A DNA stretch of 63,379 nt, from positions 1-63,379 of the forward strand of contig JAQTNF010000011.1 in assembly GCA_028713995.1 (NCBI GenBank), given 5' to 3'. Shown here in pieces: positions 1-63,379 of this stretch. Under the pieces are notes generated by a model. The model worked only from the letters and a program-made list of their open reading frames with translations. It made no database searches and was not told the DNA's origin. Source of the stretch: Deltaproteobacteria bacterium. GTDB taxonomy: Bacteria > Myxococcota_A > Polyangia > JAAYKL01. Each line of letters starts with the position of its first letter. The first letter of the stretch is position 1. A program made the translations under genes and the position numbers.

Positions 1-316
1 CCACGCACACGTCGCCCTCACACGCCAGATCTTCGCCGTTGCACGTGCCGTTGGCATGACACGGGCAACCCTCGTCGCCCGCGGGACACTCGCTGTCTGA
101 ACCGTTGTCGGAGACCGTGTCCGAGCCCTCATGCGTATCGCTGCTGCTGTCCGTGCCAGGTCCTGCATCCTGTCCCGAAACATCCGAAGCGGCGCCGCCG
201 CAACCGGCCGCGCACAACGACAGGGCGATGGCCAAGAGTAAAAACCGGCCCCCACTGGGGTTGTGGTTCGATTTGGTGACGATTTTTGCAGTTGACGATC
301 TTGGGCGCATCGGCAT
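1..316 (-). CDS. Cysteine-rich lipoprotein, N-terminal part (cut by window edge)
   Basis: The reading frame is open to the window edge, so only the first 105 codons are seen. From an ATG at 316 (or 310) there is a basic leader, a hydrophobic stretch (FLLLAIALSL) and a lipobox-like CAAGC, then a long Ser/Asp/Gly/Thr linker typical of myxobacterial surface lipoproteins. A cysteine-rich module follows (CPAGDEGC, then CPCHANGTC, then C at regular spacing), like the EGF-like tails of this group. It is probably exported and lipid-anchored. The function is unknown because the main domain lies outside the window. Confidence 0.6.
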   Translation of the reverse strand, partial: MPMRPRSSTAKIVTKSNHNPSGGRFLLLAIALSLCAAGCGGAASDVSGQDAGPGTDSSSDTHEGSDTVSDNGSDSECPAGDEGCPCHANGTCNGEDLACEGDVCV

Positions 317-494
317 CGGTCTGCATGCTCCGTTGGGGAACCGGCCTGAAATAACGAGTGTGCGAGTGCCAATCCAAGTGCCGATTAAATGATAAACGAT
401 CGTTGGCCGATTTCAATGGAAAAAGAAGTTTCTTGGATGGACTGTCGGTTGGTGACGTGGCGCGGTTTCGCCCGTACACTTGGCACGAGATCGC

Positions 495-1457
495 ATGACA
501 CCTCATTTGCACAGGACAGGGGCATGCATCGTGCTAGCGGCGGCGTGCCTCGCGCTCGTGTCGTGCCGCGGCGAGCCCGCGCCCGAAAAGCCTGCATCCG
601 CAAAGCGCGCCGCCGCGAAGCCGATCGACGCGGGAACCCCGGCCGCGGTCAGGGATCTCCCGTACGGGGTCTACGGAGGCGAGGCCGAGGCGCTCGTGGC
701 GATCCTCGAGAAGACGCAGCCGGGCGTGGTGGGGTTCGGCGAGATGCACCAGCTCACGGGCACCTCGTCCACGCTTTCGGCCATCGAGCGCTTCACGCGC
801 AACATGCTGCCCGTGCTCGCCGGCCGCGCGTCCGACCTGATCGTCGAGACGTGGGTGAGCATGGGCAGGTGCGGCACGGTCGAGAAGCGCGTGGTGGCCG
901 AGGTCGACGAGGTCTCGGACCGCCCGGCAGAGACCTCGAACGAGACCATCCGCCTGCTCAAGGCGGCCAAGGCGCTGGGCGTGCAGCCGCACATCCTGGG
1001 CGTGGACTGCAAGGAGTACGAGAAGGTGCTCGCCCCGGACGGCGGGCTCGACTACTTCGCGTTCCTCGAGCTCGTGGGCAGGATCCTGGGCGACCGCGCG
1101 ACCGAGATCGCGGGCAAGCGCCCGGCGGCGCCCGACAAGCCCTCGATGCTCGTGCTCTACAGCGGGGCCGTGCACAACGACGTGGCGCCCAGGCCCGGGT
1201 TCGAGCCGGTCTCGTTCGCCGCGCGCGTGGACGCGCTCGGCCGCGGCAGGTACGTGGAGATCGACCTGCTCGTGCCGGAGTTCGTGGAGCAAAGCACCCT
1301 CGCGCGCGAGGAGCCGTGGTTCGCGCAGTTCGAAAAGCTCGCTTCGAAGGATCGGGTCGTGGTCCTCGAGCGCGCGCCGGACGCCTACTCCATCATCTTC
1401 AGGAGGAGCGTGGCCGGCCTCACCCCGCGGGAGACTCCGCGACCGGCAGGCCGATGA
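495..1457 (+). CDS. Tiki/ChaN/EreA-superfamily lipoprotein
   Basis: A 320-residue protein with a signal peptide and lipobox LVSC at about residue 25, so it should be a lipoprotein. The N-terminal GFGEMHQ and the C-terminal YSGAVHND are the paired Glu/His and G-x-x-H motifs of the TraB/Tiki/ChaN/erythromycin-esterase superfamily. These proteins form a metal- or haem-binding hydrolase-like fold. A TTG at 480 is in frame, but the ATG at 495 directly precedes the signal peptide and follows a GAGA-like ribosome site. Its 3' end overlaps the convergent tcdA by 38 bases. The substrate cannot be told; haem binding as in ChaN or peptide/ester hydrolysis are both possible. Confidence 0.6.
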   Translation: MTPHLHRTGACIVLAAACLALVSCRGEPAPEKPASAKRAAAKPIDAGTPAAVRDLPYGVYGGEAEALVAILEKTQPGVVGFGEMHQLTGTSSTLSAIERFTRNMLPVLAGRASDLIVETWVSMGRCGTVEKRVVAEVDEVSDRPAETSNETIRLLKAAKALGVQPHILGVDCKEYEKVLAPDGGLDYFAFLELVGRILGDRATEIAGKRPAAPDKPSMLVLYSGAVHNDVAPRPGFEPVSFAARVDALGRGRYVEIDLLVPEFVEQSTLAREEPWFAQFEKLASKDRVVVLERAPDAYSIIFRRSVAGLTPRETPRPAGR

Positions 1458-2256
1458 GCGTGCGCACGGCCACGGACGCGCAGGCGAGCCCGAACGCGCC
1501 CGTCACGAACGCGGCCGTTCCCATGACGAGGTTCTTCCTGGTGCAACTCTGGAAGTCGTTCTCGCCCTGGGGGCACAGGCACCCGGCCTTGCAGTCGGTG
1601 TCGTCCATGGAGGCGTGGGGCCGCGTGGCGGGCTCGTCCGACCACACGGCAGTCACCTCGTAGCGTCCGCGAGCCGGGAAGCCGTGTTTCTCGCGCAGGA
1701 TCTGGCGGATGGCGCGCGCCAGGGGATCGACCCTGGTGCGGGCGAGGTCCGAGATGCGGATGCGGGTGGGATCGGTCCTGCCGCCTGAGCCGGTGGACAC
1801 CACGAACGGGATGCCGCGCGCCTTGCACGTGGCGATGAGGAAGCACTTGGAGGTGATGTGATCGATGGCGTCGACCACGAAGCCCGGCCGTGTCGCCAGC
1901 ATGGCGTCGGCGGTCTCCTCGTTGAAGGCGGTGCCGATGGCGTCCACGCGCGCGTCGGGGTTGATGAGGCGCAACCTCTCGGCGAGCAGCTCGGCCTTGG
2001 GGCGACCCACGGTTCCGGACACGGCCTGGATCTGCCTGTTGAAGTTGCGGATGCAGACCGTGTCGAAGTCCACCACCGTGATGCGCCCTACTCCGGAGCG
2101 CGCGGCCGCCTCGGCCGCCCATGAGCCCACGCCGCCCGCGCCCACGATCATGAGGTGCGCTCGGCGCAGCGTCTCCATGGCGTCCGGCCCCACGAGGCGC
2201 TCGATGCGGTCGAAGCGCCGCGCGGGATCCTCCATCTGGCTGAAGTCCGGCTCCAC
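1420..2256 (-). CDS. tcdA: tRNA threonylcarbamoyladenosine dehydratase TcdA
   Basis: A 278-residue E1-like (ThiF/MoeB/HesA) enzyme. TcdA uses ATP to cyclise t6A37 of tRNA to the oxazolone ct6A. The N-terminal nucleotide-binding motif GAGGVGSW lies near residue 40, followed by the DFD acidic end of the second strand and the NRQ motif. A cysteine-rich stretch (CKAGCLC) and a C-terminal hydrophobic segment are as in CsdL/TcdA proteins, and the length fits (E. coli about 268). The start is GTG at 2256, with ATG 2235 as an alternative. It follows the small lipoprotein gene by 11 bases, so the two are probably cotranscribed. A YrdC/YciO-type t6A enzyme lies at 27.6 kb. Confidence 0.9.
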   Translation of the reverse strand: MEPDFSQMEDPARRFDRIERLVGPDAMETLRRAHLMIVGAGGVGSWAAEAAARSGVGRITVVDFDTVCIRNFNRQIQAVSGTVGRPKAELLAERLRLINPDARVDAIGTAFNEETADAMLATRPGFVVDAIDHITSKCFLIATCKARGIPFVVSTGSGGRTDPTRIRISDLARTRVDPLARAIRQILREKHGFPARGRYEVTAVWSDEPATRPHASMDDTDCKAGCLCPQGENDFQSCTRKNLVMGTAAFVTGAFGLACASVAVRTLIGLPVAESPAG

Positions 2257-2267
2257 GGGCGGCAGGG

Positions 2268-2444
2268 CTACTTCGCGGTCGCGGGGTTGTCAACGGTCGG
2301 AGCCGGGCCGGCGTCCGAGGCGGGCGCCGCGGCGGGCGTGGGCTCGACCGGAGCGGGCGCGCCCTTGCACGAGGCACAGGCCGAGGGCAGTGCGGACAGG
2401 GCCGCGACGAGGAAAGCGAGCGAAAGGGCACGCAGGGTGTTCAT
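2268..2444 (-). CDS. 58-residue Ala/Pro-rich lipoprotein
   Basis: A short gene with strong coding signs: AAGGAG lies about 8 bases before the ATG at 2444, then a 20-residue signal peptide and two possible lipidation cysteines (SACASCKG). The mature chain of about 35 residues is Ala/Pro/Asp-rich and ends in PATAK. The mature part has no fold signature and resembles small spacer lipoproteins of deltaproteobacteria. It sits directly upstream of tcdA on the same strand, which suggests a two-gene transcript, but no functional link to tRNA modification is implied. Confidence 0.6.
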   Translation of the reverse strand: MNTLRALSLAFLVAALSALPSACASCKGAPAPVEPTPAAAPASDAGPAPTVDNPATAK

Positions 2445-2473
2445 GACGGTTCTCCTTGATTCCGGGAAAAGCC

Positions 2474-2502
2474 TTGAGCGTCTTTCCCCACGGCCGTATC
2501 AT
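2474..2502 (+). promoter_or_regulatory. Candidate sigma-70-type promoter for the gene at 2547
   Basis: TTGAGC (2474-2479) and TATCAT (2497-2502) are separated by 17 bases and match 4/6 and 5/6 of the -35/-10 consensus. They lie in the divergent gap between the small lipoprotein gene and the membrane protein gene, 45 bases before its GTG start. This is inference from pattern only. Confidence 0.45.
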
Positions 2503-2546
2503 AATCGGCACAACCCGCAAGGCTTCCGGCGGAAAGGGAGATCCCC

Positions 2547-4109
2547 GTGTTGACTCGAAGCCGGATCCTCCCCTGGCTCCCTCTCGCGGGGTTGTCCGTG
2601 GCGTCGTTCCTGGCCCTGTGGCTGCCGGCGCGCATCCCGGTCGTCGACCTGCCGATGCACGCGCGCATGCTCGCGCTGCTCACCGATCCGGCGCTGGCGG
2701 GCGAGGCGGCCTGCTACGCCCCGAACCCCGCGGCGCCGTACTGGCTCTTCTACGGCCTCGCAGCGCCGTTCACTTGGTGCATGCCGGCGTACGAGGCGGC
2801 GCAGACCGCGTACGCGCTGCTCGTCGCCGCGGTGCCGCTCGCCGTCGGGGCCTGGCTGCGCGCAGCCCGCCGGTCCCCGGCGCTGGGGCTGCACAGCGGC
2901 TGGGTGCTGTTCAGCGCCGTCGTGGGCTGGGGCTTCGTCGGGGTGGTCGCGGGCCTGCCGCTCCTGGCGCTCGTGATGGCCGCGGCCGAGCGCGTGGCCC
3001 GCAGCCGACGCAGGGGGCCCGCCCTCCTGCTCGGGGCTCTCCTCGTGGCGGTCTACTACACCCACATCTCCGTGTGGGCCTGCGCCGTGGCGCTGGTCGG
3101 TTGGGTGGCGCTGACGCGCCGCGTCGGGTGGCGGCGCTGGATCCCCGCTGCCAGCGGCGCCGCGATCGGTGGTGCGCTCGCAGGAATGTTCTCCCTGACG
3201 TTGGCCGGGACGCCCTACCTCACTGGCACGGCCGCGCGGTACGGGGGGATGGGGCTGCACTGGTTTCCGCCCGAGGGGCTCGCGCGGTTCCTCGACATGG
3301 CCGCGTCCTACGGTCTCACGGAGCGCCGGCTGCCGCTCGTCACGATCCTCGCGAGCCTGTGGGCCGTGCAGGTCCTGCTCGGGATGCGGGCCGCCTCGCA
3401 GCGGCTGCGCGCGCCGGGCCGCCTGTTCCGCTTCCGCTACCCGGTCGCCGTGGCCGGCGCCCTCCTTGCGCTGGCGTTCTGCGACGACGTGCTGCTCGTC
3501 CACGAGCGTCTCGTGTGGGTGCTCGGGGCGCTCGGGGTGATGACGCTGCGGCTGCCTGCGCGTCAAGGAGCGCTGCTCGCGGCCCGCGGCGTGCTTGCCG
3601 CAACGCTGGTCTTCGGGCTGCTCGCCTCGGCCGATGCGTACGCCGCGGCGTTGTCGTACTCGCGGGCGACCGCCTGCCTCGACACCTTCGCCGGGCGCCC
3701 GGGCGGGCCGGGGCGCATGCTCACGCTGCAGTTCCTGCCGACGCCGCGGGGCTACGCGCTCCCCGTGGACACGCACCTCGGGGCCTATCTCGCGGCGCGT
3801 TGGCGCGGCGGAACGATGTCCTTCGAGTTCGCGCACTCGGGCGTGCACGTGTTGCGGCCGCGGGACGTTCGCGCCCTTCCGAGGGCCACGATCATGGGGC
3901 TGCACGCCGCCCCGAAATACTACCGGCCCGGGTTCGCGCGCGACTTCGACACCATCCTGGTCTCGCCGCCGTTCGACCCGGGCGAGCTCCTCGGCGAATC
4001 CCGACCCGACTTCGAGTACGGCGTCTGCGGTCCGTTCGGCCTGGCCCTGCGCACGCGGTCCAACGGGGAATCGGCCGCTCGGGAAAGTCCTGTCGGGGAA
4101 AGTCCTTGA
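2547..4109 (+). CDS. Polytopic inner-membrane protein, possibly GT-C-like
   Basis: A 520-residue protein with about nine to ten hydrophobic segments covering residues 10-360, then a roughly 150-residue soluble C-terminal part. The GTG start at 2547 has GGAAAGGGAG just upstream. The first loop (VVDLPMHARML) places acidic and His residues after the first membrane segment, as in GT-C glycosyltransferases and related dolichol/undecaprenyl-type proteins, but I see no diagnostic motif. The same frame continues after its stop into the DUF2330-like gene. The function is unknown; a role in envelope glycan or lipid modification is a guess. Confidence 0.6.
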   Translation: MLTRSRILPWLPLAGLSVASFLALWLPARIPVVDLPMHARMLALLTDPALAGEAACYAPNPAAPYWLFYGLAAPFTWCMPAYEAAQTAYALLVAAVPLAVGAWLRAARRSPALGLHSGWVLFSAVVGWGFVGVVAGLPLLALVMAAAERVARSRRRGPALLLGALLVAVYYTHISVWACAVALVGWVALTRRVGWRRWIPAASGAAIGGALAGMFSLTLAGTPYLTGTAARYGGMGLHWFPPEGLARFLDMAASYGLTERRLPLVTILASLWAVQVLLGMRAASQRLRAPGRLFRFRYPVAVAGALLALAFCDDVLLVHERLVWVLGALGVMTLRLPARQGALLAARGVLAATLVFGLLASADAYAAALSYSRATACLDTFAGRPGGPGRMLTLQFLPTPRGYALPVDTHLGAYLAARWRGGTMSFEFAHSGVHVLRPRDVRALPRATIMGLHAAPKYYRPGFARDFDTILVSPPFDPGELLGESRPDFEYGVCGPFGLALRTRSNGESAARESPVGESP

Positions 4110-4148
4110 GCGTCGTCCGAGGCGGATCCGGATATCTTCGTCGAGCTG

Positions 4149-4751
4149 ATGGAGCTGACTCACCCCTACGAGGGCGACGATCCGTTCGCCTTGAGCTGCG
4201 CGGGCAGCCGTGCCGGTTCCGGTGACGACCTCGGCGCCTCGGAGATCCTGGACTTCTATGTGCACAAGGGCTGGCGCTTCCTCGCCATCCACGTGGACAT
4301 CGCGCAGGCGCGCGAGGAGGGCATGCTGCCGCCGCTGCGCCTCACGTTCCCGGCGGACCGGCCGGTCTTCCCCCTGCGCATCAGCGCCATCAACGGGCTC
4401 AGCGCGGTCGAACCCGAATTCGGGACCGAGATCCTGCTCTACGCCGTGTCCTCGACGCCGCTCGCGCCGCTCGACCGCGAGGGGGAATTCGAATTCTCGG
4501 AGCGCTTCGACCGGGAGGACCTTCACGACTTCCCGGCCGTGGCAGCGGCCCTGCCGCCCCACGGGATCATCACCAAGCATCGCTTCTGGGCGACCGCGAA
4601 GGAGATGACCGACGACATCGAGCTCGGCCCGCGGCCCGAGACCGCCGCCTCGATTCCGTCCCGAGGCTCGTCCCGCAACGGAGCCGTGCTGGTCCTCGCC
4701 ATGCTCGCGGTCTTCGTGGTCGTCAGCCGGCTGCGCCGCCGCGCCGGCTGA
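4149..4751 (+). CDS. DUF2330-like protein, N-terminally truncated
   Basis: 200 residues. The segment GWRFLAIHVDI ... LPPLRLTFPADRPVFPLRISAIN resembles the C-terminal half of DUF2330 proteins, which are exported, membrane-anchored proteins of unknown role normally about 300 or more residues long with a signal peptide. Here the signal peptide and N-terminal half are missing, and in-frame codons just upstream of the ATG (reading DPDIFVEL) look like leftover coding sequence. The C-terminus keeps a hydrophobic segment (GAVLVLAMLAVFVVV) followed by RLRRR, a typical anchor. It may therefore be a decaying remnant rather than a functional gene. Its TGA overlaps the next ATG by one base. Confidence 0.5.
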   Translation: MELTHPYEGDDPFALSCAGSRAGSGDDLGASEILDFYVHKGWRFLAIHVDIAQAREEGMLPPLRLTFPADRPVFPLRISAINGLSAVEPEFGTEILLYAVSSTPLAPLDREGEFEFSERFDREDLHDFPAVAAALPPHGIITKHRFWATAKEMTDDIELGPRPETAASIPSRGSSRNGAVLVLAMLAVFVVVSRLRRRAG

Positions 4752-5806
4752 TGCGCAGGTTCGCCCTCCTGCTCGCCGCGCTTCTCGTTCCGGCCACGGC
4801 CCTGGCCGCAGACGATCTGCGGCGGACGCCCGGTGTGCTGTTCGCCCTCGAGGGCGGCGGCGATCTGCTCTTCGCCCTCGGTGCAGAGGCCCGAACCCAG
4901 CCGTCGTTCACCGGGGCGATCGCTTTCGGCTACCGCCTGCGGGACGTGGAGGTCATGGCGGTCGGCCGCGTGGAGGAGGATCTCGCGGCCGCGGGGCTAG
5001 AGGCCATGTGGCGCATGCCGTGCTTCGCGCCCCTGCTCGTCGGCGGCGGCGTGCACTACGCCGTGTCCGGTTCGAGCGATCGGGGGCTCGAGCTCGTGCT
5101 GCCGCGCGTGGATCTGCGGCTCCCGCTCTCCCCGTCGTGGGAGCTCTCGTGGACCTTGCTGCGCCTGTCCTATTTCGACGGCACGATGATCGACGACGAG
5201 TGGGATCGCGGGCACCGGCGCCTCGCCCTGGGCTCCTCGATCGGCCTCGAGGCGCGCGCCGACAGGATCTGGGAGAGGCCGCGACCCAAACCGCTCGCGA
5301 GCGGAATCCTGCTGCGCTTCGCGCACGCGGTTGCGCTCTTCACGCCGGCCGCCAACGAGCGCGCCGAGCAGGTGGTCGCGGGCGACGACCGCATGGGGCG
5401 CGGTTTTCCGGAGAGCGGGTTCGCGTTCCTGGAGATCGCGCCCGGCTACAGGTTCTCCCTCGATCTCGGCTGGCTGGAGCTCGGCCTGCCGATCGCGGTC
5501 TACCCGTTGCAGGCGCTGGGCGGCGTGGGCCTCACTGTGCTCTTCCGCCCGCGCTCGGCGCCGGCGCTCGGGCTCGGCCTCACGGCCGCCTGGTATCCGC
5601 GGAACTATCTGCTCCTCTACCTGCCGCGCATCGAGCTTTCGTGGCGCGTGACGGACGCGTTCGATCTCTCTGTCACGCCGCTCGCCTTCGCCCTGCTCGT
5701 GCAGCCGGCGCGCGACGTGTGGGTCGAGGAGGGGCTCGAGTCCAAGGTGCCGTTCGTGGGTCTGGCCGTGGGCCTGGGCATGGGCTGGAGCCTGCCGGCG
5801 CCGTGA
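4751..5806 (+). CDS. Predicted outer-membrane beta-barrel protein
   Basis: 351 residues with a clear signal peptide (MRRFALLLAALLVPATALAA). The mature part alternates short hydrophobic/aromatic strands with polar turns and ends in a strand-rich region without alpha-helical membrane segments, as expected of a beta-barrel. Its ATG overlaps the stop of the preceding gene by one base, so translation is probably coupled. No family is recognised. A porin- or channel-like role in the outer membrane is inferred from architecture only. Confidence 0.55.
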   Translation: MRRFALLLAALLVPATALAADDLRRTPGVLFALEGGGDLLFALGAEARTQPSFTGAIAFGYRLRDVEVMAVGRVEEDLAAAGLEAMWRMPCFAPLLVGGGVHYAVSGSSDRGLELVLPRVDLRLPLSPSWELSWTLLRLSYFDGTMIDDEWDRGHRRLALGSSIGLEARADRIWERPRPKPLASGILLRFAHAVALFTPAANERAEQVVAGDDRMGRGFPESGFAFLEIAPGYRFSLDLGWLELGLPIAVYPLQALGGVGLTVLFRPRSAPALGLGLTAAWYPRNYLLLYLPRIELSWRVTDAFDLSVTPLAFALLVQPARDVWVEEGLESKVPFVGLAVGLGMGWSLPAP

Positions 5807-5899
5807 CGCGCCCGCAGCCAAAACGATTGACAAGCGGGCCTGCTTGGCCGAACCATTTTTCACACAGGGCAACGCCCTCGGAACGCTTTAGGAGAGAGC

Positions 5900-6346
5900 A
5901 TGGGGAGCGCGATCGACAAGGCGGAGAAGCTCATCGAGCAGGTCATCGAGGAGCTCGGCATGAAGCCCAAGGAGAGCCGCATGCCGGGCGCCGGGGGCAC
6001 CACGTGGCGGGTCACGAGGGGCTCGGCCGCGGTGTTCGTGAGCCTGAACCCGGGCAGGGGCGGGGAGGCTCCGCGGCTGCGGATCGTGTCCCCGCTCGTG
6101 CGCCTGCCGGAGCACGTGCCCGCGGCCATGCTCACGCGCCTGCTCGAGCTCAACGGCACGGAGCTCCCGGGCCTCTCGTTCGGCATCATCCGCGACAAGG
6201 TGGTGCTCGTGGCCGAGCGCTCGGTGGTCGGCCTCGATCGGAACGAGGCGGCCGAGCTGCTGCAGGCCGTGGGCATCTACGGCGACAAGTACGACGACTT
6301 CCTCGTGCGGGAGTTCGGAGGCACGCGGGTGTGCGACCTCGGCTGA
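5900..6346 (+). CDS. YbjN-like protein at head of cytochrome block
   Basis: 148 residues, no signal peptide, hence cytoplasmic. The pattern (N-terminal helix, WRVTRGSAAVFVSL strand, then LLELNGTELPGLSFGI and a closing AAELLQAVGIYGDKYDDF helix) fits the YbjN/type-III-chaperone-like fold, in which an NG-containing hairpin is followed by a two-helix end. YbjN proteins are linked to stress and motility regulation or act as chaperones. A good -35 box (TTGACA, 5827-5832) lies upstream, but no convincing -10 is seen. The last 16 bases overlap the GTG start of the barrel gene, which argues for a shared transcript with the cytochrome genes. Confidence 0.6.
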   Translation: MGSAIDKAEKLIEQVIEELGMKPKESRMPGAGGTTWRVTRGSAAVFVSLNPGRGGEAPRLRIVSPLVRLPEHVPAAMLTRLLELNGTELPGLSFGIIRDKVVLVAERSVVGLDRNEAAELLQAVGIYGDKYDDFLVREFGGTRVCDLG

Positions 6347-7743
6347 GGATCACCCTTGCCCTCTTCCTCGCCGCGATCCTCGGGGTGGCGTCGGCGGCCG
6401 CTTTTGATCAACAGATCACGTCGACCCTGTCGGCGGAGGGCTACTCGGTGCCGCGCGCGGACGGCACGTGGATCGCCCGCCGTCGCATCGTCGAGGATCT
6501 GCGCCTCGGCGCCTTCAACCTCCTGCCCGGGTCGGCGGATCCGTACTACCGCGGCCCGCGGCTCTCGGTGGAGCTCGCCTTGCGCCTCGACACGGACTTC
6601 GCGGTGGGCGGCGACGAGAGCAACCCGGCCATGGACTCAGCGTACGTGCCCGGTCTCACGCCCGTGCACGTCGACGCCAATGTCGCCAACATGAGCGCCG
6701 AGGGCCTGTGGCAGGGCGCGCTCGACGTGCGGGCCGGCCGCCAGATCCGGATGGGCACGCTCGGCTTCTTCGCCTTCGACGGCGCCGAGACCGTGGTCCA
6801 TCTGCCCATCGGCGCCTCGTTCGCCACGTACATGGGTTACGAGGTTCGCGGCGGCGACCTGCTCGGATGGAGCGACCTGGAGCTCGACGGCACGGACAGT
6901 GGCGGGCGGCACGGCCTCACCGCGGATCGTTTTCCGGATCGGGAGGATCCGTCACTGCGCCTCGCCACGGGCGCCGAGCTCACGCTCAGTCCGGTGGCGT
7001 GGCTCGACGCGGCGGCCGCCGTTCAGGCCGTGGGGCTCAATGGCCCCATCGCGAGTCAGGAGGTGGGAGGCCGCATGAGCCTGGGCGGGGAGCCGATCCT
7101 GGCGGACGGCCGCGTGGTGTGGAACGCCATGCTCGAGGTGCTGGGCGAGGCGGATGCCGAGCTGGCCGTGACGCCGATCGACGCGCTCACGGTCGCGGCG
7201 GAATATCACCTCTTCCGCCCGACCTTCGAGGGCGACTCCATCTTCAACGTGTTCGACATCGCTCCCGAGAACGACGCGGGCGGGCGTGTGGAAGTGCGCC
7301 CGGTGAGCGCGGTGTCGCTCGCCGGCTGGGGCTTCGCGCGCATGGCCGACGGCAGCGCCGGCATCGACGGCCGGGCCGCGGACGCGCTTGTCTCGGGCGC
7401 GGGAGGCGGGCTGGGCGGCACGTACCGGACCCTCGCGCGCAGCCTGTCCCTGCGCCTTTCGGGCGTGTGGGAATGGGGCGAGAAGAGGCTCGGCGCCGAG
7501 GCGGGCGCGGGCCAGGCCTTCTGGAACCGCAGGCTGTGGCTCAACCTGCGGCTCTCCACCTGGCACCTCGACGACGCGTTCTCGAGCCGGCTCGCCGGCA
7601 ACCTGGCCGGGTACGTGCTCTCCGGGCGCTTCACGCTCACCGAGGGCGCGGTGGTCGTAGGCGAGTTCGAGCACTACGTGGGCGGCGGCATGGAACAGCG
7701 CTTCACGGCGCTGGCCATCCTGGAGATCGAGGTGTGGCGATGA
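6331..7743 (+). CDS. Outer-membrane beta-barrel partner of the 13-haem cytochrome
   Basis: 470 residues starting at GTG 6331, chosen because it gives an immediate signal peptide (MRPRLRITLALFLAAILG ... ASAAA, cleavage before FDQQ) and overlaps the upstream gene by 16 bases. The mature chain is made of amphipathic strands with aromatic girdles and Gly/Asp turns (for example ELALRLDTDFAVGGD, GEFEHYVGGGME), with no helical membrane spans, and ends in a strand. This is typical of a 16-22-strand porin. It overlaps the multihaem cytochrome gene by four bases (ATGA). By analogy with porin-cytochrome conduits (MtrAB, Geobacter Pcc) it may sheath or dock the cytochrome; sequence relation to MtrB is not evident by eye. 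Confidence 0.6.
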   Translation: MRPRLRITLALFLAAILGVASAAAFDQQITSTLSAEGYSVPRADGTWIARRRIVEDLRLGAFNLLPGSADPYYRGPRLSVELALRLDTDFAVGGDESNPAMDSAYVPGLTPVHVDANVANMSAEGLWQGALDVRAGRQIRMGTLGFFAFDGAETVVHLPIGASFATYMGYEVRGGDLLGWSDLELDGTDSGGRHGLTADRFPDREDPSLRLATGAELTLSPVAWLDAAAAVQAVGLNGPIASQEVGGRMSLGGEPILADGRVVWNAMLEVLGEADAELAVTPIDALTVAAEYHLFRPTFEGDSIFNVFDIAPENDAGGRVEVRPVSAVSLAGWGFARMADGSAGIDGRAADALVSGAGGGLGGTYRTLARSLSLRLSGVWEWGEKRLGAEAGAGQAFWNRRLWLNLRLSTWHLDDAFSSRLAGNLAGYVLSGRFTLTEGAVVVGEFEHYVGGGMEQRFTALAILEIEVWR

Positions 7744-8849
7744 AGCGCGCTCTTGCCCTTGCGGCCATCGCGGCCGCCCTCCTCGCCGCGGTCGCAGGCC
7801 TCGGCACCGAGTCGCGCGGCGTTTCCAGAGCGCTCCTGCCGCCGTCGCGGCCGTCCGTGGTCGACGTGCACGGCCGTCACAAGCCGGGCGAGCCGGCGTG
7901 CGTCGCCTGCCACAAGGACGCGCTTTCGTCTCGCTGGGCCTCGGACCGCCTGGCTCCGACCATGGAGGACTGCGCAGCGTGCCACCCGGAGGCAAAGGGC
8001 GTCACGCCTCTTACGCCCGTGACCGAGGCCTGCCGCTCGTGCCACGGGCCCGTGCCCGAGGGCCGGCGCATCGTCCCGGGCACGTATGCGCGTCCGAACG
8101 TGAGGTTCCCGCACAAGGCGCACGCCAAGGAGCCTTGCGCCACGTGCCATCCGGCCGCGGCCGCGGGCAGGGCCGCACCGCCCGGCGAGGACACGGCCGG
8201 TATGCGTACGTGCTACGCCTGCCACCTCGAGCGCAAGGCGCCCGTCGCGTGCCGCACGTGCCACCTGGTCGAGGCCGACGGCGTGATGGTCACGCGCATC
8301 GAGGGCGCGGCTCTCACGCCGCCCGCGTGGCTCAAGGGGCCGACCCACGGAGCCACCTGGGTCCAGTCTCACGCATCGGTCGCGGGCTCGGACTCGGGGT
8401 TCTGCGCCGCGTGCCACAGGAACAAGTTCTGCGGGGACTGCCACCTGGGCAGGGTGCGGCCGCGCGACGCGCACCCGGGCGACTGGATCCGCTCGCACGC
8501 CGTGTCGTCGCGACTCGACAGCCCCACGTGCCGGGGCTGCCACAGGAGCCAATCGTTCTGTCTCGACTGCCACCGCCGGCAGGGCGTGGCTCCGGACAGC
8601 CCAAAGGACAGCAGGTCGTTCCAAGGCCGCTACCACGGCGATCTTTCGCCGGAGCTCATCTGCCGCCGCGCGCGCACCGACATCGTCTCGTGCGCGTCCT
8701 GCCACTCCGAGAGCTCGTGCGTGTCGTGCCACGCCGCGGTGAACCCGCACCCGTCCGGATGGGAGCGGCGCTGCGCGCACCTCGCCAAGTCCAACCCACG
8801 GGCGTGCGCCAAGTGCCATTCGGACGACGCCTGGCGCCGCTGCCGCTGA
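7740..8849 (+). CDS. Thirteen-haem c-type cytochrome
   Basis: 369 residues with a signal peptide and thirteen CxxCH haem-binding motifs, from CVACH near residue 54 to CAKCH near residue 356. The spacing is irregular (about 15-45 residues), with many extra His residues able to be distal ligands, so bis-His c3/c7-type haems are likely. The frame starts at ATG 7740 inside the stop of the barrel gene (ATGA). A periplasmic or outer-membrane electron-transfer wire is expected. The haem density, about one per 28 residues, is that of extracellular-electron-transfer or nitrite/sulfur-type multihaem proteins. The catalytic role, if any, cannot be read. No gap or frameshift is seen. Confidence 0.85.
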   Translation: MKRALALAAIAAALLAAVAGLGTESRGVSRALLPPSRPSVVDVHGRHKPGEPACVACHKDALSSRWASDRLAPTMEDCAACHPEAKGVTPLTPVTEACRSCHGPVPEGRRIVPGTYARPNVRFPHKAHAKEPCATCHPAAAAGRAAPPGEDTAGMRTCYACHLERKAPVACRTCHLVEADGVMVTRIEGAALTPPAWLKGPTHGATWVQSHASVAGSDSGFCAACHRNKFCGDCHLGRVRPRDAHPGDWIRSHAVSSRLDSPTCRGCHRSQSFCLDCHRRQGVAPDSPKDSRSFQGRYHGDLSPELICRRARTDIVSCASCHSESSCVSCHAAVNPHPSGWERRCAHLAKSNPRACAKCHSDDAWRRCR

Positions 8850-8882
8850 CAAAGGTGGCGCCGACGCTCGGCGTCAAAACGC

Positions 8883-8911
8883 TTGCCCTCCGGTCGACCC
8901 GCGGCTATACA
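8883..8911 (+). promoter_or_regulatory. Candidate promoter before the 84-residue gene
   Basis: TTGCCC (8883-8888), a 17-base spacer and TATACA (8906-8911) resemble a sigma-70-type promoter. It lies between the 13-haem cytochrome and the next gene, so the second half of the redox block may also have its own transcript. Confidence 0.4.
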
Positions 8912-8980
8912 CATTTGTCCCGGAGGGCTTCGGTCGAAGCCGCGGCCGCGGGGACCCAAGGAACCGGAAGGAGGCTGAAG

Positions 8981-9235
8981 TTGGACGAGCTTGCCCAGTA
9001 TCTGATCGAAAAGATCATCGTCGATTTCGATGGAGAGGTGAACACGGAGACGGTGCGCGAGTTCCTGCGCAAGGATTCGAGCCCGACGGCGCGCGCCCTC
9101 CTGCAGAAGATCATCGAGGAGAAGGGGATCGACGACCTCATGCTCGCCCTGGCCGACTGCCTCACGGCCAACATCTCCGCCAACGTCGGCCCCGACGTGA
9201 TCCGCGAGCACCTCCTCACCTACTCGGAATCCTGA
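8981..9235 (+). CDS. Small soluble helical protein
   Basis: 84 residues starting at TTG 8981, which is preceded by a very strong ribosome site (GGAAGGAGG) at about 8 bases. There is no signal peptide. It is mostly helical with alternating acidic and hydrophobic residues, a DFDGEVNTETVREF segment and one Cys (ADCLTANI). It ends five bases before the mono-haem lipoprotein gene, so it belongs to the same transcript. The family is not recognised. Confidence 0.55.
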   Translation: MDELAQYLIEKIIVDFDGEVNTETVREFLRKDSSPTARALLQKIIEEKGIDDLMLALADCLTANISANVGPDVIREHLLTYSES

Positions 9236-9240
9236 GAGCC

Positions 9241-10071
9241 GTGTCCATGTACGCGCCGGCCGGTGGTCTCGCGAGACTGGCCGTCCTGTGCGCCGCGGCG
9301 GCGTCCCTCGCGGGCTGCGCGCCGCCTCCGCAGGAGTCGGACGCGTCGCCCGGGTACGGCCCCGAGCCGCTCGCGGCGACGCCTCGCGACGGCCAGGGCG
9401 GCGTCCCCGTGGACGCGGTCGTCCGCGTGTCGTTCAGCGATCACCTCGACGAGCGGACCCTTTACCAAGGCGGGCTCTCCCTCCATTCGGGCCCCGTCTC
9501 GCCCTGGATCATGGCCTACTACGATCCGGTGCGCCGACGGCTCGTGGTGTGGCCCAAGTCCACGCTGCGCGCGAACGCCACGTGGGTGCTCGACGTGGTC
9601 GAGGACGCGAACGTGCCCGTGGCCGGCCTCGACGGGCTGCCCGTGAAACCCGGCACGCTGACGAGCTTCCGCACCGGGACCGCGGCCGGGGACAATGCGC
9701 CGTACGTCGAGCGCACGTACGATGAGGACGTGCGACCCATCTTCGAGCGCCACTGCGCCGCCTGCCACAAGGGGCCGGGCACGGGCGTGGCACGCTTGCG
9801 GCTCGACACGATCGAGGGCGTCCGCGACACGACCATGGGCGTGCCGTCGGACGGTTGGCCGACGTGGCCGCGGATCGCGCCGTCGCGGCCGGGCGAGAGC
9901 TATCTCGTCTACAAGCTCCTCGGGTACGAGGGCATCGTCGGCGCTCCCATGCCTGCGTCGTGGGAACCGGACGTCCCGGCGACGAGGCTCACGCGGCGCG
10001 AGCTCGAGACCGTGTCCGACTGGATCGCCGGCGGCGCCACGTTTTTTGACCGGCTGCCGGGCGAGGAATAG
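9241..10071 (+). CDS. Lipoprotein with Big_5-like domain and mono-haem cytochrome c domain
   Basis: 276 residues. Signal peptide and lipobox SLAGC near residue 26. Residues 45-140 resemble a bacterial Ig-like Big_5 domain (ATPRDGQGGVPVDAVVRVSFS ... LDERTL). The C-terminal half starts DVRPIFERHCAACHKGP with one CxxCH at about residue 172, as in planctomycete-type cytochrome c (PSCyt1) domains, followed by PMPAS as a possible Met ligand and a closing helix SDWIAGGA. It is likely a periplasmic lipid-anchored electron carrier working with the multihaem cytochrome. The start is GTG 9241 or ATG 9247. Confidence 0.75.
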   Translation: MSMYAPAGGLARLAVLCAAAASLAGCAPPPQESDASPGYGPEPLAATPRDGQGGVPVDAVVRVSFSDHLDERTLYQGGLSLHSGPVSPWIMAYYDPVRRRLVVWPKSTLRANATWVLDVVEDANVPVAGLDGLPVKPGTLTSFRTGTAAGDNAPYVERTYDEDVRPIFERHCAACHKGPGTGVARLRLDTIEGVRDTTMGVPSDGWPTWPRIAPSRPGESYLVYKLLGYEGIVGAPMPASWEPDVPATRLTRRELETVSDWIAGGATFFDRLPGEE

Positions 10072-10080
10072 GATTCGAAC

Positions 10081-10998
10081 GTGACTCGACATGCGAAAAG
10101 GGCCCTCTCCTGCGGCATGGCCGCGACCGTGCTCGCGGGTGCGACGGTGTGGTTGGCGTGCTCGGCGGCGGGCGGTCAGCGCGTCGCGAGCGCCAAGGAG
10201 ATCGCGACCGTGCTCGACATCCGCGAGCTCACCCCATCCGAGACGAAGCGCCTCCTGCGGGTGCTCCACGGCGAGGTATCACCGTGCGGCGACGACGTGT
10301 CGCTGGCCCTCGCCCTCTTCAATCCCGAGGCGTGCCCGCTCGCGCCGCTCGCCGGCCGGTTCGTGGTCCAGATGGTCATGGAGGACTACAACGAGCAGGA
10401 GATCTCCGCCGCCTACGTGGCGCGTTACGCCGCGGCCAAGGGCCTCGAGATCCCGGTCGACGGCTCGCCGCGCACCGGTCCGGAGCACGCCGCGGCGACC
10501 GTGGTCGTGTTCTCCGACTTCGAATGCCCGTTCTGCGCCAAGGCCGCGGAAAAGCTGCACGAGATCCTCCGTCAGTACCCGAACGACGTGGCCCTGGTGT
10601 TCAAGCACGACCCGCTCGCCATCCACCCCACGGCCGAGCTCATGGCGCGCGCCGCGTACGCCGCGTTCCGCCAGGACAAGTTCTGGGAGATGCACGACAC
10701 GCTGTTCTCGGCATCGGGCTCGCCCGTCGATCGCGACAGGCTCGTCGTGATGGCCACGGGGCTCGGCCTCGACGTGAAGCGTTTCGAGGAGGATCTGGCC
10801 TCTTCGGGCGCCACCGCGGCCATCGAGGCCGATCGCAGCCTCGGGAAAAAGCTCGGCGTGGACGGCACGCCGACCATCTTCGTGAACGGCCGCAAGCTCG
10901 AGAACGGGGTGAAGGATCTGGAAGTGCGGCTGCGCGAGGAGTTCCTGAGGCGTGCGGCGGCCACCGCTGCGGGCGGCCAGCCCGGGCGACCCGACTAA
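10081..10998 (+). CDS. DsbA-family lipoprotein with CcmH-like N-terminal half
   Basis: 305 residues, GTG start. The signal sequence ends at a possible lipidation cysteine (VWLAC). Residues about 50-125 (ELTPSETKRLLRVL ... SPCGD ... EACPLA ... NEQEISAAYVARY) follow the helix-Cys-helix order of CcmH-type haem-lyase components. Residues 135-295 are a DsbA/thioredoxin fold with active site CPFC at 149-152, HDPLAIHP and the cis-Pro loop GTPTIFVN. It probably exchanges disulfides in the periplasm, perhaps keeping CxxCH cysteines reduced for haem attachment; this is inferred from the neighbourhood. Its stop shares CTAA with the convergent lipoprotein gene. Confidence 0.75.
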   Translation: MTRHAKRALSCGMAATVLAGATVWLACSAAGGQRVASAKEIATVLDIRELTPSETKRLLRVLHGEVSPCGDDVSLALALFNPEACPLAPLAGRFVVQMVMEDYNEQEISAAYVARYAAAKGLEIPVDGSPRTGPEHAAATVVVFSDFECPFCAKAAEKLHEILRQYPNDVALVFKHDPLAIHPTAELMARAAYAAFRQDKFWEMHDTLFSASGSPVDRDRLVVMATGLGLDVKRFEEDLASSGATAAIEADRSLGKKLGVDGTPTIFVNGRKLENGVKDLEVRLREEFLRRAAATAAGGQPGRPD

Positions 10999-11690
10999 CC
11001 CGCGTCCAATCCTGAATCCGGCCCGCCGTCCGATCCCGCATCGATGCCGGCGTCCAGCTCCGTGCCTGTTCCGGTCTCGGTTCCGGTCCCGGTGTCCGTG
11101 TCGATCGGCTCGGCCGGGAGGCAGTACTTCTTCAGAGGGAACGGGTCGTTGCTCGGGAAGAAGCCGGAAGAGGAGAACGTCATGCAGTGGTACCCCTGGT
11201 TCGTCCGGCAGTCGCCGTCGTCTTCGCAGTACCCGAGGCAGTAGAGCTTGCCCGGCGCCGCGAACGCGATGCACGCTGCGGCCCCGCCGCAGCCGGTCCC
11301 GAAGAACATGTCCGTGCACGCCTTCGTGCAGTACCCGCCCGGCCACGCGGCCGGCATGTCGAGGGCGTTCATGTCCTCGAGGCACTTGGCCTCGGCCACC
11401 GGGCCGCCGCAGTCGGTCTGTGCCGTGGCCGCGGTGCACGGCTCGCCGAAGTCCACGGTGCCGGCATCGGTCATGTCCGAGTCCGAATCCGCGTCGGAAT
11501 CCGAATCCGAATCGGAGTCCGAGTCCGCGTCGTTGTCAGTGTCCGAATCCGTGTCGGCATCCGCGTCGGCGTCTGTCCCCGCGTCGAAGCCGCCGCCGTC
11601 CTCGGTGCTCGTATCGGTCACGACGCATCCCGTTCCCACGAGCAAGACGAGAGCTGCAAACAAGAGCGAGCATCTGGCATGAACCACCAT
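10995..11690 (-). CDS. Surface lipoprotein with Asp/Ser repeat linker
   Basis: 231 residues with GGAGGAAA upstream, signal peptide and lipobox VGTGC at about residue 22. The linker (about residues 30-75) is an acidic DADAD/SDSDSD repeat. Then comes a domain with about twelve cysteines (FGEPC ... DCGG ... CTKAC ... GTGCGGAAAC ... YCLGYCEDDGDC), an arrangement common in myxobacterial extracellular proteins. A second TGTGTETG and DAGIDAG tail follows. It is probably an exposed outer-membrane lipoprotein of unknown binding partner. Confidence 0.65.
   Translation of the reverse strand: MVVHARCSLLFAALVLLVGTGCVVTDTSTEDGGGFDAGTDADADADTDSDTDNDADSDSDSDSDSDADSDSDMTDAGTVDFGEPCTAATAQTDCGGPVAEAKCLEDMNALDMPAAWPGGYCTKACTDMFFGTGCGGAAACIAFAAPGKLYCLGYCEDDGDCRTNQGYHCMTFSSSGFFPSNDPFPLKKYCLPAEPIDTDTGTGTETGTGTELDAGIDAGSDGGPDSGLDAG
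11477..11575. repeat. Low-complexity GA[C/T]-TC[C/G] hexanucleotide-like tract
   Basis: On the minus strand this encodes alternating Asp-Ser/Asp-Ala pairs. The repeated 6-base units make it prone to slippage in replication or assembly. It is a protein linker, not a mobile or CRISPR repeat. Confidence 0.6.
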
Positions 11691-11818
11691 TTTCCCGTTT
11701 CCTCCGCTTAGGCTTCAAAAGCTCCTTCAAACCTCTATCATGTATCTTCGCAGGGACGGCATGGCAAGCGGCGGGGGCCGAGTCGCGCAAGATCGCGGTG
11801 ACAATTGCCCATGGATTT

Positions 11819-11846
11819 TTGACAATCCGGTGACAACTCAGACAAT
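11819..11846 (+). promoter_or_regulatory. Candidate promoter of the GT2 gene with flanking direct repeat
   Basis: A consensus -35 TTGACA (11819-11824), a 16-base spacer and GACAAT (11841-11846) precede the GT2 start by about 78 bases. The motif GGTGACAA occurs at about 11797 and 11829, and the second copy lies inside the spacer, so a direct-repeat operator is possible. The rest of 11691-11924 shows no gene. Confidence 0.45.
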
Positions 11847-11924
11847 TCGCCGGGCTATGACGTCGATGGGGCAAAGCTGCATGCGCGTCCGCAAGAAGGG
11901 ACCGTATGCCACGGAGTGTGACGC

Positions 11925-13370
11925 ATGCTCGAAAACCTGCTCATCGGCGCATACCTGACCATCCTGGGGCTCCTCGCGGTCTACGGCTTCCACCGCAGCC
12001 ACCTCGTCTACCTTTTTATGAAGACGCGCGAAAACAAACCGAAGCCCAAGGGCGAGTTCAAGGAGTGGCCGTTCGTCACGATCCAGCTCCCCATGTTCAA
12101 TGAGCGGTACGTGGCCGAGCGCCTCATCGAGGCCGTGGCCAAGATCGACTACCCGCACGAAAAATTCGAGATCCAGGTCCTCGACGACTCCACCGACGAC
12201 ACCACCGAGATCGCGCGGGCCGCGGTCGAGGCGGTCATGCACAGGGGTATCCAGGCCTCGCTCGTCCACCGCAGCGACCGGACGGGTTACAAGGCCGGCG
12301 CTCTCGAGAATGGCCTGCGCACGGCCAAGGGCGAGTTCGTGGCCGTGTTCGACGCGGACTTCATCCCGCCCTCGGATATCCTGCGCGACACGATCAACTT
12401 CTTCACCGACGAATCGGTCGGCATGGTGCAGGTGCGCTGGGGCCACATCAACCGGCGCTACTCCATGCTCACCCGCATCGAGTCGCTCATGCTCGACGGC
12501 CACTTCGTCATCGAGCACGGGGCGCGCCAGCGGTCCGGGCGCTTCTTCAACTTCAACGGCACAGCCGGCATGTGGCGCCGCAAGGCCATCAGTGACGCGG
12601 GCGGATGGGAGCACGACACCCTCACCGAGGACATGGACCTCTCGTACCGGGCGCAGCTCAAGGGCTGGAAGTTCGTCTACCTGCCCGACGTGGTGGCGCC
12701 GGCCGAGGTCCCGGTCGAGATGGCGAGCTTCAAGTCGCAGCAGCACAGGTGGGCGAAAGGCTCGATCCAGGTGGCGCGCAAGATGCTGCCCGTGGTCCTG
12801 CGCTCGAACGCGCCCTTCAAGGTCAAGGTCGAGGCCATCTTCCACCTCACCAACAACCTGGCATACGTGCTCATGATCTTCCTCGCTCTCCTGCTCCTGC
12901 CCAACCTGCTCGTGCGTACGGAGCACGGGTGGCGCGAGGTGATCCTCATCGACCTGCCGCTCTTCTTCGGGACCACGGTGTCGATCGGCACGTTCTACGT
13001 GGTGGCGCACAGGCAGCTTTACGGCGGGACGTGGAAGGCCATCGCCAAGGTGCCGCTGCTCATGGCGCTGGGCATCGGTCTCTCCATCAACAACGCCAAG
13101 GCCGTGCTCGAAGGCCTGTTCGGCTACCAGAGCGAGTTCGTGCGCACGGCCAAGCACGGGATCGAGACCCGCAGCTGTGCCTGGCGGCAGATGACCTACC
13201 GGGCCAAGAAGGGGCTCGTGCCGCTCGTCGAGCTCCTCTTCGCGAGCTATTTCGTGGTCACGATTTACGCGGCCGTGATCGGCAAGCACTACGTGTCCCT
13301 GCCTTTCCTGGCCCTCTTCCTCCTGGGTTACCTCTACGTGGGGGCCCTGTCCATCTACCAGCGGCGCTAA
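11925..13370 (+). CDS. Processive family 2 glycosyltransferase (CESA/CslA-like)
   Basis: 481 residues. One N-terminal membrane segment, a cytoplasmic GT-A domain (about 50-290) and a C-terminal cluster of four to five membrane spans. Catalytic motifs are in order: LDDSTDDT near 85, DADF near 143, TEDMDLSYR near 233 and the processivity motif QQHRWAKG near 271 (Q-x-x-R-W). This is the cellulose/mannan synthase-like group, which makes a beta-linked polysaccharide from NDP-sugar and passes it through the membrane. No BcsB or PilZ domain is adjacent, so CslA-like (glucomannan) or a unique exopolysaccharide is as likely as cellulose. It starts the glycan region. Confidence 0.85.
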   Translation: MLENLLIGAYLTILGLLAVYGFHRSHLVYLFMKTRENKPKPKGEFKEWPFVTIQLPMFNERYVAERLIEAVAKIDYPHEKFEIQVLDDSTDDTTEIARAAVEAVMHRGIQASLVHRSDRTGYKAGALENGLRTAKGEFVAVFDADFIPPSDILRDTINFFTDESVGMVQVRWGHINRRYSMLTRIESLMLDGHFVIEHGARQRSGRFFNFNGTAGMWRRKAISDAGGWEHDTLTEDMDLSYRAQLKGWKFVYLPDVVAPAEVPVEMASFKSQQHRWAKGSIQVARKMLPVVLRSNAPFKVKVEAIFHLTNNLAYVLMIFLALLLLPNLLVRTEHGWREVILIDLPLFFGTTVSIGTFYVVAHRQLYGGTWKAIAKVPLLMALGIGLSINNAKAVLEGLFGYQSEFVRTAKHGIETRSCAWRQMTYRAKKGLVPLVELLFASYFVVTIYAAVIGKHYVSLPFLALFLLGYLYVGALSIYQRR

Positions 13371-13439
13371 GCGCCCAGCGGTCCAAGTCCCCTTGTGTCC
13401 TTCTTTCAATATTCGGAGAACCGTGTTTTCAGGCACGCC

Positions 13440-14621
13440 CTATGCAGACACGCATATTACGTAGTAATATACCCCACACATAAAATGCATCAGCAATAGT
13501 ATACTGCCAAATTGTAGAAATGCCTTGTTTGCCTTTCTGTTTTTATCATTCATCGAGCACATTTCGACGAACCGAATAATTGTAGCTATAAAAAAAACAA
13601 ACAAAGCCAGAGCATAAGCCCAACCGAAATTACCATCTCTCTCCCTCAAGCCGGTTTCGACCAATAACGCAAATTCAAAAAAACAAACAATATATAAAAC
13701 AACTGAAAACAGCATCAGTTTGTTTTCGAATATGTTTTTCATGTTCAACAATACAATGTAAAGAGGGAAGGCCACCGCAATCAGCACGGATATTGCGACG
13801 TTGGGCGTATATCTTTGCCAGATCTTGAGAAACGAAATGGATATCCCGCTTCTATCATCACCGACATTGTATCTAAGAAGCAGGTACGCTTGCGTACCGA
13901 CAATCAACGCCGTCGGTATCAACGCGATTGCCAACCTACAATATAGCGACAATGCGCAGGAACGCGTCACGATCATTTCGACCGCCAGAAACAAACCAAG
14001 CGCCGGGATAAATCCTTGGACGAAGGACGGTTTGACCAGACAACTGACTGCCGTCAAAATGCCAATGCCGATGAGATATTTCAATCCGCCGTTCATGTCT
14101 ATTCTGAATTTGCGATAATACAACACGAACAAGTATATTATTGTTATTGCAAACGGCTTTACCGCATTGCTGGTCGGGTTGTGCCAGATGGTGGGCGATC
14201 CCTGCCCCAAAATGGGTTGGATATTGAACCATGGTACGTAAATAGGAGTAATGAAAACGGTCATCACGGTTATTATGTTTATCCCGGCGTAGGATATTTT
14301 GTCACACAGCTCTCTTATCAAGATGTTTCTCGTGATGACGACTGTCACGACATTGAAGCAAGCCGCAATCAGTGCACCTGCATACTGATAATCCGCCGTC
14401 ACTAATTTTGTCGTCAGCGCCACAAGAATATGCCACACAGGATAAATATAAAGGGTTGACATGATATTGTGAAGGCTGATGCGGGAAGCCAGAGCCTCAT
14501 GAACCTGAAAATCACTTCGTGCAGCTATGCCTTCTTTGTAGGAAACGACAAATGTCAGAAAAAAAACGGAAACATAAATAAACAGCCCAACGTGATCTAT
14601 CTTTTTTTCCTCATAAGACAT
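13440..14621 (-). CDS. AT-rich polytopic membrane protein, glycan-related
   Basis: 393 residues, about ten membrane segments, Lys/Ile/Asn-rich with many Tyr and Phe. Codon use (AAA, AAT, ATT, TAT) and a sampled GC of about 37% differ sharply from the roughly 65-70% neighbours, so it was probably acquired. The first periplasmic loop (RSDFQVHEAL) with an acidic residue after the first span, and the loop PIYVPWFNIQPILGQGSPTIWHNPTS, suggest a GT-C or Wzy/flippase-like protein, but no family is certain. It lies 62 bases downstream of the next AT-rich gene on the same strand. Confidence 0.6.
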   Translation of the reverse strand: MSYEEKKIDHVGLFIYVSVFFLTFVVSYKEGIAARSDFQVHEALASRISLHNIMSTLYIYPVWHILVALTTKLVTADYQYAGALIAACFNVVTVVITRNILIRELCDKISYAGINIITVMTVFITPIYVPWFNIQPILGQGSPTIWHNPTSNAVKPFAITIIYLFVLYYRKFRIDMNGGLKYLIGIGILTAVSCLVKPSFVQGFIPALGLFLAVEMIVTRSCALSLYCRLAIALIPTALIVGTQAYLLLRYNVGDDRSGISISFLKIWQRYTPNVAISVLIAVAFPLYIVLLNMKNIFENKLMLFSVVLYIVCFFEFALLVETGLRERDGNFGWAYALALFVFFIATIIRFVEMCSMNDKNRKANKAFLQFGSILLLMHFMCGVYYYVICVSA

Positions 14622-14683
14622 CTTCGTTTTGTCCCGTGTTCAGTGCGCAATAAATGCGCTTTGTGTTCGACCGTTTCTCCCGA

Positions 14684-16243
14684 TTACTCGGGCACGGTTC
14701 GACCACTCTTGCTTCTCTCTCCGGATCTCCGTTTGCCGTCTTTCTTCCCCGAGCTCCTCACACACGTCGAATAGTACCTTCCGGCTGGTATGCACTTGTA
14801 CCTGCGAAGCGACACGTCGCGGGTTAGGTCCTTCGAGATCAATATCGGCAACGAGTTTTTTTTCAGCCCCGAGAACCTCATTGACTCCGGATATTTCAAG
14901 AACCACGTGTTGTACAAGGATCCCATGTCCTTCCCGCAGAATGGGTGGCCGTTCGGCGAGGATATCAATACGGCAATTTGACCGGGAGAAGAGCAGAACT
15001 TCGTTCGTGCCGCGACCTGGGAATACAAGCTTCCGGGGGCGTACATCTGATCAATGTCTTCGATCTCAGCCCCTCTCTGTGTGCTCTCCAGATACAAGTC
15101 CAGGACGTAATGATAGCGAGAGCCGAGGTCCAGAACGGCGGTATATATGACGACGAGCGAGGCGACGATGATCGACAATCGAAGTCCGTTGGTTATTGGT
15201 ATTGGCACCCTCAGTACGCCGAGCTTGATCGCCGGTACGATGGAGCAGAATACTGCGACCGCCTCCACAGTGCGCACATATCTGAACGGTCGCATTTCAT
15301 ACATGAAGAAGAACAGGTAAAATGCGGCCAATGGGGCGATCGCAACCAGATATTCCACGAGATGAGATCCGTGTGCGGCGTCGTAGGTAGCCTTGCAGAG
15401 ATACAATATGATCAGCACCCACATGATGGTATATGCGGGCATGGCGACGTTTGAGACGTCAAACAGGATCTTCTCAAACACATCTAATGCATTCCCCTGT
15501 GAGGTCGTCCAATTCAGCGCCACGTCCAATCGTCGTGGCAGGTCGAAGAAGGCAAGATGCAGCAGCAAGGTCGCGGCTATGAAGCCGCACGTATGAATGA
15601 CGATCGGGAGCAATCTTATACGCAGGGAATCCCCTTGCCGATTCTCAAGGCCGGCGAGAGAAAGGAACACTCCGAAGCTCAGCGGCCAATACCTGAAATT
15701 GAACAGAGTCGGGATAAACAGCAGCACGGCGATCCCGATCGAGGAGATCTTCCGACCGCGCGCGCCCCCCTTGGTCAAAGCAAGCAACGTCGCCAACATA
15801 TAGAAGAGATTGGCCAGGTGTTCGGGCCTGATTTCGAAGCCTCGATTCATTGCCAACCAGGCTCCGAATGTGAAACTCAATATCCAAATCGGGGATTTCC
15901 CGCCCGGCGAGCAGACGAGCACGCGAGAAAATACCAAGTAGGCCGATGTGATCGTCCCGATGAAGCAGAGAAAAGTCAGCAACCGCAGCGACAGTATGCT
16001 CGACTGGTAGTCCCGAAAGATGCAGAACCAGCCCTGGAGAACCGCCACGAGGAGGTCGAACAGACCATTCTCGGTCAGATCGAGTTTGGAACGATATATA
16101 TAAAATGACTCGTCTACCCTGAACGGTTCGAGAAATACGACGATGACCGCCAGGAAGAGCAAGGCGCATGTCATTGTCGCCAGGCATACGTCATTTGCCC
16201 ATGTGACAAATCTCACAGCGCGTTTTTTAGATGCCTTGTTCAT
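14684..16243 (-). CDS. GT-C-like membrane glycosyltransferase
   Basis: 519 residues with about eleven membrane spans. Directly after the first span lies EPFRVDESFYIY; the D-E pair at this place is the hallmark of GT39/ArnT-like GT-C enzymes, which use polyprenyl-phosphate sugars as donors. A soluble segment with several cysteines (KFCSSPGQ, HPFCGKD, KCIPAG, STCVRSSG) and a basic tail follows the last span. Base composition is intermediate (about 50%), lower than the core genes. The start ATG 16243 has only a weak GCGGA upstream. It probably transfers a sugar to a glycan in the periplasm. Confidence 0.6.
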   Translation of the reverse strand: MNKASKKRAVRFVTWANDVCLATMTCALLFLAVIVVFLEPFRVDESFYIYRSKLDLTENGLFDLLVAVLQGWFCIFRDYQSSILSLRLLTFLCFIGTITSAYLVFSRVLVCSPGGKSPIWILSFTFGAWLAMNRGFEIRPEHLANLFYMLATLLALTKGGARGRKISSIGIAVLLFIPTLFNFRYWPLSFGVFLSLAGLENRQGDSLRIRLLPIVIHTCGFIAATLLLHLAFFDLPRRLDVALNWTTSQGNALDVFEKILFDVSNVAMPAYTIMWVLIILYLCKATYDAAHGSHLVEYLVAIAPLAAFYLFFFMYEMRPFRYVRTVEAVAVFCSIVPAIKLGVLRVPIPITNGLRLSIIVASLVVIYTAVLDLGSRYHYVLDLYLESTQRGAEIEDIDQMYAPGSLYSQVAARTKFCSSPGQIAVLISSPNGHPFCGKDMGSLYNTWFLKYPESMRFSGLKKNSLPILISKDLTRDVSLRRYKCIPAGRYYSTCVRSSGKKDGKRRSGERSKSGRTVPE

Positions 16244-16730
16244 TCCGCGTTGTTGGCATGAAGAATCGTACGGCGGAACACGCCGAGTCTATTTGCGAGT
16301 TCCATCACGGCAAGGTCCAGATTCGGCGGCTCATCATAGGGCGCCTCGAGCAAGGGGGCATGAAGCATCAACGTATTTCGAGGTTGCAGAACGATTCGTC
16401 TTCAACCACGGGTGAATCGTAGCCCGGCTCCTCCGAAATCTCAAGCCGTTTCCCCAGCGTTTCCCCAGCGACGTCACGCCCTTGCGCCGAGTTCACACGC
16501 TCGCGCCGTCTCGGGCGGGGGGCGTGTCCGGCGTCGTGCCCTGAATCTCGCCGCGCCGGGCGGCGGGCTAACAACAGTCGCCTCGTCGGCGCGTTCGCGG
16601 GGATGTTTCGGATCCTGACTCCGTTGTTGACAGGCAGCTCGCGGGACAGTTATGTCGGTCGTCTCTGAACACGGGATTCGACGGAGGATAGGGTCATGCA
16701 ATCGGGAAGCGCGACGAGGCGGGACTCTCC
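16244..16730. other. Divergent intergenic region, 487 bp
   Basis: This region separates the AT-rich minus-strand pair from the GT-C gene at 16731. I see no convincing gene. A consensus -35 TTGACA (16627-16632) is followed, at 17-18 bases, by TTATGT/TATGTC, a weak candidate promoter for the plus-strand gene. GC rises from left to right, so the boundary of the acquired segment probably lies here. Confidence 0.4.
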
Positions 16731-18389
16731 ATGAAGGGCAAGGTGCTCAAGGCGGCACGCGTCGCCATTGTGGCTGCGGTCGCGCTCGTCGTGACTGCGC
16801 AGATCGTGCAACTCGCGGCGGAGGGCTCGAGTCTCGTGGTTCGCAAGGGCATTCTGCTCGCCCGGGACAATGACGCTGCGGTTTTCGTCGAAAAGGCCCA
16901 AGAATCCGGGTGGTTCGTAGATATTATCGCGCCGTACGGGCCTTTGTACTACCGCGTCGCCGCGACCATCCAGAAGGCCGACGCCCTCGTTGCGGGAGCC
17001 TTGGGGACGAACGACAGTCGCGATGAGAGCTTCTGCCGGGTCATGGTCTTCATGTCCCTCGCCTCGATGATGGCCGTCCTTTTGATCATCACCGCTGGGG
17101 CGGCATGGGGAGCATGGCAGCGGTGCGCCGTGTTCGGTATTCTGTTGTTCCTCTTGTTGTCCCATTGGCTGTTTGCCTGGTTCTCTTTTCGTATCTATCC
17201 GGAGTTCTTCCTGGCGATACTGATCACGGCGGCGACGTTCTTCACGATGAGGATTCCGCTCGTCGGCACCCGTCTGCGCACGGGGGCGTTCTATGCCGCT
17301 TCGGTCCTCTGGGGGCTCGCCTGTCTCGCGAAATCAAACGCCGGGACCTTCGCAATCGGCTACATCGTCGTTCTGTCCATCCCGTTTCAGCGGGGCTGGC
17401 GCAGCTTCGGACTGCGGACACTGGAAACCTTCATCGCCGGCTGCACGATGCTCACGACTTTCTTCGCGATCGGCTATCCGCAAGCGCTGCGCGTCACCGA
17501 GCAGTACGAGGGGCTGAGCAAGTACATGGGAGCCCGGGTCCAGAGCTTCGACTGGATCTGGGCGTTCGACTGGGTGCTGCACTACCTCAGGCACTTCCTG
17601 CCGCTGTCCGTCGCGGTGTTTGTTTGCGCTCTCGTCTTCGGCAGGCGAGAGCGAGACTCTCGGCATGTGCGGATCCTCGGCGGATCTTGGCTTGTCATTG
17701 TCCTGCCTCTGATCCCACTCGCCGCGATCATCAAAACGCATCTCATCATCCCCACGAGACACTATGCGATTACCGTGGTGTGCTGCATGCTCTGCGCCCA
17801 GATTTTTATCCAGAGGAGGTGGGTGGATCTCCTTCGCGACTTCATGGGACGCCATGTTCGGGGATCGGGCCGCGCGCCATCGTGGCTGAATCGAGAAACG
17901 GTGTCATATGGCTGCGCGGCCGCCATTGCAGGGTTCGTCGCAGTCGCGGGTCCGATCCCGGGCGCCATAACCGAGTCGGTCGCAAAGCAGGCGGACTGCT
18001 TCGCGGAAGCCGAAGCCATGGCCAGCACGATTTCCACGCGGCGCTCGAACCCGAAACAGCTTCTGATCGCGACCCCATACTTCCCCATCCCCGACGATCA
18101 GCCGTACCGTCTGGTCTGGAGCCTGCAAGAGAAGTGGCTCGCGGGAAACGGTGCGAAGTTCCTGGGCATCAACGAAGAGTACGCCAACCGGTACCGCGGA
18201 GAGGTTTCGGACTACAACAGGCTCAAGAAACCCTGGCAACAGATGCAAAAGTTTTTCCGCAAATTCTCTGATCGCGCATCGGCGAAGGACCCAAGAGGCC
18301 GTACCTGGAAGAAGGTATTCACGACCAAGTGCAACCTCACGCTGTGGGAGCGGCAGGATGGTCCGCGTCGGAAGGTGCGTGGGCGCTGA
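16731..18389 (+). CDS. GT-C-like polytopic membrane protein
   Basis: 552 residues, around ten membrane segments (residues 10-420) and a soluble C-terminal domain of about 130 residues rich in Lys/Arg (GNGAKFLGINEEYANRYRGE, KVFTTKCNLTLWERQ). The loop after the first span contains ARDNDAAVFVEKA, again an acidic pair in the GT-C catalytic place. It converges with wecE with only three bases between stop codons. It is probably an envelope glycan glycosyltransferase using a lipid-linked donor; the substrate is unknown. Confidence 0.55.
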   Translation: MKGKVLKAARVAIVAAVALVVTAQIVQLAAEGSSLVVRKGILLARDNDAAVFVEKAQESGWFVDIIAPYGPLYYRVAATIQKADALVAGALGTNDSRDESFCRVMVFMSLASMMAVLLIITAGAAWGAWQRCAVFGILLFLLLSHWLFAWFSFRIYPEFFLAILITAATFFTMRIPLVGTRLRTGAFYAASVLWGLACLAKSNAGTFAIGYIVVLSIPFQRGWRSFGLRTLETFIAGCTMLTTFFAIGYPQALRVTEQYEGLSKYMGARVQSFDWIWAFDWVLHYLRHFLPLSVAVFVCALVFGRRERDSRHVRILGGSWLVIVLPLIPLAAIIKTHLIIPTRHYAITVVCCMLCAQIFIQRRWVDLLRDFMGRHVRGSGRAPSWLNRETVSYGCAAAIAGFVAVAGPIPGAITESVAKQADCFAEAEAMASTISTRRSNPKQLLIATPYFPIPDDQPYRLVWSLQEKWLAGNGAKFLGINEEYANRYRGEVSDYNRLKKPWQQMQKFFRKFSDRASAKDPRGRTWKKVFTTKCNLTLWERQDGPRRKVRGR

Positions 18390-18392
18390 AGC

Positions 18393-19541
18393 TCAAGGCC
18401 GCGTCCGCCCTTCGCCGAGCACGCTGAGCAGAGTGTCCACGACCTCCTCGGCCTCTTCGTCCGTCATCTGATAGAAGAGCGGCAGCCGGACGAGGCGGGC
18501 GGCGATGCTCTCTGTCACGGGCAGGTCGCCCGGTCCAAAGCCGAAGCGCGCTCCCATGGGCGAGAGGTGGAGCGGCACATAGTGGAATACGCACATGATG
18601 CCCGCCGCCCGCATCCCGGCGATCACGCGGTTGCGCTCCTCCTCGCTCTCGAGGAGGACGTAGAAGAGATGGCCGTTGGGCGACGCCTGCGCCGGAATGC
18701 GCGGCGTGCGGATTCGAAGCTCCTGCTCCAGGGGCGAAAGGCGCCCGAGGTAGTAGTCGAAGATGGCGCGCCTGCGCCGGTTCACGGCATCCAGGCTCTC
18801 GAGCTGGGCGCACAGGTACGCGGCCAGGATGTCCGACGGCAGGTACGACGAGCCGATATCGGTCCAGGTGTACTTGTCGACGAGCCCTTGCAGGAACCTG
18901 GTGCGGTTGGTCCCCTTCTCGCGGATGATCGTGGCGCGATCGACGAGATCGGCGCGGTTGATGATCAGCGCGCCCCCCTCGCCGCAGACGATGTTCTTGC
19001 TCTCGTGGAAGGAGAGCGCGCCCAGGTCGCCGATCCCGCCGAGCGGCCTGCCGCCCCACGTGGCGCCGAGGCCCTGGGCCGCGTCCTCCACGAGCTTAAG
19101 ACCGTGCCCGTCCGCGATCTTCCTCATCGCCTCCATCTGCGCCCCCACGCCGCCGTAATGGACGACGAAGATCGCCTTCGTGCGCTCCGTGACCCGCGCC
19201 TCGCACAGCGACTCGTCGATGTTGAGCGTGTCCTCTCTCACGTCGACGAAGACCGGTCGCGCGCCGCGCAAGGCGACGGCGTTCGCGGTGGAGACGAACG
19301 TGAACGATGGCAGGAGCACCTCGTCCCCGGGACCGATGTCGAGCAGCAAGGAGCACATCTCGAGGGCGTGGGTGCACGACGTCGTGAGGAGCACCTTCGA
19401 GCCGGCGTAGATCCGCTCGAGGATCTCCTTGCAGCGTTTGGTGAACGCGCCGTCGCCGGCGATCACGGAGGATGCGAGGCACTCCTCGATGTACTCGAGC
19501 TCGCGCCCCGTGCGGCATGGCCTGGAGAATGGAATGCGCAT
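18393..19541 (-). CDS. wecE: dTDP-4-amino-4,6-dideoxygalactose transaminase WecE/RffA
   Basis: 382 residues, DegT/DnrJ/EryC1 family of PLP aminotransferases, with full length close to E. coli WecE (376). It starts IPFSRPCRTGRELEYI, carries TTSCTHALEM for phosphate binding and the PLP lysine in SFHESKNIVCGEGGAL (about residue 180). WecE transfers the amino group of glutamate to dTDP-4-keto-6-deoxyglucose, making dTDP-4-amino-4,6-dideoxygalactose (Fuc4N precursor). It is last of rmlB-rmlA-wecE, 31 bases after rmlA. No RffC acetyltransferase is near, so the amino group may stay free or be modified elsewhere. Confidence 0.9.
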   Translation of the reverse strand: MRIPFSRPCRTGRELEYIEECLASSVIAGDGAFTKRCKEILERIYAGSKVLLTTSCTHALEMCSLLLDIGPGDEVLLPSFTFVSTANAVALRGARPVFVDVREDTLNIDESLCEARVTERTKAIFVVHYGGVGAQMEAMRKIADGHGLKLVEDAAQGLGATWGGRPLGGIGDLGALSFHESKNIVCGEGGALIINRADLVDRATIIREKGTNRTRFLQGLVDKYTWTDIGSSYLPSDILAAYLCAQLESLDAVNRRRRAIFDYYLGRLSPLEQELRIRTPRIPAQASPNGHLFYVLLESEEERNRVIAGMRAAGIMCVFHYVPLHLSPMGARFGFGPGDLPVTESIAARLVRLPLFYQMTDEEAEEVVDTLLSVLGEGRTRP

Positions 19542-19572
19542 TGTCCGCTCCCGATGAACGATCCGCCGGACG

Positions 19573-20295
19573 CTACCTCTCCCTATCCTCGCCTATGAGC
19601 ATCCGGTTGGCGTCCTGCCACGATTCGAACGTGCCGGCGTCGGTCCAAGGCCCCTCGAGCACGCCGTAGGTCAGCGTCCCGCGCTCCACGTAGGCGTTGT
19701 TGACGGCCGTGATCTCGTACTCCCCGCGGGCGGAAGGCTTCATGCCGCGGATGATGTCGAACACCTCCCCATCGTACATGTAGTAGCCGATGACCGCGTA
19801 GTCGCTCTTCGGTTTCTCGGGCTTCTCCTCGATCTGGATGATCCTCTTCTCATCGATGGCCGCGATGCCGTAGCGCTCCGGATCGGCCACCTTCTTGAGC
19901 AGGATGCGCGCCCCGCGTTCCTGCTTCTCGAACGCCCTGACGTGCTCCCCGAGGTCGGCGGTCGTGATGTTGTCGCCGAGGATGACGAGGACCCGTTCCT
20001 TGCCCGCGAACTGCTCCCCCAAGGCCAGCGCGTGGGCGATGCCCTTGGCCTCCTCCTGCACGCGGTACGTAAACTCGCAGCCGAACTCCTTGCCGCTGCC
20101 GAGGAGGTTCACGATCTCGCCCATGTGCTCGGTGCTGGTCACGACCAGGATCTCGGTGATGCCCGCACGGGTCATGCGCGTGATCGGGTTGTAGATCATG
20201 GGCTCCCTGCCCACCGGCAGGAGGTGCTTGTTCGTCACCTTCGTGAGCGGATGGAGTCGCGTCCCTTTGCCGCCGGCCAGAATGATCCCTTTCAT
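19573..20295 (-). CDS. rmlA: Glucose-1-phosphate thymidylyltransferase (short RmlA type)
   Basis: 240 residues. The N-terminal GGKGTRLHPLT is the nucleotidyltransferase signature, with LGDNITTADL (metal-binding Asp), VADPERYGI and EKPEKPKSDYAVIGYYMYD. It is shorter than the roughly 290-residue E. coli RmlA because it lacks the extra C-terminal helices, as in the short archaeal/actinobacterial-like type. It makes dTDP-glucose for the following RmlB and WecE steps. A strong AGGAGGGG ribosome site lies ahead of ATG 20295. Ten bases separate it from rmlB. Confidence 0.9.
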   Translation of the reverse strand: MKGIILAGGKGTRLHPLTKVTNKHLLPVGREPMIYNPITRMTRAGITEILVVTSTEHMGEIVNLLGSGKEFGCEFTYRVQEEAKGIAHALALGEQFAGKERVLVILGDNITTADLGEHVRAFEKQERGARILLKKVADPERYGIAAIDEKRIIQIEEKPEKPKSDYAVIGYYMYDGEVFDIIRGMKPSARGEYEITAVNNAYVERGTLTYGVLEGPWTDAGTFESWQDANRMLIGEDRER

Positions 20296-20305
20296 CTTTC
20301 CCCTC

Positions 20306-21322
20306 CTAGCGGTTGTTGTACCATTGGTCGTAAAAAGTCAGGTATTCGCCGGTCAGGATCGGCTGCCACCAATTCCGATGCTCCTTGTACCACTCTACGG
20401 TGGCGCGCAATCCGTCATCGAACGTCACCGCGGGCGACCAGCCCATCTCGTCCCTGACCTTGGTGATGTCCATGGCATAGCGCCAATCGTGGCCCGGGCG
20501 ATCCTTGACGAACCGTATCAGGTCGCGGCCGCCTGTCACCGCGTCGGCGATGCGCTCGACGATCTGGATATTGGCCATCTCGGACTCGCCGCCGAAATTG
20601 TAGACCTCTCCGCTTCGTCCCCGCTCAATCGCCATCAGGATGCCCCGGCAGTGGTCCTCCGCGTGGATCCAGTCGCGTACGTTCCGGCCTGCCCCGTACA
20701 CGGGCAGTTCCTTGCCCTGCATGGCGTTGATGGTCATGAGCGGGATGAGCTTCTCGGGGAACTGGTATGGCCCGTAGTTGTTGGAGCAGCGCGTGATCAC
20801 CGTGTCGACGCCGAACGTCCGGTGGTGGGCCTGCACGAGGAGATCGGCGCTCGCCTTGCTCGCCGAATACGGGCTGCTCGGGTCGAGCGGCGTAAGCTCG
20901 GTGAACTTGCCCTCGTCGCCGAGCGAGCCGTACACCTCGTCGGTCGATATCTGAACGAAGCGGCCGCGGCCCGCGAGCCGGACCCGCTCCAGAAGGTTGA
21001 ACGCGCCGAGGATGTTGGTCTCGATGAAGGCGCGCGGCCCGAGGATGCTGCGGTCCACGTGTGACTCGGCCGCGAAGTTGACGACGCACTCCGGAGGCTC
21101 TGGGAAACCGCCGAACAGCCGCTCGACGAAACCGTTGTCGCTGATATTCCCCTTGGCGAATGCGTGCGCGAGGTCGAGGCCGGTGTCGGCCAGGTTGGCC
21201 AGGTTTCCCGCGTACGTGAGCGCGTCGACAACCGTCACCCTCCATGCGGGGCGCTTTGCGACGACCATCTTGACGAAATTCGAGCCGATGAACCCGCAAC
21301 CGCCTGCGATGATGATGTGCAC
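20306..21322 (-). CDS. rmlB: dTDP-glucose 4,6-dehydratase
   Basis: 338 residues from GTG 21322. I prefer this to a start 39 bases upstream because GGAGAA sits 7 bases before it and the Rossmann motif GGCGFIGSN follows at once. The short-chain dehydrogenase active site is complete: STDEVYG (catalytic Asp/Glu) and YSASKAS (Tyr-x-x-x-Lys), plus the FAAESHVDRSI substrate motif. It converts dTDP-glucose to dTDP-4-keto-6-deoxyglucose, the WecE substrate. It is first of the three-gene nucleotide-sugar operon. Confidence 0.92.
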   Translation of the reverse strand: MHIIIAGGCGFIGSNFVKMVVAKRPAWRVTVVDALTYAGNLANLADTGLDLAHAFAKGNISDNGFVERLFGGFPEPPECVVNFAAESHVDRSILGPRAFIETNILGAFNLLERVRLAGRGRFVQISTDEVYGSLGDEGKFTELTPLDPSSPYSASKASADLLVQAHHRTFGVDTVITRCSNNYGPYQFPEKLIPLMTINAMQGKELPVYGAGRNVRDWIHAEDHCRGILMAIERGRSGEVYNFGGESEMANIQIVERIADAVTGGRDLIRFVKDRPGHDWRYAMDITKVRDEMGWSPAVTFDDGLRATVEWYKEHRNWWQPILTGEYLTFYDQWYNNR

Positions 21323-21459
21323 TTGGTCTTCTCCGCGCGATGCCGACGCCGTTTCAGGCACGGATATTGATAAACAATTTCGTACCGAAAGGCAAAGGTG
21401 GACGGGCCGCGCACCTCTGTGTTGCCGAGCTGTGCATGCTCATTCGGGGGAGCAACCTC

Positions 21460-22032
21460 TCAGACCTCCGAGTACCGGAAGCACCCGACCAGGTGGTCGT
21501 TGACCATGCCCACGGCCTGCATGTGGGCGTACATGATGGTCGAGCCCACGAACCTGAACCCGCGCTGCTTGAGATCCTTGCTGAACAGGTCCGATTCCTT
21601 CGACGTCGCGGGCAGCTGTGCGAGCGTCTTCCACCGGTTGCGGATCGCCCTGCCGTCCACGAACCGCCAGCTGTACGCGTCGAACGAACCGAACTCCTCG
21701 CGCACCCTCAGGAACGCCCGCGCGTTGCTCACCGCGGCCTCGATCTTGAGCCGGTTCCTGATGATGCCGGCATCCTGCATGAGCCGCTCGACGCTGGCCC
21801 CGGTGAACGCCGCGACCTTCCCGGCGTCGAAGCCCGCGAAGGCCCGCCTGTACCCCTGCCGACGCTTGAGGATGGTGAGCCAGCTGAGCCCGGCCTGCGC
21901 GCCTTCCAGTATCAGGAACTCGAACAGCTTGCGGTCGTCATGGACCGGGACTCCCCATTCGTCATCGTGGTAGGCCGTATACACGGGATCCTTCACGCAC
22001 CAGGGGCAACGCTCGATCGTTTCCGTCTTCAT
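21460..22032 (-). CDS. tag: DNA-3-methyladenine glycosylase I
   Basis: 190 residues, matching E. coli Tag in length. The zinc ligands are visible: N-terminal Cys (RCPWC), His in YHDDEWGVP, and His/Cys in VNDHLVGC near the C-terminus. The helix-hairpin-helix core and catalytic pocket EGAQAGLSWLTILKRR and the QDAGIIRNRLKIEA segment are conserved. It removes 3-methyladenine from alkylated DNA. It stands alone between the sugar operon and the NlpC/P60 gene on the same strand. Confidence 0.93.
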   Translation of the reverse strand: MKTETIERCPWCVKDPVYTAYHDDEWGVPVHDDRKLFEFLILEGAQAGLSWLTILKRRQGYRRAFAGFDAGKVAAFTGASVERLMQDAGIIRNRLKIEAAVSNARAFLRVREEFGSFDAYSWRFVDGRAIRNRWKTLAQLPATSKESDLFSKDLKQRGFRFVGSTIMYAHMQAVGMVNDHLVGCFRYSEV

Positions 22033-22100
22033 CGTTCCGTGTGGGCAAGGCGGCAGGCTGTCATCCCCTGAGCCCGATGGGGTCCAACCCGCGCGCGCTG

Positions 22101-24113
22101 CTATTTGAAGGTCACGTTCAATGAGTACTGGCCCGGGTACTCCGTCCCGCTGGGGCCGCTGTACGAATCGGCCACCAGATAGTACGTCCCCTTCGCGACA
22201 GTCGTCGAGAACGTCTTATCGGCCCGTTTGACGCACGCGGTGGAGCTCAGCGAGGACAGAAGGTGGATATCGACATCCACGCCGGATGCATAGGTCAAGG
22301 TCGCCGTGAGCGTGCCGCTCGCGCTCACCGTGAACATGTAAACGTACTCCGGCCCCTTCTCCCCGGTGCTCGTGGCGCACGAATAGCTGTCGAACTTGTC
22401 CCTGTTCGAGGTTTTTGTGCTCCTCGAGTCCGTATAGGGGAATGAGGGGATATAGATGACGTCCGCAGCGAACGTCACGTTCAAGGTGTACTGGCCCGGG
22501 TAGTCCGTCCCGCTGGGACCGGTGTATGAATCGGCCACCAGATAGTACGTCCCCTTCGCGATGTTCGTCGTGATGCTCGTGTCATTGCGCGCAAGGCACG
22601 CACTGGCGCTCGCCGCGGACAGCAGATGAATATCGATATCCACGCCGCTTGCGTAGGTCAACGATGCCGAGAGCGTACCGCTCGTGGCCACGGTGAACTT
22701 GTAGACGTACTCCGGTCCCTTCTCGTTGATGCCCGTTGCGCACGAGTAGGTGTCGAACTGATCGCGGGTCGAGCTCTTGGTGTTTTTCGTGTCCGTGTAA
22801 GGGAACGAGCTGATCGTGATGACGTCCTCACTCGGCACGACGGTCTTCTTCATCCCGATGTTGCACCAGGTCGTGGTGCCGGAAACGACCGTGCACGATT
22901 TCGTGGTCTGGTCATATCCCGTGGCCGAGGCTTTCATCGCGTAGGCGGCGGGGGGAAGAGTGAACGACCAGAGAGCCTCGGTGCCCGCAGCGGTGGCGGT
23001 CGCGCCGGTCTCCACGACGTTGACGGTCGCCCCTGTGATCCTCTTGGTCATGTCGGTGGTCCCGACGTCCTCGTAGACCACGCCGGTGGCGACGCCCGTC
23101 GCAGGCGTGGTGTCGCTGTCCGGGGCGTCCGGAACGAAATCGGCGTTCAACGTGAACGGTCCGGCATATTCCACGCCCGAGGAGTCAACCCAGGTGTCCG
23201 CCGCGAGGTAGTACGTGCCCGCCTCGATGTGCACGGATATCTTCTGGTCGTTGCGGGCCACGCAGCTGCCGGCGCCGGCCTTGCTCAACAGATGGATGTC
23301 GATGTCCACGCCCGGACCGGAGGTCACCGAAGCGGTCAGTTGCCCGGCCTGGGCCGCGTTGAAGACGTAAACGTATTCCGGTCCCTTTTCGCTGATCGTA
23401 GAGGCGCAGGAATAGGTGTCGAAACTGTCGCACCCCGACTTCGTCGTATCCTGCGTGTCGCTGAACGGGAATTTGGTTATCGCTTTCGGCCCGGGGCAGG
23501 TCTTGGGCTGCGAGTCGACGATCTTGTTGTAGCGCCGCGCAATGTAGTTGTTGACGAAGGTCCATCCCCCGGTGGTGTTCAACCGGACCTTGCTGGCGCT
23601 GCCGGAAGCCTCATAAAAGACCGGGGCGCCCGATGTGTTGAGATACGAGAACAGCACGACATGGCTGCCGGCCTTGTTGAAGATGTCTCCCTTTTTCACC
23701 GTGCTCTTGTTGATGGCGGTCGAGATCGACGGCAGGCCGGTCGTCCCGTAATGGCTCTCCCCCCAGCACATCGAGACGAATCCCGAGCAATCGACCCCGG
23801 CGGTGCAGGCGAGGACGCCGTTCTTCGAGTGGGATCCGGCTCCGTATCCCTGGGCGATCTGGCTGTCGAACACGTTCAACGTCATGTAGCCGCCCCAATC
23901 GTAGGGGACCCCCGTATGCGTTCCGGGCGAGTAGTCGCTTTTGTACGACGAGGAGCAGCTGGCATAGACGTTGGCGGAAGTGCTCGTCCACTTGTGGTTG
24001 GCGTAGCTCGCCGCCGTGGCGATCACCGTGTCTCGATCGATGCCCGCCGCCGTGGCGACGAAGGAGGCGCAAAATGCCGAGAGGAAAACGGCGATGATTA
24101 CTTGGCGGCCCAT
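22101..24113 (-). CDS. Secreted NlpC/P60-type protein with three PPC repeats
   Basis: 670 residues with signal peptide (VFLSAFCASFVATAAG). Residues 25-195 form an NlpC/P60-like papain fold: PYDWGGY, catalytic Cys in DCSGFVSMCW near residue 106, and His in GSHVVLF near 150. Three pre-peptidase C-terminal (PPC) beta-sandwiches follow at about 215-320, 430-550 and 550-670, each with SCA, EKGPEYVY and VDIDIHLL motifs. A carboxypeptidase-regulatory-like beta domain (TGVVYEDVG ... MKKTVV) sits between the first and second. It probably cleaves peptidoglycan stems or gamma-D-Glu bonds outside the inner membrane. The 3' neighbour upstream, a lipoprotein, overlaps by 16 bases. Confidence 0.7.
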   Translation of the reverse strand: MGRQVIIAVFLSAFCASFVATAAGIDRDTVIATAASYANHKWTSTSANVYASCSSSYKSDYSPGTHTGVPYDWGGYMTLNVFDSQIAQGYGAGSHSKNGVLACTAGVDCSGFVSMCWGESHYGTTGLPSISTAINKSTVKKGDIFNKAGSHVVLFSYLNTSGAPVFYEASGSASKVRLNTTGGWTFVNNYIARRYNKIVDSQPKTCPGPKAITKFPFSDTQDTTKSGCDSFDTYSCASTISEKGPEYVYVFNAAQAGQLTASVTSGPGVDIDIHLLSKAGAGSCVARNDQKISVHIEAGTYYLAADTWVDSSGVEYAGPFTLNADFVPDAPDSDTTPATGVATGVVYEDVGTTDMTKRITGATVNVVETGATATAAGTEALWSFTLPPAAYAMKASATGYDQTTKSCTVVSGTTTWCNIGMKKTVVPSEDVITISSFPYTDTKNTKSSTRDQFDTYSCATGINEKGPEYVYKFTVATSGTLSASLTYASGVDIDIHLLSAASASACLARNDTSITTNIAKGTYYLVADSYTGPSGTDYPGQYTLNVTFAADVIYIPSFPYTDSRSTKTSNRDKFDSYSCATSTGEKGPEYVYMFTVSASGTLTATLTYASGVDVDIHLLSSLSSTACVKRADKTFSTTVAKGTYYLVADSYSGPSGTEYPGQYSLNVTFK
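22111..22823. repeat. Tandem DNA duplication of PPC domain coding sequence (363-bp offset)
   Basis: Two copies, about 22111-22460 and 22474-22823, are offset by 363 bases (121 codons). Long stretches are almost identical at the DNA level, for example across 22125-22199 versus 22488-22562. This is a recent internal duplication of the second and third PPC repeats; the first repeat is clearly more diverged. Confidence 0.8.
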
Positions 24114-25216
24114 TTTTTCACCTCGATTCTATCCTGGTACACCAACATCGCGTAAACCGACCCGTCCGCGCCGATTCGAATATCCCTGAACGGAAGCGCA
24201 TACACGTCGCTCGGGATCTCAATCGGCTTGGTCCAATCTTCCGGTTTGCTCCCGACGCGCATGACGTATCTCTTGACCTTCACCTGTTCCACCGTCGCGC
24301 TGTCGTCCGTTTCGACCCTCAGATACGGCCGGCCCTGGCTGTCGGAATCGATGTACGTGACGGATAGAATCGGTCTATCCATTGTAATCTCGTACTTCTT
24401 CTCCGCATTTCCCTGATATCCCGACGCCTGCAATTGCTTGCTGGCGTAAAGCACTCCCGAGGTCGGAGCCAGATTCGTACGGAAGAACATCTGGTTGCGC
24501 ATCGAAAGCAACGCGAGATAGGGAGCCGCGACCCCCGAGCTGCTGACTTTGTAGGTCATCTGTCCGGAGTCACGGGCGAACAGCTGGGAATCATTGTTGT
24601 AGAACACCCCGCTGAAATCCTGAACGGACGACAGGCTGCGGACCGGCGTTGCCTGCGATATCTGGTTCGCACCCTTGGGCAGAACGAACACGAGATCGGT
24701 CGCTGCCTGGTAGACCGCCATCTCTCCCGACGGCGCCAGCGAAAAATCAAGGAACGGAGCCCGGTCTTTTACGAGATTGATCTTGCCGATTGGCGTTCCG
24801 CCCGCCTGGAACGACTTGATCGTGGAGCTCACCGAATCCAGGATGTAGACATTCCCCGAAGAATCGACATCGAAGCTGGCCGGCCCCTGGGGCAATTCGT
24901 CCTCGGCCCCCGGCGACACCGCGATCTGGCCGTCGCTGCCGCCCACGGCCAGTTTCAAATCCGAGATCGGAGCATATTCCGAAAGCCCTGTGTTCGGCAC
25001 GGTCACCGTCTCCGGCTCAAGAGAAGCGGGCTCGGTGTCCGGCTCATCGGTCGATTTCCCGGTGTCGGTGCCGTCGGTTGCTTCCGTGCCCTGGTCGCTG
25101 TTTTTGCCGTCGTCCGTGGACTTCGTCGGCTCGGGACTTCCCTTGTCCCAGAGGCACCCCCCCAATCCCGAAACCAGAAACAACATCAAAATCGGAAAAA
25201 CTGTTTTCGGACTCAT
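24098..25216 (-). CDS. Lipoprotein with predicted beta-propeller, NlpC operon partner
   Basis: 372 residues. AAAGGAGG lies ahead of ATG 25216. Signal peptide, lipobox GLGGC, an Asp/Thr/Ser/Glu linker (about 25-70), then repeated strand pairs such as FDVDSSGNVYILDS, FSLAPSGEMAVYQ and IRIGADGSVYAMLV. These are like NHL/YVTN blades but poorly conserved. It is probably a lipid-anchored periplasmic or surface binding protein. Its stop overlaps the start of the NlpC/P60 gene by 16 bases, so the two are translated together. GC in this pair is about 58-60%, lower than the neighbourhood. Confidence 0.6.
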   Translation of the reverse strand: MSPKTVFPILMLFLVSGLGGCLWDKGSPEPTKSTDDGKNSDQGTEATDGTDTGKSTDEPDTEPASLEPETVTVPNTGLSEYAPISDLKLAVGGSDGQIAVSPGAEDELPQGPASFDVDSSGNVYILDSVSSTIKSFQAGGTPIGKINLVKDRAPFLDFSLAPSGEMAVYQAATDLVFVLPKGANQISQATPVRSLSSVQDFSGVFYNNDSQLFARDSGQMTYKVSSSGVAAPYLALLSMRNQMFFRTNLAPTSGVLYASKQLQASGYQGNAEKKYEITMDRPILSVTYIDSDSQGRPYLRVETDDSATVEQVKVKRYVMRVGSKPEDWTKPIEIPSDVYALPFRDIRIGADGSVYAMLVYQDRIEVKKWAAK

Positions 25217-25320
25217 CGGGTCTTTCCTCCTTTGTGGTTACCGTGCTGTCGCCTGACCACCCTGACTTCAAGACTATCTCATTTCTCCATGTTCGCCGCC
25301 ATCGAAAACGAAACCGCGGC

Positions 25321-26553
25321 TCACAGCTGCCGCCACGGTTTCGCCGAGATGAGCCCGGAGCGCAGGAGCTCCGCGACGCGCCTCCCTTGCGCCACCTGTT
25401 GATCCCAGTAGCCGTCGACCCGGCCCGTGTCCTTGAGCGCGCGCAAGGTCGCGACGACCTCGGGCTCGATGGGCTCGGGCAGGGCGGGCCAGGCCGGGGC
25501 GCCCGGCAGGGGCAGGTAGGCGTGCAGGTGCAGGCGGCTCTCGGGCAAGCCGAGCACCTCTCGAGCGAGATCGAGCGACGCCAAGCGGTCTTCGCGCGTC
25601 TCGCCGGGAAAGCCGAACAGGAGGTCCACGTGTGGCACGAGCCCGGCCTCGGCCACGAGCCGCACCGCGCGCCGGTTGTCCTCGACGCAATGGCCGCGCA
25701 GCATGAGGGTGAGCGCGGCGTCCGAGCCCGACTGCGCACCCACCACCACCGTGCGGTTGGCGCAGTGCCGCGCCACGACCGCGAGGAGCTCGGCCCGCAC
25801 GCGGTCGGGCCGCACCTCGGCCGGGAAGCTGCCCAGCATGGGAAAGAGGGCGCCTGCCGCACGGCACGATCCGAGCAGGCCGTCGAGGGCCGCCGCAACG
25901 GCTTCGGGCGGGCCGCCCCCGTACGAGAAGGCGTCCGAGGCGAGGAAACGGATGCGCCTGTGCCCGCGCGCCACCGCGTGGGCCACTCCGGCCAGGATCG
26001 TGGCCGGACCCCGGAAGCGCACCTTGCGGCCGAACGTGGCCGGCACCTGACAGAACGCGCACGAGTGCGGGCACCCGCGCGAGATCTCGACGAACGGGAA
26101 CTCCGAGGTGGTCCCGTCCGCGTGCGGCGCGCTGTCGAGGTCGAACGGCTGCCCGAACGCGGCGATCACGGGCTCGCGCACCACGCGGCGCACGTCGGGA
26201 TCCGCTGCCCAGGAAGCGACAAAGGCGGGCAAGGTGCGCTCGGCCTCGCCCGTGAAGACCGCATCGAACCCCAGGCGCAGCGTCCCCTCGGGATCCGCGC
26301 TCGGGTGCGGCCCGCCGGCGATGAGCAGCGGACGGTGCGGCGCACGCGCGAAGGGAGCGATCCTCGAAACCGCCTCGTCGAGATCCACGGTCGTGAAGGA
26401 GAACGCGAGGATGTCCGCGGACGACAAGTCGCACGGCGGCGCGTCGTACGCGGCGACCTCGAGGCGCCCTCCGTTCCCGAGCGGGACGAGCACGCGCATC
26501 AGCACAGCGATGCTGTTGCGGTTGCGCGGCGTGCGGACAAAGGCGACTCGCAT
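25321..26553 (-). CDS. B12-binding radical SAM protein (MJ_1487-like family)
   Basis: 410 residues. An N-terminal Rossmann-like region (about 1-130; ILAFSFTTVDLDEAV, LLIAGGPHPSADPE) is of the B12-binding type. The radical SAM core has CPHSCAFC near residues 160-167 for the 4Fe-4S cluster, followed by GAQSGSD and LLFGFPGET. This order is that of the B12-binding/radical SAM family named after MJ_1487, of unknown product. It runs alone and is divergent from the Cys-Cys lipoprotein gene. Confidence 0.75.
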   Translation of the reverse strand: MRVAFVRTPRNRNSIAVLMRVLVPLGNGGRLEVAAYDAPPCDLSSADILAFSFTTVDLDEAVSRIAPFARAPHRPLLIAGGPHPSADPEGTLRLGFDAVFTGEAERTLPAFVASWAADPDVRRVVREPVIAAFGQPFDLDSAPHADGTTSEFPFVEISRGCPHSCAFCQVPATFGRKVRFRGPATILAGVAHAVARGHRRIRFLASDAFSYGGGPPEAVAAALDGLLGSCRAAGALFPMLGSFPAEVRPDRVRAELLAVVARHCANRTVVVGAQSGSDAALTLMLRGHCVEDNRRAVRLVAEAGLVPHVDLLFGFPGETREDRLASLDLAREVLGLPESRLHLHAYLPLPGAPAWPALPEPIEPEVVATLRALKDTGRVDGYWDQQVAQGRRVAELLRSGLISAKPWRQL

Positions 26554-26628
26554 GCCGCGCTCTAGCCCAAGCGGGTCGCGCGGACAAGCGACGGTTGAAT
26601 AATTCCTCTGTTCCGCATTTTCCCGTGG

Positions 26629-26634
26629 TATAAA
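26629..26634 (+). promoter_or_regulatory. Candidate -10 box before the Cys-Cys lipoprotein gene
   Basis: TATAAA (5/6 consensus) lies 34 bases upstream of ATG 26668 in an AT-rich spot. No clear -35 box is visible. A good AAGGAG ribosome site follows. Confidence 0.35.
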
Positions 26635-26667
26635 TAGAAAACGACGTTCCCAAAAAGGAGCCTTGCC

Positions 26668-27594
26668 ATGAAGCGCAGCATTCCGTTCTGGCTCGCGGTT
26701 TCGTACCTGTCGATCATCGCCGCGTGCGGCAACAATACGGCGGTGGGCAACGAGGACTCCGGTCTCGACGCATTTTTCGACGGCGGCGGCGATACGGACG
26801 TGGACGCGGACGGTGACTCGGACACGGACGGCGACACCGACTCGGACACGGACGGCGACACCGATTCGGATACCGATTCGGACTCGGACACCGACACGGA
26901 CACGGACACGGACTCGGACGTGGACGGCGGCACCGATTCGGACACCGACACGCTGACGAGCCCGGACGCCTGCCCATACGATTGCGTCGACGCCGGCGGG
27001 TGCACGGGCGACATCTACGTGAAATTCGAGTGCACGGGCGCGCAGATCTGCTGCGCGCAGGCCACGGACACCGGCACCTCAACTACGGCCGAGCCGTGCC
27101 CCTTCGTCTGCGGCCCCGCGGATGCGTGCAACGGCGTCATCCACCTGCAGTACGGCTGCTCGAACGGCCATTTCTGCTGCGAGCCGGACACCGACACGAA
27201 CACGGACACGGCGGCGTGCGCCTTCGACTGCATGTCGGAGTACGACTGCGGCGCGGCGGCGGGCACCATGCACAACGAGATGACCTGCGCGGGAACGGAT
27301 GAGGTCTGCTGCGACGTGGGCACGGACACCGCGACCACCACGGACACCACGGCCTGCATCTACGACTGCGTGTCGGGCATGGAATGCTACATGTCGGGCG
27401 GCACCACGCACAACGAGCTGGATTGCCCCGACTTCGGTGACGTCTGCTGCGATACGGGCGGGACCGACACCGGTTCGGGCGACTGCGTGGACGACGGCGG
27501 CGGTCAGTGCCGGTACTACTGCGGTTCCGGCTACACGGAGAACGCTTCTTACACCGGCTGCCAGGGCGGCCGCGTCTGCTGCATCCCGAACTGA
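26668..27594 (+). CDS. Lipoprotein with five Cys-Cys modules and Asp/Ser/Thr linker
   Basis: 308 residues. Signal peptide with possible lipidation at IIAAC, acidic DTDSDT repeat linker at about 35-100, then five related modules of 28-38 residues from residue 102 to the end. Each has the order C-x3-C ... C ... C ... CC, for example CPYDCVDAGGC ... CTGAQICC and CPFVCGPADAC ... CSNGHFCC. The ending Cys pair and six-cysteine spacing resemble clip/knottin-like disulfide folds. Modules are joined by short TDTDT linkers. It is likely a rigid, exposed surface protein. The function is unknown. Confidence 0.6.
   Translation: MKRSIPFWLAVSYLSIIAACGNNTAVGNEDSGLDAFFDGGGDTDVDADGDSDTDGDTDSDTDGDTDSDTDSDSDTDTDTDTDSDVDGGTDSDTDTLTSPDACPYDCVDAGGCTGDIYVKFECTGAQICCAQATDTGTSTTAEPCPFVCGPADACNGVIHLQYGCSNGHFCCEPDTDTNTDTAACAFDCMSEYDCGAAAGTMHNEMTCAGTDEVCCDVGTDTATTTDTTACIYDCVSGMECYMSGGTTHNELDCPDFGDVCCDTGGTDTGSGDCVDDGGGQCRYYCGSGYTENASYTGCQGGRVCCIPN
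26800..26960. repeat. Low-complexity GAC-ACG/TCG-GAC tract
   Basis: This encodes the Asp-Thr/Asp-Ser linker of the Cys-Cys lipoprotein. Units of about 6-12 bases recur many times, so the copy number may vary between strains or be misassembled. Confidence 0.6.
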
Positions 27595-27610
27595 CCGCCT
27601 CTCGGTTTTC

Positions 27611-28222
27611 CTAGAGCAGATCGTCGATCGGGCCGGCGCCCTCGCGCACGACCTCCATGGCGCCGCTCTCGTCGAAGGCGAGCACCGTGGACGGCTTGAG
27701 GCCGCCCGGGCCGGCGTCGAGGACGAGATCGAGCTGCTTGAAGTGTCGGGAGATCTCCTCGGGATCGTTGCTCTCCCAATCGTCGCCCTCGCGGCTCGCC
27801 GACGTGGAGATGATGGGGTGGCCGAGCTCGGCGAGGAGCGCCTGGGCGACCGGATGCTCGGGCACGCGGATGCCCACGGTCCTGCGGCTGCTCGTGCACA
27901 GCTTGGGGACTTCCTTGGTGGCCGAAAGCACGAACGTGTAGGGCCCCGGAACCAGCCTGCGCATGATGCGGTAGGCGCTGTCCGGCACGACCGCGTACTT
28001 GCTGATCTCGGACAGGTCGCCGCACAGGAACGAGAAGGGCTTCTCCTTGCGCGCGCCCTTGATCAGGTAGACTTTTTCGATCGCCTTCTTGTTGAACACG
28101 TCGCAGCCGAACCCGATCACCGTGCCGGTCGGATAGGCGATCACCCCCCCGTCGCGAAGCACCTCCACGGCGCGGCGGATTTTCCGCGGCTCCGGATGAT
28201 CGGCGTTGATGGGCAGCAGCAT
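27611..28222 (-). CDS. YrdC/YciO-type threonylcarbamoyl-AMP synthase family protein
   Basis: 203 residues from ATG 28222. A TTG at 28240 is in frame, but GGAGGT lies between the two, which favours the ATG. It carries the YrdC-fold motifs: PTGTVIGFGCDVFNKKAIEKVY, KGARKEKPFSFLC and the nucleotide-binding STSASREGDDWESNDPEEI. It is closest by eye to the YciO branch. TsaC/YrdC makes threonylcarbamoyl-AMP from Thr, bicarbonate and ATP for tRNA t6A37, which TcdA then cyclises. YciO proteins may have weak activity, so this role is inferred. Confidence 0.8.
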   Translation of the reverse strand: MLLPINADHPEPRKIRRAVEVLRDGGVIAYPTGTVIGFGCDVFNKKAIEKVYLIKGARKEKPFSFLCGDLSEISKYAVVPDSAYRIMRRLVPGPYTFVLSATKEVPKLCTSSRRTVGIRVPEHPVAQALLAELGHPIISTSASREGDDWESNDPEEISRHFKQLDLVLDAGPGGLKPSTVLAFDESGAMEVVREGAGPIDDLL

Positions 28223-28354
28223 GCGCCTTGGCACCTCCAAAGCCCGGCGTTAGCACGTTCCCGAGCGCTCGCGCAACGGACTCGCGGGCGCGGACGTCCG
28301 GCGACCGGCTTCGCGCTGTTTTTCGCCCGGCGATATCGATATATTCCCGGCACC

Positions 28355-30829
28355 ATGAACGACCAGCACAATTCCTCCTCGCGCCACGTCGGGATCGGCA
28401 TCTCGCTCGTCTCGGCGTCCATGCTCATGACCGAGATCGTCCTCACCCGGCTCTTCTCGGTGATGATCGGGTTCCACTTCGCGTTCCTGGCGATCTCCGT
28501 GGCCCTTTTCGGCATCGGGACCGCGGCGCTCGTCCTGCATCTCGTGCAGCACCGCCTGCCCGAAGAGCGAACCTGCGCCCTGCTCGCGCGCGGCTCGGTG
28601 GTGCTCGGGGCGGTCATCGTGCTCGCGGACGCGGCGCTCGTGCTCGTGACCCCGGGCTGGGAGGGCGGCGCCACGGGCGTCGTGAACCAGATCACCTCGA
28701 TCGGGTACCTGCTCTTCACCTTCTGCGCGGCCTCGTCGCCGTTCCTGGCTGGCGGCTTCGTGGTCACCCTGGCGGTCACGCGCTACGCGCCGCGCATCCA
28801 CACCTTGTACTTCTTCGACCTGCTCGGGGCGGGCCTGGGATGCCTGCTCGTCATCCCGGCCTTGAGCCTGCTGGGCGCGCCGCTCGCGCTCGTGCTCGTG
28901 GCTGCCGTGGCCGCCGCGGCGGGCATCGCGTTCTCGCGTGCGGGGGCCAGCGTCCCCGGCCGCGCCCTGGCCTGGGCTCCCGCCACCGCCATGGCCGCGT
29001 TCGTGGCGCTCGCGGCGTTGAACCCTTTGACCGGGCTGTTCGAGGTGCGGCGGGCCAAGGGCCGTGACCTCGAGCGCATCCCCGTGGAGTTCAACAAATG
29101 GAACTCGTTCTCCATGGTCACGGTCATCGGCGAGGCGCCCGGCACGAAGCGCTTCCCCGGGTGGGGCATGAGCCCGCTCTATGCGGGGGAATTCCCGGAC
29201 CAGAAGAGACTCTTCATCGACATGGGCGCCATGACCCCCCTCACGCGCTTCGACGGGAACTTGAAGAGCGTCGGGCACCTGCTGTGGGATCTGTCGGCGT
29301 TCGCGTACCGCGTGCGACCGGGTGAGACCAAGGAGGTCTGCGTGCTGGGCGCGGGCGGCGGGCGCGACGTGCTCTCGGCGCTGGCCTCGGGCGCGCGTCA
29401 CGTGACCGGCGTGGAGATCAACCCGATCATCGTGGATGACGTGGTCAAGCGGGCGTTCAAGGGCTTCGTGGGCGGGATCTACGATCGCCCGGACGTGACC
29501 GCGCTCGTGGACGACGGCCGCGGCTACATCCGCTCTACCAGGAAGGCGTTCGACCTCATCCAGATCAGCATGATCGACACGTCCGCGGCCACGGCGGCCG
29601 GGGCCTATTCGCTCACCGAGAGCAGCCTGTACACGATCGAGGCGTTCGGCGACGACCTCGCGCACCTCGCCCCCGGCGGCATCCTGACCGTCTCCGCGGT
29701 GAGCGCCCCCATCGTGGACTCGGGCGCGCGGCTCGCCGCCATGGCCTGGCACGCCCTGACCAAGAGGGGAGCCTCTCCGGCGCAAAGCGTGGCCGTGATC
29801 AGCACGAGGTGGCTCGGGCACAAGAACCAGATCATGCACAACGTGATGGTGAAGAACGGCCGGTTCACGCCCGAGGAGATCGGGAGGGTGAGAAAAGGGG
29901 CGGCCGATCTCGCGTTCCGCGAGACCTACGTGCCGGGCCACGTGGCCGGGCCCGACAACCTGATCGAGCACATCCTCACCGCGCGCGACGCAGGGGAGCT
30001 CGACCGCCGCATCCGCGACTTGTACCTGGACGTGTCGGCCAGCACCGACGACCGGCCGTTCTTTTTCTACCAGAACCGCCTCGACGACGCTTTGCCGGTC
30101 CTGGGCCTCGGCGAGGCGAGGCACCCGAAGGGCGTCATGGGCGCCGGGCTGCCGGTGCTCCTGCGCGTGGCGGTCATCGCGCTCGGCATGGTGATCCTGT
30201 TCCTGCTGGTGCCGATCGCGCTCGGCCGCGCGCAGCTTCGCGCGGGGCGGGGGCGTCCGGGCTGGGATCTCTCGTACGTGGCGTGCCTGGGGCTCGGCTT
30301 CATGTACGTGGAGATCGGTCTCATCCAGAGCTTCACGCTCTATCTCGGGTTCCCGACGGCGACGCTGGCGGTGGTGCTGCTCGTCCTGCTCGGCGGCGGC
30401 GCCGCGGGAAGCCGGCTGTTCGGTCGGGTGGAGGCGGGCAAGAGGCGCCGAGGGCTCGCGGCGGCCATGGGCGGGCTCGTCGTCCTGCTCGTGGGGCTGT
30501 GGCAGACCGGCCTCGCGCACGGGCTGCTCGACGCGACGACCGGGTGGCCGCTCGCCGGTCGCGCCGCGCTGACCGCCCTCCTGCTCGCGCCGTGCGGGCT
30601 CCTGCTCGGAATGCCCCTGCCGACCGGGCTCCACGCCGTTTCCGGCCGAGCGGCGCCGCGCATCCCGTGGCTGTGGGCCGTGAACAGCGCGACCTCGGTG
30701 CTCGGTTCCGTGTCGGCCACCCTCTTCTCAATGCACGCCGGCATCTCTGGCACCTTGTGGGTGGGCGTCGCGCTTTACGCGCTCGCGCTCCTCGTCTCGC
30801 TTCGCGTGACCGCGCCCGCGGAGGGTTAG
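28355..30829 (+). CDS. Membrane-fused spermidine-synthase-like protein
   Basis: 824 residues. Six membrane segments at about 15-215, a soluble Rossmann domain at about 225-580, then six to seven spans at about 590-820. The soluble part has the SAM/dcSAM-binding GAGGGRDVLSAL near 328-339 and DDGRGYIR near 386, as in polyamine aminopropyltransferases (SpeE). Such membrane-fused forms are widespread and their substrate is unsettled. The stop is directly followed by the SemiSWEET start, so the two are one operon. The start ATG 28355 lies 130 bases from the divergent YciO gene. Confidence 0.75.
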   Translation: MNDQHNSSSRHVGIGISLVSASMLMTEIVLTRLFSVMIGFHFAFLAISVALFGIGTAALVLHLVQHRLPEERTCALLARGSVVLGAVIVLADAALVLVTPGWEGGATGVVNQITSIGYLLFTFCAASSPFLAGGFVVTLAVTRYAPRIHTLYFFDLLGAGLGCLLVIPALSLLGAPLALVLVAAVAAAAGIAFSRAGASVPGRALAWAPATAMAAFVALAALNPLTGLFEVRRAKGRDLERIPVEFNKWNSFSMVTVIGEAPGTKRFPGWGMSPLYAGEFPDQKRLFIDMGAMTPLTRFDGNLKSVGHLLWDLSAFAYRVRPGETKEVCVLGAGGGRDVLSALASGARHVTGVEINPIIVDDVVKRAFKGFVGGIYDRPDVTALVDDGRGYIRSTRKAFDLIQISMIDTSAATAAGAYSLTESSLYTIEAFGDDLAHLAPGGILTVSAVSAPIVDSGARLAAMAWHALTKRGASPAQSVAVISTRWLGHKNQIMHNVMVKNGRFTPEEIGRVRKGAADLAFRETYVPGHVAGPDNLIEHILTARDAGELDRRIRDLYLDVSASTDDRPFFFYQNRLDDALPVLGLGEARHPKGVMGAGLPVLLRVAVIALGMVILFLLVPIALGRAQLRAGRGRPGWDLSYVACLGLGFMYVEIGLIQSFTLYLGFPTATLAVVLLVLLGGGAAGSRLFGRVEAGKRRRGLAAAMGGLVVLLVGLWQTGLAHGLLDATTGWPLAGRAALTALLLAPCGLLLGMPLPTGLHAVSGRAAPRIPWLWAVNSATSVLGSVSATLFSMHAGISGTLWVGVALYALALLVSLRVTAPAEG

Positions 30830-31093
30830 ATGGACGACCTCACCATCCTCGGCCTCGCGGCGGGCGGCCTGACCACACTCTCGCTCGTTCCGCAGGTCAT
30901 GAAGACCTGGCGCTCGAAAAGCGCCCGCGACGTCTCGCTCGGCATGTACGCGATCTTCATCAGCGGGCTCACGCTGTGGGGCGTGTACGGCGTACTGCGC
31001 CGCGACGCGTCCATCGTGATCGCGAACGCGATGACGCTGGTGCTCTCCCTCGCCGTGGTGGCCATGAAGCTCACGTACAAGTCGCGCGATTGA
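30830..31093 (+). CDS. SemiSWEET-family transporter
   Basis: 87 residues with three membrane helices, the size of SemiSWEETs, which dimerise to form a sugar channel. Family motifs are visible: GLAAGGLTTLSLVPQVMKTW (the PQ loop), KSARDVSLGMY and WGVYG. It starts at the base after the preceding stop codon, so it is translationally coupled. The cargo is not evident. Confidence 0.88.
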   Translation: MDDLTILGLAAGGLTTLSLVPQVMKTWRSKSARDVSLGMYAIFISGLTLWGVYGVLRRDASIVIANAMTLVLSLAVVAMKLTYKSRD

Positions 31094-31194
31094 GCCGGAT
31101 CCTTGGGCCGGATCCGTTGTCCTTGAAGGTTCCTGCGGGCCGTGAGATCATCAAAGACATCTTGCGGCCGCGCGGCCGGGAACGGGGTGAACGC

Positions 31195-32052
31195 ATGAGA
31201 CGGATTCGCCTGGGCTCTACAGGTCCAAGGACACCCGCCGTGGTCGCGGTTTTCCTCCTCGCGTCGCTGGCGCTCGCCGGCTGCCCGCGGCTGCGCGTGG
31301 CCGAGGTGCGCCTCGCGGCCCCGTCCAAGGGCGGCAAGCTCACGCTCGTCGCGAACGTGGAGACGCAGTACCAGCCGGAGTCCGTAAAGGAACCGAAGAG
31401 CTATGCGGGAAGAGGCGTCATCGCCGTGTGGCTGCCGCCGGGGTGGAAGGCGACCGGGGCGAGGATCAGGCCGCCGGGGCAGGAGCAGGCCGAGAGCATG
31501 CCGCTTGTGCCGGAGGTCGCGCCCGAGTTCCCGGTTACGTTCCCGTACCAGCCGGGCGCGTGGTGGCCGTTCGTGGCATCCGACAGGGAGATCCCGGTGG
31601 GCACCACGGTCTTCCCGGTCGAGATCGACGCGGAAGGACCGGCCGGCATGAAGGCGCTGACCCTCGGCATCGCGCTCGGCGCCGTGAGCGACTGCGCCGT
31701 CGGGCGCAAGGTCGGCGTCGCCGACATCGAGGATCCGCCCACCGAGGTGGCGATCGATCTCCGGTCGGGCAAGATCACGGTGCGCGACCGGGTCATGCCG
31801 TCCGAGGTCCAAGTGCCCGGATGCGAGAAGACGAAGCCCGAGCCCGCTCAGGACGCCGCGCCAGAGCAGAAGCACGAGCCCGCTCAGGGGGCCGAGCCCG
31901 CACAGGATACCGGGCCCCTGGTGTGCGACTGCAACTGCCCCAAGGTCGCTCCCGCGGACCGCGGACCGCGCGGGTGCTCGTGCTCAGCTGCGGGAAGCGC
32001 GATGCCCGCGACAAGCCTCCTGCCGCTGCTCGTGGATCTGCTGATTCTCTAG
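31195..32052 (+). CDS. Lipoprotein with MYXO-CTERM-like C-terminus
   Basis: 285 residues. Start ATG 31195, lipobox LALAGC near residue 25, a beta-rich domain (about 30-195; YAGRGVIAVWLPPGWK, EIDAEGPAGMKALTLG) and a Glu/Pro/Gln linker (EPAQDAAPEQK repeats). The tail RGCSCSAAGSAMPATSLLPLL has the CxC plus hydrophobic stretch typical of MYXO-CTERM sorting signals, but it ends without the usual Arg cluster. Having both an N-terminal lipobox and such a tail is odd. The function is unknown; the middle domain is not recognised. Confidence 0.55.
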   Translation: MRRIRLGSTGPRTPAVVAVFLLASLALAGCPRLRVAEVRLAAPSKGGKLTLVANVETQYQPESVKEPKSYAGRGVIAVWLPPGWKATGARIRPPGQEQAESMPLVPEVAPEFPVTFPYQPGAWWPFVASDREIPVGTTVFPVEIDAEGPAGMKALTLGIALGAVSDCAVGRKVGVADIEDPPTEVAIDLRSGKITVRDRVMPSEVQVPGCEKTKPEPAQDAAPEQKHEPAQGAEPAQDTGPLVCDCNCPKVAPADRGPRGCSCSAAGSAMPATSLLPLLVDLLIL

Positions 32053-32106
32053 ACTGACGGGCGCGAACCCGCTTGAGCCTGCGGTCGCGGCGCGCTACCG
32101 TGAATC

Positions 32107-32778
32107 GTGGGCCGGGCGAACATCACGGCAAGCGCTGGGACAGGATTCGTCGCATGGGCCGCGCTCGGCCTCGCGTGCGCCGCGCTCGCCTCCTGCAGCG
32201 AGCCGTCGCAGACAAGACCCGCTCCGGCAAAGAAGAGGCCGCACGCTTGCGAGCGGTGGGAGCGGATTCACGAGGCGACGGCGGCCGAGACTCAGGGGGA
32301 GCGTGACATGTGCAGGGCGGGGCTGTGTGAAGTCGAGGTCGATTGTGCGGCAGGCGCCAATGTGCCTTCCGATTGCGGTTGCCTTTGCGGGGAACGGGCG
32401 CGGAGATTCCTGCGGTTTATAAATGCGCTGGAGGTCGCCGCAGTCGGCCGGGAACTTGAGGATCTTTCCCAGAGCCTTGGTTCTGGGAAAGATCGGAGCG
32501 CCTGGTCGGGGCTTGAGGGCTCGACGAGGAAGGCGATTGCCGAGCTTCGCGATCTCGCGAACTCGGGACGGTTGCCGGTCGCCATGCATCGAGCTGTCTG
32601 CGGCCACGAAGAGTCCATCTATCTCGAGATCGAGCGGGTGGAACAGAGCCTCGAGGATCCAGCCCTTCAGCGCGACCATTTCGAGCTGTTGACGCTGAAA
32701 GACCGGCTCTCACGGCTCGCGACTCAGACCCGCAATCATGTGAAGCTCTTGAGAGGTCTGGAGCCAAGTTTCGAGTAG
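32107..32778 (+). CDS. Lipoprotein with Cys-rich and helical parts
   Basis: 223 residues, GTG start. Lipobox ALASC near residue 30, a Cys-rich piece (ACERW ... MCRAGLCEVEVDCA ... DCGCLC) and then a helical second half (about 90-220) with heptad-like Leu/Glu/Arg. The family is not recognised. It converges with the VWA gene, the two stops lying 12 bases apart. Confidence 0.55.
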   Translation: MGRANITASAGTGFVAWAALGLACAALASCSEPSQTRPAPAKKRPHACERWERIHEATAAETQGERDMCRAGLCEVEVDCAAGANVPSDCGCLCGERARRFLRFINALEVAAVGRELEDLSQSLGSGKDRSAWSGLEGSTRKAIAELRDLANSGRLPVAMHRAVCGHEESIYLEIERVEQSLEDPALQRDHFELLTLKDRLSRLATQTRNHVKLLRGLEPSFE

Positions 32779-32790
32779 GGGGGGGCTTGC

Positions 32791-34923
32791 TCAGCGCGTC
32801 GGGGAGGGCTGGGCCGAGGGCCACGATTCCCCGGGCGCGGCGATCTGGCGCTTGACCGGATGGCGCGGGCGCTCGTAGCGCGAGCAATACTTGTCGAAGA
32901 GATCGAGCACGCGGCGCACCTCGGGATCGTTGAGCCCCTCGGCGAGCCTCTTGAGCTCGGTCTTACCGTCGTCGCACATCTGCCAGCCCTGCTCGTCCTC
33001 CCACCCGCCCTCGCCGGGGCCGTAGGAATAGGGCGCGGGCCGCGCGGCCAACTGCGCGAGCAGATCGATCCAGGCCATCACGATACGCCCCTTCTTCACG
33101 TTCAGCGCCTGCCCCTCGATCTCCTTGAGCGTGAAGGCGTACTCTTCGTTCAGGTTCTCGCCGGTCTCGGGGTCCTCATACTCGATGCCGAGCATGATGC
33201 CGTCCTGCGGCCGCAGCCGCTTGCCGCGCGCCATGAGGTCCGACAGGAACAGCTGCGACGTGTTGGCGAAGTAGTGGATGGCCTGCACGTCCTCCTTCAC
33301 GGTGGAGCTCTCCTCGCCGTAGAACACGTTCATGCGCAGCGACGGCGGCAGGTGCAAAAGGAAGTGCACGTCGAGCGCCGTGGTCTCGATGAGCGAGATG
33401 AACCTGCGGCCGAACACGGCGTCCACCTCGGCCTCGGAGCCCAGGAACACGTAGGCGCCCTTGCCGCGCTCGGTGAGCCGGTCGAGCAGGGCGTCGTTGA
33501 ACTCCCGTCCCACGCCCACGCCGGACAGCCGGATGCGGCGCGTATCGTAGTACTTCGAGATCATGGAGATCGTGCGCTCGTCCGTGACGCCCGTGTTGGC
33601 GAGGGCGTCGGTGATGAGCACGACCCGGTTCGTGTACTCCGCCTGGTACGCGCGGTCCGCGATCTCGTAGCCGCGCGCGAGCCCCTGGTGCAGGTCGGTC
33701 GAGCCGCGCGGCTCGATGGCGTCGATGGCCTTGCGCAGGAGCGCGAGGTCGTCGCGGCCCACCGCGAAGCTCTCCATGGGCACGCACACCTGGTGGTCGA
33801 AGACGACCAGGTGCACGATGTCGCCGGTCTTGAGCTCGTCCACCATGCGTGAAAGCCCGCGCTTCAGGTAGCTCATGCGGCCCTCGTCGCTCATGGAGCC
33901 CGAGCGATCGACGACGAAGGTGATCTCCGCGTTGCGGCGCGAGGTCTTGTCCACGGTGCGACCTCTGACCGACAGGGCGAGCGTGTAGATGCCCGGCTCG
34001 CGGTCGTCCGCGCCCATGTCGGCGAGCACCGAGAAGTCGTCGCCCTGCTCCACCTGCGCCGTCTCGAACGAGAAGTAGTTGAGGAGCTCATGGGGGCGGA
34101 TGTGCTCGAGGGGCAGGGGCAGGAAGTTGTCGATGGCGTAGATGACGCGCTGCGCCGAGGACAGGCTCATGGAGTCGTCGTTCGACAGGTAGATGGCCTG
34201 GCCCCAGTCCTCATAGCGGTCGTCCTCGTTCGGAGGGGGTGCAACCGGTTCCTCGCCGCCCGCAATCCGCACCGGGCTCGCGGCGACCTCGGCGTTGCCA
34301 TCGGCGGGCTGCTCGGACGGGGCCGGGCTGGACTTGGCGAAGAACGATGAGCTGTCCGCGGCCGGGCTCGCGGCCTGCGCCGGGACGGCGGCGGACGGCG
34401 GCGGCGGCGACGGGGCCCGCATGGATGCCCCGGCCAGGGCTTCCGCGGGCTTGGCCGGCGCGGACCTGGCCTCGGCCCTGGGCTGGGTCGCGGGCTTCGA
34501 GACCGGAGCGCTCGGCTGGACCGCGCCGGAGGTGTAGCCGCCCCCGCCCGAGCCCGACCCCACGTTTCCGAGGCTCCCCCCGCCCTTGGCCTTCTTGGCC
34601 TGGGCCACGCCGCCGCCGGAGGGCCCCGCGATCTTCGCGGCCTCCTCCTTTTCCCTTAATCCGAAGCACTCGCCGAGCCGCATCCTGAGCGCGGGCAGGG
34701 ACGCGAGGTTCGGCGCCGGCACGCTCGCGAACCGGCTGCGCGGCGGGTGGGACCGCGGGGTGAATACGGTCGCGGGCGCGTCAAAGGCCGGACGCGTGGT
34801 CGCGGCGGTCGTTCCGCCAGCCACCTGGGCCTTGCCGCCCTCCGCGGAGCCGCCTGACACGGCAGCGCCGCAGCCCGCGGCCACGAATACGGTGACGAGG
34901 AGCATGGCATCAAAACGTCTCAT
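32791..34923 (-). CDS. YfbK-like von Willebrand factor A lipoprotein
   Basis: 710 residues. AAGGAG precedes ATG 34923; lipobox VAAGC. Residues about 70-240 are a Gly/Ala/Pro/Ser linker. Residues 245-310 (SMSLSSAQRVIYAIDNFLPLP ... HELLNYFSF) match the YfbK N-terminal domain. The VWA domain (about 330-510) keeps the MIDAS DRSGSMS and the following T/D residues (STDLHQGL, ITDALANTG). A C-terminal DUF3520-like region follows. YfbK proteins are envelope lipoproteins of unsettled role, often with a TPR or sigma-factor partner, none of which is seen here. Confidence 0.8.
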   Translation of the reverse strand: MRRFDAMLLVTVFVAAGCGAAVSGGSAEGGKAQVAGGTTAATTRPAFDAPATVFTPRSHPPRSRFASVPAPNLASLPALRMRLGECFGLREKEEAAKIAGPSGGGVAQAKKAKGGGSLGNVGSGSGGGGYTSGAVQPSAPVSKPATQPRAEARSAPAKPAEALAGASMRAPSPPPPSAAVPAQAASPAADSSSFFAKSSPAPSEQPADGNAEVAASPVRIAGGEEPVAPPPNEDDRYEDWGQAIYLSNDDSMSLSSAQRVIYAIDNFLPLPLEHIRPHELLNYFSFETAQVEQGDDFSVLADMGADDREPGIYTLALSVRGRTVDKTSRRNAEITFVVDRSGSMSDEGRMSYLKRGLSRMVDELKTGDIVHLVVFDHQVCVPMESFAVGRDDLALLRKAIDAIEPRGSTDLHQGLARGYEIADRAYQAEYTNRVVLITDALANTGVTDERTISMISKYYDTRRIRLSGVGVGREFNDALLDRLTERGKGAYVFLGSEAEVDAVFGRRFISLIETTALDVHFLLHLPPSLRMNVFYGEESSTVKEDVQAIHYFANTSQLFLSDLMARGKRLRPQDGIMLGIEYEDPETGENLNEEYAFTLKEIEGQALNVKKGRIVMAWIDLLAQLAARPAPYSYGPGEGGWEDEQGWQMCDDGKTELKRLAEGLNDPEVRRVLDLFDKYCSRYERPRHPVKRQIAAPGESWPSAQPSPTR

Positions 34924-35036
34924 GGGGGTCTCCTTGGCTCGCGCGGCGCTGCCGCGCCCGATGCCCGTATCGACGTGCGTTTGCACCGAAGGATCTATAC
35001 CACCTCGGTCCCCCGACCAACTGTTGTCACGGGTCG

Positions 35037-36224
35037 TCAGATCGTCGCCAGGAGCTCCGCCATGCGGGCGAGGCCCTTCTCGATGGCCTCGCGCGACGTG
35101 GCGTAGCTGAAGCGGATGTGCCCGGACGCGCCGAACGCGCTGCCCGGCACCACCGCGATGCGGGCCTTGTCGAGGAGCAGGTTCGCGAGCGCGATATCGT
35201 CCGCGTCCTTGCCCATGCGCGCGATCACGCCGGACGCGTCGGCAAGCACGTAGAACGCCCCGCGCGGGACTTCGCAGGCCATGCCCGGCATGGCACGCAA
35301 GCAACGCACCATCAGATCGCGCCGCTCGACGTATTGGTCCTTCCACTCCTCGAGGAACCCGCGTGGCCCGGTCAGAGCCGCCGCGGCCGCCACCTGGGCC
35401 ATGGTCGTGGCGTTCGATACCGACTGCCCCTGGATGGTGTCGATGGCCTTCATCACGTCGGTGGGGCCGATGCCCCAGCCGATGCGCCAGCCGGTCATGG
35501 CGAACGACTTGCTCACGCCGTCGGCCACGAACACGCGCTCGCGGCCCGCCTCGCCGGCGAGGGAAAGCGGCGAGACGTGGCGGAGGCCGTCGTACACCAG
35601 ATCGCGGTAGATCTCGTCGCTCACGATCCACATGCCGAGCCCGAGGGCGCACTCGGTGATCGCGGCCGCGGCCTTGTCCTTGTAAATGGCGCCGGTCGGA
35701 TTGCTGGGCGTGTTGATGACGACGGCCTTGGTGCGCGCCGTGGCCGCGGCCTTAAGCGCCGCGGGCGTGAGGACCCACCCGTCGGCCGAGCGGGTCTCGA
35801 CGATCACGGGCTTGCCGCCGGCGAGCAGGATCTGATCCGGGTACGACACCCAGTACGGGGCCGGGACGATGACCTCGTCTCCGGGATCGAGCACGGCCTG
35901 GAAGAAGCTGTAGAGCGCATTCTTGGCGCCCGCGGTGACGACCACGTTGGAAGGGGCGCAGGGCACGTTGCGGGTGCGCGCGCTCTCCTCGGCCACGGCC
36001 TTGCGCAGGGCAGGGATGCCGGCGACGGGCGTGTAGCGCGTCATGCCGTCGTCGAGGGCCTTCTTGCAGGCCGCGACCACGTGAGGCGGCGTGGCGAAGT
36101 CGGGCTCCCCGGCGCTGAACGAAATGACGTCCACGCCCTTGGCGCGCAGCTCCTGCGCCTTCTGCGTGACGGTCAGGGTCGGGGAGGGTTTGATGGGACC
36201 GAGCCGCGAGCTGATCCTGCCCAT
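35037..36224 (-). CDS. Class I/II aspartate-type aminotransferase
   Basis: 395 residues from ATG 36224, whose AAGGAG ribosome site lies 5 bases upstream inside the tatA stop. A GTG at 36230 is in frame but less likely. PLP fold-type I: SAGEPDFATPPH, TAGAKNALYSFF, NTPSNPTGA, SDEIYRDLVY and the Schiff-base lysine in GVSKSFAMTGWRIGW. This is the Ib group of prokaryotic aspartate aminotransferases (AspB-like) that moves the amino group between aspartate or aromatic substrates and 2-oxoglutarate. It overlaps tatA by the stop/start region. Confidence 0.88.
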   Translation of the reverse strand: MGRISSRLGPIKPSPTLTVTQKAQELRAKGVDVISFSAGEPDFATPPHVVAACKKALDDGMTRYTPVAGIPALRKAVAEESARTRNVPCAPSNVVVTAGAKNALYSFFQAVLDPGDEVIVPAPYWVSYPDQILLAGGKPVIVETRSADGWVLTPAALKAAATARTKAVVINTPSNPTGAIYKDKAAAAITECALGLGMWIVSDEIYRDLVYDGLRHVSPLSLAGEAGRERVFVADGVSKSFAMTGWRIGWGIGPTDVMKAIDTIQGQSVSNATTMAQVAAAAALTGPRGFLEEWKDQYVERRDLMVRCLRAMPGMACEVPRGAFYVLADASGVIARMGKDADDIALANLLLDKARIAVVPGSAFGASGHIRFSYATSREAIEKGLARMAELLATI

Positions 36225-36226
36225 GG

Positions 36227-36466
36227 TCACTCCTTGCCTTCCTCGCCCTTGTCGCCCTCGGCCTTGTCGTCCTTCTTGGGCGGCAGCGGCTGCTCGTCCT
36301 TGCCCTCAAGCGCCTTCTTGAAGTTGCGGATCCCCTCGCCGAGGCCCTGGCCCATCTTGGGCAGGCGGCTCGCGCCGAAGAAGAGCAGGACGGCGAGCCC
36401 GATGAGGACCCATTCCCCGAGCCCCGGCATGCCGGCGAGCGCCATGTCTGCTAGCGGCGTGTGCAT
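36227..36466 (-). CDS. tatA: Sec-independent translocase TatA/E-type subunit
   Basis: 79 residues. A strong GGAGGGAAGGG precedes ATG 36466 (an internal ATG at 36430 would fit the usual short TatA N-terminus). One membrane helix (LGEWVLIGLAVLLFFG), the FGxxxLP hinge (FFGASRLPKM) and an amphipathic helix (LGEGIRNFKKAL) are followed by an acidic/Lys tail. TatA forms the channel for folded proteins. No tatB or tatC is adjacent; the downstream aminotransferase shares the transcript. Confidence 0.85.
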   Translation of the reverse strand: MHTPLADMALAGMPGLGEWVLIGLAVLLFFGASRLPKMGQGLGEGIRNFKKALEGKDEQPLPPKKDDKAEGDKGEEGKE

Positions 36467-36649
36467 CGTTTCCCTTCCCTCCGAAAACGGCGGCGCGCGT
36501 TGCGCCGCACCTTGTACGGCCCCGGTCTACCGCATTCGCCGCCCGCCGACAACCGCGGCCGGCTATCGATCCATGGCAATCGCAAAGTCATGAAGAGGGC
36601 CTGATGCCGAGGGCCCCGAGATTTGTTGCCGAGACTTGTTGCTCAGACA

Positions 36650-36675
36650 CCTTGAAAGCCGGCCTTGAAAGCCGG
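36650..36675. repeat. 13-bp unit CCTTGAAAGCCGG twice in tandem
   Basis: Two perfect copies (36650-36662 and 36663-36675) lie just at or before the start of the HSH transposase gene. A looser repeat, TTTGTTGCCGAGAC/CTTGTTGCTCAGAC, lies directly upstream. They may be the boundary of the element or a regulatory site. Confidence 0.5.
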
Positions 36676-37831
36676 GGCGAATGCATCGCTTGACGTCCAG
36701 AATCTTCCGGCGCCGTTGCATGTACCCGCTGGCAAGCTGCGATTTGCTCAACATTGCATCCTGTCTGTTGAAAATTTCGGAAACTTTTCCTGCCCATCGG
36801 CCGATAACCCCAACGTGGGCAGCAGAATCAGACTCTGGCAATCCGACGTCGTCTACTCCGCCGTCATCCGCTGCGTGGACAGGCAGTTCCTCCTTCGGCC
36901 AGACCACGACCCCAGGCACCCGCTCCTCACCAAGGGCTGCCCTGTCTCCTCTCTCGAGTTCGGCAACAACCTCATCCCCTCTCCCAGCATCATCAACATC
37001 ATTGGCTCCGCCGCGGCACGCGCAAAGCAACTCCATCCCGTCCGCCTTCACGCCGTCGAGGCCAACGTCAACCACAGCCATGTCCTCATCTCCGCAAGCA
37101 GGGACAACGTCGATAACCTTTCCGACTTCTTCCGAACCTTCAACGGTGCCATCGCCTCGCAGCTCAATCGCAAGCACGAGCGGGACGGCCACTTCTGGGA
37201 ATCGCGCATCCGCGTCACGCCCTGCCTCGACGATCGCTCCGCAGAGCAGCAGCTCCTCTACATCACCACCAATCCGGTCAAGGACGGCCTCGTCGGGACC
37301 GTCGCACAGTCGCCTCTTTTCACTTCGTACCGCGCCCTCGCCCACCGCGAGCCGCTTTGCTACTGGCGTATCGACTGGACCCGCTACCTGCTCGCCGGCG
37401 GCGCGCGAAAAAAGTCCCACGCTCCCAAAGACTACCTCGAGTGGCTGTCGCTCGATCTCGACCCGTTGCCCGGACAGACGGATTGGCCAGACCACAGGCG
37501 TCGCGCCTGGTTCCGAAGGCACGTGCGGGACATCGAGACGTCTGCCAGAGAGAAGCTGCGCGTCGAGGACAGGCGGGTCTTCGGCGCGTCGGCGCTATTC
37601 GCGCTCGACCCGAGGGACCGTCCGAAGAATCCGAAGGAACGCGGTCCGCAGCCGTTGTGTCACGCGTCGGATCCACAGTTGCATCGCGAGTTCGCCAGCG
37701 AGTGGCGCGAGGTCATGCGCGCCTATCGCGCCGCGTCGATCGACTATCGCGCCGGCATGCACGACCGCGAGTTTCCGGAGGGAACGTTCCGCCCGCCGCT
37801 CGTCAAACGCTGCACGGCCCTGCTCCTGTGA
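36665..37831 (+). CDS. Y1/REP-associated tyrosine transposase-like protein
   Basis: 388 residues; the true start is uncertain because the first 50 codons look non-conserved. The conserved region starts RIRLWQSDVVYSAVIRCVDRQF, followed by ASAARAK-like AAARAKQLHPV, the HUH-type motif NVNHSHVLI, FRTFNGAIASQL, and YITTNPVKDGL, which carries the nucleophilic Tyr position of Y1 transposases (Tyr before an NPV-G motif). The C-terminal half is long and charged. It is longer than typical RAYT proteins (about 170-250). It probably nicks single-stranded hairpin ends. Flanks show no clear inverted repeat, only the upstream 13-bp tandem. Confidence 0.65.
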   Translation: MKAGANASLDVQNLPAPLHVPAGKLRFAQHCILSVENFGNFSCPSADNPNVGSRIRLWQSDVVYSAVIRCVDRQFLLRPDHDPRHPLLTKGCPVSSLEFGNNLIPSPSIINIIGSAAARAKQLHPVRLHAVEANVNHSHVLISASRDNVDNLSDFFRTFNGAIASQLNRKHERDGHFWESRIRVTPCLDDRSAEQQLLYITTNPVKDGLVGTVAQSPLFTSYRALAHREPLCYWRIDWTRYLLAGGARKKSHAPKDYLEWLSLDLDPLPGQTDWPDHRRRAWFRRHVRDIETSAREKLRVEDRRVFGASALFALDPRDRPKNPKERGPQPLCHASDPQLHREFASEWREVMRAYRAASIDYRAGMHDREFPEGTFRPPLVKRCTALLL

Positions 37832-38162
37832 CCGAGCTCACCTTCTCAACCGCGTAAAAGCGACTTTTCGTTGTGGGTCTCGCGGCCCGGACGAACCCGT
37901 TTGCCTTGCGTCCGATTCTCCGCCCCTGGGTCAGGGACAGATCGTCATCTCCGTGCGTTCACGACCCTTCAGCGGCCTGTGTGCATACCGGATTCCATCC
38001 GCCAAAGTCCGAGATCGAACGCAAGACCGGCGACTCCGCCGATTGCCACACGATAAATCCTCCAGAGCGTTCAATGGCCCTGAGGCGGGAGATAGGGGCG
38101 GGAGATAGGGCGGGAGATAGGGGGAGCGACTGCTTTCGAAGCTGAGCTCGGGCCGAGGGATC
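37832..38162. other. Intergenic region downstream of transposase
   Basis: 331 bases between the transposase-like gene and HMG-CoA reductase (convergent). No gene is seen. The only structure I find is a short tandem repeat at 38086-38124. Confidence 0.5.
38086..38124. repeat. 12-13-bp unit CGGGAGATAGGG, three tandem copies
   Basis: Copies at 38086-38097, 38099-38110 and 38111-38122. It lies 39 bases beyond the stop of HMG-CoA reductase. It may be a minisatellite or a remnant of the transposase insertion. Confidence 0.7.
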
Positions 38163-39320
38163 TTAGCGATTCGCCACGCGCAAATGCAGGCGCATGTGGC
38201 CCTTCTGGATGCCCTCGCTCGCGAGCGCGGCGAGCGCGGCCAGGTTCGAGGCGAGCCCCACGGACACTGCCAGGCAGGCGAGGTCCGCGCCGGTCTCGAG
38301 GCCGGCGAGCTCGATGTTGAGGCGCGCCGTGGGGTGTGCGCGCGAGGCTCCGCCCACGATCCCCACCGCCATGGGCATCTCGAGCGCCCCTTCGAGCGAC
38401 TCTCCCGAGACGCGCCACGTGGACAGGGGACCGTACGATCCGCGGCGCGCCGCGTAGGCGTGTCCGCCCGCCTCCACCGCGCGCCAGTCGTTCCCCGTGG
38501 CCACGAGCAGCGCATCCACGCCGTTGAAGATGCCCTTGTTGTGGGTCGCGGCCCGGTACGGATCGGCCTCGGCGAAACGGCTCGCCGCCTCGACCCCGCG
38601 CGCCACGTCCGCTCCTCCGAATCCCTCGCGGGCGAGCGCCGCGAACGGCACGGTGCATCTCGCGCGCGCCAGTCTGCGGTCGGCCAGATTGGTCACGATA
38701 CGCAGCCCGGCGCGGCCGCCGGCGAGCAGCACGAGGCGCTCCGACACGGCCTCGGCCATGGTGTTCACCGCGTTGGCACCCATGGCGTCCCTGGCGTTCA
38801 CGACGAGATGCACCACGAGCCGCGACGCGTCCCCGACCGCCTCGCGCACCTCGAGCTCCCGGGCGCCGCCGCCCACGGCCACGAGGTCGGGCAGCGCGCC
38901 GTTCGCGGCGGAAAGGATCTCCGACGTCGCTTCTCGGATGCGGCCCGCCGCCCCGACTGCGGGATCGAGAATCTCGATCTGCGACACCGCGAGCGGCGCG
39001 TCGGCCCGGGCGTCGAAACCGCCGCCTTCTCGCGCCATGCGCGCCGCGTTGGACGCGCCCGCCACCACGGACGGCTCCTCCACGGCCATGGGCACGAGCA
39101 CGTCGCGGTCGTTCACCACGAAGTTGGCGGCCACGCCCACGGGCAGGCCCATGACTCCCACCACGTTCTCGATCATGCGATCCGCGTCCGCGAGCCCGAG
39201 CGTTCGCTCGTCCCAGATCCCGGGAGACGAAAGTCCTGCCGCCTCGGCCACGATCGCCCTGCGCTCGCCGAGCGGCGCCCGCCCAAGCCCCTTGAGCCTT
39301 GATGTCTTTCTGTCTTTCAT
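38163..39320 (-). CDS. mvaA: Class II 3-hydroxy-3-methylglutaryl-CoA reductase
   Basis: 385 residues from ATG 39320. Class II HMGR signatures: ENVVGVMGLPVGVAANFVVN (catalytic Glu), DAMGANAVNTMAEAVSE, ATHNKGIFNGVDA (catalytic Lys) and IQKGHMRLH near the C-terminus (catalytic His on the flexible flap). The Asp of the triad lies in the region between. Class II enzymes use NADH or NADPH. In mevalonate-using deltaproteobacteria it would supply isoprenoids, though no other mevalonate gene is adjacent and a degradative role cannot be excluded. It is divergent from the zinc-ribbon gene. Confidence 0.9.
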   Translation of the reverse strand: MKDRKTSRLKGLGRAPLGERRAIVAEAAGLSSPGIWDERTLGLADADRMIENVVGVMGLPVGVAANFVVNDRDVLVPMAVEEPSVVAGASNAARMAREGGGFDARADAPLAVSQIEILDPAVGAAGRIREATSEILSAANGALPDLVAVGGGARELEVREAVGDASRLVVHLVVNARDAMGANAVNTMAEAVSERLVLLAGGRAGLRIVTNLADRRLARARCTVPFAALAREGFGGADVARGVEAASRFAEADPYRAATHNKGIFNGVDALLVATGNDWRAVEAGGHAYAARRGSYGPLSTWRVSGESLEGALEMPMAVGIVGGASRAHPTARLNIELAGLETGADLACLAVSVGLASNLAALAALASEGIQKGHMRLHLRVANR

Positions 39321-39483
39321 GCGCCTCACTTTACTCGCCCCGGACCGGGCGAGGCAACCACCCTCAGGCGACGGTTTCAGGCGACCATTTCCCTTGTCCT
39401 TCCCGCACCGGGCGGGCAGAATGTGCGTGACCCGAGGCGACGGGGCGGTGGGGGACCCGCGCCGAAGGGCAAGGAGCGCTCCC

Positions 39484-40533
39484 ATGATCGTGAAATGCCC
39501 CGCGTGCTCCACCTTGTACAACCTGCCGGAGGACAAGCTCGGCGACAAGCCGCGCAAAATGCGCTGCTCCAAGTGCCGGGCCGTGTTCGCCTTGGCCCGC
39601 CGCAGCGCGGACACGCCGGCCGGCTACGAGGAGTTCACGGGCCAGCAGGCGAGCCTTCCGTCCGAGTTCGCGTTTTTGCGCGAGGCTCCGGAGCCTCCTG
39701 CGCCGCCGGTCGCGCGCATCATCCCCGCGCCCGTGCCCGCGGTCTCATCCGCGCCGCCCAAGTCCTCGTCCGTGTCGCCGCCGCCGCCGCAAATTGAGAT
39801 AGACTTTGATATGCGCTCCCAGGCCCCGCCGCCACCCGTGGCCGCGCGGCCGCCGGCCGTCCCGGCGCAGGCTCCGGCGATCGTGATCGCGCCCAGCATG
39901 CCGGTGCGGTCCCAGGCCACGTGGGAGACCGAGGATCCGCTCTACCTGGACGAGTACGCCGTTCCCGAGCACACCGGCCGCGGCCAGGTCGCGGGCAAGA
40001 TTGTCACAGTGCTCATGCTGCTCGTGGTGGGCTTCCTGGTGTGGGTCGCCTACCGCAACGGGTGGAGCCTGAAGCCGGTCGAGCTGCCGGACCAGATCGC
40101 CTTCGCCCTGTCGGACAAGGTGCACGAGAGCTTCCCGGACGAGGTGCAGGGCCTCGATCTCACGGTTGACTCGCGCCGCGTCCTTACGGGAGCGGGCAAG
40201 AACAAGATCCTGCACGTCAAGGGCACGATCTACAACACCAACCGCACCGAGAGGTTCGGCATCGTCCTGCGCGCGCGCCTGCTCGATCCGCTCGGCACGG
40301 TGCGCTCCGAGGTGCGCGTCCCGTGCGGCGTGCACATCGACGACGAGACCGTCAAGGCCACGGACAAGGGCGCCATGACCGGCCACTACCTCAAGAACGG
40401 CGCGCTGTTCGACTGCCGCGTGTACGCGAGCGAGAGCCTGTTCTTCGAGGCCGTCTTCGACGAGCTGCCCGCGGACTACGACGATTCCTACACGGTGGTC
40501 GTGCAGCCCGTGGCCGCCCGCCTGCCCGGCTGA
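39484..40533 (+). CDS. MJ0042-type zinc-ribbon protein with DUF3426
   Basis: 349 residues, AAGGAG ahead of ATG 39484. The N-terminal zinc ribbon has two CxxC knuckles: CPACSTLYNLPEDKLGDKPRKMRCSKCRAVF. A Pro/Ala/Ser linker (about 50-150), one membrane helix (KIVTVLMLLVVGFLVWVAYR near 170-190) and a periplasmic DUF3426 domain follow (LTVDSRRVL ... LHVKGTIYNTNRTERFG). This family is common in deltaproteobacteria and its role is unknown. It heads a plus-strand run with the next two genes. Confidence 0.85.
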   Translation: MIVKCPACSTLYNLPEDKLGDKPRKMRCSKCRAVFALARRSADTPAGYEEFTGQQASLPSEFAFLREAPEPPAPPVARIIPAPVPAVSSAPPKSSSVSPPPPQIEIDFDMRSQAPPPPVAARPPAVPAQAPAIVIAPSMPVRSQATWETEDPLYLDEYAVPEHTGRGQVAGKIVTVLMLLVVGFLVWVAYRNGWSLKPVELPDQIAFALSDKVHESFPDEVQGLDLTVDSRRVLTGAGKNKILHVKGTIYNTNRTERFGIVLRARLLDPLGTVRSEVRVPCGVHIDDETVKATDKGAMTGHYLKNGALFDCRVYASESLFFEAVFDELPADYDDSYTVVVQPVAARLPG

Positions 40534-40545
40534 GGGATCGCGGCC

Positions 40546-41334
40546 ATGGCCGGGGATCTCGACGTCGGCGCTTGGCTCGCGCGGCTCGGGGGGCGCCTCG
40601 TCGCCCTTGTCGAGTGGCGGCAACGCTCGGTGAGGTTCGCACAGGCGGTGGTCGAGCTCGAGCCCGGCGACGCGGCGGGCGCCATGGAACGGGTCTTCGT
40701 GGAGGCCTTTTGCGATCGCGGCCGCGAGCCGCGGGCCATCGCCGAGTCGGCCCTCATCGCCGTGGCGGATCGCATCTGGCCGCGGGAGCACAGGACGGCC
40801 ACGCAGGAGGCGGCGCGCGAGCTCGACAGGCGACTCGTGGCGCTGTTCCTCTCCGATCCGCGCGAGATCGCGCCCGACGAGACGATTTCCTTCCCTGTGC
40901 CGGACTACGGCGAGGGGCGCATGCTGACCCTCGGCGAGCGGCGGGCGCTCGCCACCATGCCGAGCCGCAGGATGCTCGACCGGGTCATCCGCGACCCGCA
41001 CCCCATGGTGACGGTCAAGCTCCTCGCCAATCCCAAGCTCAAGGAGAGCGACGTGGTGCGCATGGCCGCGCGCAGGCCCGCGCCGGCCGAGATCCTGCTC
41101 GAGATCGCCATGCACCCGCGCTGGCGCCGCATGCGACGCGTCGCGCTCGCGCTCATCCACAACCCCTACCTGCCGCCGCGCACGGCGGTCACGCTCCTGC
41201 CCGCGCTCGACGCCCGGGAGGCGGCCGAAGTGGCGGCCGACAACGCCATCGACGGGGTCGTGCGCGAGGGTGCGCGCCTCCTGCTGGCGGCCGCGGAAAA
41301 AATCAGGAAACCCAAGGGCCGCTCCGGCCGATAG
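40546..41334 (+). CDS. Conserved helical repeat-like protein of unknown function
   Basis: 262 residues, soluble. The middle region (VIRDPHPMVTVKLLANPKLKESDVVRMAARR) and the following MHPRWRRMRRVALALIHNPYLPPRTAVTLLPAL have HEAT-like helix pairs that begin with a short P/H/N motif. The family is not identified. It follows the zinc-ribbon gene by 12 bases and precedes comF by 7, so they form one transcript. It is likely cytoplasmic. Confidence 0.55.
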   Translation: MAGDLDVGAWLARLGGRLVALVEWRQRSVRFAQAVVELEPGDAAGAMERVFVEAFCDRGREPRAIAESALIAVADRIWPREHRTATQEAARELDRRLVALFLSDPREIAPDETISFPVPDYGEGRMLTLGERRALATMPSRRMLDRVIRDPHPMVTVKLLANPKLKESDVVRMAARRPAPAEILLEIAMHPRWRRMRRVALALIHNPYLPPRTAVTLLPALDAREAAEVAADNAIDGVVREGARLLLAAAEKIRKPKGRSGR

Positions 41335-41341
41335 ATCCTCC

Positions 41342-42082
41342 GTGCGAGACCGTGACCTCCTTGCGGCCGTGGCCGACCTCCTGTGGCCAGGCAGGTGCGC
41401 TTCGTGCCGGACGCCCCTTTCGCACGCGTCCGACCGCGGGCTCCTGCGCGTCCTGTGCCCCCTGTGCGCGGACGCCGTGCTCGAGGTGGAGCCTCCGGCG
41501 TGCTCGAGGTGCGGCCTGCCCTTTGCCGGCGCGGGCGCGGACCACCTGTGCGCCGCGTGCCTCGCGGATCCGCCCGAGTTCGTCCGTGCGCGCGCACGCT
41601 TCCTGTGGGGCGGCCCGCTCGCCGACGCCGTGGTGCGCTTCAAGTACCGCGACTGCCCGCACCTGGCCGGCCCGCTCGGCGCCCTGCTCGAGCCCCTGGC
41701 CTTCGCCGCGGCGAAGCCCGATCTGGTCGTGCCGGTGCCGCTCCACCCGCGCAGGCTGCGCTCCCGCGGCTACAACCAGTCGGCCCTGCTCGCCCGCCGC
41801 GTGGCCAAAGTCGCGCACGCTCCGCTCGTCACCTCGCTGATGGCGCGCGTCCTCGATACGCCGCGGCAGGCCGGGCTCTCGCGCAAGGATCGCATGTGGA
41901 ATCTGACGGATGCGTTCGCGGTTCCGGGCGCAAGGAGGTGGCAGGGCGCCCGCGTGCTGCTCGTCGACGACGTCGTCACGACCACCGCCACGATCCGCGT
42001 GTGCTCGGCCGCGCTTCTTGCCGCGGGGATCGGAGAGGTGGAGGTGGTCTCGCTCGTCCGCGCCGCAGGTCGCGCGGGCTGA
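41342..42082 (+). CDS. comF: ComF-family phosphoribosyltransferase-like protein
   Basis: 246 residues from GTG 41342. The N-terminal zinc ribbon has CASCRTPLS ... LCPLCADAV ... CSRCGLPF ... CAACL cysteine pairs. The PRTase domain shows VPVPLHPRRLRSRGYNQSALLARRVAK, LSRKDRMWNLTDAF and the PRPP-binding VLLVDDVVTTTATIR. ComF proteins are tied to DNA uptake and its recombination. Length is as usual (about 240). It converges with rsmB. Confidence 0.93.
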   Translation: MRDRDLLAAVADLLWPGRCASCRTPLSHASDRGLLRVLCPLCADAVLEVEPPACSRCGLPFAGAGADHLCAACLADPPEFVRARARFLWGGPLADAVVRFKYRDCPHLAGPLGALLEPLAFAAAKPDLVVPVPLHPRRLRSRGYNQSALLARRVAKVAHAPLVTSLMARVLDTPRQAGLSRKDRMWNLTDAFAVPGARRWQGARVLLVDDVVTTTATIRVCSAALLAAGIGEVEVVSLVRAAGRAG

Positions 42083-42109
42083 GGGTCCCGTCACGTTTAT
42101 TGCTCACGC

Positions 42110-43432
42110 TCAACCGAGACCGAGGCAGACGATCTGGTACCCGTCCGTGCCGTGGGCGGCGGGGTCGAGGAGCGCACAGCCGTTCTCGAACGGCACCTCG
42201 CGCGGCCAGGCGTGCGGCAATGCCGGAAGCGGTCTGAATCCGTGGTGACGCGAGAGGAACGGGTCGAGCTGGCCCGCGCCCTCCTCGCGCAGGATGGAGC
42301 ACACGGCGTACACGAGACGTCCGCCCGGCGCCACGAGCCCGGCCGCGGCGTCGAGGAGCGAAGCCTGGAGGCGGACGAGGTCGTCCACCTGGGAGGGCTT
42401 GAGACGCCAGCGGATCTCGGGCCTGCGGCCGAGGGTGCCGGTTCCGGAGCACGGGGCGTCGACCAGCACCTTGTGGAACGGCCCGGGCAGGCGCGCCGCG
42501 TCGCGCGTGAGATCGAGCGCCATGGTACGCGCCGCGAGCCCCTGGCGCACAAGCTCGAACGAGAGGCGCTCGAGCTTCCCCGGGCTCACGTCCGCGGCCC
42601 ACAGCTCGGCCTGCGGGCCCGCGAGCGCCGCGAGCAATGCGGTCTTGCCGCCCCGTCCGGCGCAGGCGTCGAGGATGCGATCGTTCGGCCCGGGCTCCAC
42701 GGCGAGCGCCACGAGCTGGGCGCCCTCGTCCTGTTGCGCGGCGAGCCCCCGCTCCTCGAGCTCGATCGCGCGCTCGCGGCTGTCCACGTCGAGGGCCAGG
42801 AAGGACAGGGCGCCTGGCCGGGCGCCGTCCCCGGGCCGCGCGAGGAGATCGTCCCTCGCGGCGCGGTGAGGGTTCACGCGCAGGGTGCGGCGCGAGGGCC
42901 GGTTGAAGGCGCGACACGCGGCCACGGCCCTGTCGCGGCCGAGGCTCGCGATCATGCGATCGAAGAGCCACTCCTGCTGGCCGAGCCGCGCCGCGAGCTC
43001 TGCGGTCGCGGCCCCGTCGTCGTCCTCGCCCGGACGGAGCCTCGCGCTTTCGGTGGCCGCCAGCCGCCGCAGCACGGCGTTCGCGAGGCCCGAGAGCCCG
43101 GGCGATCTCCCGCGCCGCACCTGGCCCACGGCCTCGGACACGGCCGCCCGCGCAGGGATGCGGTCCATGAACGCGATCTGGTAGGCGCCGATGCGCAGGA
43201 CGTCGCGCACGGACGGATCGATGCGCGCGAGCCCCTGCTTGGACGCGGATTCGAGCAGGCGATCGAGCCACGGGCGCCTGCGCAGCACCCCGAGCACGAT
43301 CTCCGTGGCGAGGGCGGCCTCACGCGGGCTTTGCGCCTTCCCGAGCTCCGCCGAAAGCGCGGCCGCGGCGTAGGCCCCCTCCCTGTCCACTCGCGCGAGC
43401 ACCTTGAGCGCCAGATCGCGGGCCGCGGCCAT
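42110..43432 (-). CDS. rsmB: 16S rRNA m5C967 methyltransferase RsmB
   Basis: 440 residues, close to E. coli RsmB (429). N-terminal NusB-like helical domain (about 1-130; LATEIVLGVLRRRPWLD), then a Rossmann methyltransferase with ILDACAGRGGKTALLA, DAPCSGTGTLGRRPEIRWR (the Cys of motif IV near 320) and YAVCSILREEGAG (the catalytic Cys of motif VI near 380). It methylates C967 of 16S rRNA. A glycerate kinase gene follows upstream in the same direction with a gap of 27 bases. Confidence 0.9.
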   Translation of the reverse strand: MAAARDLALKVLARVDREGAYAAAALSAELGKAQSPREAALATEIVLGVLRRRPWLDRLLESASKQGLARIDPSVRDVLRIGAYQIAFMDRIPARAAVSEAVGQVRRGRSPGLSGLANAVLRRLAATESARLRPGEDDDGAATAELAARLGQQEWLFDRMIASLGRDRAVAACRAFNRPSRRTLRVNPHRAARDDLLARPGDGARPGALSFLALDVDSRERAIELEERGLAAQQDEGAQLVALAVEPGPNDRILDACAGRGGKTALLAALAGPQAELWAADVSPGKLERLSFELVRQGLAARTMALDLTRDAARLPGPFHKVLVDAPCSGTGTLGRRPEIRWRLKPSQVDDLVRLQASLLDAAAGLVAPGGRLVYAVCSILREEGAGQLDPFLSRHHGFRPLPALPHAWPREVPFENGCALLDPAAHGTDGYQIVCLGLG

Positions 43433-43459
43433 GCGGTCCTCCTTCCCCGCCGGGGTTGT

Positions 43460-44818
43460 TCACGAAAACGCGAAGACGAGCAAGAGATCGCCCACGTTGG
43501 TGAGCGTGGGACCGGTCACGACCAGATCGCCGAGGGCCTCGAAGAACGGGCAGGCGTCGTTGTCGTCGAGGTGCGCGAGCGGGTCGAGCCCGGCGTCGCG
43601 CGCCCGAACGACCGTCTCGCCCGTGGCCACCGCACCCGCAGCGTGCGTGGGTCCGTCCCTGCCGTCCGTGCCGAGCGCCACGACCATCGCGTCCGAAAGT
43701 CCCTCCATCTCCACGGCCGCCGCGAGCGCGAGCTCCTGGTTGCGGCCGCCACGGCCCTTGCCGCGCACCTGCACCGTGGTCTCGCCGGCCAGCACCACGC
43801 ACGCGGGTCGCGGCACGGGGACGTCCCTTGTCGCGAGATCCCGCGCCAGCGCTCCTGCCGCCCGCCCCACCTCGCGCGCCTCGCCGGTCATTGAAGCGGA
43901 GAGCACGAGCGCGCCGAGTCCTTCTCGCCTCGCCTGCGCGGCCGCGGCCCGGGCCGCCAGGGCGCCGCTGCCCACGATCACGCAACGTACGCGGTCGAAC
44001 GCCGGATCGCCGGGCTTCGGGGTCTCGGCGACCTCGTCGCGCGCGCCGCGTTCGAGGTGGGCCCGCACGGCCTCGGGCATGCCGCCCTCAAGTTCGCGCT
44101 CGCGCAGCACGCGCACGGCGTCGGCGTAGGTCGTGGGATCCGGGGAGAGGGGCCCCGAGGCGATGGTATCGAGCGGATCGTCCACCACGTCCGACAACAC
44201 GAGCGCGACGACGGTCGCGGGCGCGGCGAGCCGCGCGAGGCGTCCTCCGGTCGCGGCCGAAAGGTGCTTGCGGACCGCGTTTAGCTCCTCGATGGGAGCG
44301 CCGCTCGCGAGCATGAGACGGGTCGCGGTCGCGAGATCGTCGACGGTGAGCCCCGGCGCCGGCGCCGCGAGGAGCGCGGAGCCCCCTCCGGTCAGCACCG
44401 CGATCACGAGATCGCGCTCGTTCGCGGACGAGACGAGCTCCATGATGCGCCGCGTCGCGTCGCAACCGGCCTGGTCCGGAACCGGGTGGCCGGCCTCGGC
44501 GATCTCAACGGGCCCGAGGTCGAGCCCCATGGGCAGGTGGCCGCGCTGCGTCACCGCGAGCCCCGCGGCGATCCGGTCGCCCGCCAGCCCCACGACGGCC
44601 CGCGCCATGGGCACCGAGGCCTTGCCCGCGCCCACGAGGATGACGCGGTCGAACGAGCCGAGATCAAAGGGACGGCCGTCCACGATCAGCCTGTCGCCGT
44701 CGCGCGAGACATGGGCGCGCACCGCGGCACCCGGCTCCACGGCGGCCAGCGCGGCCCGCATCACGGACAGGACCTTGTGCCCATGCGGGGAAGCGTCGAT
44801 GGAGCGCGGCTCGTTCAC
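43460..44818 (-). CDS. Glycerate 2-kinase, MOFRL family
   Basis: 452 residues with the two-domain DUF4147/MOFRL architecture. N-terminal half: VGAGKASVPMARAV, AVLTGGGSALLAAPAPGLT and VRKHLSAATGGRLA. C-terminal MOFRL signature: GETTVQVRGKGRGGRNQELALAAA and ALGTDGRDGPTHAAGAVA. It phosphorylates D-glycerate at carbon 2, as in serine or formaldehyde assimilation and in hydroxypyruvate degradation. The gene lies between rsmB and the moa operon on the same strand, without a functional link to either. Confidence 0.88.
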   Translation of the reverse strand: MNEPRSIDASPHGHKVLSVMRAALAAVEPGAAVRAHVSRDGDRLIVDGRPFDLGSFDRVILVGAGKASVPMARAVVGLAGDRIAAGLAVTQRGHLPMGLDLGPVEIAEAGHPVPDQAGCDATRRIMELVSSANERDLVIAVLTGGGSALLAAPAPGLTVDDLATATRLMLASGAPIEELNAVRKHLSAATGGRLARLAAPATVVALVLSDVVDDPLDTIASGPLSPDPTTYADAVRVLRERELEGGMPEAVRAHLERGARDEVAETPKPGDPAFDRVRCVIVGSGALAARAAAAQARREGLGALVLSASMTGEAREVGRAAGALARDLATRDVPVPRPACVVLAGETTVQVRGKGRGGRNQELALAAAVEMEGLSDAMVVALGTDGRDGPTHAAGAVATGETVVRARDAGLDPLAHLDDNDACPFFEALGDLVVTGPTLTNVGDLLLVFAFS

Positions 44819-44870
44819 GCGGACGCGCTCCCCGGCGGTATGCCGGCGAGCGGGCGCATTCCACGGCCAT

Positions 44871-45815
44871 CTACGGCGCCGCGCACTCGACCGCCTTGCC
44901 GGACACGGTCTCGATGGCGTGCGGCAGGAGAGCGGCCAGGAATCCTATCGACTCCTTCACGGCGCGCGGGCTGCCCGGCAGGTTCACGACGAGCGTGCGA
45001 CCGCGCACACCGGCCACGGCGCGGCTCAAGGCCGCGTGCGGGGTCTTCCTTCGGCCTTCGGCGCGCAGGAGCTCGGCGATGCCCGGCGCGAGCCTTTCGA
45101 CCACGCGCAACGTGGCCTCCGGCGTCACGTCTCTGGGGCCAAGGCCCGTGCCGCCGCTCGTCAGCACGAGCGACAGGTCGCCGCGCTCGCACCACTCCTC
45201 GATCCTGGCCGCGATGACGTTCGCGTCGTCCGGCACCACGGCGATCTCCGCCACGCCGATCCCGAGCAACGCGAGGGCCTCCTCGGCCGCGGGCCCGGCC
45301 AGATCCTCGTTCGCACCTTTGCTCCTCGAGTCGCTCGCCACGAGCACGGCCGCGATCTTGTCCATGCCGCCCGTCGTCACGATCGCGTCGCCCGGGCGGA
45401 TCGCGCCGCCGGCCACGACCCGGCAGAAGATGCCGTCCGTAGGCATGACGCAGGTCCCGGCCTGCCTGTAGATGGCGCACGGCGCGTGGCACTCCTTGCC
45501 GATGGCCGTCACCTCGATCAGCGCCGCGCCCACCCGCAGGAGCGCTCCGATCGGCAGCGAGACGAGGTCGATGCCGATCGTGAGCACGTTCTCGCCGAAG
45601 CCGCCCGGGCCGACGTCCACACCGCGCGCCCGCAGCGTGTCCACGCTCTCGGTCGCGAGCAGGCTCACCTGGCGCGGCCCGGGCCCGGCGTGCGCGTCGT
45701 CCTCCACTCCGAGTCCGGCGGCGACCACGACCTCGGGCCTTTCGACCTTGGCCGTGCCCTTGCGCTCGCTCGCGCACACCGCGATCACCTTGCCGCTCAC
45801 GCCTTCCTGCGCCAC
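44871..45815 (-). CDS. Bifunctional MOSC + MogA/MoaB molybdenum-cofactor protein
   Basis: 314 residues from GTG 45815, with AAGGAG 8 bases upstream. Residues 1-150 are a MOSC domain ([33 protein letters not shown] with its conserved Cys, GGAIRPGD) and residues 155-314 a MogA/MoaB domain ([45 protein letters not shown]). MogA adenylylates molybdopterin; MOSC domains handle sulfur transfer to the cofactor. The fusion joins both steps. It overlaps moaC by 19 bases and completes moeA-moaA-moaC-mosc/mog. Confidence 0.85.
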
Positions 45816-46270
45816 TTCCCGCTCCTTCCGCCGGACTTCTCCTCGAGCCTCACGCCCTCGATGACCATGCCCCGATCCACGGCCTTGCACATGTCGTACA
45901 CGACGAGCGCGGCCACGCTCGCGGCGGTGAGCGCCTCCATCTCGGCGCCTGTCTTGCCCGTCACCTTGACCTCGGACTCGATGGCCACGCCGAAGTCCTC
46001 GAGCGAAACGCGCACGTCCACGTGCTCGATGATGAGCGGGTGGCACAGCGGGATGAGGCCGGCCGCGCTCTTTGCCGCCATGATCCCGGCGATGCGCGCG
46101 GTCTCGAGCGGATCTCCCTTGGGCGTCTCCATGTCGCGCACGGCCTTCACCGTGGCGGGGCGCATGAGGACCCGCGCCGAGGCCTGCGCCGCGCGCACCG
46201 TGACGGCCTTGCCGGACACGTCGACCATGCGAGCCCGCCTGTCCCTGCCGAAATGCGTGAGCTTCCCCAT
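45797..46270 (-). CDS. moaC: Cyclic pyranopterin monophosphate synthase MoaC
   Basis: 157 residues, matching the family length. Conserved motifs: [32 protein letters not shown] (catalytic Lys), [30 protein letters not shown] (second catalytic Lys region, here KAVD) and VRLEEKSGG. It converts 3',8-cH2GTP to cPMP, following MoaA in the same operon. Confidence 0.95.
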
Positions 46271-46282
46271 GCTCCCTCCTCG

Positions 46283-47242
46283 TCACCCGCCCATGCGCCA
46301 CATCTGGGCCTGTTCGCCCCACTTGGCCATCGCCGGCTTCTCGGCGACTGCGTCGAGGATCGCGGCGGCCACCTCGCGAGCCGTGTGAGGCCGGCGCAGC
46401 ACCGTCCTCACGTCCACGCCGTTCTTCGAGGCGAGGCACGAGCGCAATGTCCCCTCCGAGGTAAGCCTCAAGCGGTTGCACGCCGCGCAAAACGGATGGC
46501 TGAGCGGAGAGATGAAGCCGAGGCGCGCGCCGCCGCATGCGAAGCGTCGCACGTGCGGGCTCGCCGGGTCGCGGGGCAAGGGCGTGAGGGGCGAGTCAAG
46601 ACAAAGGAGCGCAAGAGCGTCCTCCTCCGAAAAGCGCACCGTGCCCTTCTCGAAGTTCATCCGCTCGATGAAGCGCACCTCGACGCCCGCGTCACGGCTG
46701 AACTTGAGGAAGCCCGCAATGCTCGGTGCGGTCGTCTCGAGAAGAACCGCGTTCACCTTGACCTCGAAGCCCGCGGCGAGGGCCGCCTCGATCCCGGCCA
46801 GGACCAGGGTCACGTCGCCGCCGCGCGTCGAGGCCCGGTAGAGGCCGGGGGCGAGGCTGTCGAGCGAGATGTTGACCCGCTTGAGGCCCGCTGCCTTGAG
46901 CCCAAAAGCCATGGCGGGAAGCAGAAGACCATTCGTGGTCATGGCGACGGTCTCCACACCCGGGAGGCTCGCGAGATCGTTGACGAGCGCCGTGACGTCG
47001 CGCCGGACGAGCGGCTCGCCGCCGGTGACACGGATCTTCGTGAGGCCCAGGGCCGCCGCTTCGCGCGCCACCTCCACGATTTCCTCGAGGCGCAGGATCT
47101 CGTCGTGGGAGAGCTTGCGCACCCCGGTCTCGGGCATGCAGTAGACGCAGCGCAGGTTGCAGCGATCGGTCACGGAGATCCGCAGGTAGTTGATGGCGCG
47201 ATCGAAACGGCAGCGAACGCCCTGCGAGCCGGCGGCGGTCAT
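46283..47242 (-). CDS. moaA: GTP 3',8-cyclase MoaA
   Basis: 319 residues. N-terminal radical SAM cluster motif RCNLRCVYC (Cys-x3-Cys-x2-Cys near 27-34), VTGGEPLVRRD, and the C-terminal cluster and GTP-binding motif FCAACNRLRLTSEGTLRSCL. The protein ends in a Gly-Gly, the conserved terminus needed for activity. It is a radical enzyme that makes 3',8-cyclo-H2-GTP. Overlaps moeA by 4 bases. Confidence 0.95.
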   Translation of the reverse strand: MTAAGSQGVRCRFDRAINYLRISVTDRCNLRCVYCMPETGVRKLSHDEILRLEEIVEVAREAAALGLTKIRVTGGEPLVRRDVTALVNDLASLPGVETVAMTTNGLLLPAMAFGLKAAGLKRVNISLDSLAPGLYRASTRGGDVTLVLAGIEAALAAGFEVKVNAVLLETTAPSIAGFLKFSRDAGVEVRFIERMNFEKGTVRFSEEDALALLCLDSPLTPLPRDPASPHVRRFACGGARLGFISPLSHPFCAACNRLRLTSEGTLRSCLASKNGVDVRTVLRRPHTAREVAAAILDAVAEKPAMAKWGEQAQMWRMGG

Positions 47243-48447
47243 CCGACGCTCCTTGCCCAGACGAGCACGTCGACCTGTTCCCCGGCCTCGACGCGGCTTT
47301 CACCTCTCGGCGCGACGATGAGGCAGTTGCCGCGGGTCGCGGCCGGCAGATCCGCCGAGCCCCGGCTCTCGACCGGCGCCACCGAGAGCGGCTCGCCCGT
47401 GTCGAGCACGCCGTGCACGAACCACAGGCGGTCGGGCTTCTTGTCGATGGCGCAGGCCAGGCGGGCGCGGGCGCGCCTCGGTCCGGGCCGGGCGAGCCCC
47501 ATGCGCTTTTCGAAGGCCGGTTGCACGAGCACGCGCGCCATGACGAGCGCCGAGACCGGATTGCCCGGCAGGCCGAAGATCATCTTGCGCCCCCTCGTGC
47601 CGAAAACCGTGGGCCGCCCGGGCTTCACGGCCAGCTTGTCGAAGTGCACCTCCACGCCCAGGCGAGGCAGCACGTCGCGCACGAAATCGTAGGCCCCGGC
47701 CGACACACCGCCGGTCACGATCACGCTGTCGTGCTCGAGCCCCCGCTCGAGAGCCGAGGCGATGGACGTCTCATCGTCGGCCACGCGACCCAGGTCCACG
47801 GGGATCGCACCGACGCCGCGCAGGAATGCGACGAGCGCGGGCCCGTTCGAGTTGCGGATCTGCGACGGCCCCGGGGTCTCGTCGGGCGGCACGAGCTCGT
47901 CGCCCGTGGAGAGCACGGCCACCGTCAAGGCGCGCGCCACGGAGCACGGGTCGAGGCCCGCGGCCGCGAGCAGGGCCACCTCCTCTTCGAGGATGCGCGT
48001 GCCGGCCGCAACGAGCGTGGCCTCGGCCCTCGCGAGCTCCCCGCGCGGGCTCACGTGCTCGCCGCGGCGCACGGCCCGTTCCACGGTCACGGTCGCCCTG
48101 TCGAAGCCGTTCGTCCACTCCACCTGCACGACCGCGTCCGCCCCGTCCGGGACCGGGGCGCCGGTCATCACCTGCGCCGCCTGCCCCGGCTCGAGCGTTC
48201 GGGCGCAAGACTGTCCGGCGGCCACCTCCCCCACCACCTCGAGCGTGACGGGAACGTGCGCGAGATCCGCCGCGCGCACGGCAAACCCGTCCATGGCCGC
48301 CTTGTCGAACGGGGGCATGTCCTCGCGGGCGCGCGCGTCCTCGGCCAGGATCCTGCCGTACGCCTCTCGCAACGGGATGCGCTCCGGCGCGCCCGGCCAT
48401 CCGGCCTTGCCCATGACGATCTGGAGCGCCTGCATGTACTCGATCAC
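47239..48447 (-). CDS. moeA: Molybdopterin molybdenumtransferase MoeA
   Basis: 402 residues. Motifs: PPFDKAAMDGFAVRAAD, GQAAQVMTGAPVPDGADAVV, STGDELV, SNGPALVAFL, VTGGVSAGAYDFVRD and FGLPGNPVSALV. These bind MPT-AMP and molybdate. MoeA inserts molybdate into the adenylated molybdopterin made by MogA, here encoded by the MOSC/MogA fusion. It is first gene of the operon, divergent from the threonine aldolase with a 141-base gap. I find no clear molybdenum-cofactor riboswitch by eye. Confidence 0.93.
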   Translation of the reverse strand: MIEYMQALQIVMGKAGWPGAPERIPLREAYGRILAEDARAREDMPPFDKAAMDGFAVRAADLAHVPVTLEVVGEVAAGQSCARTLEPGQAAQVMTGAPVPDGADAVVQVEWTNGFDRATVTVERAVRRGEHVSPRGELARAEATLVAAGTRILEEEVALLAAAGLDPCSVARALTVAVLSTGDELVPPDETPGPSQIRNSNGPALVAFLRGVGAIPVDLGRVADDETSIASALERGLEHDSVIVTGGVSAGAYDFVRDVLPRLGVEVHFDKLAVKPGRPTVFGTRGRKMIFGLPGNPVSALVMARVLVQPAFEKRMGLARPGPRRARARLACAIDKKPDRLWFVHGVLDTGEPLSVAPVESRGSADLPAATRGNCLIVAPRGESRVEAGEQVDVLVWARSVG

Positions 48448-48588
48448 GGCCGCCTCTCCTCCCGCCCCGACCCGCGCCGAGCCGGTGCAGTTGTTATGTC
48501 ACGACTTTCATAGCGGGGCCAGGGGCCGCGAACCGCATTCATCTGGCCGGCGAAGGTGTAGAATGGGCCCCTCGCGAGGAGGCACGCC

Positions 48589-49626
48589 ATGCGCAAGCTC
48601 GAGTTCCGCTCCGACACCATGACCCGCCCGACGCCCGCCATGCGCGACGCCATGCGCGACGCCGAGGTGGGCGACGACATGTGCGGCGAGGACCCCACGG
48701 TCAACCGGCTCGAGGCCATGGCCGCGGATCTTCTCGGCAAGGAGGCGGGTCTGTTCGTGCCGAGCGGCGTGTTCGGCAACCAGTGCGCCATCGCGGTGCA
48801 CGCGCGTCCGGGCGAGGAGGTCGTCGTGTCCGAGACGGCCCACGTGGTGGAGCACGAGCAGGGGGCGTCCGCCGCGCTGTCGGGGGTGCAGCTGCGAACC
48901 GTGGAGCCGCGCGCCGCCTCATATCTTACGGCCGCCGAGATCGCGCCGCGCATCCGCGTCGACCTCGAGGACGTCCACATCCCGCGCACCGCGCTCGTGG
49001 TGCTCGAGAACGCGCTCGCGGATGGCACGGTCATGCCGCTCGATGCCATGCGCGAGGTGCGCGAGCTCACAAACCGCCACGGGATCAAGGTGCACCTCGA
49101 CGGCGCGCGCCTCTTCAACGCGGCGCTCGCGCTCGGCGTCGAGGCGAAGGAGATCGCGGCCCTGGTGGACAGCGTGTCCTTCTGCCTCTCCAAGGGGCTG
49201 GGCGCGCCGGTGGGCAGCGTGCTGTGCGGCGCCCGCGAGTTCGTCCGCCTCGCGCGGCGCAGGCGCAAGGTCATGGGCGGCGCCATGCGGCAGGCGGGGG
49301 TCCTGGCCGCGCCCGGCATCGTGGCGCTCACCGAAGGGATGGCGCGTCTGCGCGTGGATCACGAAAACGCGCGCCTGCTCGCAGGGCTGTTCTCCTCCAT
49401 CCCGGGGATCACCCTCGACCTCGCCTCGGTGCGGACCAACATGGTGTACTGCCGCGTGCGCAAGGACGGCCGCAGCGAGCAGGGCCTCGTGGACTTCCTG
49501 GCCGCGCGCGGCATCCTCGTGTACCCGGCACTCCAGTGGGGCCTTAGGTTCGTCACGAGCTGCGAGGTGGACGAGGACGACGTGCGCGCGCTGGCCGCGG
49601 CCGTGGCCGACTACATGGAGGTCTAG
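48589..49626 (+). CDS. ltaE: Low-specificity L-threonine aldolase
   Basis: 345 residues, fold-type I PLP lyase. Motifs: EFRSDTMTRPTPAMRDAM, GDDMCGEDPTVNRLE, LDGARLFNAALALGV and the PLP lysine in SFCLSKGLGAPVGSVLCG (near residue 200). It cleaves L-threonine to glycine and acetaldehyde, reversibly. It converges with the AhpD-like gene; both stops share the CTAG of TCTAGA. Confidence 0.93.
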   Translation: MRKLEFRSDTMTRPTPAMRDAMRDAEVGDDMCGEDPTVNRLEAMAADLLGKEAGLFVPSGVFGNQCAIAVHARPGEEVVVSETAHVVEHEQGASAALSGVQLRTVEPRAASYLTAAEIAPRIRVDLEDVHIPRTALVVLENALADGTVMPLDAMREVRELTNRHGIKVHLDGARLFNAALALGVEAKEIAALVDSVSFCLSKGLGAPVGSVLCGAREFVRLARRRRKVMGGAMRQAGVLAAPGIVALTEGMARLRVDHENARLLAGLFSSIPGITLDLASVRTNMVYCRVRKDGRSEQGLVDFLAARGILVYPALQWGLRFVTSCEVDEDDVRALAAAVADYMEV

Positions 49627-49979
49627 AGCCCTCTTTCGGGCTTGGTCTCGTCCCACGTGCGCAGCGCGCGGCGCATGTGCGGGATGGTGATCGAGCCGCC
49701 GACCACGAGCCCGATCGAGAGCGCCTCGTCCATCTCCGCGTCGCTCACGCCCTCCTCGCGGCAGCGGACGACGTGGTAGGTCACGCAGTCGTCGCAGCGC
49801 AGCACGAGCGACGCCACGAGCCCGAGCAGTTCCTTCACCTTCCCGGGCAGCGCCCCGTCGCGGTACACGCGCGAGTCGAGGCCGTAGAAGCGCTTGATGG
49901 AGAGCCCGGCGTACTTCATCACCACCTCGTTTTGCTCCTCGCGCTCACGCTTGAACTTCTCGAAGCCCTTTTCGGACAC
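49623..49979 (-). CDS. AhpD/carboxymuconolactone decarboxylase-like protein
   Basis: 118 residues. CMD/AhpD fold with the redox pair in RCDDCVTYH (C-x-x-C followed by His), VYRDGALPGKVKELLGLVASL and a closing helix region (LVVGGSITIPHMRRALR). Such single-domain proteins are peroxidase-reducing or of unknown role. The start has a good AAGGAG (AGAAAGGAGCGCC). The promoter may be shared with the divergent carboxypeptidase gene. Confidence 0.85.
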   Translation of the reverse strand: MSEKGFEKFKREREEQNEVVMKYAGLSIKRFYGLDSRVYRDGALPGKVKELLGLVASLVLRCDDCVTYHVVRCREEGVSDAEMDEALSIGLVVGGSITIPHMRRALRTWDETKPERGL

Positions 49980-50083
49980 GGCGGCGCTCCTTTCTCCTCG
50001 AGGGCCGTTGCCGGCAGGCCGACTCTACCGCAACCGGACGCATCGCGGTTGAAACAATCGTCCCCGAGGACCATGATGGATTC

Positions 50084-51820
50084 ATGGGTTCTTTCGCGCC
50101 GCGCCTCGTCCCGCTCGCCCTCGTCGCCATCGCCGCGGATGCCTCGGCCAAGATCCCGGATCCCGCGCGCGCGCTCACGTCGTGCGCCGCGTTCACGTCC
50201 TACGACGAGCTGGGCCCGCTGCTCGAAAGCTACGAGGCGAGCTACCCGGACATCGCCCGCGCGTTTTCGGCCGGCAAGTCAGTGCAGGGGCGCGACATCT
50301 GGGGCCTCGTGATTTCGAACGATCCGGGCGCGGAAAGCGACGAGCCCGAGATCCGCATCGTGGGCGCGCACCACGGGGACGAGTGCATCTCCGTGGATCT
50401 GGTGCTCGCCATCGCGGAGTGGCTCGCCACGTCGTACGGCGACGACGCGTTCGCGTCCGATCTCGTGGACAACGCCGAGCTCGTGCTCGTTCCGCTCGTG
50501 AACCCGGACGGCTACTCGTCGCGGCCTGCCGTGCGCGAGAATGTGAACGGCGTGGATATCAACCGCAACTACCACTTCGCGTGGTTCGGCAACGGCGCGG
50601 CCCCGTTCAGCGAGCCCGAGACGCGCGCCGTGCGCGATCTCGGCAAGGATCACGCCTTCGCGCTCGGGCTCTCGTACCACACGCGCGCCGACTACATAAA
50701 CGGCCCGTGGAACTACACGCCGCACCACCCGTGGGACGAGGCGCTCGTGGCCGCAATCGCCGCGGCGTACGACGGCACGTCGCCGTACCAGACGGTCTTC
50801 GGATGGGACTGGTACACCATCGACGGAGATCTGAACGACTGGTCGTACGGCGCGCACGGCACGCTCGACTGGACCATCGAGTTGCGCTCGGACACGCAGA
50901 TGCAGCTCGGCATCCACGGGCCGGGCCTCACGAGCTTCCTGTCGTACGTGTTCGTGGGCGTAGAGGGCCTGGTCACCGACGCGAAGACGGGCGAGCCGCT
51001 CCTCGCGCGCATCGAGATCGAGCCCCGCGGCGCGCCGATCTTCACCGATCCGGCCGTGGGAGACTTCCACCGCGTCCTGCTCGCGGGCGCCTACGAGATC
51101 ACTGCCGTGGCCAACGGCTACGCACCGCTCACGAAGCAGGTGCAGGTGCCCGCGGACGACACGGTCATCGCGGACTTCGCGCTCGAGCGCGGCGGCGGCT
51201 ACACCGCGTTCGCGGTGGCGGGCATGACCCTGCCGCGGGCGATCGCCAACGGCGAGTTCACGGCCGCGACGTACCTGAACGAGACCATGGTCTTCGACGC
51301 GCTGGGGGTCCCGGACGGCACGTTCTACTCGCTCAGCCCCAAAGGCACGCTCACGCTCGACCTGGGGGCAGGCGCCGAGGTCGTCGATCGCGACGGCGCG
51401 GACCTGCGGGTCGTGAGCGGCACGGGAAGCGACGATCCGGTGCTCGTGCTCGTGGGCGAGAGCGAGGACGGCCCGTTCGTGCAGGTAGGAAGCGGACAGG
51501 GCGACATCGACGTGGACATCGCGGAAAGCGGGCTCAAGAAGGCGCGGTACGTGCGCCTCGTGGACGTGAGCGACGGCCCGTTCAACGAGGCGTACGCCGG
51601 GTACGACGCGGATGCGGTCTTGAACCTCTCGCCGCCGCCGCTCGGACAACCGGACGCCGGAACCGACGCGGGACGCGACGGCGGAACGAGCACGGATACG
51701 GGCGGGGATGCGTCCGTGGATGGCGGGCCCCTCACGCCAGGCTCGGGCGACTGCGGGTGCGAGGCCCCCGGCCGCGCGGGGTCGGCGGGGACTCTTGGGC
51801 TGCTCCTGTCCTGGTCCTGA
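50084..51820 (+). CDS. Secreted M14 zinc carboxypeptidase with MYXO-CTERM-like tail
   Basis: 578 residues with signal peptide. The catalytic zinc motif HHGDE (His-x-x-Glu, about 96-99), NPDGY, DINRNYHF, YHTRAD (His near 197) and IELRSD (Glu near 265) are all present, so the M14 peptidase domain (35-300) is complete. A CarboxypepD_reg beta domain (295-370) and an extra beta region (375-520) follow. The C-terminus is a DAGTDAG linker and SGDCGCEAPGRAGSAG, as in MYXO-CTERM anchors, but the hydrophobic stretch is cut to LGLLLSWS. A +1 frame would read on into LVLNGDVRRAAR, so a frameshift is possible. Confidence 0.8.
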   Translation: MGSFAPRLVPLALVAIAADASAKIPDPARALTSCAAFTSYDELGPLLESYEASYPDIARAFSAGKSVQGRDIWGLVISNDPGAESDEPEIRIVGAHHGDECISVDLVLAIAEWLATSYGDDAFASDLVDNAELVLVPLVNPDGYSSRPAVRENVNGVDINRNYHFAWFGNGAAPFSEPETRAVRDLGKDHAFALGLSYHTRADYINGPWNYTPHHPWDEALVAAIAAAYDGTSPYQTVFGWDWYTIDGDLNDWSYGAHGTLDWTIELRSDTQMQLGIHGPGLTSFLSYVFVGVEGLVTDAKTGEPLLARIEIEPRGAPIFTDPAVGDFHRVLLAGAYEITAVANGYAPLTKQVQVPADDTVIADFALERGGGYTAFAVAGMTLPRAIANGEFTAATYLNETMVFDALGVPDGTFYSLSPKGTLTLDLGAGAEVVDRDGADLRVVSGTGSDDPVLVLVGESEDGPFVQVGSGQGDIDVDIAESGLKKARYVRLVDVSDGPFNEAYAGYDADAVLNLSPPPLGQPDAGTDAGRDGGTSTDTGGDASVDGGPLTPGSGDCGCEAPGRAGSAGTLGLLLSWS

Positions 51821-51848
51821 ACGGCGATGTCCGCCGCGCGGCTCGGAC

Positions 51849-52307
51849 CTACGAGGGGTCGTCCCGTGACGTGAGGATGCGGACATCGATCAGATCTTGC
51901 TCGCGACCGGCAGCACGCTTGTTGGCGATGAGATCGTCGCGGTGGATGACAAGGAGAGGCGTCCCCTGGTACTCGCTTTCGATCTTCCGCGCGAAGGCCG
52001 CGTCGAACTCCACGCCGTCGATGGAAGTCACGAGATCGATGCGGTTCGGCGGAAGGCCAAGCTGGATCACGCGGCCGGGCGCGCAGAAATCCTCGGATGC
52101 GAGGCCCACATCCTCGAACCCGAAGTCGAAGAGCGCAGCGAGGATGCGCGCCGCGTTCCCTTGTGTGGGGCGAACCCAGAAGTCGATGTCCTTGGTGAAC
52201 CGGGGCCAGCCGTGGAAGGCGAGGGCATGGCCTCCCACGAGGAGATACTCAACGCCCCTTGCGCTCAAGCACGCGATGAACTCTTTGAAATCCCGGCTCA
52301 GGCTCAT
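51849..52307 (-). CDS. AbiEii/DUF6036-like nucleotidyltransferase
   Basis: 152 residues, soluble. The fold motif GGHALAFHGWPRFTKDIDFWV has the GG ... H-G and the acidic DID pair of minimal nucleotidyltransferases, then RIDLVTSIDGVEF with the third acidic site. These proteins often serve as toxins in type IV-like pairs with a small upstream partner. The upstream gene at 52249-52470 overlaps its start by 59 bases. Toxin function is not shown here. Confidence 0.75.
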   Translation of the reverse strand: MSLSRDFKEFIACLSARGVEYLLVGGHALAFHGWPRFTKDIDFWVRPTQGNAARILAALFDFGFEDVGLASEDFCAPGRVIQLGLPPNRIDLVTSIDGVEFDAAFARKIESEYQGTPLLVIHRDDLIANKRAAGREQDLIDVRILTSRDDPS

Positions 52308-52470
52308 TTCTCATCCTCAGGTACTCGATCACGCACTCTCTCACGGCGTCGAGCCGCTCCTGCGGGGTGAGCGCGAGCCAGTACTCCAGATCGGCCTTCT
52401 CGGCCTCTGCGTGGGAGCGGAACATCCGGACGACCCGCCGTCCGGATCGGACATCGGAATGGCTCTCCAT
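52249..52470 (-). CDS. Small partner protein of the nucleotidyltransferase (antitoxin-like)
   Basis: 73 residues from ATG 52470 (a GTG at 52488 is also in frame). Pattern RMFRSHAEAEKADLEYWLALTPQERLDAVRECVIEYL then RVHRVLERK, a form often found just upstream of DUF6036/AbiEii-like nucleotidyltransferases. It is helical and acidic/basic mixed. The 59-base overlap with the downstream gene implies coupled translation. Confidence 0.55.
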   Translation of the reverse strand: MESHSDVRSGRRVVRMFRSHAEAEKADLEYWLALTPQERLDAVRECVIEYLRMRNEPEPGFQRVHRVLERKGR

Positions 52471-52504
52471 CGAGGATGAGCATACCACGAAAGGCAGATC
52501 TTGT

Positions 52505-53479
52505 TCAGTCGCCGAGCACGTGCGCGAAGATGAGCGGCGCGATGACCGCCGCGTCGGAGTGGATGACGAAGCGCGGGGTCTTGGGGTCGATCTTGAACCA
52601 GGTGATCTTCTCGTTCGGCATGGCGCCCGAGTACCCGCCGTACGACGTGGTGGCGTCGGTGATCTGGCAGAAGTAGCCCCACAGGGGCACGTCCTTCTCG
52701 AGATCCTGCACGATGAGCGGCACCGCGCAGATGGCGAAGTCGCCCGCGATGCCGCCGCCGATCTGGAAGAAGCCGATCTCGCCCTTCTTCACGGTCTCGA
52801 GATACCACTCCACGAGGTGCTGCATCTGCTCGGTGCCGCTCCGGAGCATGCCGTGGCCCGGCACCTCGCCCTCGATGATGCGCGCGGTGAAGATGTTGCC
52901 GAGCGTGCAGTCCTCCCACCCGGGCGTGTACACCGGGATGCCCGCCTCGCACGCGGCCAGCAGCCACGAGCTCTCCTTGGGGATCTGGTAGTGCTGCTCG
53001 AGCCGGCCCGAGAGCAGGATCCTCTTGAAGATCTCGAACGGGAAGTAGCGCTTGCGCTCCTTGTGGGCGAGCCGGCACTCGTCCATGAACTCGCGCTCCA
53101 GGTGGCGGAAGACCGTCTCGGGGATCGCCGTGTCGGTCACGCGGTTGAAGCCCTGGTCTCGCAGCTTCGTCTCGTCCTCGGGCGACAGGTCCCAGTAGTT
53201 GGGCAGGATCGCGTACTCGTCGTGCGCCACCAGGTTGAAGACGTCCTCCTCCATGTTGGCGGCCGTGCACGAGATGGCGTGGATCTTCCCGGCGCGGATC
53301 ATGCGCGCCAGGATGATGCCGAGCTCGCCCGTGCTCATGGCGCCGGCCATGGCGAGCATCATGCGGCCGCCCTTGTCGACGTGCGCCTCGAAGCCCAAAG
53401 CCGCGTCGAGTGTCTCCCTCGCGTTGAAATGCCTGAAATGCTTCTCCATGAAGCCCGACACCGGGCCTTTCGCTGACAT
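52505..53479 (-). CDS. Deoxyhypusine-synthase-like protein, catalytic Lys replaced
   Basis: 324 residues, DHS superfamily (PF01916). The NAD and spermidine pocket motifs are present: AGAMSTGELG, ISCTAANMEED and CQITDATTSYGGYSGAMPNEKITW. The region aligned with the nucleophilic Lys of eukaryotic/archaeal DHS (GGGVVKHH) here reads GGGIAGDF, so Lys is replaced by Gly. Bacteria have no hypusine; DHS homologues in bacteria are linked to polyamine metabolism, and its partner is not known here. It is divergent from pyrC with about 90 bases between. Confidence 0.78.
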   Translation of the reverse strand: MSAKGPVSGFMEKHFRHFNARETLDAALGFEAHVDKGGRMMLAMAGAMSTGELGIILARMIRAGKIHAISCTAANMEEDVFNLVAHDEYAILPNYWDLSPEDETKLRDQGFNRVTDTAIPETVFRHLEREFMDECRLAHKERKRYFPFEIFKRILLSGRLEQHYQIPKESSWLLAACEAGIPVYTPGWEDCTLGNIFTARIIEGEVPGHGMLRSGTEQMQHLVEWYLETVKKGEIGFFQIGGGIAGDFAICAVPLIVQDLEKDVPLWGYFCQITDATTSYGGYSGAMPNEKITWFKIDPKTPRFVIHSDAAVIAPLIFAHVLGD

Positions 53480-53570
53480 GGGAACGCCTCCTCGCTCGCG
53501 CGAAACGCGCGGGAGACCGTTCCTACCACGCCTCTTTGGGGGCGTTCAAGGCCCGTGGTATCATCGCGGC

Positions 53571-54836
53571 ATGGCACTCGCCATCACGGGCGGACGCATC
53601 ATCGACCCTTCGCGGCGGATTGACCGGCCGGGAGATCTGGTGATCGAGGGCGACACGATTGCGGGAGAGAGGCTCGCCGCGAAGGGCGCCGAGAACATCG
53701 ACGCCACGGGGCTGTGGGTCGTTCCCGGGCTCATCGACGCGCACGTGCACCTGCGCGAGCCGGGCGACGAGCGCAAGGAGACGATCGCCACGGGCCTCGC
53801 CGCAGCGGCTGCCGGCGGCTTCACCGCTGTCATGGCCATGCCCAACACGCGGCCGGCCAACGACTCGACCGAGGTCACGCGTTTCATGATCGACAAAGCC
53901 GCGTTCTTGGGAGGAACGAGGCTCTACCCGGTGGCTGCGATCACGCTCGGACGCCACGGACGTGAGCTCGCGCCGTTCGCAAAGCTGGCGGCGGCCGGGG
54001 CCGTGGCGTTCTCGGACGACGGTTCGGGGGTGGCTGATGCAGCCATCATCGAGCAGGCGCTCACCCTGGCGCGCGATCTGGGGCTCGTCGTCATCGAGCA
54101 CGCCGAGGACCCCTCCCTCTCCCGCGGCGGCGTGATCCACGAGGGCGAGGTCTCTCGCAGGCTCGGCGTGCCGGGCTGGCCGGTCGAAGCCGAGGAGCGC
54201 ATGGTCGAGCGCGATCTGGCGATCGCCGAGCGCCTGGGTGCCCGCCTGCACGTGGCGCACGTCTCGTCCGCGGGTACGGTGCGGCTCGTTCGCGAGGCCC
54301 GGGCACGCGGCGTACGCGTCTCCACCGAGGTCGCGCCGCACCACCTCATGCTCACGGACGAGGACGTTCTCGCGCACGGCCCCATGGCCAAGGTCAACCC
54401 GCCGCTGCGCTCCGCGGAGCATGTCGCGGCCTGTCGCGAAGGGCTCGCGGACGGCGCCATCGACATGGTGGCCACGGACCACGCGCCCCACACTGTCACG
54501 GACAAGGAAGGTGGCCTGCTCAAGGCCGCGTTCGGGCTCGTGGGCCTTGAAACCGCGGTGGGCCTTCTCCTCCAGCTCGTGGAAGAAGGCGTCCTCACGC
54601 CGCCGCGCCTCGTCGAGGTCATGAGCTGTGCGCCCGCGCGCGCCTTCGGGTTGCCGGGCGGCACCCTGGCGCCGGGCTCGATCGCGGACGTGACCCTCAT
54701 CGATCCGGCCGCGCGGCACGTCGTGGATCCGTCCACCTTTTGCTCGAAGGGTCGCAACACGCCCTTTGCGGGCCGACGGCTTCCTGGCCGCGCCGTGCGC
54801 ACGATCGTGGCCGGCCGCACCGTGTTCGTGGCGTAG
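53571..54836 (+). CDS. pyrC: Dihydroorotase
   Basis: 421 residues, amidohydrolase of the class I (PyrC/AllB-like) dihydroorotases. Metal ligands visible: DAHVHLREPG (His-x-His), FSDDGSGV (Asp), VIEHAEDPSL (His), HVAHVSS (His) and VATDHAPHT (Asp). MAMPNTRPANDS is family specific. It converts carbamoyl-aspartate to dihydroorotate in pyrimidine synthesis. It ends in GRTVFVA just before the likely terminator. Confidence 0.93.
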   Translation: MALAITGGRIIDPSRRIDRPGDLVIEGDTIAGERLAAKGAENIDATGLWVVPGLIDAHVHLREPGDERKETIATGLAAAAAGGFTAVMAMPNTRPANDSTEVTRFMIDKAAFLGGTRLYPVAAITLGRHGRELAPFAKLAAAGAVAFSDDGSGVADAAIIEQALTLARDLGLVVIEHAEDPSLSRGGVIHEGEVSRRLGVPGWPVEAEERMVERDLAIAERLGARLHVAHVSSAGTVRLVREARARGVRVSTEVAPHHLMLTDEDVLAHGPMAKVNPPLRSAEHVAACREGLADGAIDMVATDHAPHTVTDKEGGLLKAAFGLVGLETAVGLLLQLVEEGVLTPPRLVEVMSCAPARAFGLPGGTLAPGSIADVTLIDPAARHVVDPSTFCSKGRNTPFAGRRLPGRAVRTIVAGRTVFVA

Positions 54837-54850
54837 CCGGCGGTTTTTTT
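54810..54850 (+). terminator. Likely rho-independent terminator of pyrC
   Basis: GCCGGC (54810-54815) and GCCGGC (54836-54841) can pair, with CGCAC/GTGGCG adding to the stem, directly followed by GG and seven T (54844-54850). The stem starts inside the last codons of pyrC. The convergent gene remnant begins 19 bases later. Confidence 0.55.
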
Positions 54851-54868
54851 CGCAGACTTGCTCCGGGC

Positions 54869-56118
54869 TCAGGAAGCGCCGCCGTCGCAGTCCGAGACCT
54901 GCGTGAGGCAGCCGATAAGCAGGCTCTCGCCCCTGACCGCCTGCTTCGCGGCATCGGTCATGCGTGCGTTGTACATGCACGATGGAAGACACTCGATCCC
55001 GGTCGCTTCGGGATACGCGTCGCCGCACGCACGCGGGCAGTCGCGGCATCCCTCGTCGTCGCAGTCGGTCATTCCGTCGCGGTCGTTGTCCACGCCGTCG
55101 CGGCAGGCATCCTCGGAGCTCTCCGAGAAATTTTCGCAGTAGTACCAGCCCATGTCGTCCTGCGAGATCTCGGTTTCGGCCAAGGAGCAGTCCAGATCCG
55201 CGGGCAGCTTGGGCAGCGGGCAGAAGACGCGGGTCTCTTCCCGGCCGGTCGTCTCGTTGGTGATCTTCTTCGTGATCGGGGTGGCCTTCCATGGGCACGA
55301 GGTCGGCGTGACGGCCTTGTCCACGCCGAGGATGAGCTCGGCCACCACGTCGCACTTGGCGGTCTTGGTCGCGGGATCCCAGTCCATGGGCTCTACCCAG
55401 CACGAGGGGGCGAAATGCGCCGCGATGAGCTTCGCGATGTCGCGCATGGCAGGGCTCCAGTCCGGGTTGCAGATCGACGAGACGTAGCCCGCAGCGCCGA
55501 ACCCGTCGGGCGGGTTCGCGGTGGCGAGCTCCACGTAGCGACGGCCCGGCCGCGCCTTGACGAGCGGGGCGTCGTCGGGACCGCGCGTGCAGACCGGCGC
55601 GTAGGTCTCGATGGATCCGCCGTCGGGCAGCCCCTCTGCGACGATCCGGTGCTGCATCCTGGCGTCATCGAGGCAGCCGGATATCCTGTTGCCCGGTCCC
55701 TCGCAGGGTTGATCCGGACCCGGCGTGGCCGGATCGTACGGCACGCCCACGAACGCACCAAACACCACCGCATCGGCAATGCCGCCCTTGAGCGCGCGGA
55801 ACGTGGCGTAGTAGCTGCTCGTCGGAAACAGGAACTGCGGGTTCTCGCCGCACGCGATGGCGATGCGCCGCGGGTCCTTGAACTCGGCCGAGCCGAAAAG
55901 ACCGGGACCGTCCTGCATGGAGCAGTCGTCTTCGTCGCTATGGAGCGCGAGTTGTCCACGACGATGAGGAGGTCCACGCCGGACGGGCCGCACCCGCACA
56001 TGGGCTGGGTCTCGTGATACTCGAACCGCGCCGGGCAGGTTCGCCCGGGCTCGCGATCTGCGCAGCTTGCGGCCGCGAGAAGCCATAGGACCGTTGCACA
56101 CGCCATCGTCATCCGCAT
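54869..56118 (-). pseudogene. VWA/Ca-loop lipoprotein with 595-bp internal deletion
   Basis: Paralogue of the adjacent gene at 56212-58290. The start ATG 56118 (GGAGG ahead), signal peptide and lipobox AAASC are intact, and the first VWA strand LLIVVDNSRS with its MIDAS start is present. At 55939/55940 the frame jumps: bases run from the serine codon of the MIDAS into the sequence for SDEDDCSMQDG of the paralogue. Relative to the paralogue about 595 bases (198 codons plus one base) are missing. This removes most of the VWA domain and shifts frame, so translation would end early. The rest (about 350 residues, with DNDRDGMTDCDDEGC calcium loops) is well conserved. Confidence 0.8.
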
Positions 56119-56211
56119 GGGTTTTCCTCCCGAACGGACGGTGTGCAAGAAGCCGGCCACCCTTCCCCGGATGGACAAACCAGGCTCAGACTTGGCTGGT
56201 GAGGAGAAGAG

Positions 56212-58290
56212 CTACAAAGTGCAGCCGACGAGCAGCTGGGCCTGGTCGCAGGCGTCGGGCAGCTTGTTCTTGCTCGAGCCCGGGCAGTTCTCGAACGTCG
56301 CGGGATCGATCTTGCACGGCTTGCCCTTGGCTCCGGTCATGGGACAGCAGTTGGCGTCGGCCATGTGCGGCGTGCCCTTTTTCTTGTCCGTGATGTTGGA
56401 GCAGTCCCACACGCCGTTGCCGTCGTTGTCCTTGCCGTCCGTGCACGACTCGACCGTGTTCTCCTGGCAGTTGGGATCCGTGAACGAGAACTGTTGCAAG
56501 CACTGCACCGACAGGTTCTTGCCCCTGACCATCTTCTTGGCCGCGTCGGTCACGCGCACGTTGAACTTGCACGAGGCCAAGCAGTCCTTGCCCGTGGCCT
56601 GCGGGTTCACCTTGCCGCACGCCTGCTTGCAATCCAGGCACTCGGGGTCGTCGCAATCAACAAGCCCGTCATCGTCGTTGTCCTGCCCGTCCTGGCACGC
56701 GTTCTCCGAACCTTCCGTGGCGTCCTGGCAGTAGTACCAGCCCTTCGCGTCCTGGGAGACGTTGGCCTGGGCGCAGTCCAGGGCCGCCGGCAGCTTGGGC
56801 AGCGGGCAGAAGACGTGGGTCTCTTCCCGGCCGGTCGTCTCGTTGGTGATCTTCTGCGTGGTCGGCGTGGCCTTCCACGGGCACGAGGTCGGCGTGACGC
56901 CCTTGTCCTGACCCAGAATGAACTCGGCCACCACGTCGCACTTGGCGGTCTTGGTGGCAGGATCCCAGTCCAGGGGCTTCTCGTAGCACGTGCCCACGAG
57001 GGTCGCGGCGATGAGCTTGGCGATGTCCTCCATGGCCGGGCTCCAGTCCGCGTTGCAGATCGAGTAGATGTAGCTCATGCTCCCGAATCCGTCGGGCGGG
57101 TTCGCGGTGGCGAGCTCCACGTAGCGACGGCCGGGCCGCGCCTTGGTCACCTCGGCGTCGGCCGGGCCGCGCGTGCACGCGGGTTTGTATTGCGCGTAAG
57201 TCCCCGACGCGCCCTCCTCTTGAATCACGACGAGCTTCATGCCCGGGGCGTCGAGGCAGCCGGTGATGGTGTTGCCCGGCCCCTGGCAGATCCCGTCCGC
57301 GCCGGGCTTGGTCTCATCGTAAGGCACGCCCACGAACGCGCCGAACACCACCGCGTTGTCCACGCCCTTCTTGAGCGCCTTGAACGTGGAGTAATAGGAC
57401 GTTGCCGGAAACAGGTACTGCGAATTCTCGCCGCACGCGATGTTGACTTCATCACCTTTGAATTCAGAGGAGTTGAAGATCCCGGGACCGTCCTGCATGG
57501 AACAGTCCTCCTCGTCGCTCACGATGATGACAGCGAGCAAGGAGGTCTCGCGGACGAAGAGGTCCTTGTTCAGCTTCACACCGGCCGCGGCCGCGGCGAG
57601 CTGCTGCTCGAACCCGCAGCCGTCCGTGCCGAGCGAGGACAGGCACGCGGTCTGGAACGCGAGGTTGGGGTTGGGCGCGTCGGGCGTGATCTCGGCCCAC
57701 GTGGCCGCGAGCGCGGGGCAGGTCTGGTTGGTGCCGTCGCTGCCCTGGGGCGGCTCGCACCTGCCCTTCTGGGTCTGGGCGTCGATGTTCTCGCAGGTCC
57801 AGTTGGTCGGGCACTGGGTCGCGTCCGCGCACGCGATGACGCCGGGCTGGATGTTGACCGTGCCGTCCCCGTCGTAAGCGCCTCGCAGGAACTTGCCGTT
57901 GTCACCCCATGAGGCAAAACATCGTGTCTTATCATACGCTGGATCACCCTCCGGAGGAACCTGGGCCGGAGCACCATATTGCAGGCCCATGTCGTTACTC
58001 ACGATGGCCACGCGCACGTTGTTCGCGGGCGGGTAAGGCCAACCCGGCAAGGGATTCACGAGCGAGTTGATGAACGGGAAGAACGCCGTGGCCAGGATGG
58101 CCTGCTCCTCGGTCATGGACGCGGAATTGTCCACCACCACGAGCATGTCCACTCCGTCCCAGCCACCCACCATGACCTGCGTCTCGGTCACCTCGGTCGG
58201 CACCGGGCACACCGGTCCGGGCTCCCTGTCCATGCAACCCAGGCCCAGCACCCCGAGCACGAGCACGCCCATCATCCAAAAACGTTTCAT
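56212..58290 (-). CDS. VWA-domain lipoprotein with calcium-loop repeats
   Basis: 692 residues, GGAGGAAGAG ahead of ATG 58290. Lipobox GLGC near residue 19. The VWA-like domain begins VVDNSASMTEEQ (MIDAS D-x-S-x-S, near 53-57) and continues to VIIVSDEEDCSMQDG near 258. It is followed by a long Cys-rich conserved region (PGRRYVELATANPPDGFG, CPWKATPTTQKI) and DGQDNDDDGLVDCDDPEC and DGKDNDGNGVWDC Asp-rich calcium-type loops. The protein is probably on the outer surface and binds metal. It has a broken tandem copy just downstream. Confidence 0.78.
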   Translation of the reverse strand: MKRFWMMGVLVLGVLGLGCMDREPGPVCPVPTEVTETQVMVGGWDGVDMLVVVDNSASMTEEQAILATAFFPFINSLVNPLPGWPYPPANNVRVAIVSNDMGLQYGAPAQVPPEGDPAYDKTRCFASWGDNGKFLRGAYDGDGTVNIQPGVIACADATQCPTNWTCENIDAQTQKGRCEPPQGSDGTNQTCPALAATWAEITPDAPNPNLAFQTACLSSLGTDGCGFEQQLAAAAAGVKLNKDLFVRETSLLAVIIVSDEEDCSMQDGPGIFNSSEFKGDEVNIACGENSQYLFPATSYYSTFKALKKGVDNAVVFGAFVGVPYDETKPGADGICQGPGNTITGCLDAPGMKLVVIQEEGASGTYAQYKPACTRGPADAEVTKARPGRRYVELATANPPDGFGSMSYIYSICNADWSPAMEDIAKLIAATLVGTCYEKPLDWDPATKTAKCDVVAEFILGQDKGVTPTSCPWKATPTTQKITNETTGREETHVFCPLPKLPAALDCAQANVSQDAKGWYYCQDATEGSENACQDGQDNDDDGLVDCDDPECLDCKQACGKVNPQATGKDCLASCKFNVRVTDAAKKMVRGKNLSVQCLQQFSFTDPNCQENTVESCTDGKDNDGNGVWDCSNITDKKKGTPHMADANCCPMTGAKGKPCKIDPATFENCPGSSKNKLPDACDQAQLLVGCTL

Positions 58291-58607
58291 GTCTCTTCCT
58301 CCGCTCGCGACGTCCGTTGATGTTTCGAACCCAGGAATTCTACCTACCCGGAACTTCGGACGCAACCCTTTCTCTATCCCACGATTTTCACTGAATGCAA
58401 TATCCCGGCCACGGGCCCGTCGCCGCTCTTGCTGCCTGGAAATGCCCGGTTTCCGGTCCTGTGCCGTAGGCAGGCCCGCTCCCCTGCGCCACGGATTGCC
58501 AACCGAGGTGCCTTTCGTCGTCAACCCTGTTGGCATCAACAGGCTCATCCTCGTGGCCTCCTGCGTGTTGAGTCGGGCGTGTCGCTGAAAAAGGGGAAAA
58601 AAGAGGT

Positions 58608-58724
58608 GTGCTTCCGGACCGGCCTGGGCGCCGCGGCCACAAGGCGGTGCTTCCGGACCGGCCTGGGCGCCGCGGCCACAAGGCGGTGCTTCCGGACCGG
58701 CCTGGGCGCCGCGGCCACAAGGGC
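58608..58724. repeat. 39-bp GC-rich unit, three tandem copies
   Basis: Copies start at 58608, 58647 and 58686. The unit begins GTGCTTCCGGACCGG and ends GGCCACAAGGCG. The first two copies are identical and the third differs only at its last base or two. The array lies between the VWA lipoprotein promoter and the left end of the transposase element, on a 478-bp gene-free stretch (58291-58768). Confidence 0.9.
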
Positions 58725-58778
58725 CGCGGCAACGATGCTCCTTCGCGGCTCGCGCTACGGAGCACGCCCTACGGGCTG
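58725..58778 (+). repeat. Left inverted repeat of the transposase element, hairpin-forming
   Basis: Imperfect inverted match (about 54 bases) to 59245-59299: both read CGCGGCAACGA inward, have GGAGC and end in GGGCTG. It contains hairpins GCTCC ... GGAGC and GCCC-TAC-GGGC. The stop codon of the transposase lies within it. Confidence 0.65.
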
Positions 58779-59194
58779 TCCGGCTTGGGCTCCCACGCAG
58801 CGACGAACGACCGCTCCTCGTGCTGTCGCCATTGCCCGCGGATGTACTCGCGCAATCCGTGGTTGTCGTCCGGATCCACGGTCGCGCTCCAGACCCCGTC
58901 CTGCCACCCGAACGGTCGATCTGCAAAATGCTCCCGATACTTCCACGCCGCAAAGCCCTTGAGCTGTCCGTACAGGTCGCTGAGCGCCATGGTCGGTCCG
59001 CTCCGCACGAGGAGATGCACGTGGTCGCGATGGCAACCGAACTCCTCGACGTACGCGTCGAGCTCAGCCGCCTTGACGCGGAAGAACCCGAGAAGCGCCT
59101 CGCCGTCCTCGGGCGAGGCGATCAGATGCTCCCTGCGCTTGGTGGAGAAAACGAAGTGATAGAACAGCCGGTGGAACGAATGGCGCTGTCTCAT
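58769..59194 (-). CDS. IS200/IS605-type Y1 transposase TnpA-like
   Basis: 141 residues from ATG 59194, typical IS200 TnpA size. FHRLFYHFVFSTKRREHL at the start is a strand-loop typical of Y1 transposases. CHRDHVHLLV carries the HUH pair (His-Val-His) and LREYIRGQWRQH carries the nucleophilic Tyr. GWQDGVWSATVD matches the GYYVSTVG part of IS200 TnpA. It cuts single-stranded hairpin ends through a 5'-phosphotyrosine. Both gene ends lie next to inverted hairpin repeats and a separate perfect hairpin (59295-59315). No TnpB partner is present. Confidence 0.8.
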   Translation of the reverse strand: MRQRHSFHRLFYHFVFSTKRREHLIASPEDGEALLGFFRVKAAELDAYVEEFGCHRDHVHLLVRSGPTMALSDLYGQLKGFAAWKYREHFADRPFGWQDGVWSATVDPDDNHGLREYIRGQWRQHEERSFVAAWEPKPDSP

Positions 59195-59244
59195 GGCCCG
59201 TAGATGCCCGCCGTATGGACGATGGTCAAGGTCTTCCCGGAACC

Positions 59245-59299
59245 CAGCCCGCCAGGGCTTGCTCCGGAGCGTGCAGCGTGACGGAGTCTCGTTGCCGCG
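59245..59299 (-). repeat. Right inverted repeat of the transposase element
   Basis: Reverse complement resembles 58725-58778 over about 55 bases. The palindromes AGCCC-GCC-AGGGCT and GCTCCGGAGC lie inside it. Together with the left copy it brackets the transposase gene; a compact element of about 575 bp (58725-59299) is likely. Confidence 0.65.
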
Positions 59300-59315
59300 T
59301 CCCTCGTGGACGCGG
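59295..59315. repeat. Perfect hairpin, 8-bp stem
   Basis: CCGCGTCC (59295-59302), loop CTCGT, GGACGCGG (59308-59315). It overlaps the right inverted repeat by five bases and may be the cleavage hairpin of the Y1 element. Confidence 0.6.
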
Positions 59316-59537
59316 CGATCGGATGGCCTGAAAAGCCCGAGCCAATACTCGTCACACTTGTACATTCCCGGGTGCCGGCAACGCCGCTATCGTCCACCTC
59401 ACACAACGTAGCGGACAACAGCATGAGACTGTTCTTCGTTGGCCATTCTTCCCCTCGCTTCGTGAACCGGACGATTATTCTCCCCAATCTACCCACAACC
59501 GACATCGCGCCGGAACGTACAGATGTGACATCGTTCG

Positions 59538-61634
59538 CTATCGGATATTCTTCACATGCGACCGCCGCAGGCCGCGGCCGGCGAGAAAGGTCTCGGCGAG
59601 GAGCAGGAGCGCGACCGCGAGGAGCAGGAAGGGCCAGGTGGGCAGCACGCCCTCGGCCATGGCCAGGGCCACGGGCCGGGCCTCCTGCCCGGGCAGAGAA
59701 TCGAGCCTGGCGAGGTCGGACTCGGCCGGGTCGGTCTCCACCGCGAACTCGGCGCCCAGGAGCTCCTTGAGGCCGCCGAACCCCGGGATCTCGGCCCACA
59801 CGCGGTAGTTGCCGGGCGTGAGCGTGCCCGCGAACGGGATGCGCGACCTGCCGAGGAGCTCGTTGGCCGGGAATGTCCGGTCCTGCCCGTCCGGCCCCTG
59901 GACGAGCAGCCGCCGCATGCCCTCGGTCACCTCGAGCGGCACGGTGTCGCCCACGGCGAAGCGGCGCGGGCCCTGCGGATCGTCGAGCCTGCCGGCCAGG
60001 TGCCGGGCCGCGCGCTGGACGAGCGGCAGGAACCCGGGCCGGATGGGCAGGTCGGTCGAGTCGCGGTCCACGGTCGTGCAAAGGAACATGACCGCGCCGG
60101 CACCGGCCTTGCGCTCCATGAGCAAAGGCACGCCGCCGCCGAGCTCGATGAGGGTCGAGAGGTCGGCCGAGGGATCGGGCTCCACGAGCAGGTGGCTGTA
60201 AACGCGGGCACCCTCGAGGCCGGTGGCGCCGTCGCCGAACGGCTGGAACACGGGGTGGCCGCGGTTGACGGCCGCGATGCGGAACGCGGCTTTCGGGCCC
60301 CGCGCCTCGCGCACGGACCTCACGCGGGCGGGCAGGATCGGATCGAGCGGCGTCAGGTTCTGCGTGGCCTTGCCCGCGGAGACGAACAGCCCGCCCCCGG
60401 CCTTCACGTACTCCGAGAGGCGCCCGGCCAGATCGCCCTTCAAATCGTTCACGCCCGCGAGGAACACCACGTCGTTGCCCGCGAGCGGCGCCGTGGCCGC
60501 GGTCTCGGTGTCCACCACGAGCGGGGTGATGGGCACCTCCCCGGGGACCGGCGTGGCGAGCGCCTGGACCAGGTAGAACGCCTCGTCCCTGTACGAGCCG
60601 GGCCGATAGTCGCCGTCGATGACGAGCGCCGTGATCGAGCGGCGGATCATGGCCGAGAAGCTGCGCGCGTCGTCCTCGGCGAGCCGGTCGGGCCGGATGC
60701 GGACCACCCCCCGGTGCATGCCGTCGGTCTCGAACCGGTGGTGGAAGCGCTTGGTGGCCGACGACCTCGCCGGCACGTCGAGCGAGCCGCGCGCGGACTC
60801 CTCGCCGTCGACCTCCAGGATCACCTCGGCGGCGCGCAAGGGGCTTGGCGAGTGGTTCGCCACGCGCGCCTCGATCGTCACGTCGCGCGGGCCGCTGTCC
60901 GGGGCGGGGCGCACGTCGATGCGGTCGACGGCCGCGTTGTCGCGGGGCGCGTCGGGCGCGGCGTCCACGATCCGCAGGGCGATCTGGGCGCCCTTGCGCC
61001 ACGGAACCGCGCCCCGGCTCCAGCCGCTCTTCGCGAGATCCGAGATGAGCACGATCTCGCGCTGCGGCAGCGGGCAATCGTCGAGCATCCGGGATGCGAC
61101 CTCGAGCGCCCCGGTCGTGTCGCCGCTGCGGTCGCCCACGCGCGTACCGGCGAGAAGCCGTCCGACCCAGTCCCTGTTGAACTCGACCTCACCGAGCGGC
61201 GCGCGCACCGGACGCCCGGTCAGCACGAGGCCCGCCGCGTCGCCCGGCCGCAGGCGCCCGATCTCCACCCGCGCCAGCTCAGCGGCTCGGTCGAACACGG
61301 TGCGGCCGTCCTGCGTCTTCATGCGCATGCTCATGGAGTCGTCGAGCACGACCACGAGCGCGAGCGGGAGGCCCGTGCGCAGCCCGCCCAGGCGGCTCAC
61401 CTTGAGGCCCGGCCTCGCCGCGGCGAGCACCACTGCCGCGATTGCAAGCATGCGGATGAGGAGCAGGGCGATGCGCTCGGCCTTGCGGCTCGCCCGGCGC
61501 CTGCCCACGACGTCCGCCAGGATCGCGACGGCCGGGAAGGGGATACGTTTGAGCTCGCGCCTGCGCAGGTGGAACCAGAGCGGGACGAGGGCGAGAACGA
61601 GTCCGGCCAGCATCCACGGCGCCCCGAACGTCAT
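59538..61634 (-). CDS. BatA-type membrane protein with VWA-like and amidotransferase-like domains
   Basis: 698 residues. Starts MTFGAPWMLAGLVLALVPLWFHL (BatA N-terminal, PF07584 type) and has a second span at about 55-75. A VWA-like domain (about 80-250) begins VVVLDDSMSMRM, keeping D-x-S-x-S. A long periplasmic/cytoplasmic region follows, including an amidotransferase-like part (LVIDGDYRPGSYRDEAFYLVQAL, DVVFLAGVND, VKAGGGLFVSAG). It ends in one span (WPFLLLAVALLLLAETFL). Its ATG overlaps the DUF58 stop by four bases (ATGA). Such proteins assist stress tolerance or MoxR-type complexes, but no MoxR is seen in the window. Confidence 0.75.
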   Translation of the reverse strand: MTFGAPWMLAGLVLALVPLWFHLRRRELKRIPFPAVAILADVVGRRRASRKAERIALLLIRMLAIAAVVLAAARPGLKVSRLGGLRTGLPLALVVVLDDSMSMRMKTQDGRTVFDRAAELARVEIGRLRPGDAAGLVLTGRPVRAPLGEVEFNRDWVGRLLAGTRVGDRSGDTTGALEVASRMLDDCPLPQREIVLISDLAKSGWSRGAVPWRKGAQIALRIVDAAPDAPRDNAAVDRIDVRPAPDSGPRDVTIEARVANHSPSPLRAAEVILEVDGEESARGSLDVPARSSATKRFHHRFETDGMHRGVVRIRPDRLAEDDARSFSAMIRRSITALVIDGDYRPGSYRDEAFYLVQALATPVPGEVPITPLVVDTETAATAPLAGNDVVFLAGVNDLKGDLAGRLSEYVKAGGGLFVSAGKATQNLTPLDPILPARVRSVREARGPKAAFRIAAVNRGHPVFQPFGDGATGLEGARVYSHLLVEPDPSADLSTLIELGGGVPLLMERKAGAGAVMFLCTTVDRDSTDLPIRPGFLPLVQRAARHLAGRLDDPQGPRRFAVGDTVPLEVTEGMRRLLVQGPDGQDRTFPANELLGRSRIPFAGTLTPGNYRVWAEIPGFGGLKELLGAEFAVETDPAESDLARLDSLPGQEARPVALAMAEGVLPTWPFLLLAVALLLLAETFLAGRGLRRSHVKNIR

Positions 61635-62557
61635 CGCGGCCTCACGAGGCGCCGCCTGCGGGCCGCGAAGTCGTGGAGCACGCGCTCGACCGGGACGTCC
61701 GTGGGCGCCGGGACCAGATCGATGCCCGCCTCGCTGCACACGCGGCGCCAGCGCTCGCGAACCTCCCCGACCCGCCGGCGGTACTCCCCTCGGATGACGG
61801 CCGGATCGACCTCGACCTCGCCCTCGCCTTCGAGCCCGGCGAACACGGAGGGCTCCTTGAACGGCAGGTCGATCTCGTCGGGATCGAGCACGTGGAAGAC
61901 CACGACGTCGTGCCCCCTCGCCGCGAGCCGTCCGAGCGCCACCTCGACCTCACGGCCCGCGCTCCACAGGTCGCTCGCGAGCACGATCATGGCCCTTCGC
62001 CCGGCCGCGTCCGCGGCCCGCCGGATGACCTCCGCGTAGCTTGTGCCCGGGGCGGCGGACGCCTCGATCCCGGCCAGGCGGGTCATGAGCGACGCCAGGT
62101 GATCGGGCCTGTGGCGCGCCGGGACGAACGTCCCGGGCCCGGACGAGAACGTGAGGAAGCCGGCCGCGTCGCCCTGGCGGACGAGGATGTGGGCCATGGC
62201 CGCGAGCAGCACCACGGCGGAGGCGAGCTTGCCCTCGTGAGCGCGCGAGCCCCGGTACCCCATGGACGCGGAACAGTCGAGGAGCATGAGGCAGCGCAGC
62301 GTGACCTCGCGCTGGTGCTGCTTGACGAAATATCGATCCGTGCGGGCGAGCGCCTTCCAGTCCACGTGGCGGATGTCGTCCCCGGGGGAGTACTTCTTGT
62401 GCTCCGCGAACTCCACCGAGGAGCCCCGGTGCGGCGACGGATGGGCCCCGCCCGGCAGCCCCTCGACCACCCGGCGCACGCGGATCCGCAGGGCCGAGAC
62501 GGCCTCCAGCGTGGACGGGTCGACGGGCCAGCGGGAACGATCGCCAGGCGTGCTCAT
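61631..62557 (-). CDS. DUF58 domain protein
   Basis: 308 residues. The DUF58 signature is visible: SVEFAEHKKYSPGDDIRHVDWKALARTDRYFVKQHQREVTLRCLMLLDCSASMGY (read as several adjoining motifs). It includes YxPGDDxRxxDW and the VWA-like LDCSASM. It is the usual partner of MoxR AAA ATPases and BatA proteins, thought to act in assembly of metal or cofactor proteins or the envelope. Overlaps the next gene by four bases and its start overlaps a 33-residue gene. Confidence 0.88.
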   Translation of the reverse strand: MSTPGDRSRWPVDPSTLEAVSALRIRVRRVVEGLPGGAHPSPHRGSSVEFAEHKKYSPGDDIRHVDWKALARTDRYFVKQHQREVTLRCLMLLDCSASMGYRGSRAHEGKLASAVVLLAAMAHILVRQGDAAGFLTFSSGPGTFVPARHRPDHLASLMTRLAGIEASAAPGTSYAEVIRRAADAAGRRAMIVLASDLWSAGREVEVALGRLAARGHDVVVFHVLDPDEIDLPFKEPSVFAGLEGEGEVEVDPAVIRGEYRRRVGEVRERWRRVCSEAGIDLVPAPTDVPVERVLHDFAARRRRLVRPR

Positions 62558-62655
62558 CTGGTCGTGGTTTCGAAGCTCGTGACGAGCCGGTGACGCAGCA
62601 CGGCCGGCGCGAGCGCAAGGGACGCCAGGAGAACGATGATGATCAAGGCACGCAT
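62554..62655 (-). CDS. 33-residue single-span membrane peptide
   Basis: ATG 62655 to TGA 62554. MRALIIIVLLASLALAPAVLR then a short polar tail ending TTTR. The stop overlaps the DUF58 ATG (ATGA), as in coupled genes. GAGCGTCAC lies before the start (a weak GGAG). It may be a genuine small membrane protein, or a start region of the operon that only serves coupling. Confidence 0.4.
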   Translation of the reverse strand: MRALIIIVLLASLALAPAVLRHRLVTSFETTTR

Positions 62656-62674
62656 GTGACGCTCCGTCACGGAA

Positions 62675-63379
62675 TCATTTTCCAGTTCGAACGCACAACA
62701 CGTTTCGGTAATAGTATTGATAGTTGCTCATCGAGCCGGAAACTTCGTCCACATACCAGAATCCCGTGGAAGACCATGCGTCTCCGCCTTCCAGGGCAGG
62801 GAAAAGATCCGGATCGAAAGCGGGATCGAACCGCCTATCATCCACGATGCTCATCAGCTCCTTGATGTTCGGCAGCCGCCAGTCCGCATGCCCGTGATAC
62901 TTGAGCCCGTCGCAGTAATACACCGCGTCCTCCCAGACCATGGACACGGCCGCCCCTGTCCCGCACGACGGTCCTGTCAACCCCGCGGGGCACCCCTGCC
63001 ACACGAGCTTCGTGATCTTGTCGGTTACCACCGGCTCGTCGTCCGTCGTCCGCTCGAACGCGTCGTGCCCCACGTCCGGCGGAAGCCGGTAGTGCGCACC
63101 CGGCACGTTGCACCCCGCGTCGCCGCACCCGGGCGACACGCACCTCTCGTCCACGCACACGTCGTACTTGCGGTCCGGGTCGGTCACGAGCGTGCAGTGC
63201 GTCATGTCCGGAAACCCCGCGCACGATGCGCCCGCGTCCAGGGACGCGTCCCATCCCGCGTCCTCGCCCGCGTCCCGCACCGTGTCCGTCTCGATGTCGG
63301 CGTCGGCGTCGCCCGAGCTCTGCGTGACCGTCTCGCTCTCCGAAGCCGTATCGCCCGCGTCCGGCGAGGCGTCCGCGCC
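62675..63379 (-). CDS. DUF1566 (Lcl-type) lipoprotein, cut by window edge
   Basis: The frame is open to the window end; the first part (signal peptide) is outside. Visible: Asp/Ala/Ser/Gly linker (DAGEDAGWDASLDAGASC and before), a Cys-rich bit (CAGFPDMTHC, CVSPGCGDAGC) and then a DUF1566/Lcl domain from about the middle: TDKITKLVWQGC, VWEDAVYYCDGL, WRLPNIKELMSIVD and AWSSTGFWYVDE. This domain is C-type-lectin-like and common in deltaproteobacterial surface proteins. An in-frame GTG exists at 63280 but is not the true start. Confidence 0.75.
   Translation of the reverse strand, partial: GADASPDAGDTASESETVTQSSGDADADIETDTVRDAGEDAGWDASLDAGASCAGFPDMTHCTLVTDPDRKYDVCVDERCVSPGCGDAGCNVPGAHYRLPPDVGHDAFERTTDDEPVVTDKITKLVWQGCPAGLTGPSCGTGAAVSMVWEDAVYYCDGLKYHGHADWRLPNIKELMSIVDDRRFDPAFDPDLFPALEGGDAWSSTGFWYVDEVSGSMSNYQYYYRNVLCVRTGK

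Follow-up and report, generated by a model that had tools for sequence, protein, structure and literature searches.

Within the window, i.e., the whole stretch of 63,379 nucleotides analysed here, a block of six genes (Table 1) probably encodes a functional outer-membrane electron conduit of phylum-wide distribution, which has a mono-haem lipoprotein as its partner. The assessment builds on gene content, gene adjacency, the predicted fold of a barrel protein, the haem counts and the finding that the mono-haem gene co-occurs with the conduit, all of which were computed here. Judged from sequences and structure models, a conduit with a mono-haem redox partner and with electron export as the likelier direction in the window's organism is the best explanation of the whole, to which we assign a probability of about two in three. 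The six genes are, however, not one six-gene system but two conserved modules that are joined locally.

Table 1. Genes of the block and the neighbouring glycosyltransferase gene, with their positions in the window.
Feature	Position	Strand	Basis or remark
YbjN/TY-Chap1-type cytoplasmic protein, 148 aa	5900..6346	+	Head of module 1; Pfam
Outer-membrane beta-barrel, 470 aa, signal peptide, GTG start	6331..7743	+	AlphaFold2, adjacency
13-haem c-type cytochrome, 369 aa, signal peptide	7740..8849	+	13 CXXCH, Cytochrome_C7
84-aa acidic protein, no signal peptide, TTG start	8981..9235	+	Begins module 2
Mono-haem lipoprotein, GTG start (ATG at 9247 possible)	9241..10071	+	LAGC lipobox, Big_5, CAACH
DsbA/Thioredoxin_4-type envelope protein, GTG start (or ATG 10117)	10081..10998	+	DSBA, CPFC motif
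Family 2 glycosyltransferase, neighbour outside the conduit	11925..13370	+	Trails module 2 in family f1

With regard to its layout, the original prediction of six plus-strand genes in about 5 kb was correct: all six are open reading frames at the positions of Table 1. The coordinates also bear out the proposed overlaps of 16 bases (YbjN-type and barrel genes) and 4 bases (barrel and cytochrome genes) as well as the gap of 5 bases between the 84-aa and mono-haem genes. The remaining gaps comprise 131 bases (cytochrome to 84-aa gene) and 9 bases (mono-haem to DsbA-like gene). Most of the proposed protein identities hold, too. The first protein, thought to be YbjN-like, matches both TY-Chap1 (8.8e-11, 42 bits, cut-off 27) and YbjN (1.4e-5, 25.7 bits, cut-off 22) above the respective Pfam cut-offs, exactly 13 CXXCH motifs were counted in the presumed 13-haem cytochrome, and the mono-haem lipoprotein shows a canonical lipobox (LAGC) and one CAACH motif. 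The naming of the last protein as a DsbA/CcmH-like lipoprotein stands only in its first part. That is, the DSBA family matches with 3.6e-22 and a CPFC motif is present, while no CcmH domain was found (only DSBA/thioredoxin-type families match) and the lipobox (WLAC) is weak; the NCBIfam Rcas_1661-type match is below its cut-off.

Recurrence of the gene order beyond one genome had been set beforehand as a test, and the order does recur in other genomes. An identical six-gene order is found in G002 (L066/L108), and G001 shows the same order with extra genes inserted. Partial orders are present in G010, G012 and G009, where the contigs end early. Given this recurrence and the barrel-cytochrome adjacency reported below, the block is beyond chance.

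In the window, and likewise in its closest relatives, module 2, i.e., the 84-aa protein, the mono-haem lipoprotein and the DsbA-like protein, is joined to the barrel and cytochrome genes, and barrel, cytochrome, 84-aa and mono-haem genes are joined in most Polyangiales-type loci. In four genomes (G004, G005, G006 and G007), the three genes of module 2 are set apart from barrel and cytochrome; in G004, G007 and G006 they are followed by a homologue of the glycosyltransferase. When the linked state is mapped onto the cytochrome tree, 9 changes are needed compared to a mean of 27.6 for shuffled states. Since three loci (L084, L085, L171) were scored as unlinked in the tree only through contig ends, the true number of changes is below 9.

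No member is more strongly conserved than the 84-aa protein (gapless alignment of 84 columns with 74% mean column identity), for which searches of Pfam, PDB and PHROG gave no family that passed the threshold. Its gene is present in 76/96 genomes, including the conduit-free families f8 and f14 and parts of f4, and is missing from all f7 genomes with a conduit. For the DsbA-like protein, each of the 13 further genomes of family f1, to which the window belongs, has a clear relative (48-62% identity), usually adjoining the 84-aa and mono-haem genes. Its nearest relatives are found in f5 and f14, the latter of which has 84-aa and DsbA-like genes but neither the mono-haem gene nor a conduit. As both genes also occur in conduit-free genomes, they are unspecific to the conduit. 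A single six-gene system was rejected on the presence/absence tests of the genes across genomes, and the claim of a compact redox block is only partly retained: the mono-haem lipoprotein tracks the conduit, but the second module, with the 84-aa and DsbA-like genes, also exists in its absence.

The mono-haem lipoprotein is specific to the conduit, unlike the 84-aa and DsbA-like genes. Its gene lies beside the 84-aa gene in 42/49 conduit genomes compared to 2/18 conduit-free ones (Fisher's p about 3e-8, with kinship ignored), and the co-occurrence also holds in genomes with unlinked loci. Within f4 as well as f20, the conduit genomes have the mono-haem gene and the conduit-free ones lack it. Seven conduit genomes (f9, f12, f21) are without a mono-haem gene beside the 84-aa gene, which counts against reading the protein as a partner of the conduit. 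Cytochrome c-type genes that match the mono-haem profile are located directly upstream of the barrel gene in f52 and f57. The protein itself has an Ig-like (Big_5) N-terminus and a candidate distal Met within GAPMP; its Pfam match to Cytochrom_C (0.004) is below the family's cut-off. Its relatives likewise have the lipobox region and the Ig-like domain; their haem motif is of the CXXCH or CX4CH form, and a Met-Pro pair close to the C-terminus is conserved. Because it tracks the conduit, the mono-haem lipoprotein is the prime candidate for a redox partner at the outer membrane.

We also modelled the barrel protein, the folding of which as a barrel was another test set beforehand. AlphaFold2 (50 sequences) yields a confident model with a signal helix and 22 strands without a plug (pLDDT 88.0, pTM 0.78), i.e., the protein is predicted to fold as proposed. 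The closest solved folds are large pores, namely the FimD/PapC ushers and OprD/Occ porins (Z 14-18), and neither MtrB nor any other known electron-conduit barrel is among the structural matches listed for the model. The barrel has no Pfam family, and its profile matches no solved structure up to an E-value of 1, with 6r2q in the library. Alternate strand residues differ in character: 34% are charged on the presumed lumen side and 8% on the lipid side. Conservation of lumen-facing residues is not significantly higher than that of lipid-facing ones (p 0.10). Charge complementarity of the two proteins is a tendency only, i.e., the barrel is negative in 58/77 and the cytochrome positive in 68/77 cases.

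For the cytochrome, Pfam reports Cytochrome_C7 (1.1e-13). In the alignment, the haem cysteines show no or almost no variation, and among the histidines outside CXXCH motifs, which are candidate distal ligands, nine are invariant and one nearly invariant. These ten conserved histidines are consistent with a mostly bis-His wire. Also invariant are Met155 and the non-haem cysteines 345 and 368. The haem count of the family forms a series of 7, 10 and 13: most lineages have 13, several f1 members 10 and several genomes of f32, presumably the Bradymonadales, 7. All three forms adjoin the barrel. Across the inspected sequences, the seven haems at the C-terminal end retain their spacing (9, 33-34, 10, 44-50, 9, 29), and the haems absent from the shorter cytochromes are the first three or six, i.e., whole N-terminal three-haem (c7-like) units. 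This N-terminal part shows a profile match to the c7-repeat cytochrome 3ov0 (3.6e-22), which we take to be the dodecahaem GSU1996, and to PpcA-type c7 cytochromes (about 1e-6), while the haem region matches weakly (1.9e-5) a chain of 6r2q, presumably MtrA. Foldseek finds no match for the model of the cytochrome, and its alignments, to ActA of ACIII, are weak (Z 3.8). On the basis of its sequence, we read the cytochrome as a fixed seven-haem membrane part with detachable c7-like periplasmic extensions, which would require that the former docks to the barrel.

The pairing of barrel and cytochrome is without exception. In each of the 103 non-redundant Myxococcota loci with both genes, the barrel gene immediately precedes the cytochrome gene, and both are on one strand. 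These loci were located via either cytochrome or barrel and are not a blind sample, yet they cover many families. A natural fusion of the two proteins was not found among the loci, and a YbjN-type gene directly precedes the barrel gene in 17 of the 103. Barrel homologues are present in 13/13 other f1 genomes (37-56% identity) and in 67/96 genomes sampled from the class, and the barrel profile matches 100/284 genomes sampled over the phylum. Beyond the class of the window, the pair extends to at least eight families. Beside many metagenome assemblies, the relatives with a conduit include Sorangium cellulosum, Polyangium fumosum and Minicystis rosea. The idea that barrel and cytochrome form a porin-cytochrome conduit is thus supported by the barrel fold, the barrel-cytochrome adjacency and the occurrence of the gene order outside this genome.

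We compared the block with known systems. As in a broad definition of porin-cytochrome (Pcc) gene clusters, an outer-membrane barrel gene adjoins the gene of an exported multi-haem c-type cytochrome. The closest known architecture is Group IV of Anaeromyxobacter, for which Shi et al. (2014, PMC4245776) describe two-gene porin-cytochrome clusters whose cytochromes have 12-14 haems and 338-344 aa, with no outer-membrane cytochrome. By that description, both systems have a porin-like protein adjoining a periplasmic cytochrome of comparable size (369 aa and 13 haems here), both lack a multi-haem outer-membrane cytochrome and both stem from the same phylum. Given this likeness to the described clusters, the architecture of the block places it in the porin-cytochrome kind. 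Features of the block that the available part of the Group IV description does not note are the mono-haem Ig-like lipoprotein as partner, the YbjN-type head gene and the 7/10/13-haem series.

Geobacter Pcc systems of the OmbB-OmaB-OmcB type likewise encode a porin and a periplasmic multi-haem cytochrome side by side, but combine an 8-haem periplasmic with a 12-haem surface cytochrome, where the block has a 13-haem and a mono-haem protein. Neither the block nor the recurring neighbour clusters of the 103 loci hold a gene for an outer-surface multi-haem cytochrome, which rules out a Geobacter-type Pcc. With MtrCAB of Shewanella, the block shares the proposed principle of a barrel with a rod-like multi-haem cytochrome. 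It differs in strand number (22 vs 26 in MtrB), in haem number (13 vs 10) and in the absence of MtrC, and the DmsE/MtrA-family model TIGR03508 scores the cytochrome at 20.4 bits, far below its cut-off of 192.2. By these four differences, identity with MtrCAB is ruled out. The Fe(II)-oxidation conduits PioAB and MtoAB are similar in consisting of a porin and a multi-haem cytochrome without a multi-haem surface cytochrome; their cytochromes are decahaem, compared to 13 haems here. Finally, 3ov0 and the PpcA-type c7 cytochromes resemble the N-terminal part and leave the conserved seven-haem C-terminal part uncovered. Unlike the protein studied here, they are soluble periplasmic cytochromes without a barrel. 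Our searches of the open-access full-text literature yielded no account of this conduit in Polyangia, including Sorangium.

Based on these comparisons, we propose the following arrangement. The seven-haem C-terminal part of the cytochrome would be seated within the plug-less 22-strand barrel, while the N-terminal c7-like part with its two detachable three-haem units would extend into the periplasm and swap electrons with periplasmic carriers; both docking and orientation are inferred. Against this arrangement count the strand number, which differs from that of MtrB, the missing sequence match of the barrel to solved structures, the missing Foldseek match of the cytochrome, and the lack of a clear charge or conservation signal at the lumen. 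The mono-haem Ig-like lipoprotein would serve as the conduit's outer-membrane redox partner, possibly on the outer side, and would replace the multi-haem surface cytochrome of Mtr/Pcc systems. Its gene adjoins the conduit here and is encoded elsewhere in many relatives. The YbjN-type, 84-aa and DsbA-like proteins may be assembly, regulatory or housekeeping neighbours rather than electron carriers of the conduit.

The similarity of the barrel to general pores, OprD-type porins and ushers would equally suit a substrate or metal porin, such that the cytochrome acts as a periplasmic electron store or as reductase of the imports and both are merely co-expressed without forming a transmembrane wire. 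We consider this improbable, because the pairing is invariant over the phylum and a plug-less 22-strand pore by itself would leak. Furthermore, three-haem steps with a constant seven-haem part beside the barrel fit a wire with a fixed membrane part. Somewhat different is the view that all six genes form one co-regulated envelope redox/assembly operon, in which the DsbA-like, YbjN-type and 84-aa proteins fold or mount the conduit. The order barrel-cytochrome, 84-aa, mono-haem in f1, f5 and most Polyangiales-type loci is in accordance with such an operon, and the two invariant non-haem cysteines of the cytochrome could form a disulfide. It is nevertheless unlikely given that the 84-aa and DsbA-like genes persist without a conduit, that conduit-bearing f7 genomes miss the 84-aa gene, that the modules are unlinked in most f1 genera and that cytochrome and 84-aa gene are separated by the gap given above. 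An operon of this kind is compatible with the conduit reading, i.e., both can hold.

A further alternative retains the conduit and reverses its direction: electrons would run inward, with Fe(II), a mineral or a partner cell as the donor, in the manner of Pio/Mto. Neither the block nor Pio/Mto has a multi-haem surface cytochrome, and according to Shi et al. (2014, PMC4245776), mtr-type clusters without mtrC often belong to Fe(II) oxidisers. The same direction is suggested by the presence in Sorangium, Polyangium and Minicystis, which have less need of an external acceptor. We found no match to haem-copper oxidase subunit I (COX1) in the genome of the window's organism, which is 97% complete, while the same search as a control gave matches in 8/14 control genomes; O2-coupled electron import is thus less likely there, and we regard the inward direction as rather unlikely. 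The genome further contains one NapC/NirT-family protein, with genes for proteins of 11 and 10 haems beside its own gene. It also has a weak match to the cytochrome bd family and, on contig C1, a second conduit of another type (8-haem cytochrome, 514-aa barrel, 14-haem cytochrome). Taken together, the missing COX1, the NapC/NirT protein, the weak bd match and the second conduit lead us to prefer export at low oxygen. We therefore infer electron export under low oxygen as the likelier direction of flow, and as the likelier physiological role, of the conduit in the window's organism.

More tentative, with odds slightly below even in our view, is the generalization to one three-part conduit throughout the Myxococcota, which would comprise a 22-strand barrel, a modular 7/10/13-haem wire whose seven-haem membrane part is fixed and a mono-haem Ig-like lipoprotein as outlet or inlet at the surface, and which would include presumed-aerobic predatory soil myxobacteria. 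Sorangium and Polyangium are aerobes for which, to our knowledge, no extracellular electron transfer is reported, and this counts against a conduit. If the generalization is true, electron transfer across the outer membrane would be an old and widely kept trait of the Myxococcota, including the culturable Sorangium, Polyangium and Minicystis, and deletions in laboratory strains would offer a way to test it. With its steps of 7, 10 and 13 haems on an unchanging barrel, the cytochrome series is a natural experiment on which part of the wire spans the membrane. Having a mono-haem lipoprotein instead of a multi-haem surface cytochrome would represent a different design of the outer contact.

The 84-residue protein encoded downstream of the conduit, the window's predicted porin-cytochrome pair, shows a mean column identity of 74% when aligned over the class. 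It is also retained where the conduit is absent, and no match to any known family was found for it. The minus-strand lipoprotein gene overlaps the stop of the DsbA-like gene by 4 bases. In the Sorangium and Minicystis type loci (L149, L150, L138), a conserved, mostly same-strand gene run lies 5' of the barrel, comprising a HEAT-repeat protein, a family of exported proteins present as two tandem copies, and a cluster whose representative is an FtsY-type GTPase.

Features in the window and in its own genome (G000)
Feature	Position	Details
84-aa protein	8981-9235	gapless, exactly 84 residues, class-wide
Lipoprotein with Asp-Ser-Asp-Ala/Thr repeat	10995-11690	minus strand
Second porin-cytochrome locus	G000:C1:87975-91683 = L086:9976-13684	8-haem cytochrome, 514-aa barrel, 14-haem cytochrome
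Multi-haem gene group	L250 (G000:C69), 2650-8884	10-haem, 11-haem, 5-haem NapC/NirT-type proteins

The second porin-cytochrome locus of G000 is unlike the window's conduit. Its genes overlap, and it has relatives in the related genome G001 and weaker ones in families f11, f14, f29, f30 and f34. With regard to terminal oxidases, the whole genome (97% complete) gave zero matches to haem-copper oxidase subunit I, and only a weak cytochrome bd-family match, adjoining Rieske and cytochrome b genes (L249).

In L250, the gene of the 10-haem protein (748 aa), whose long Asp/Thr/Ser repeat resembles that of the window's minus-strand lipoprotein, is divergent from those of the 11-haem protein (700 aa) and the NapC/NirT-type membrane protein. 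The L250 proteins may belong to the conduit's electron network, as its entry point at the inner membrane and a cytochrome at the cell surface.
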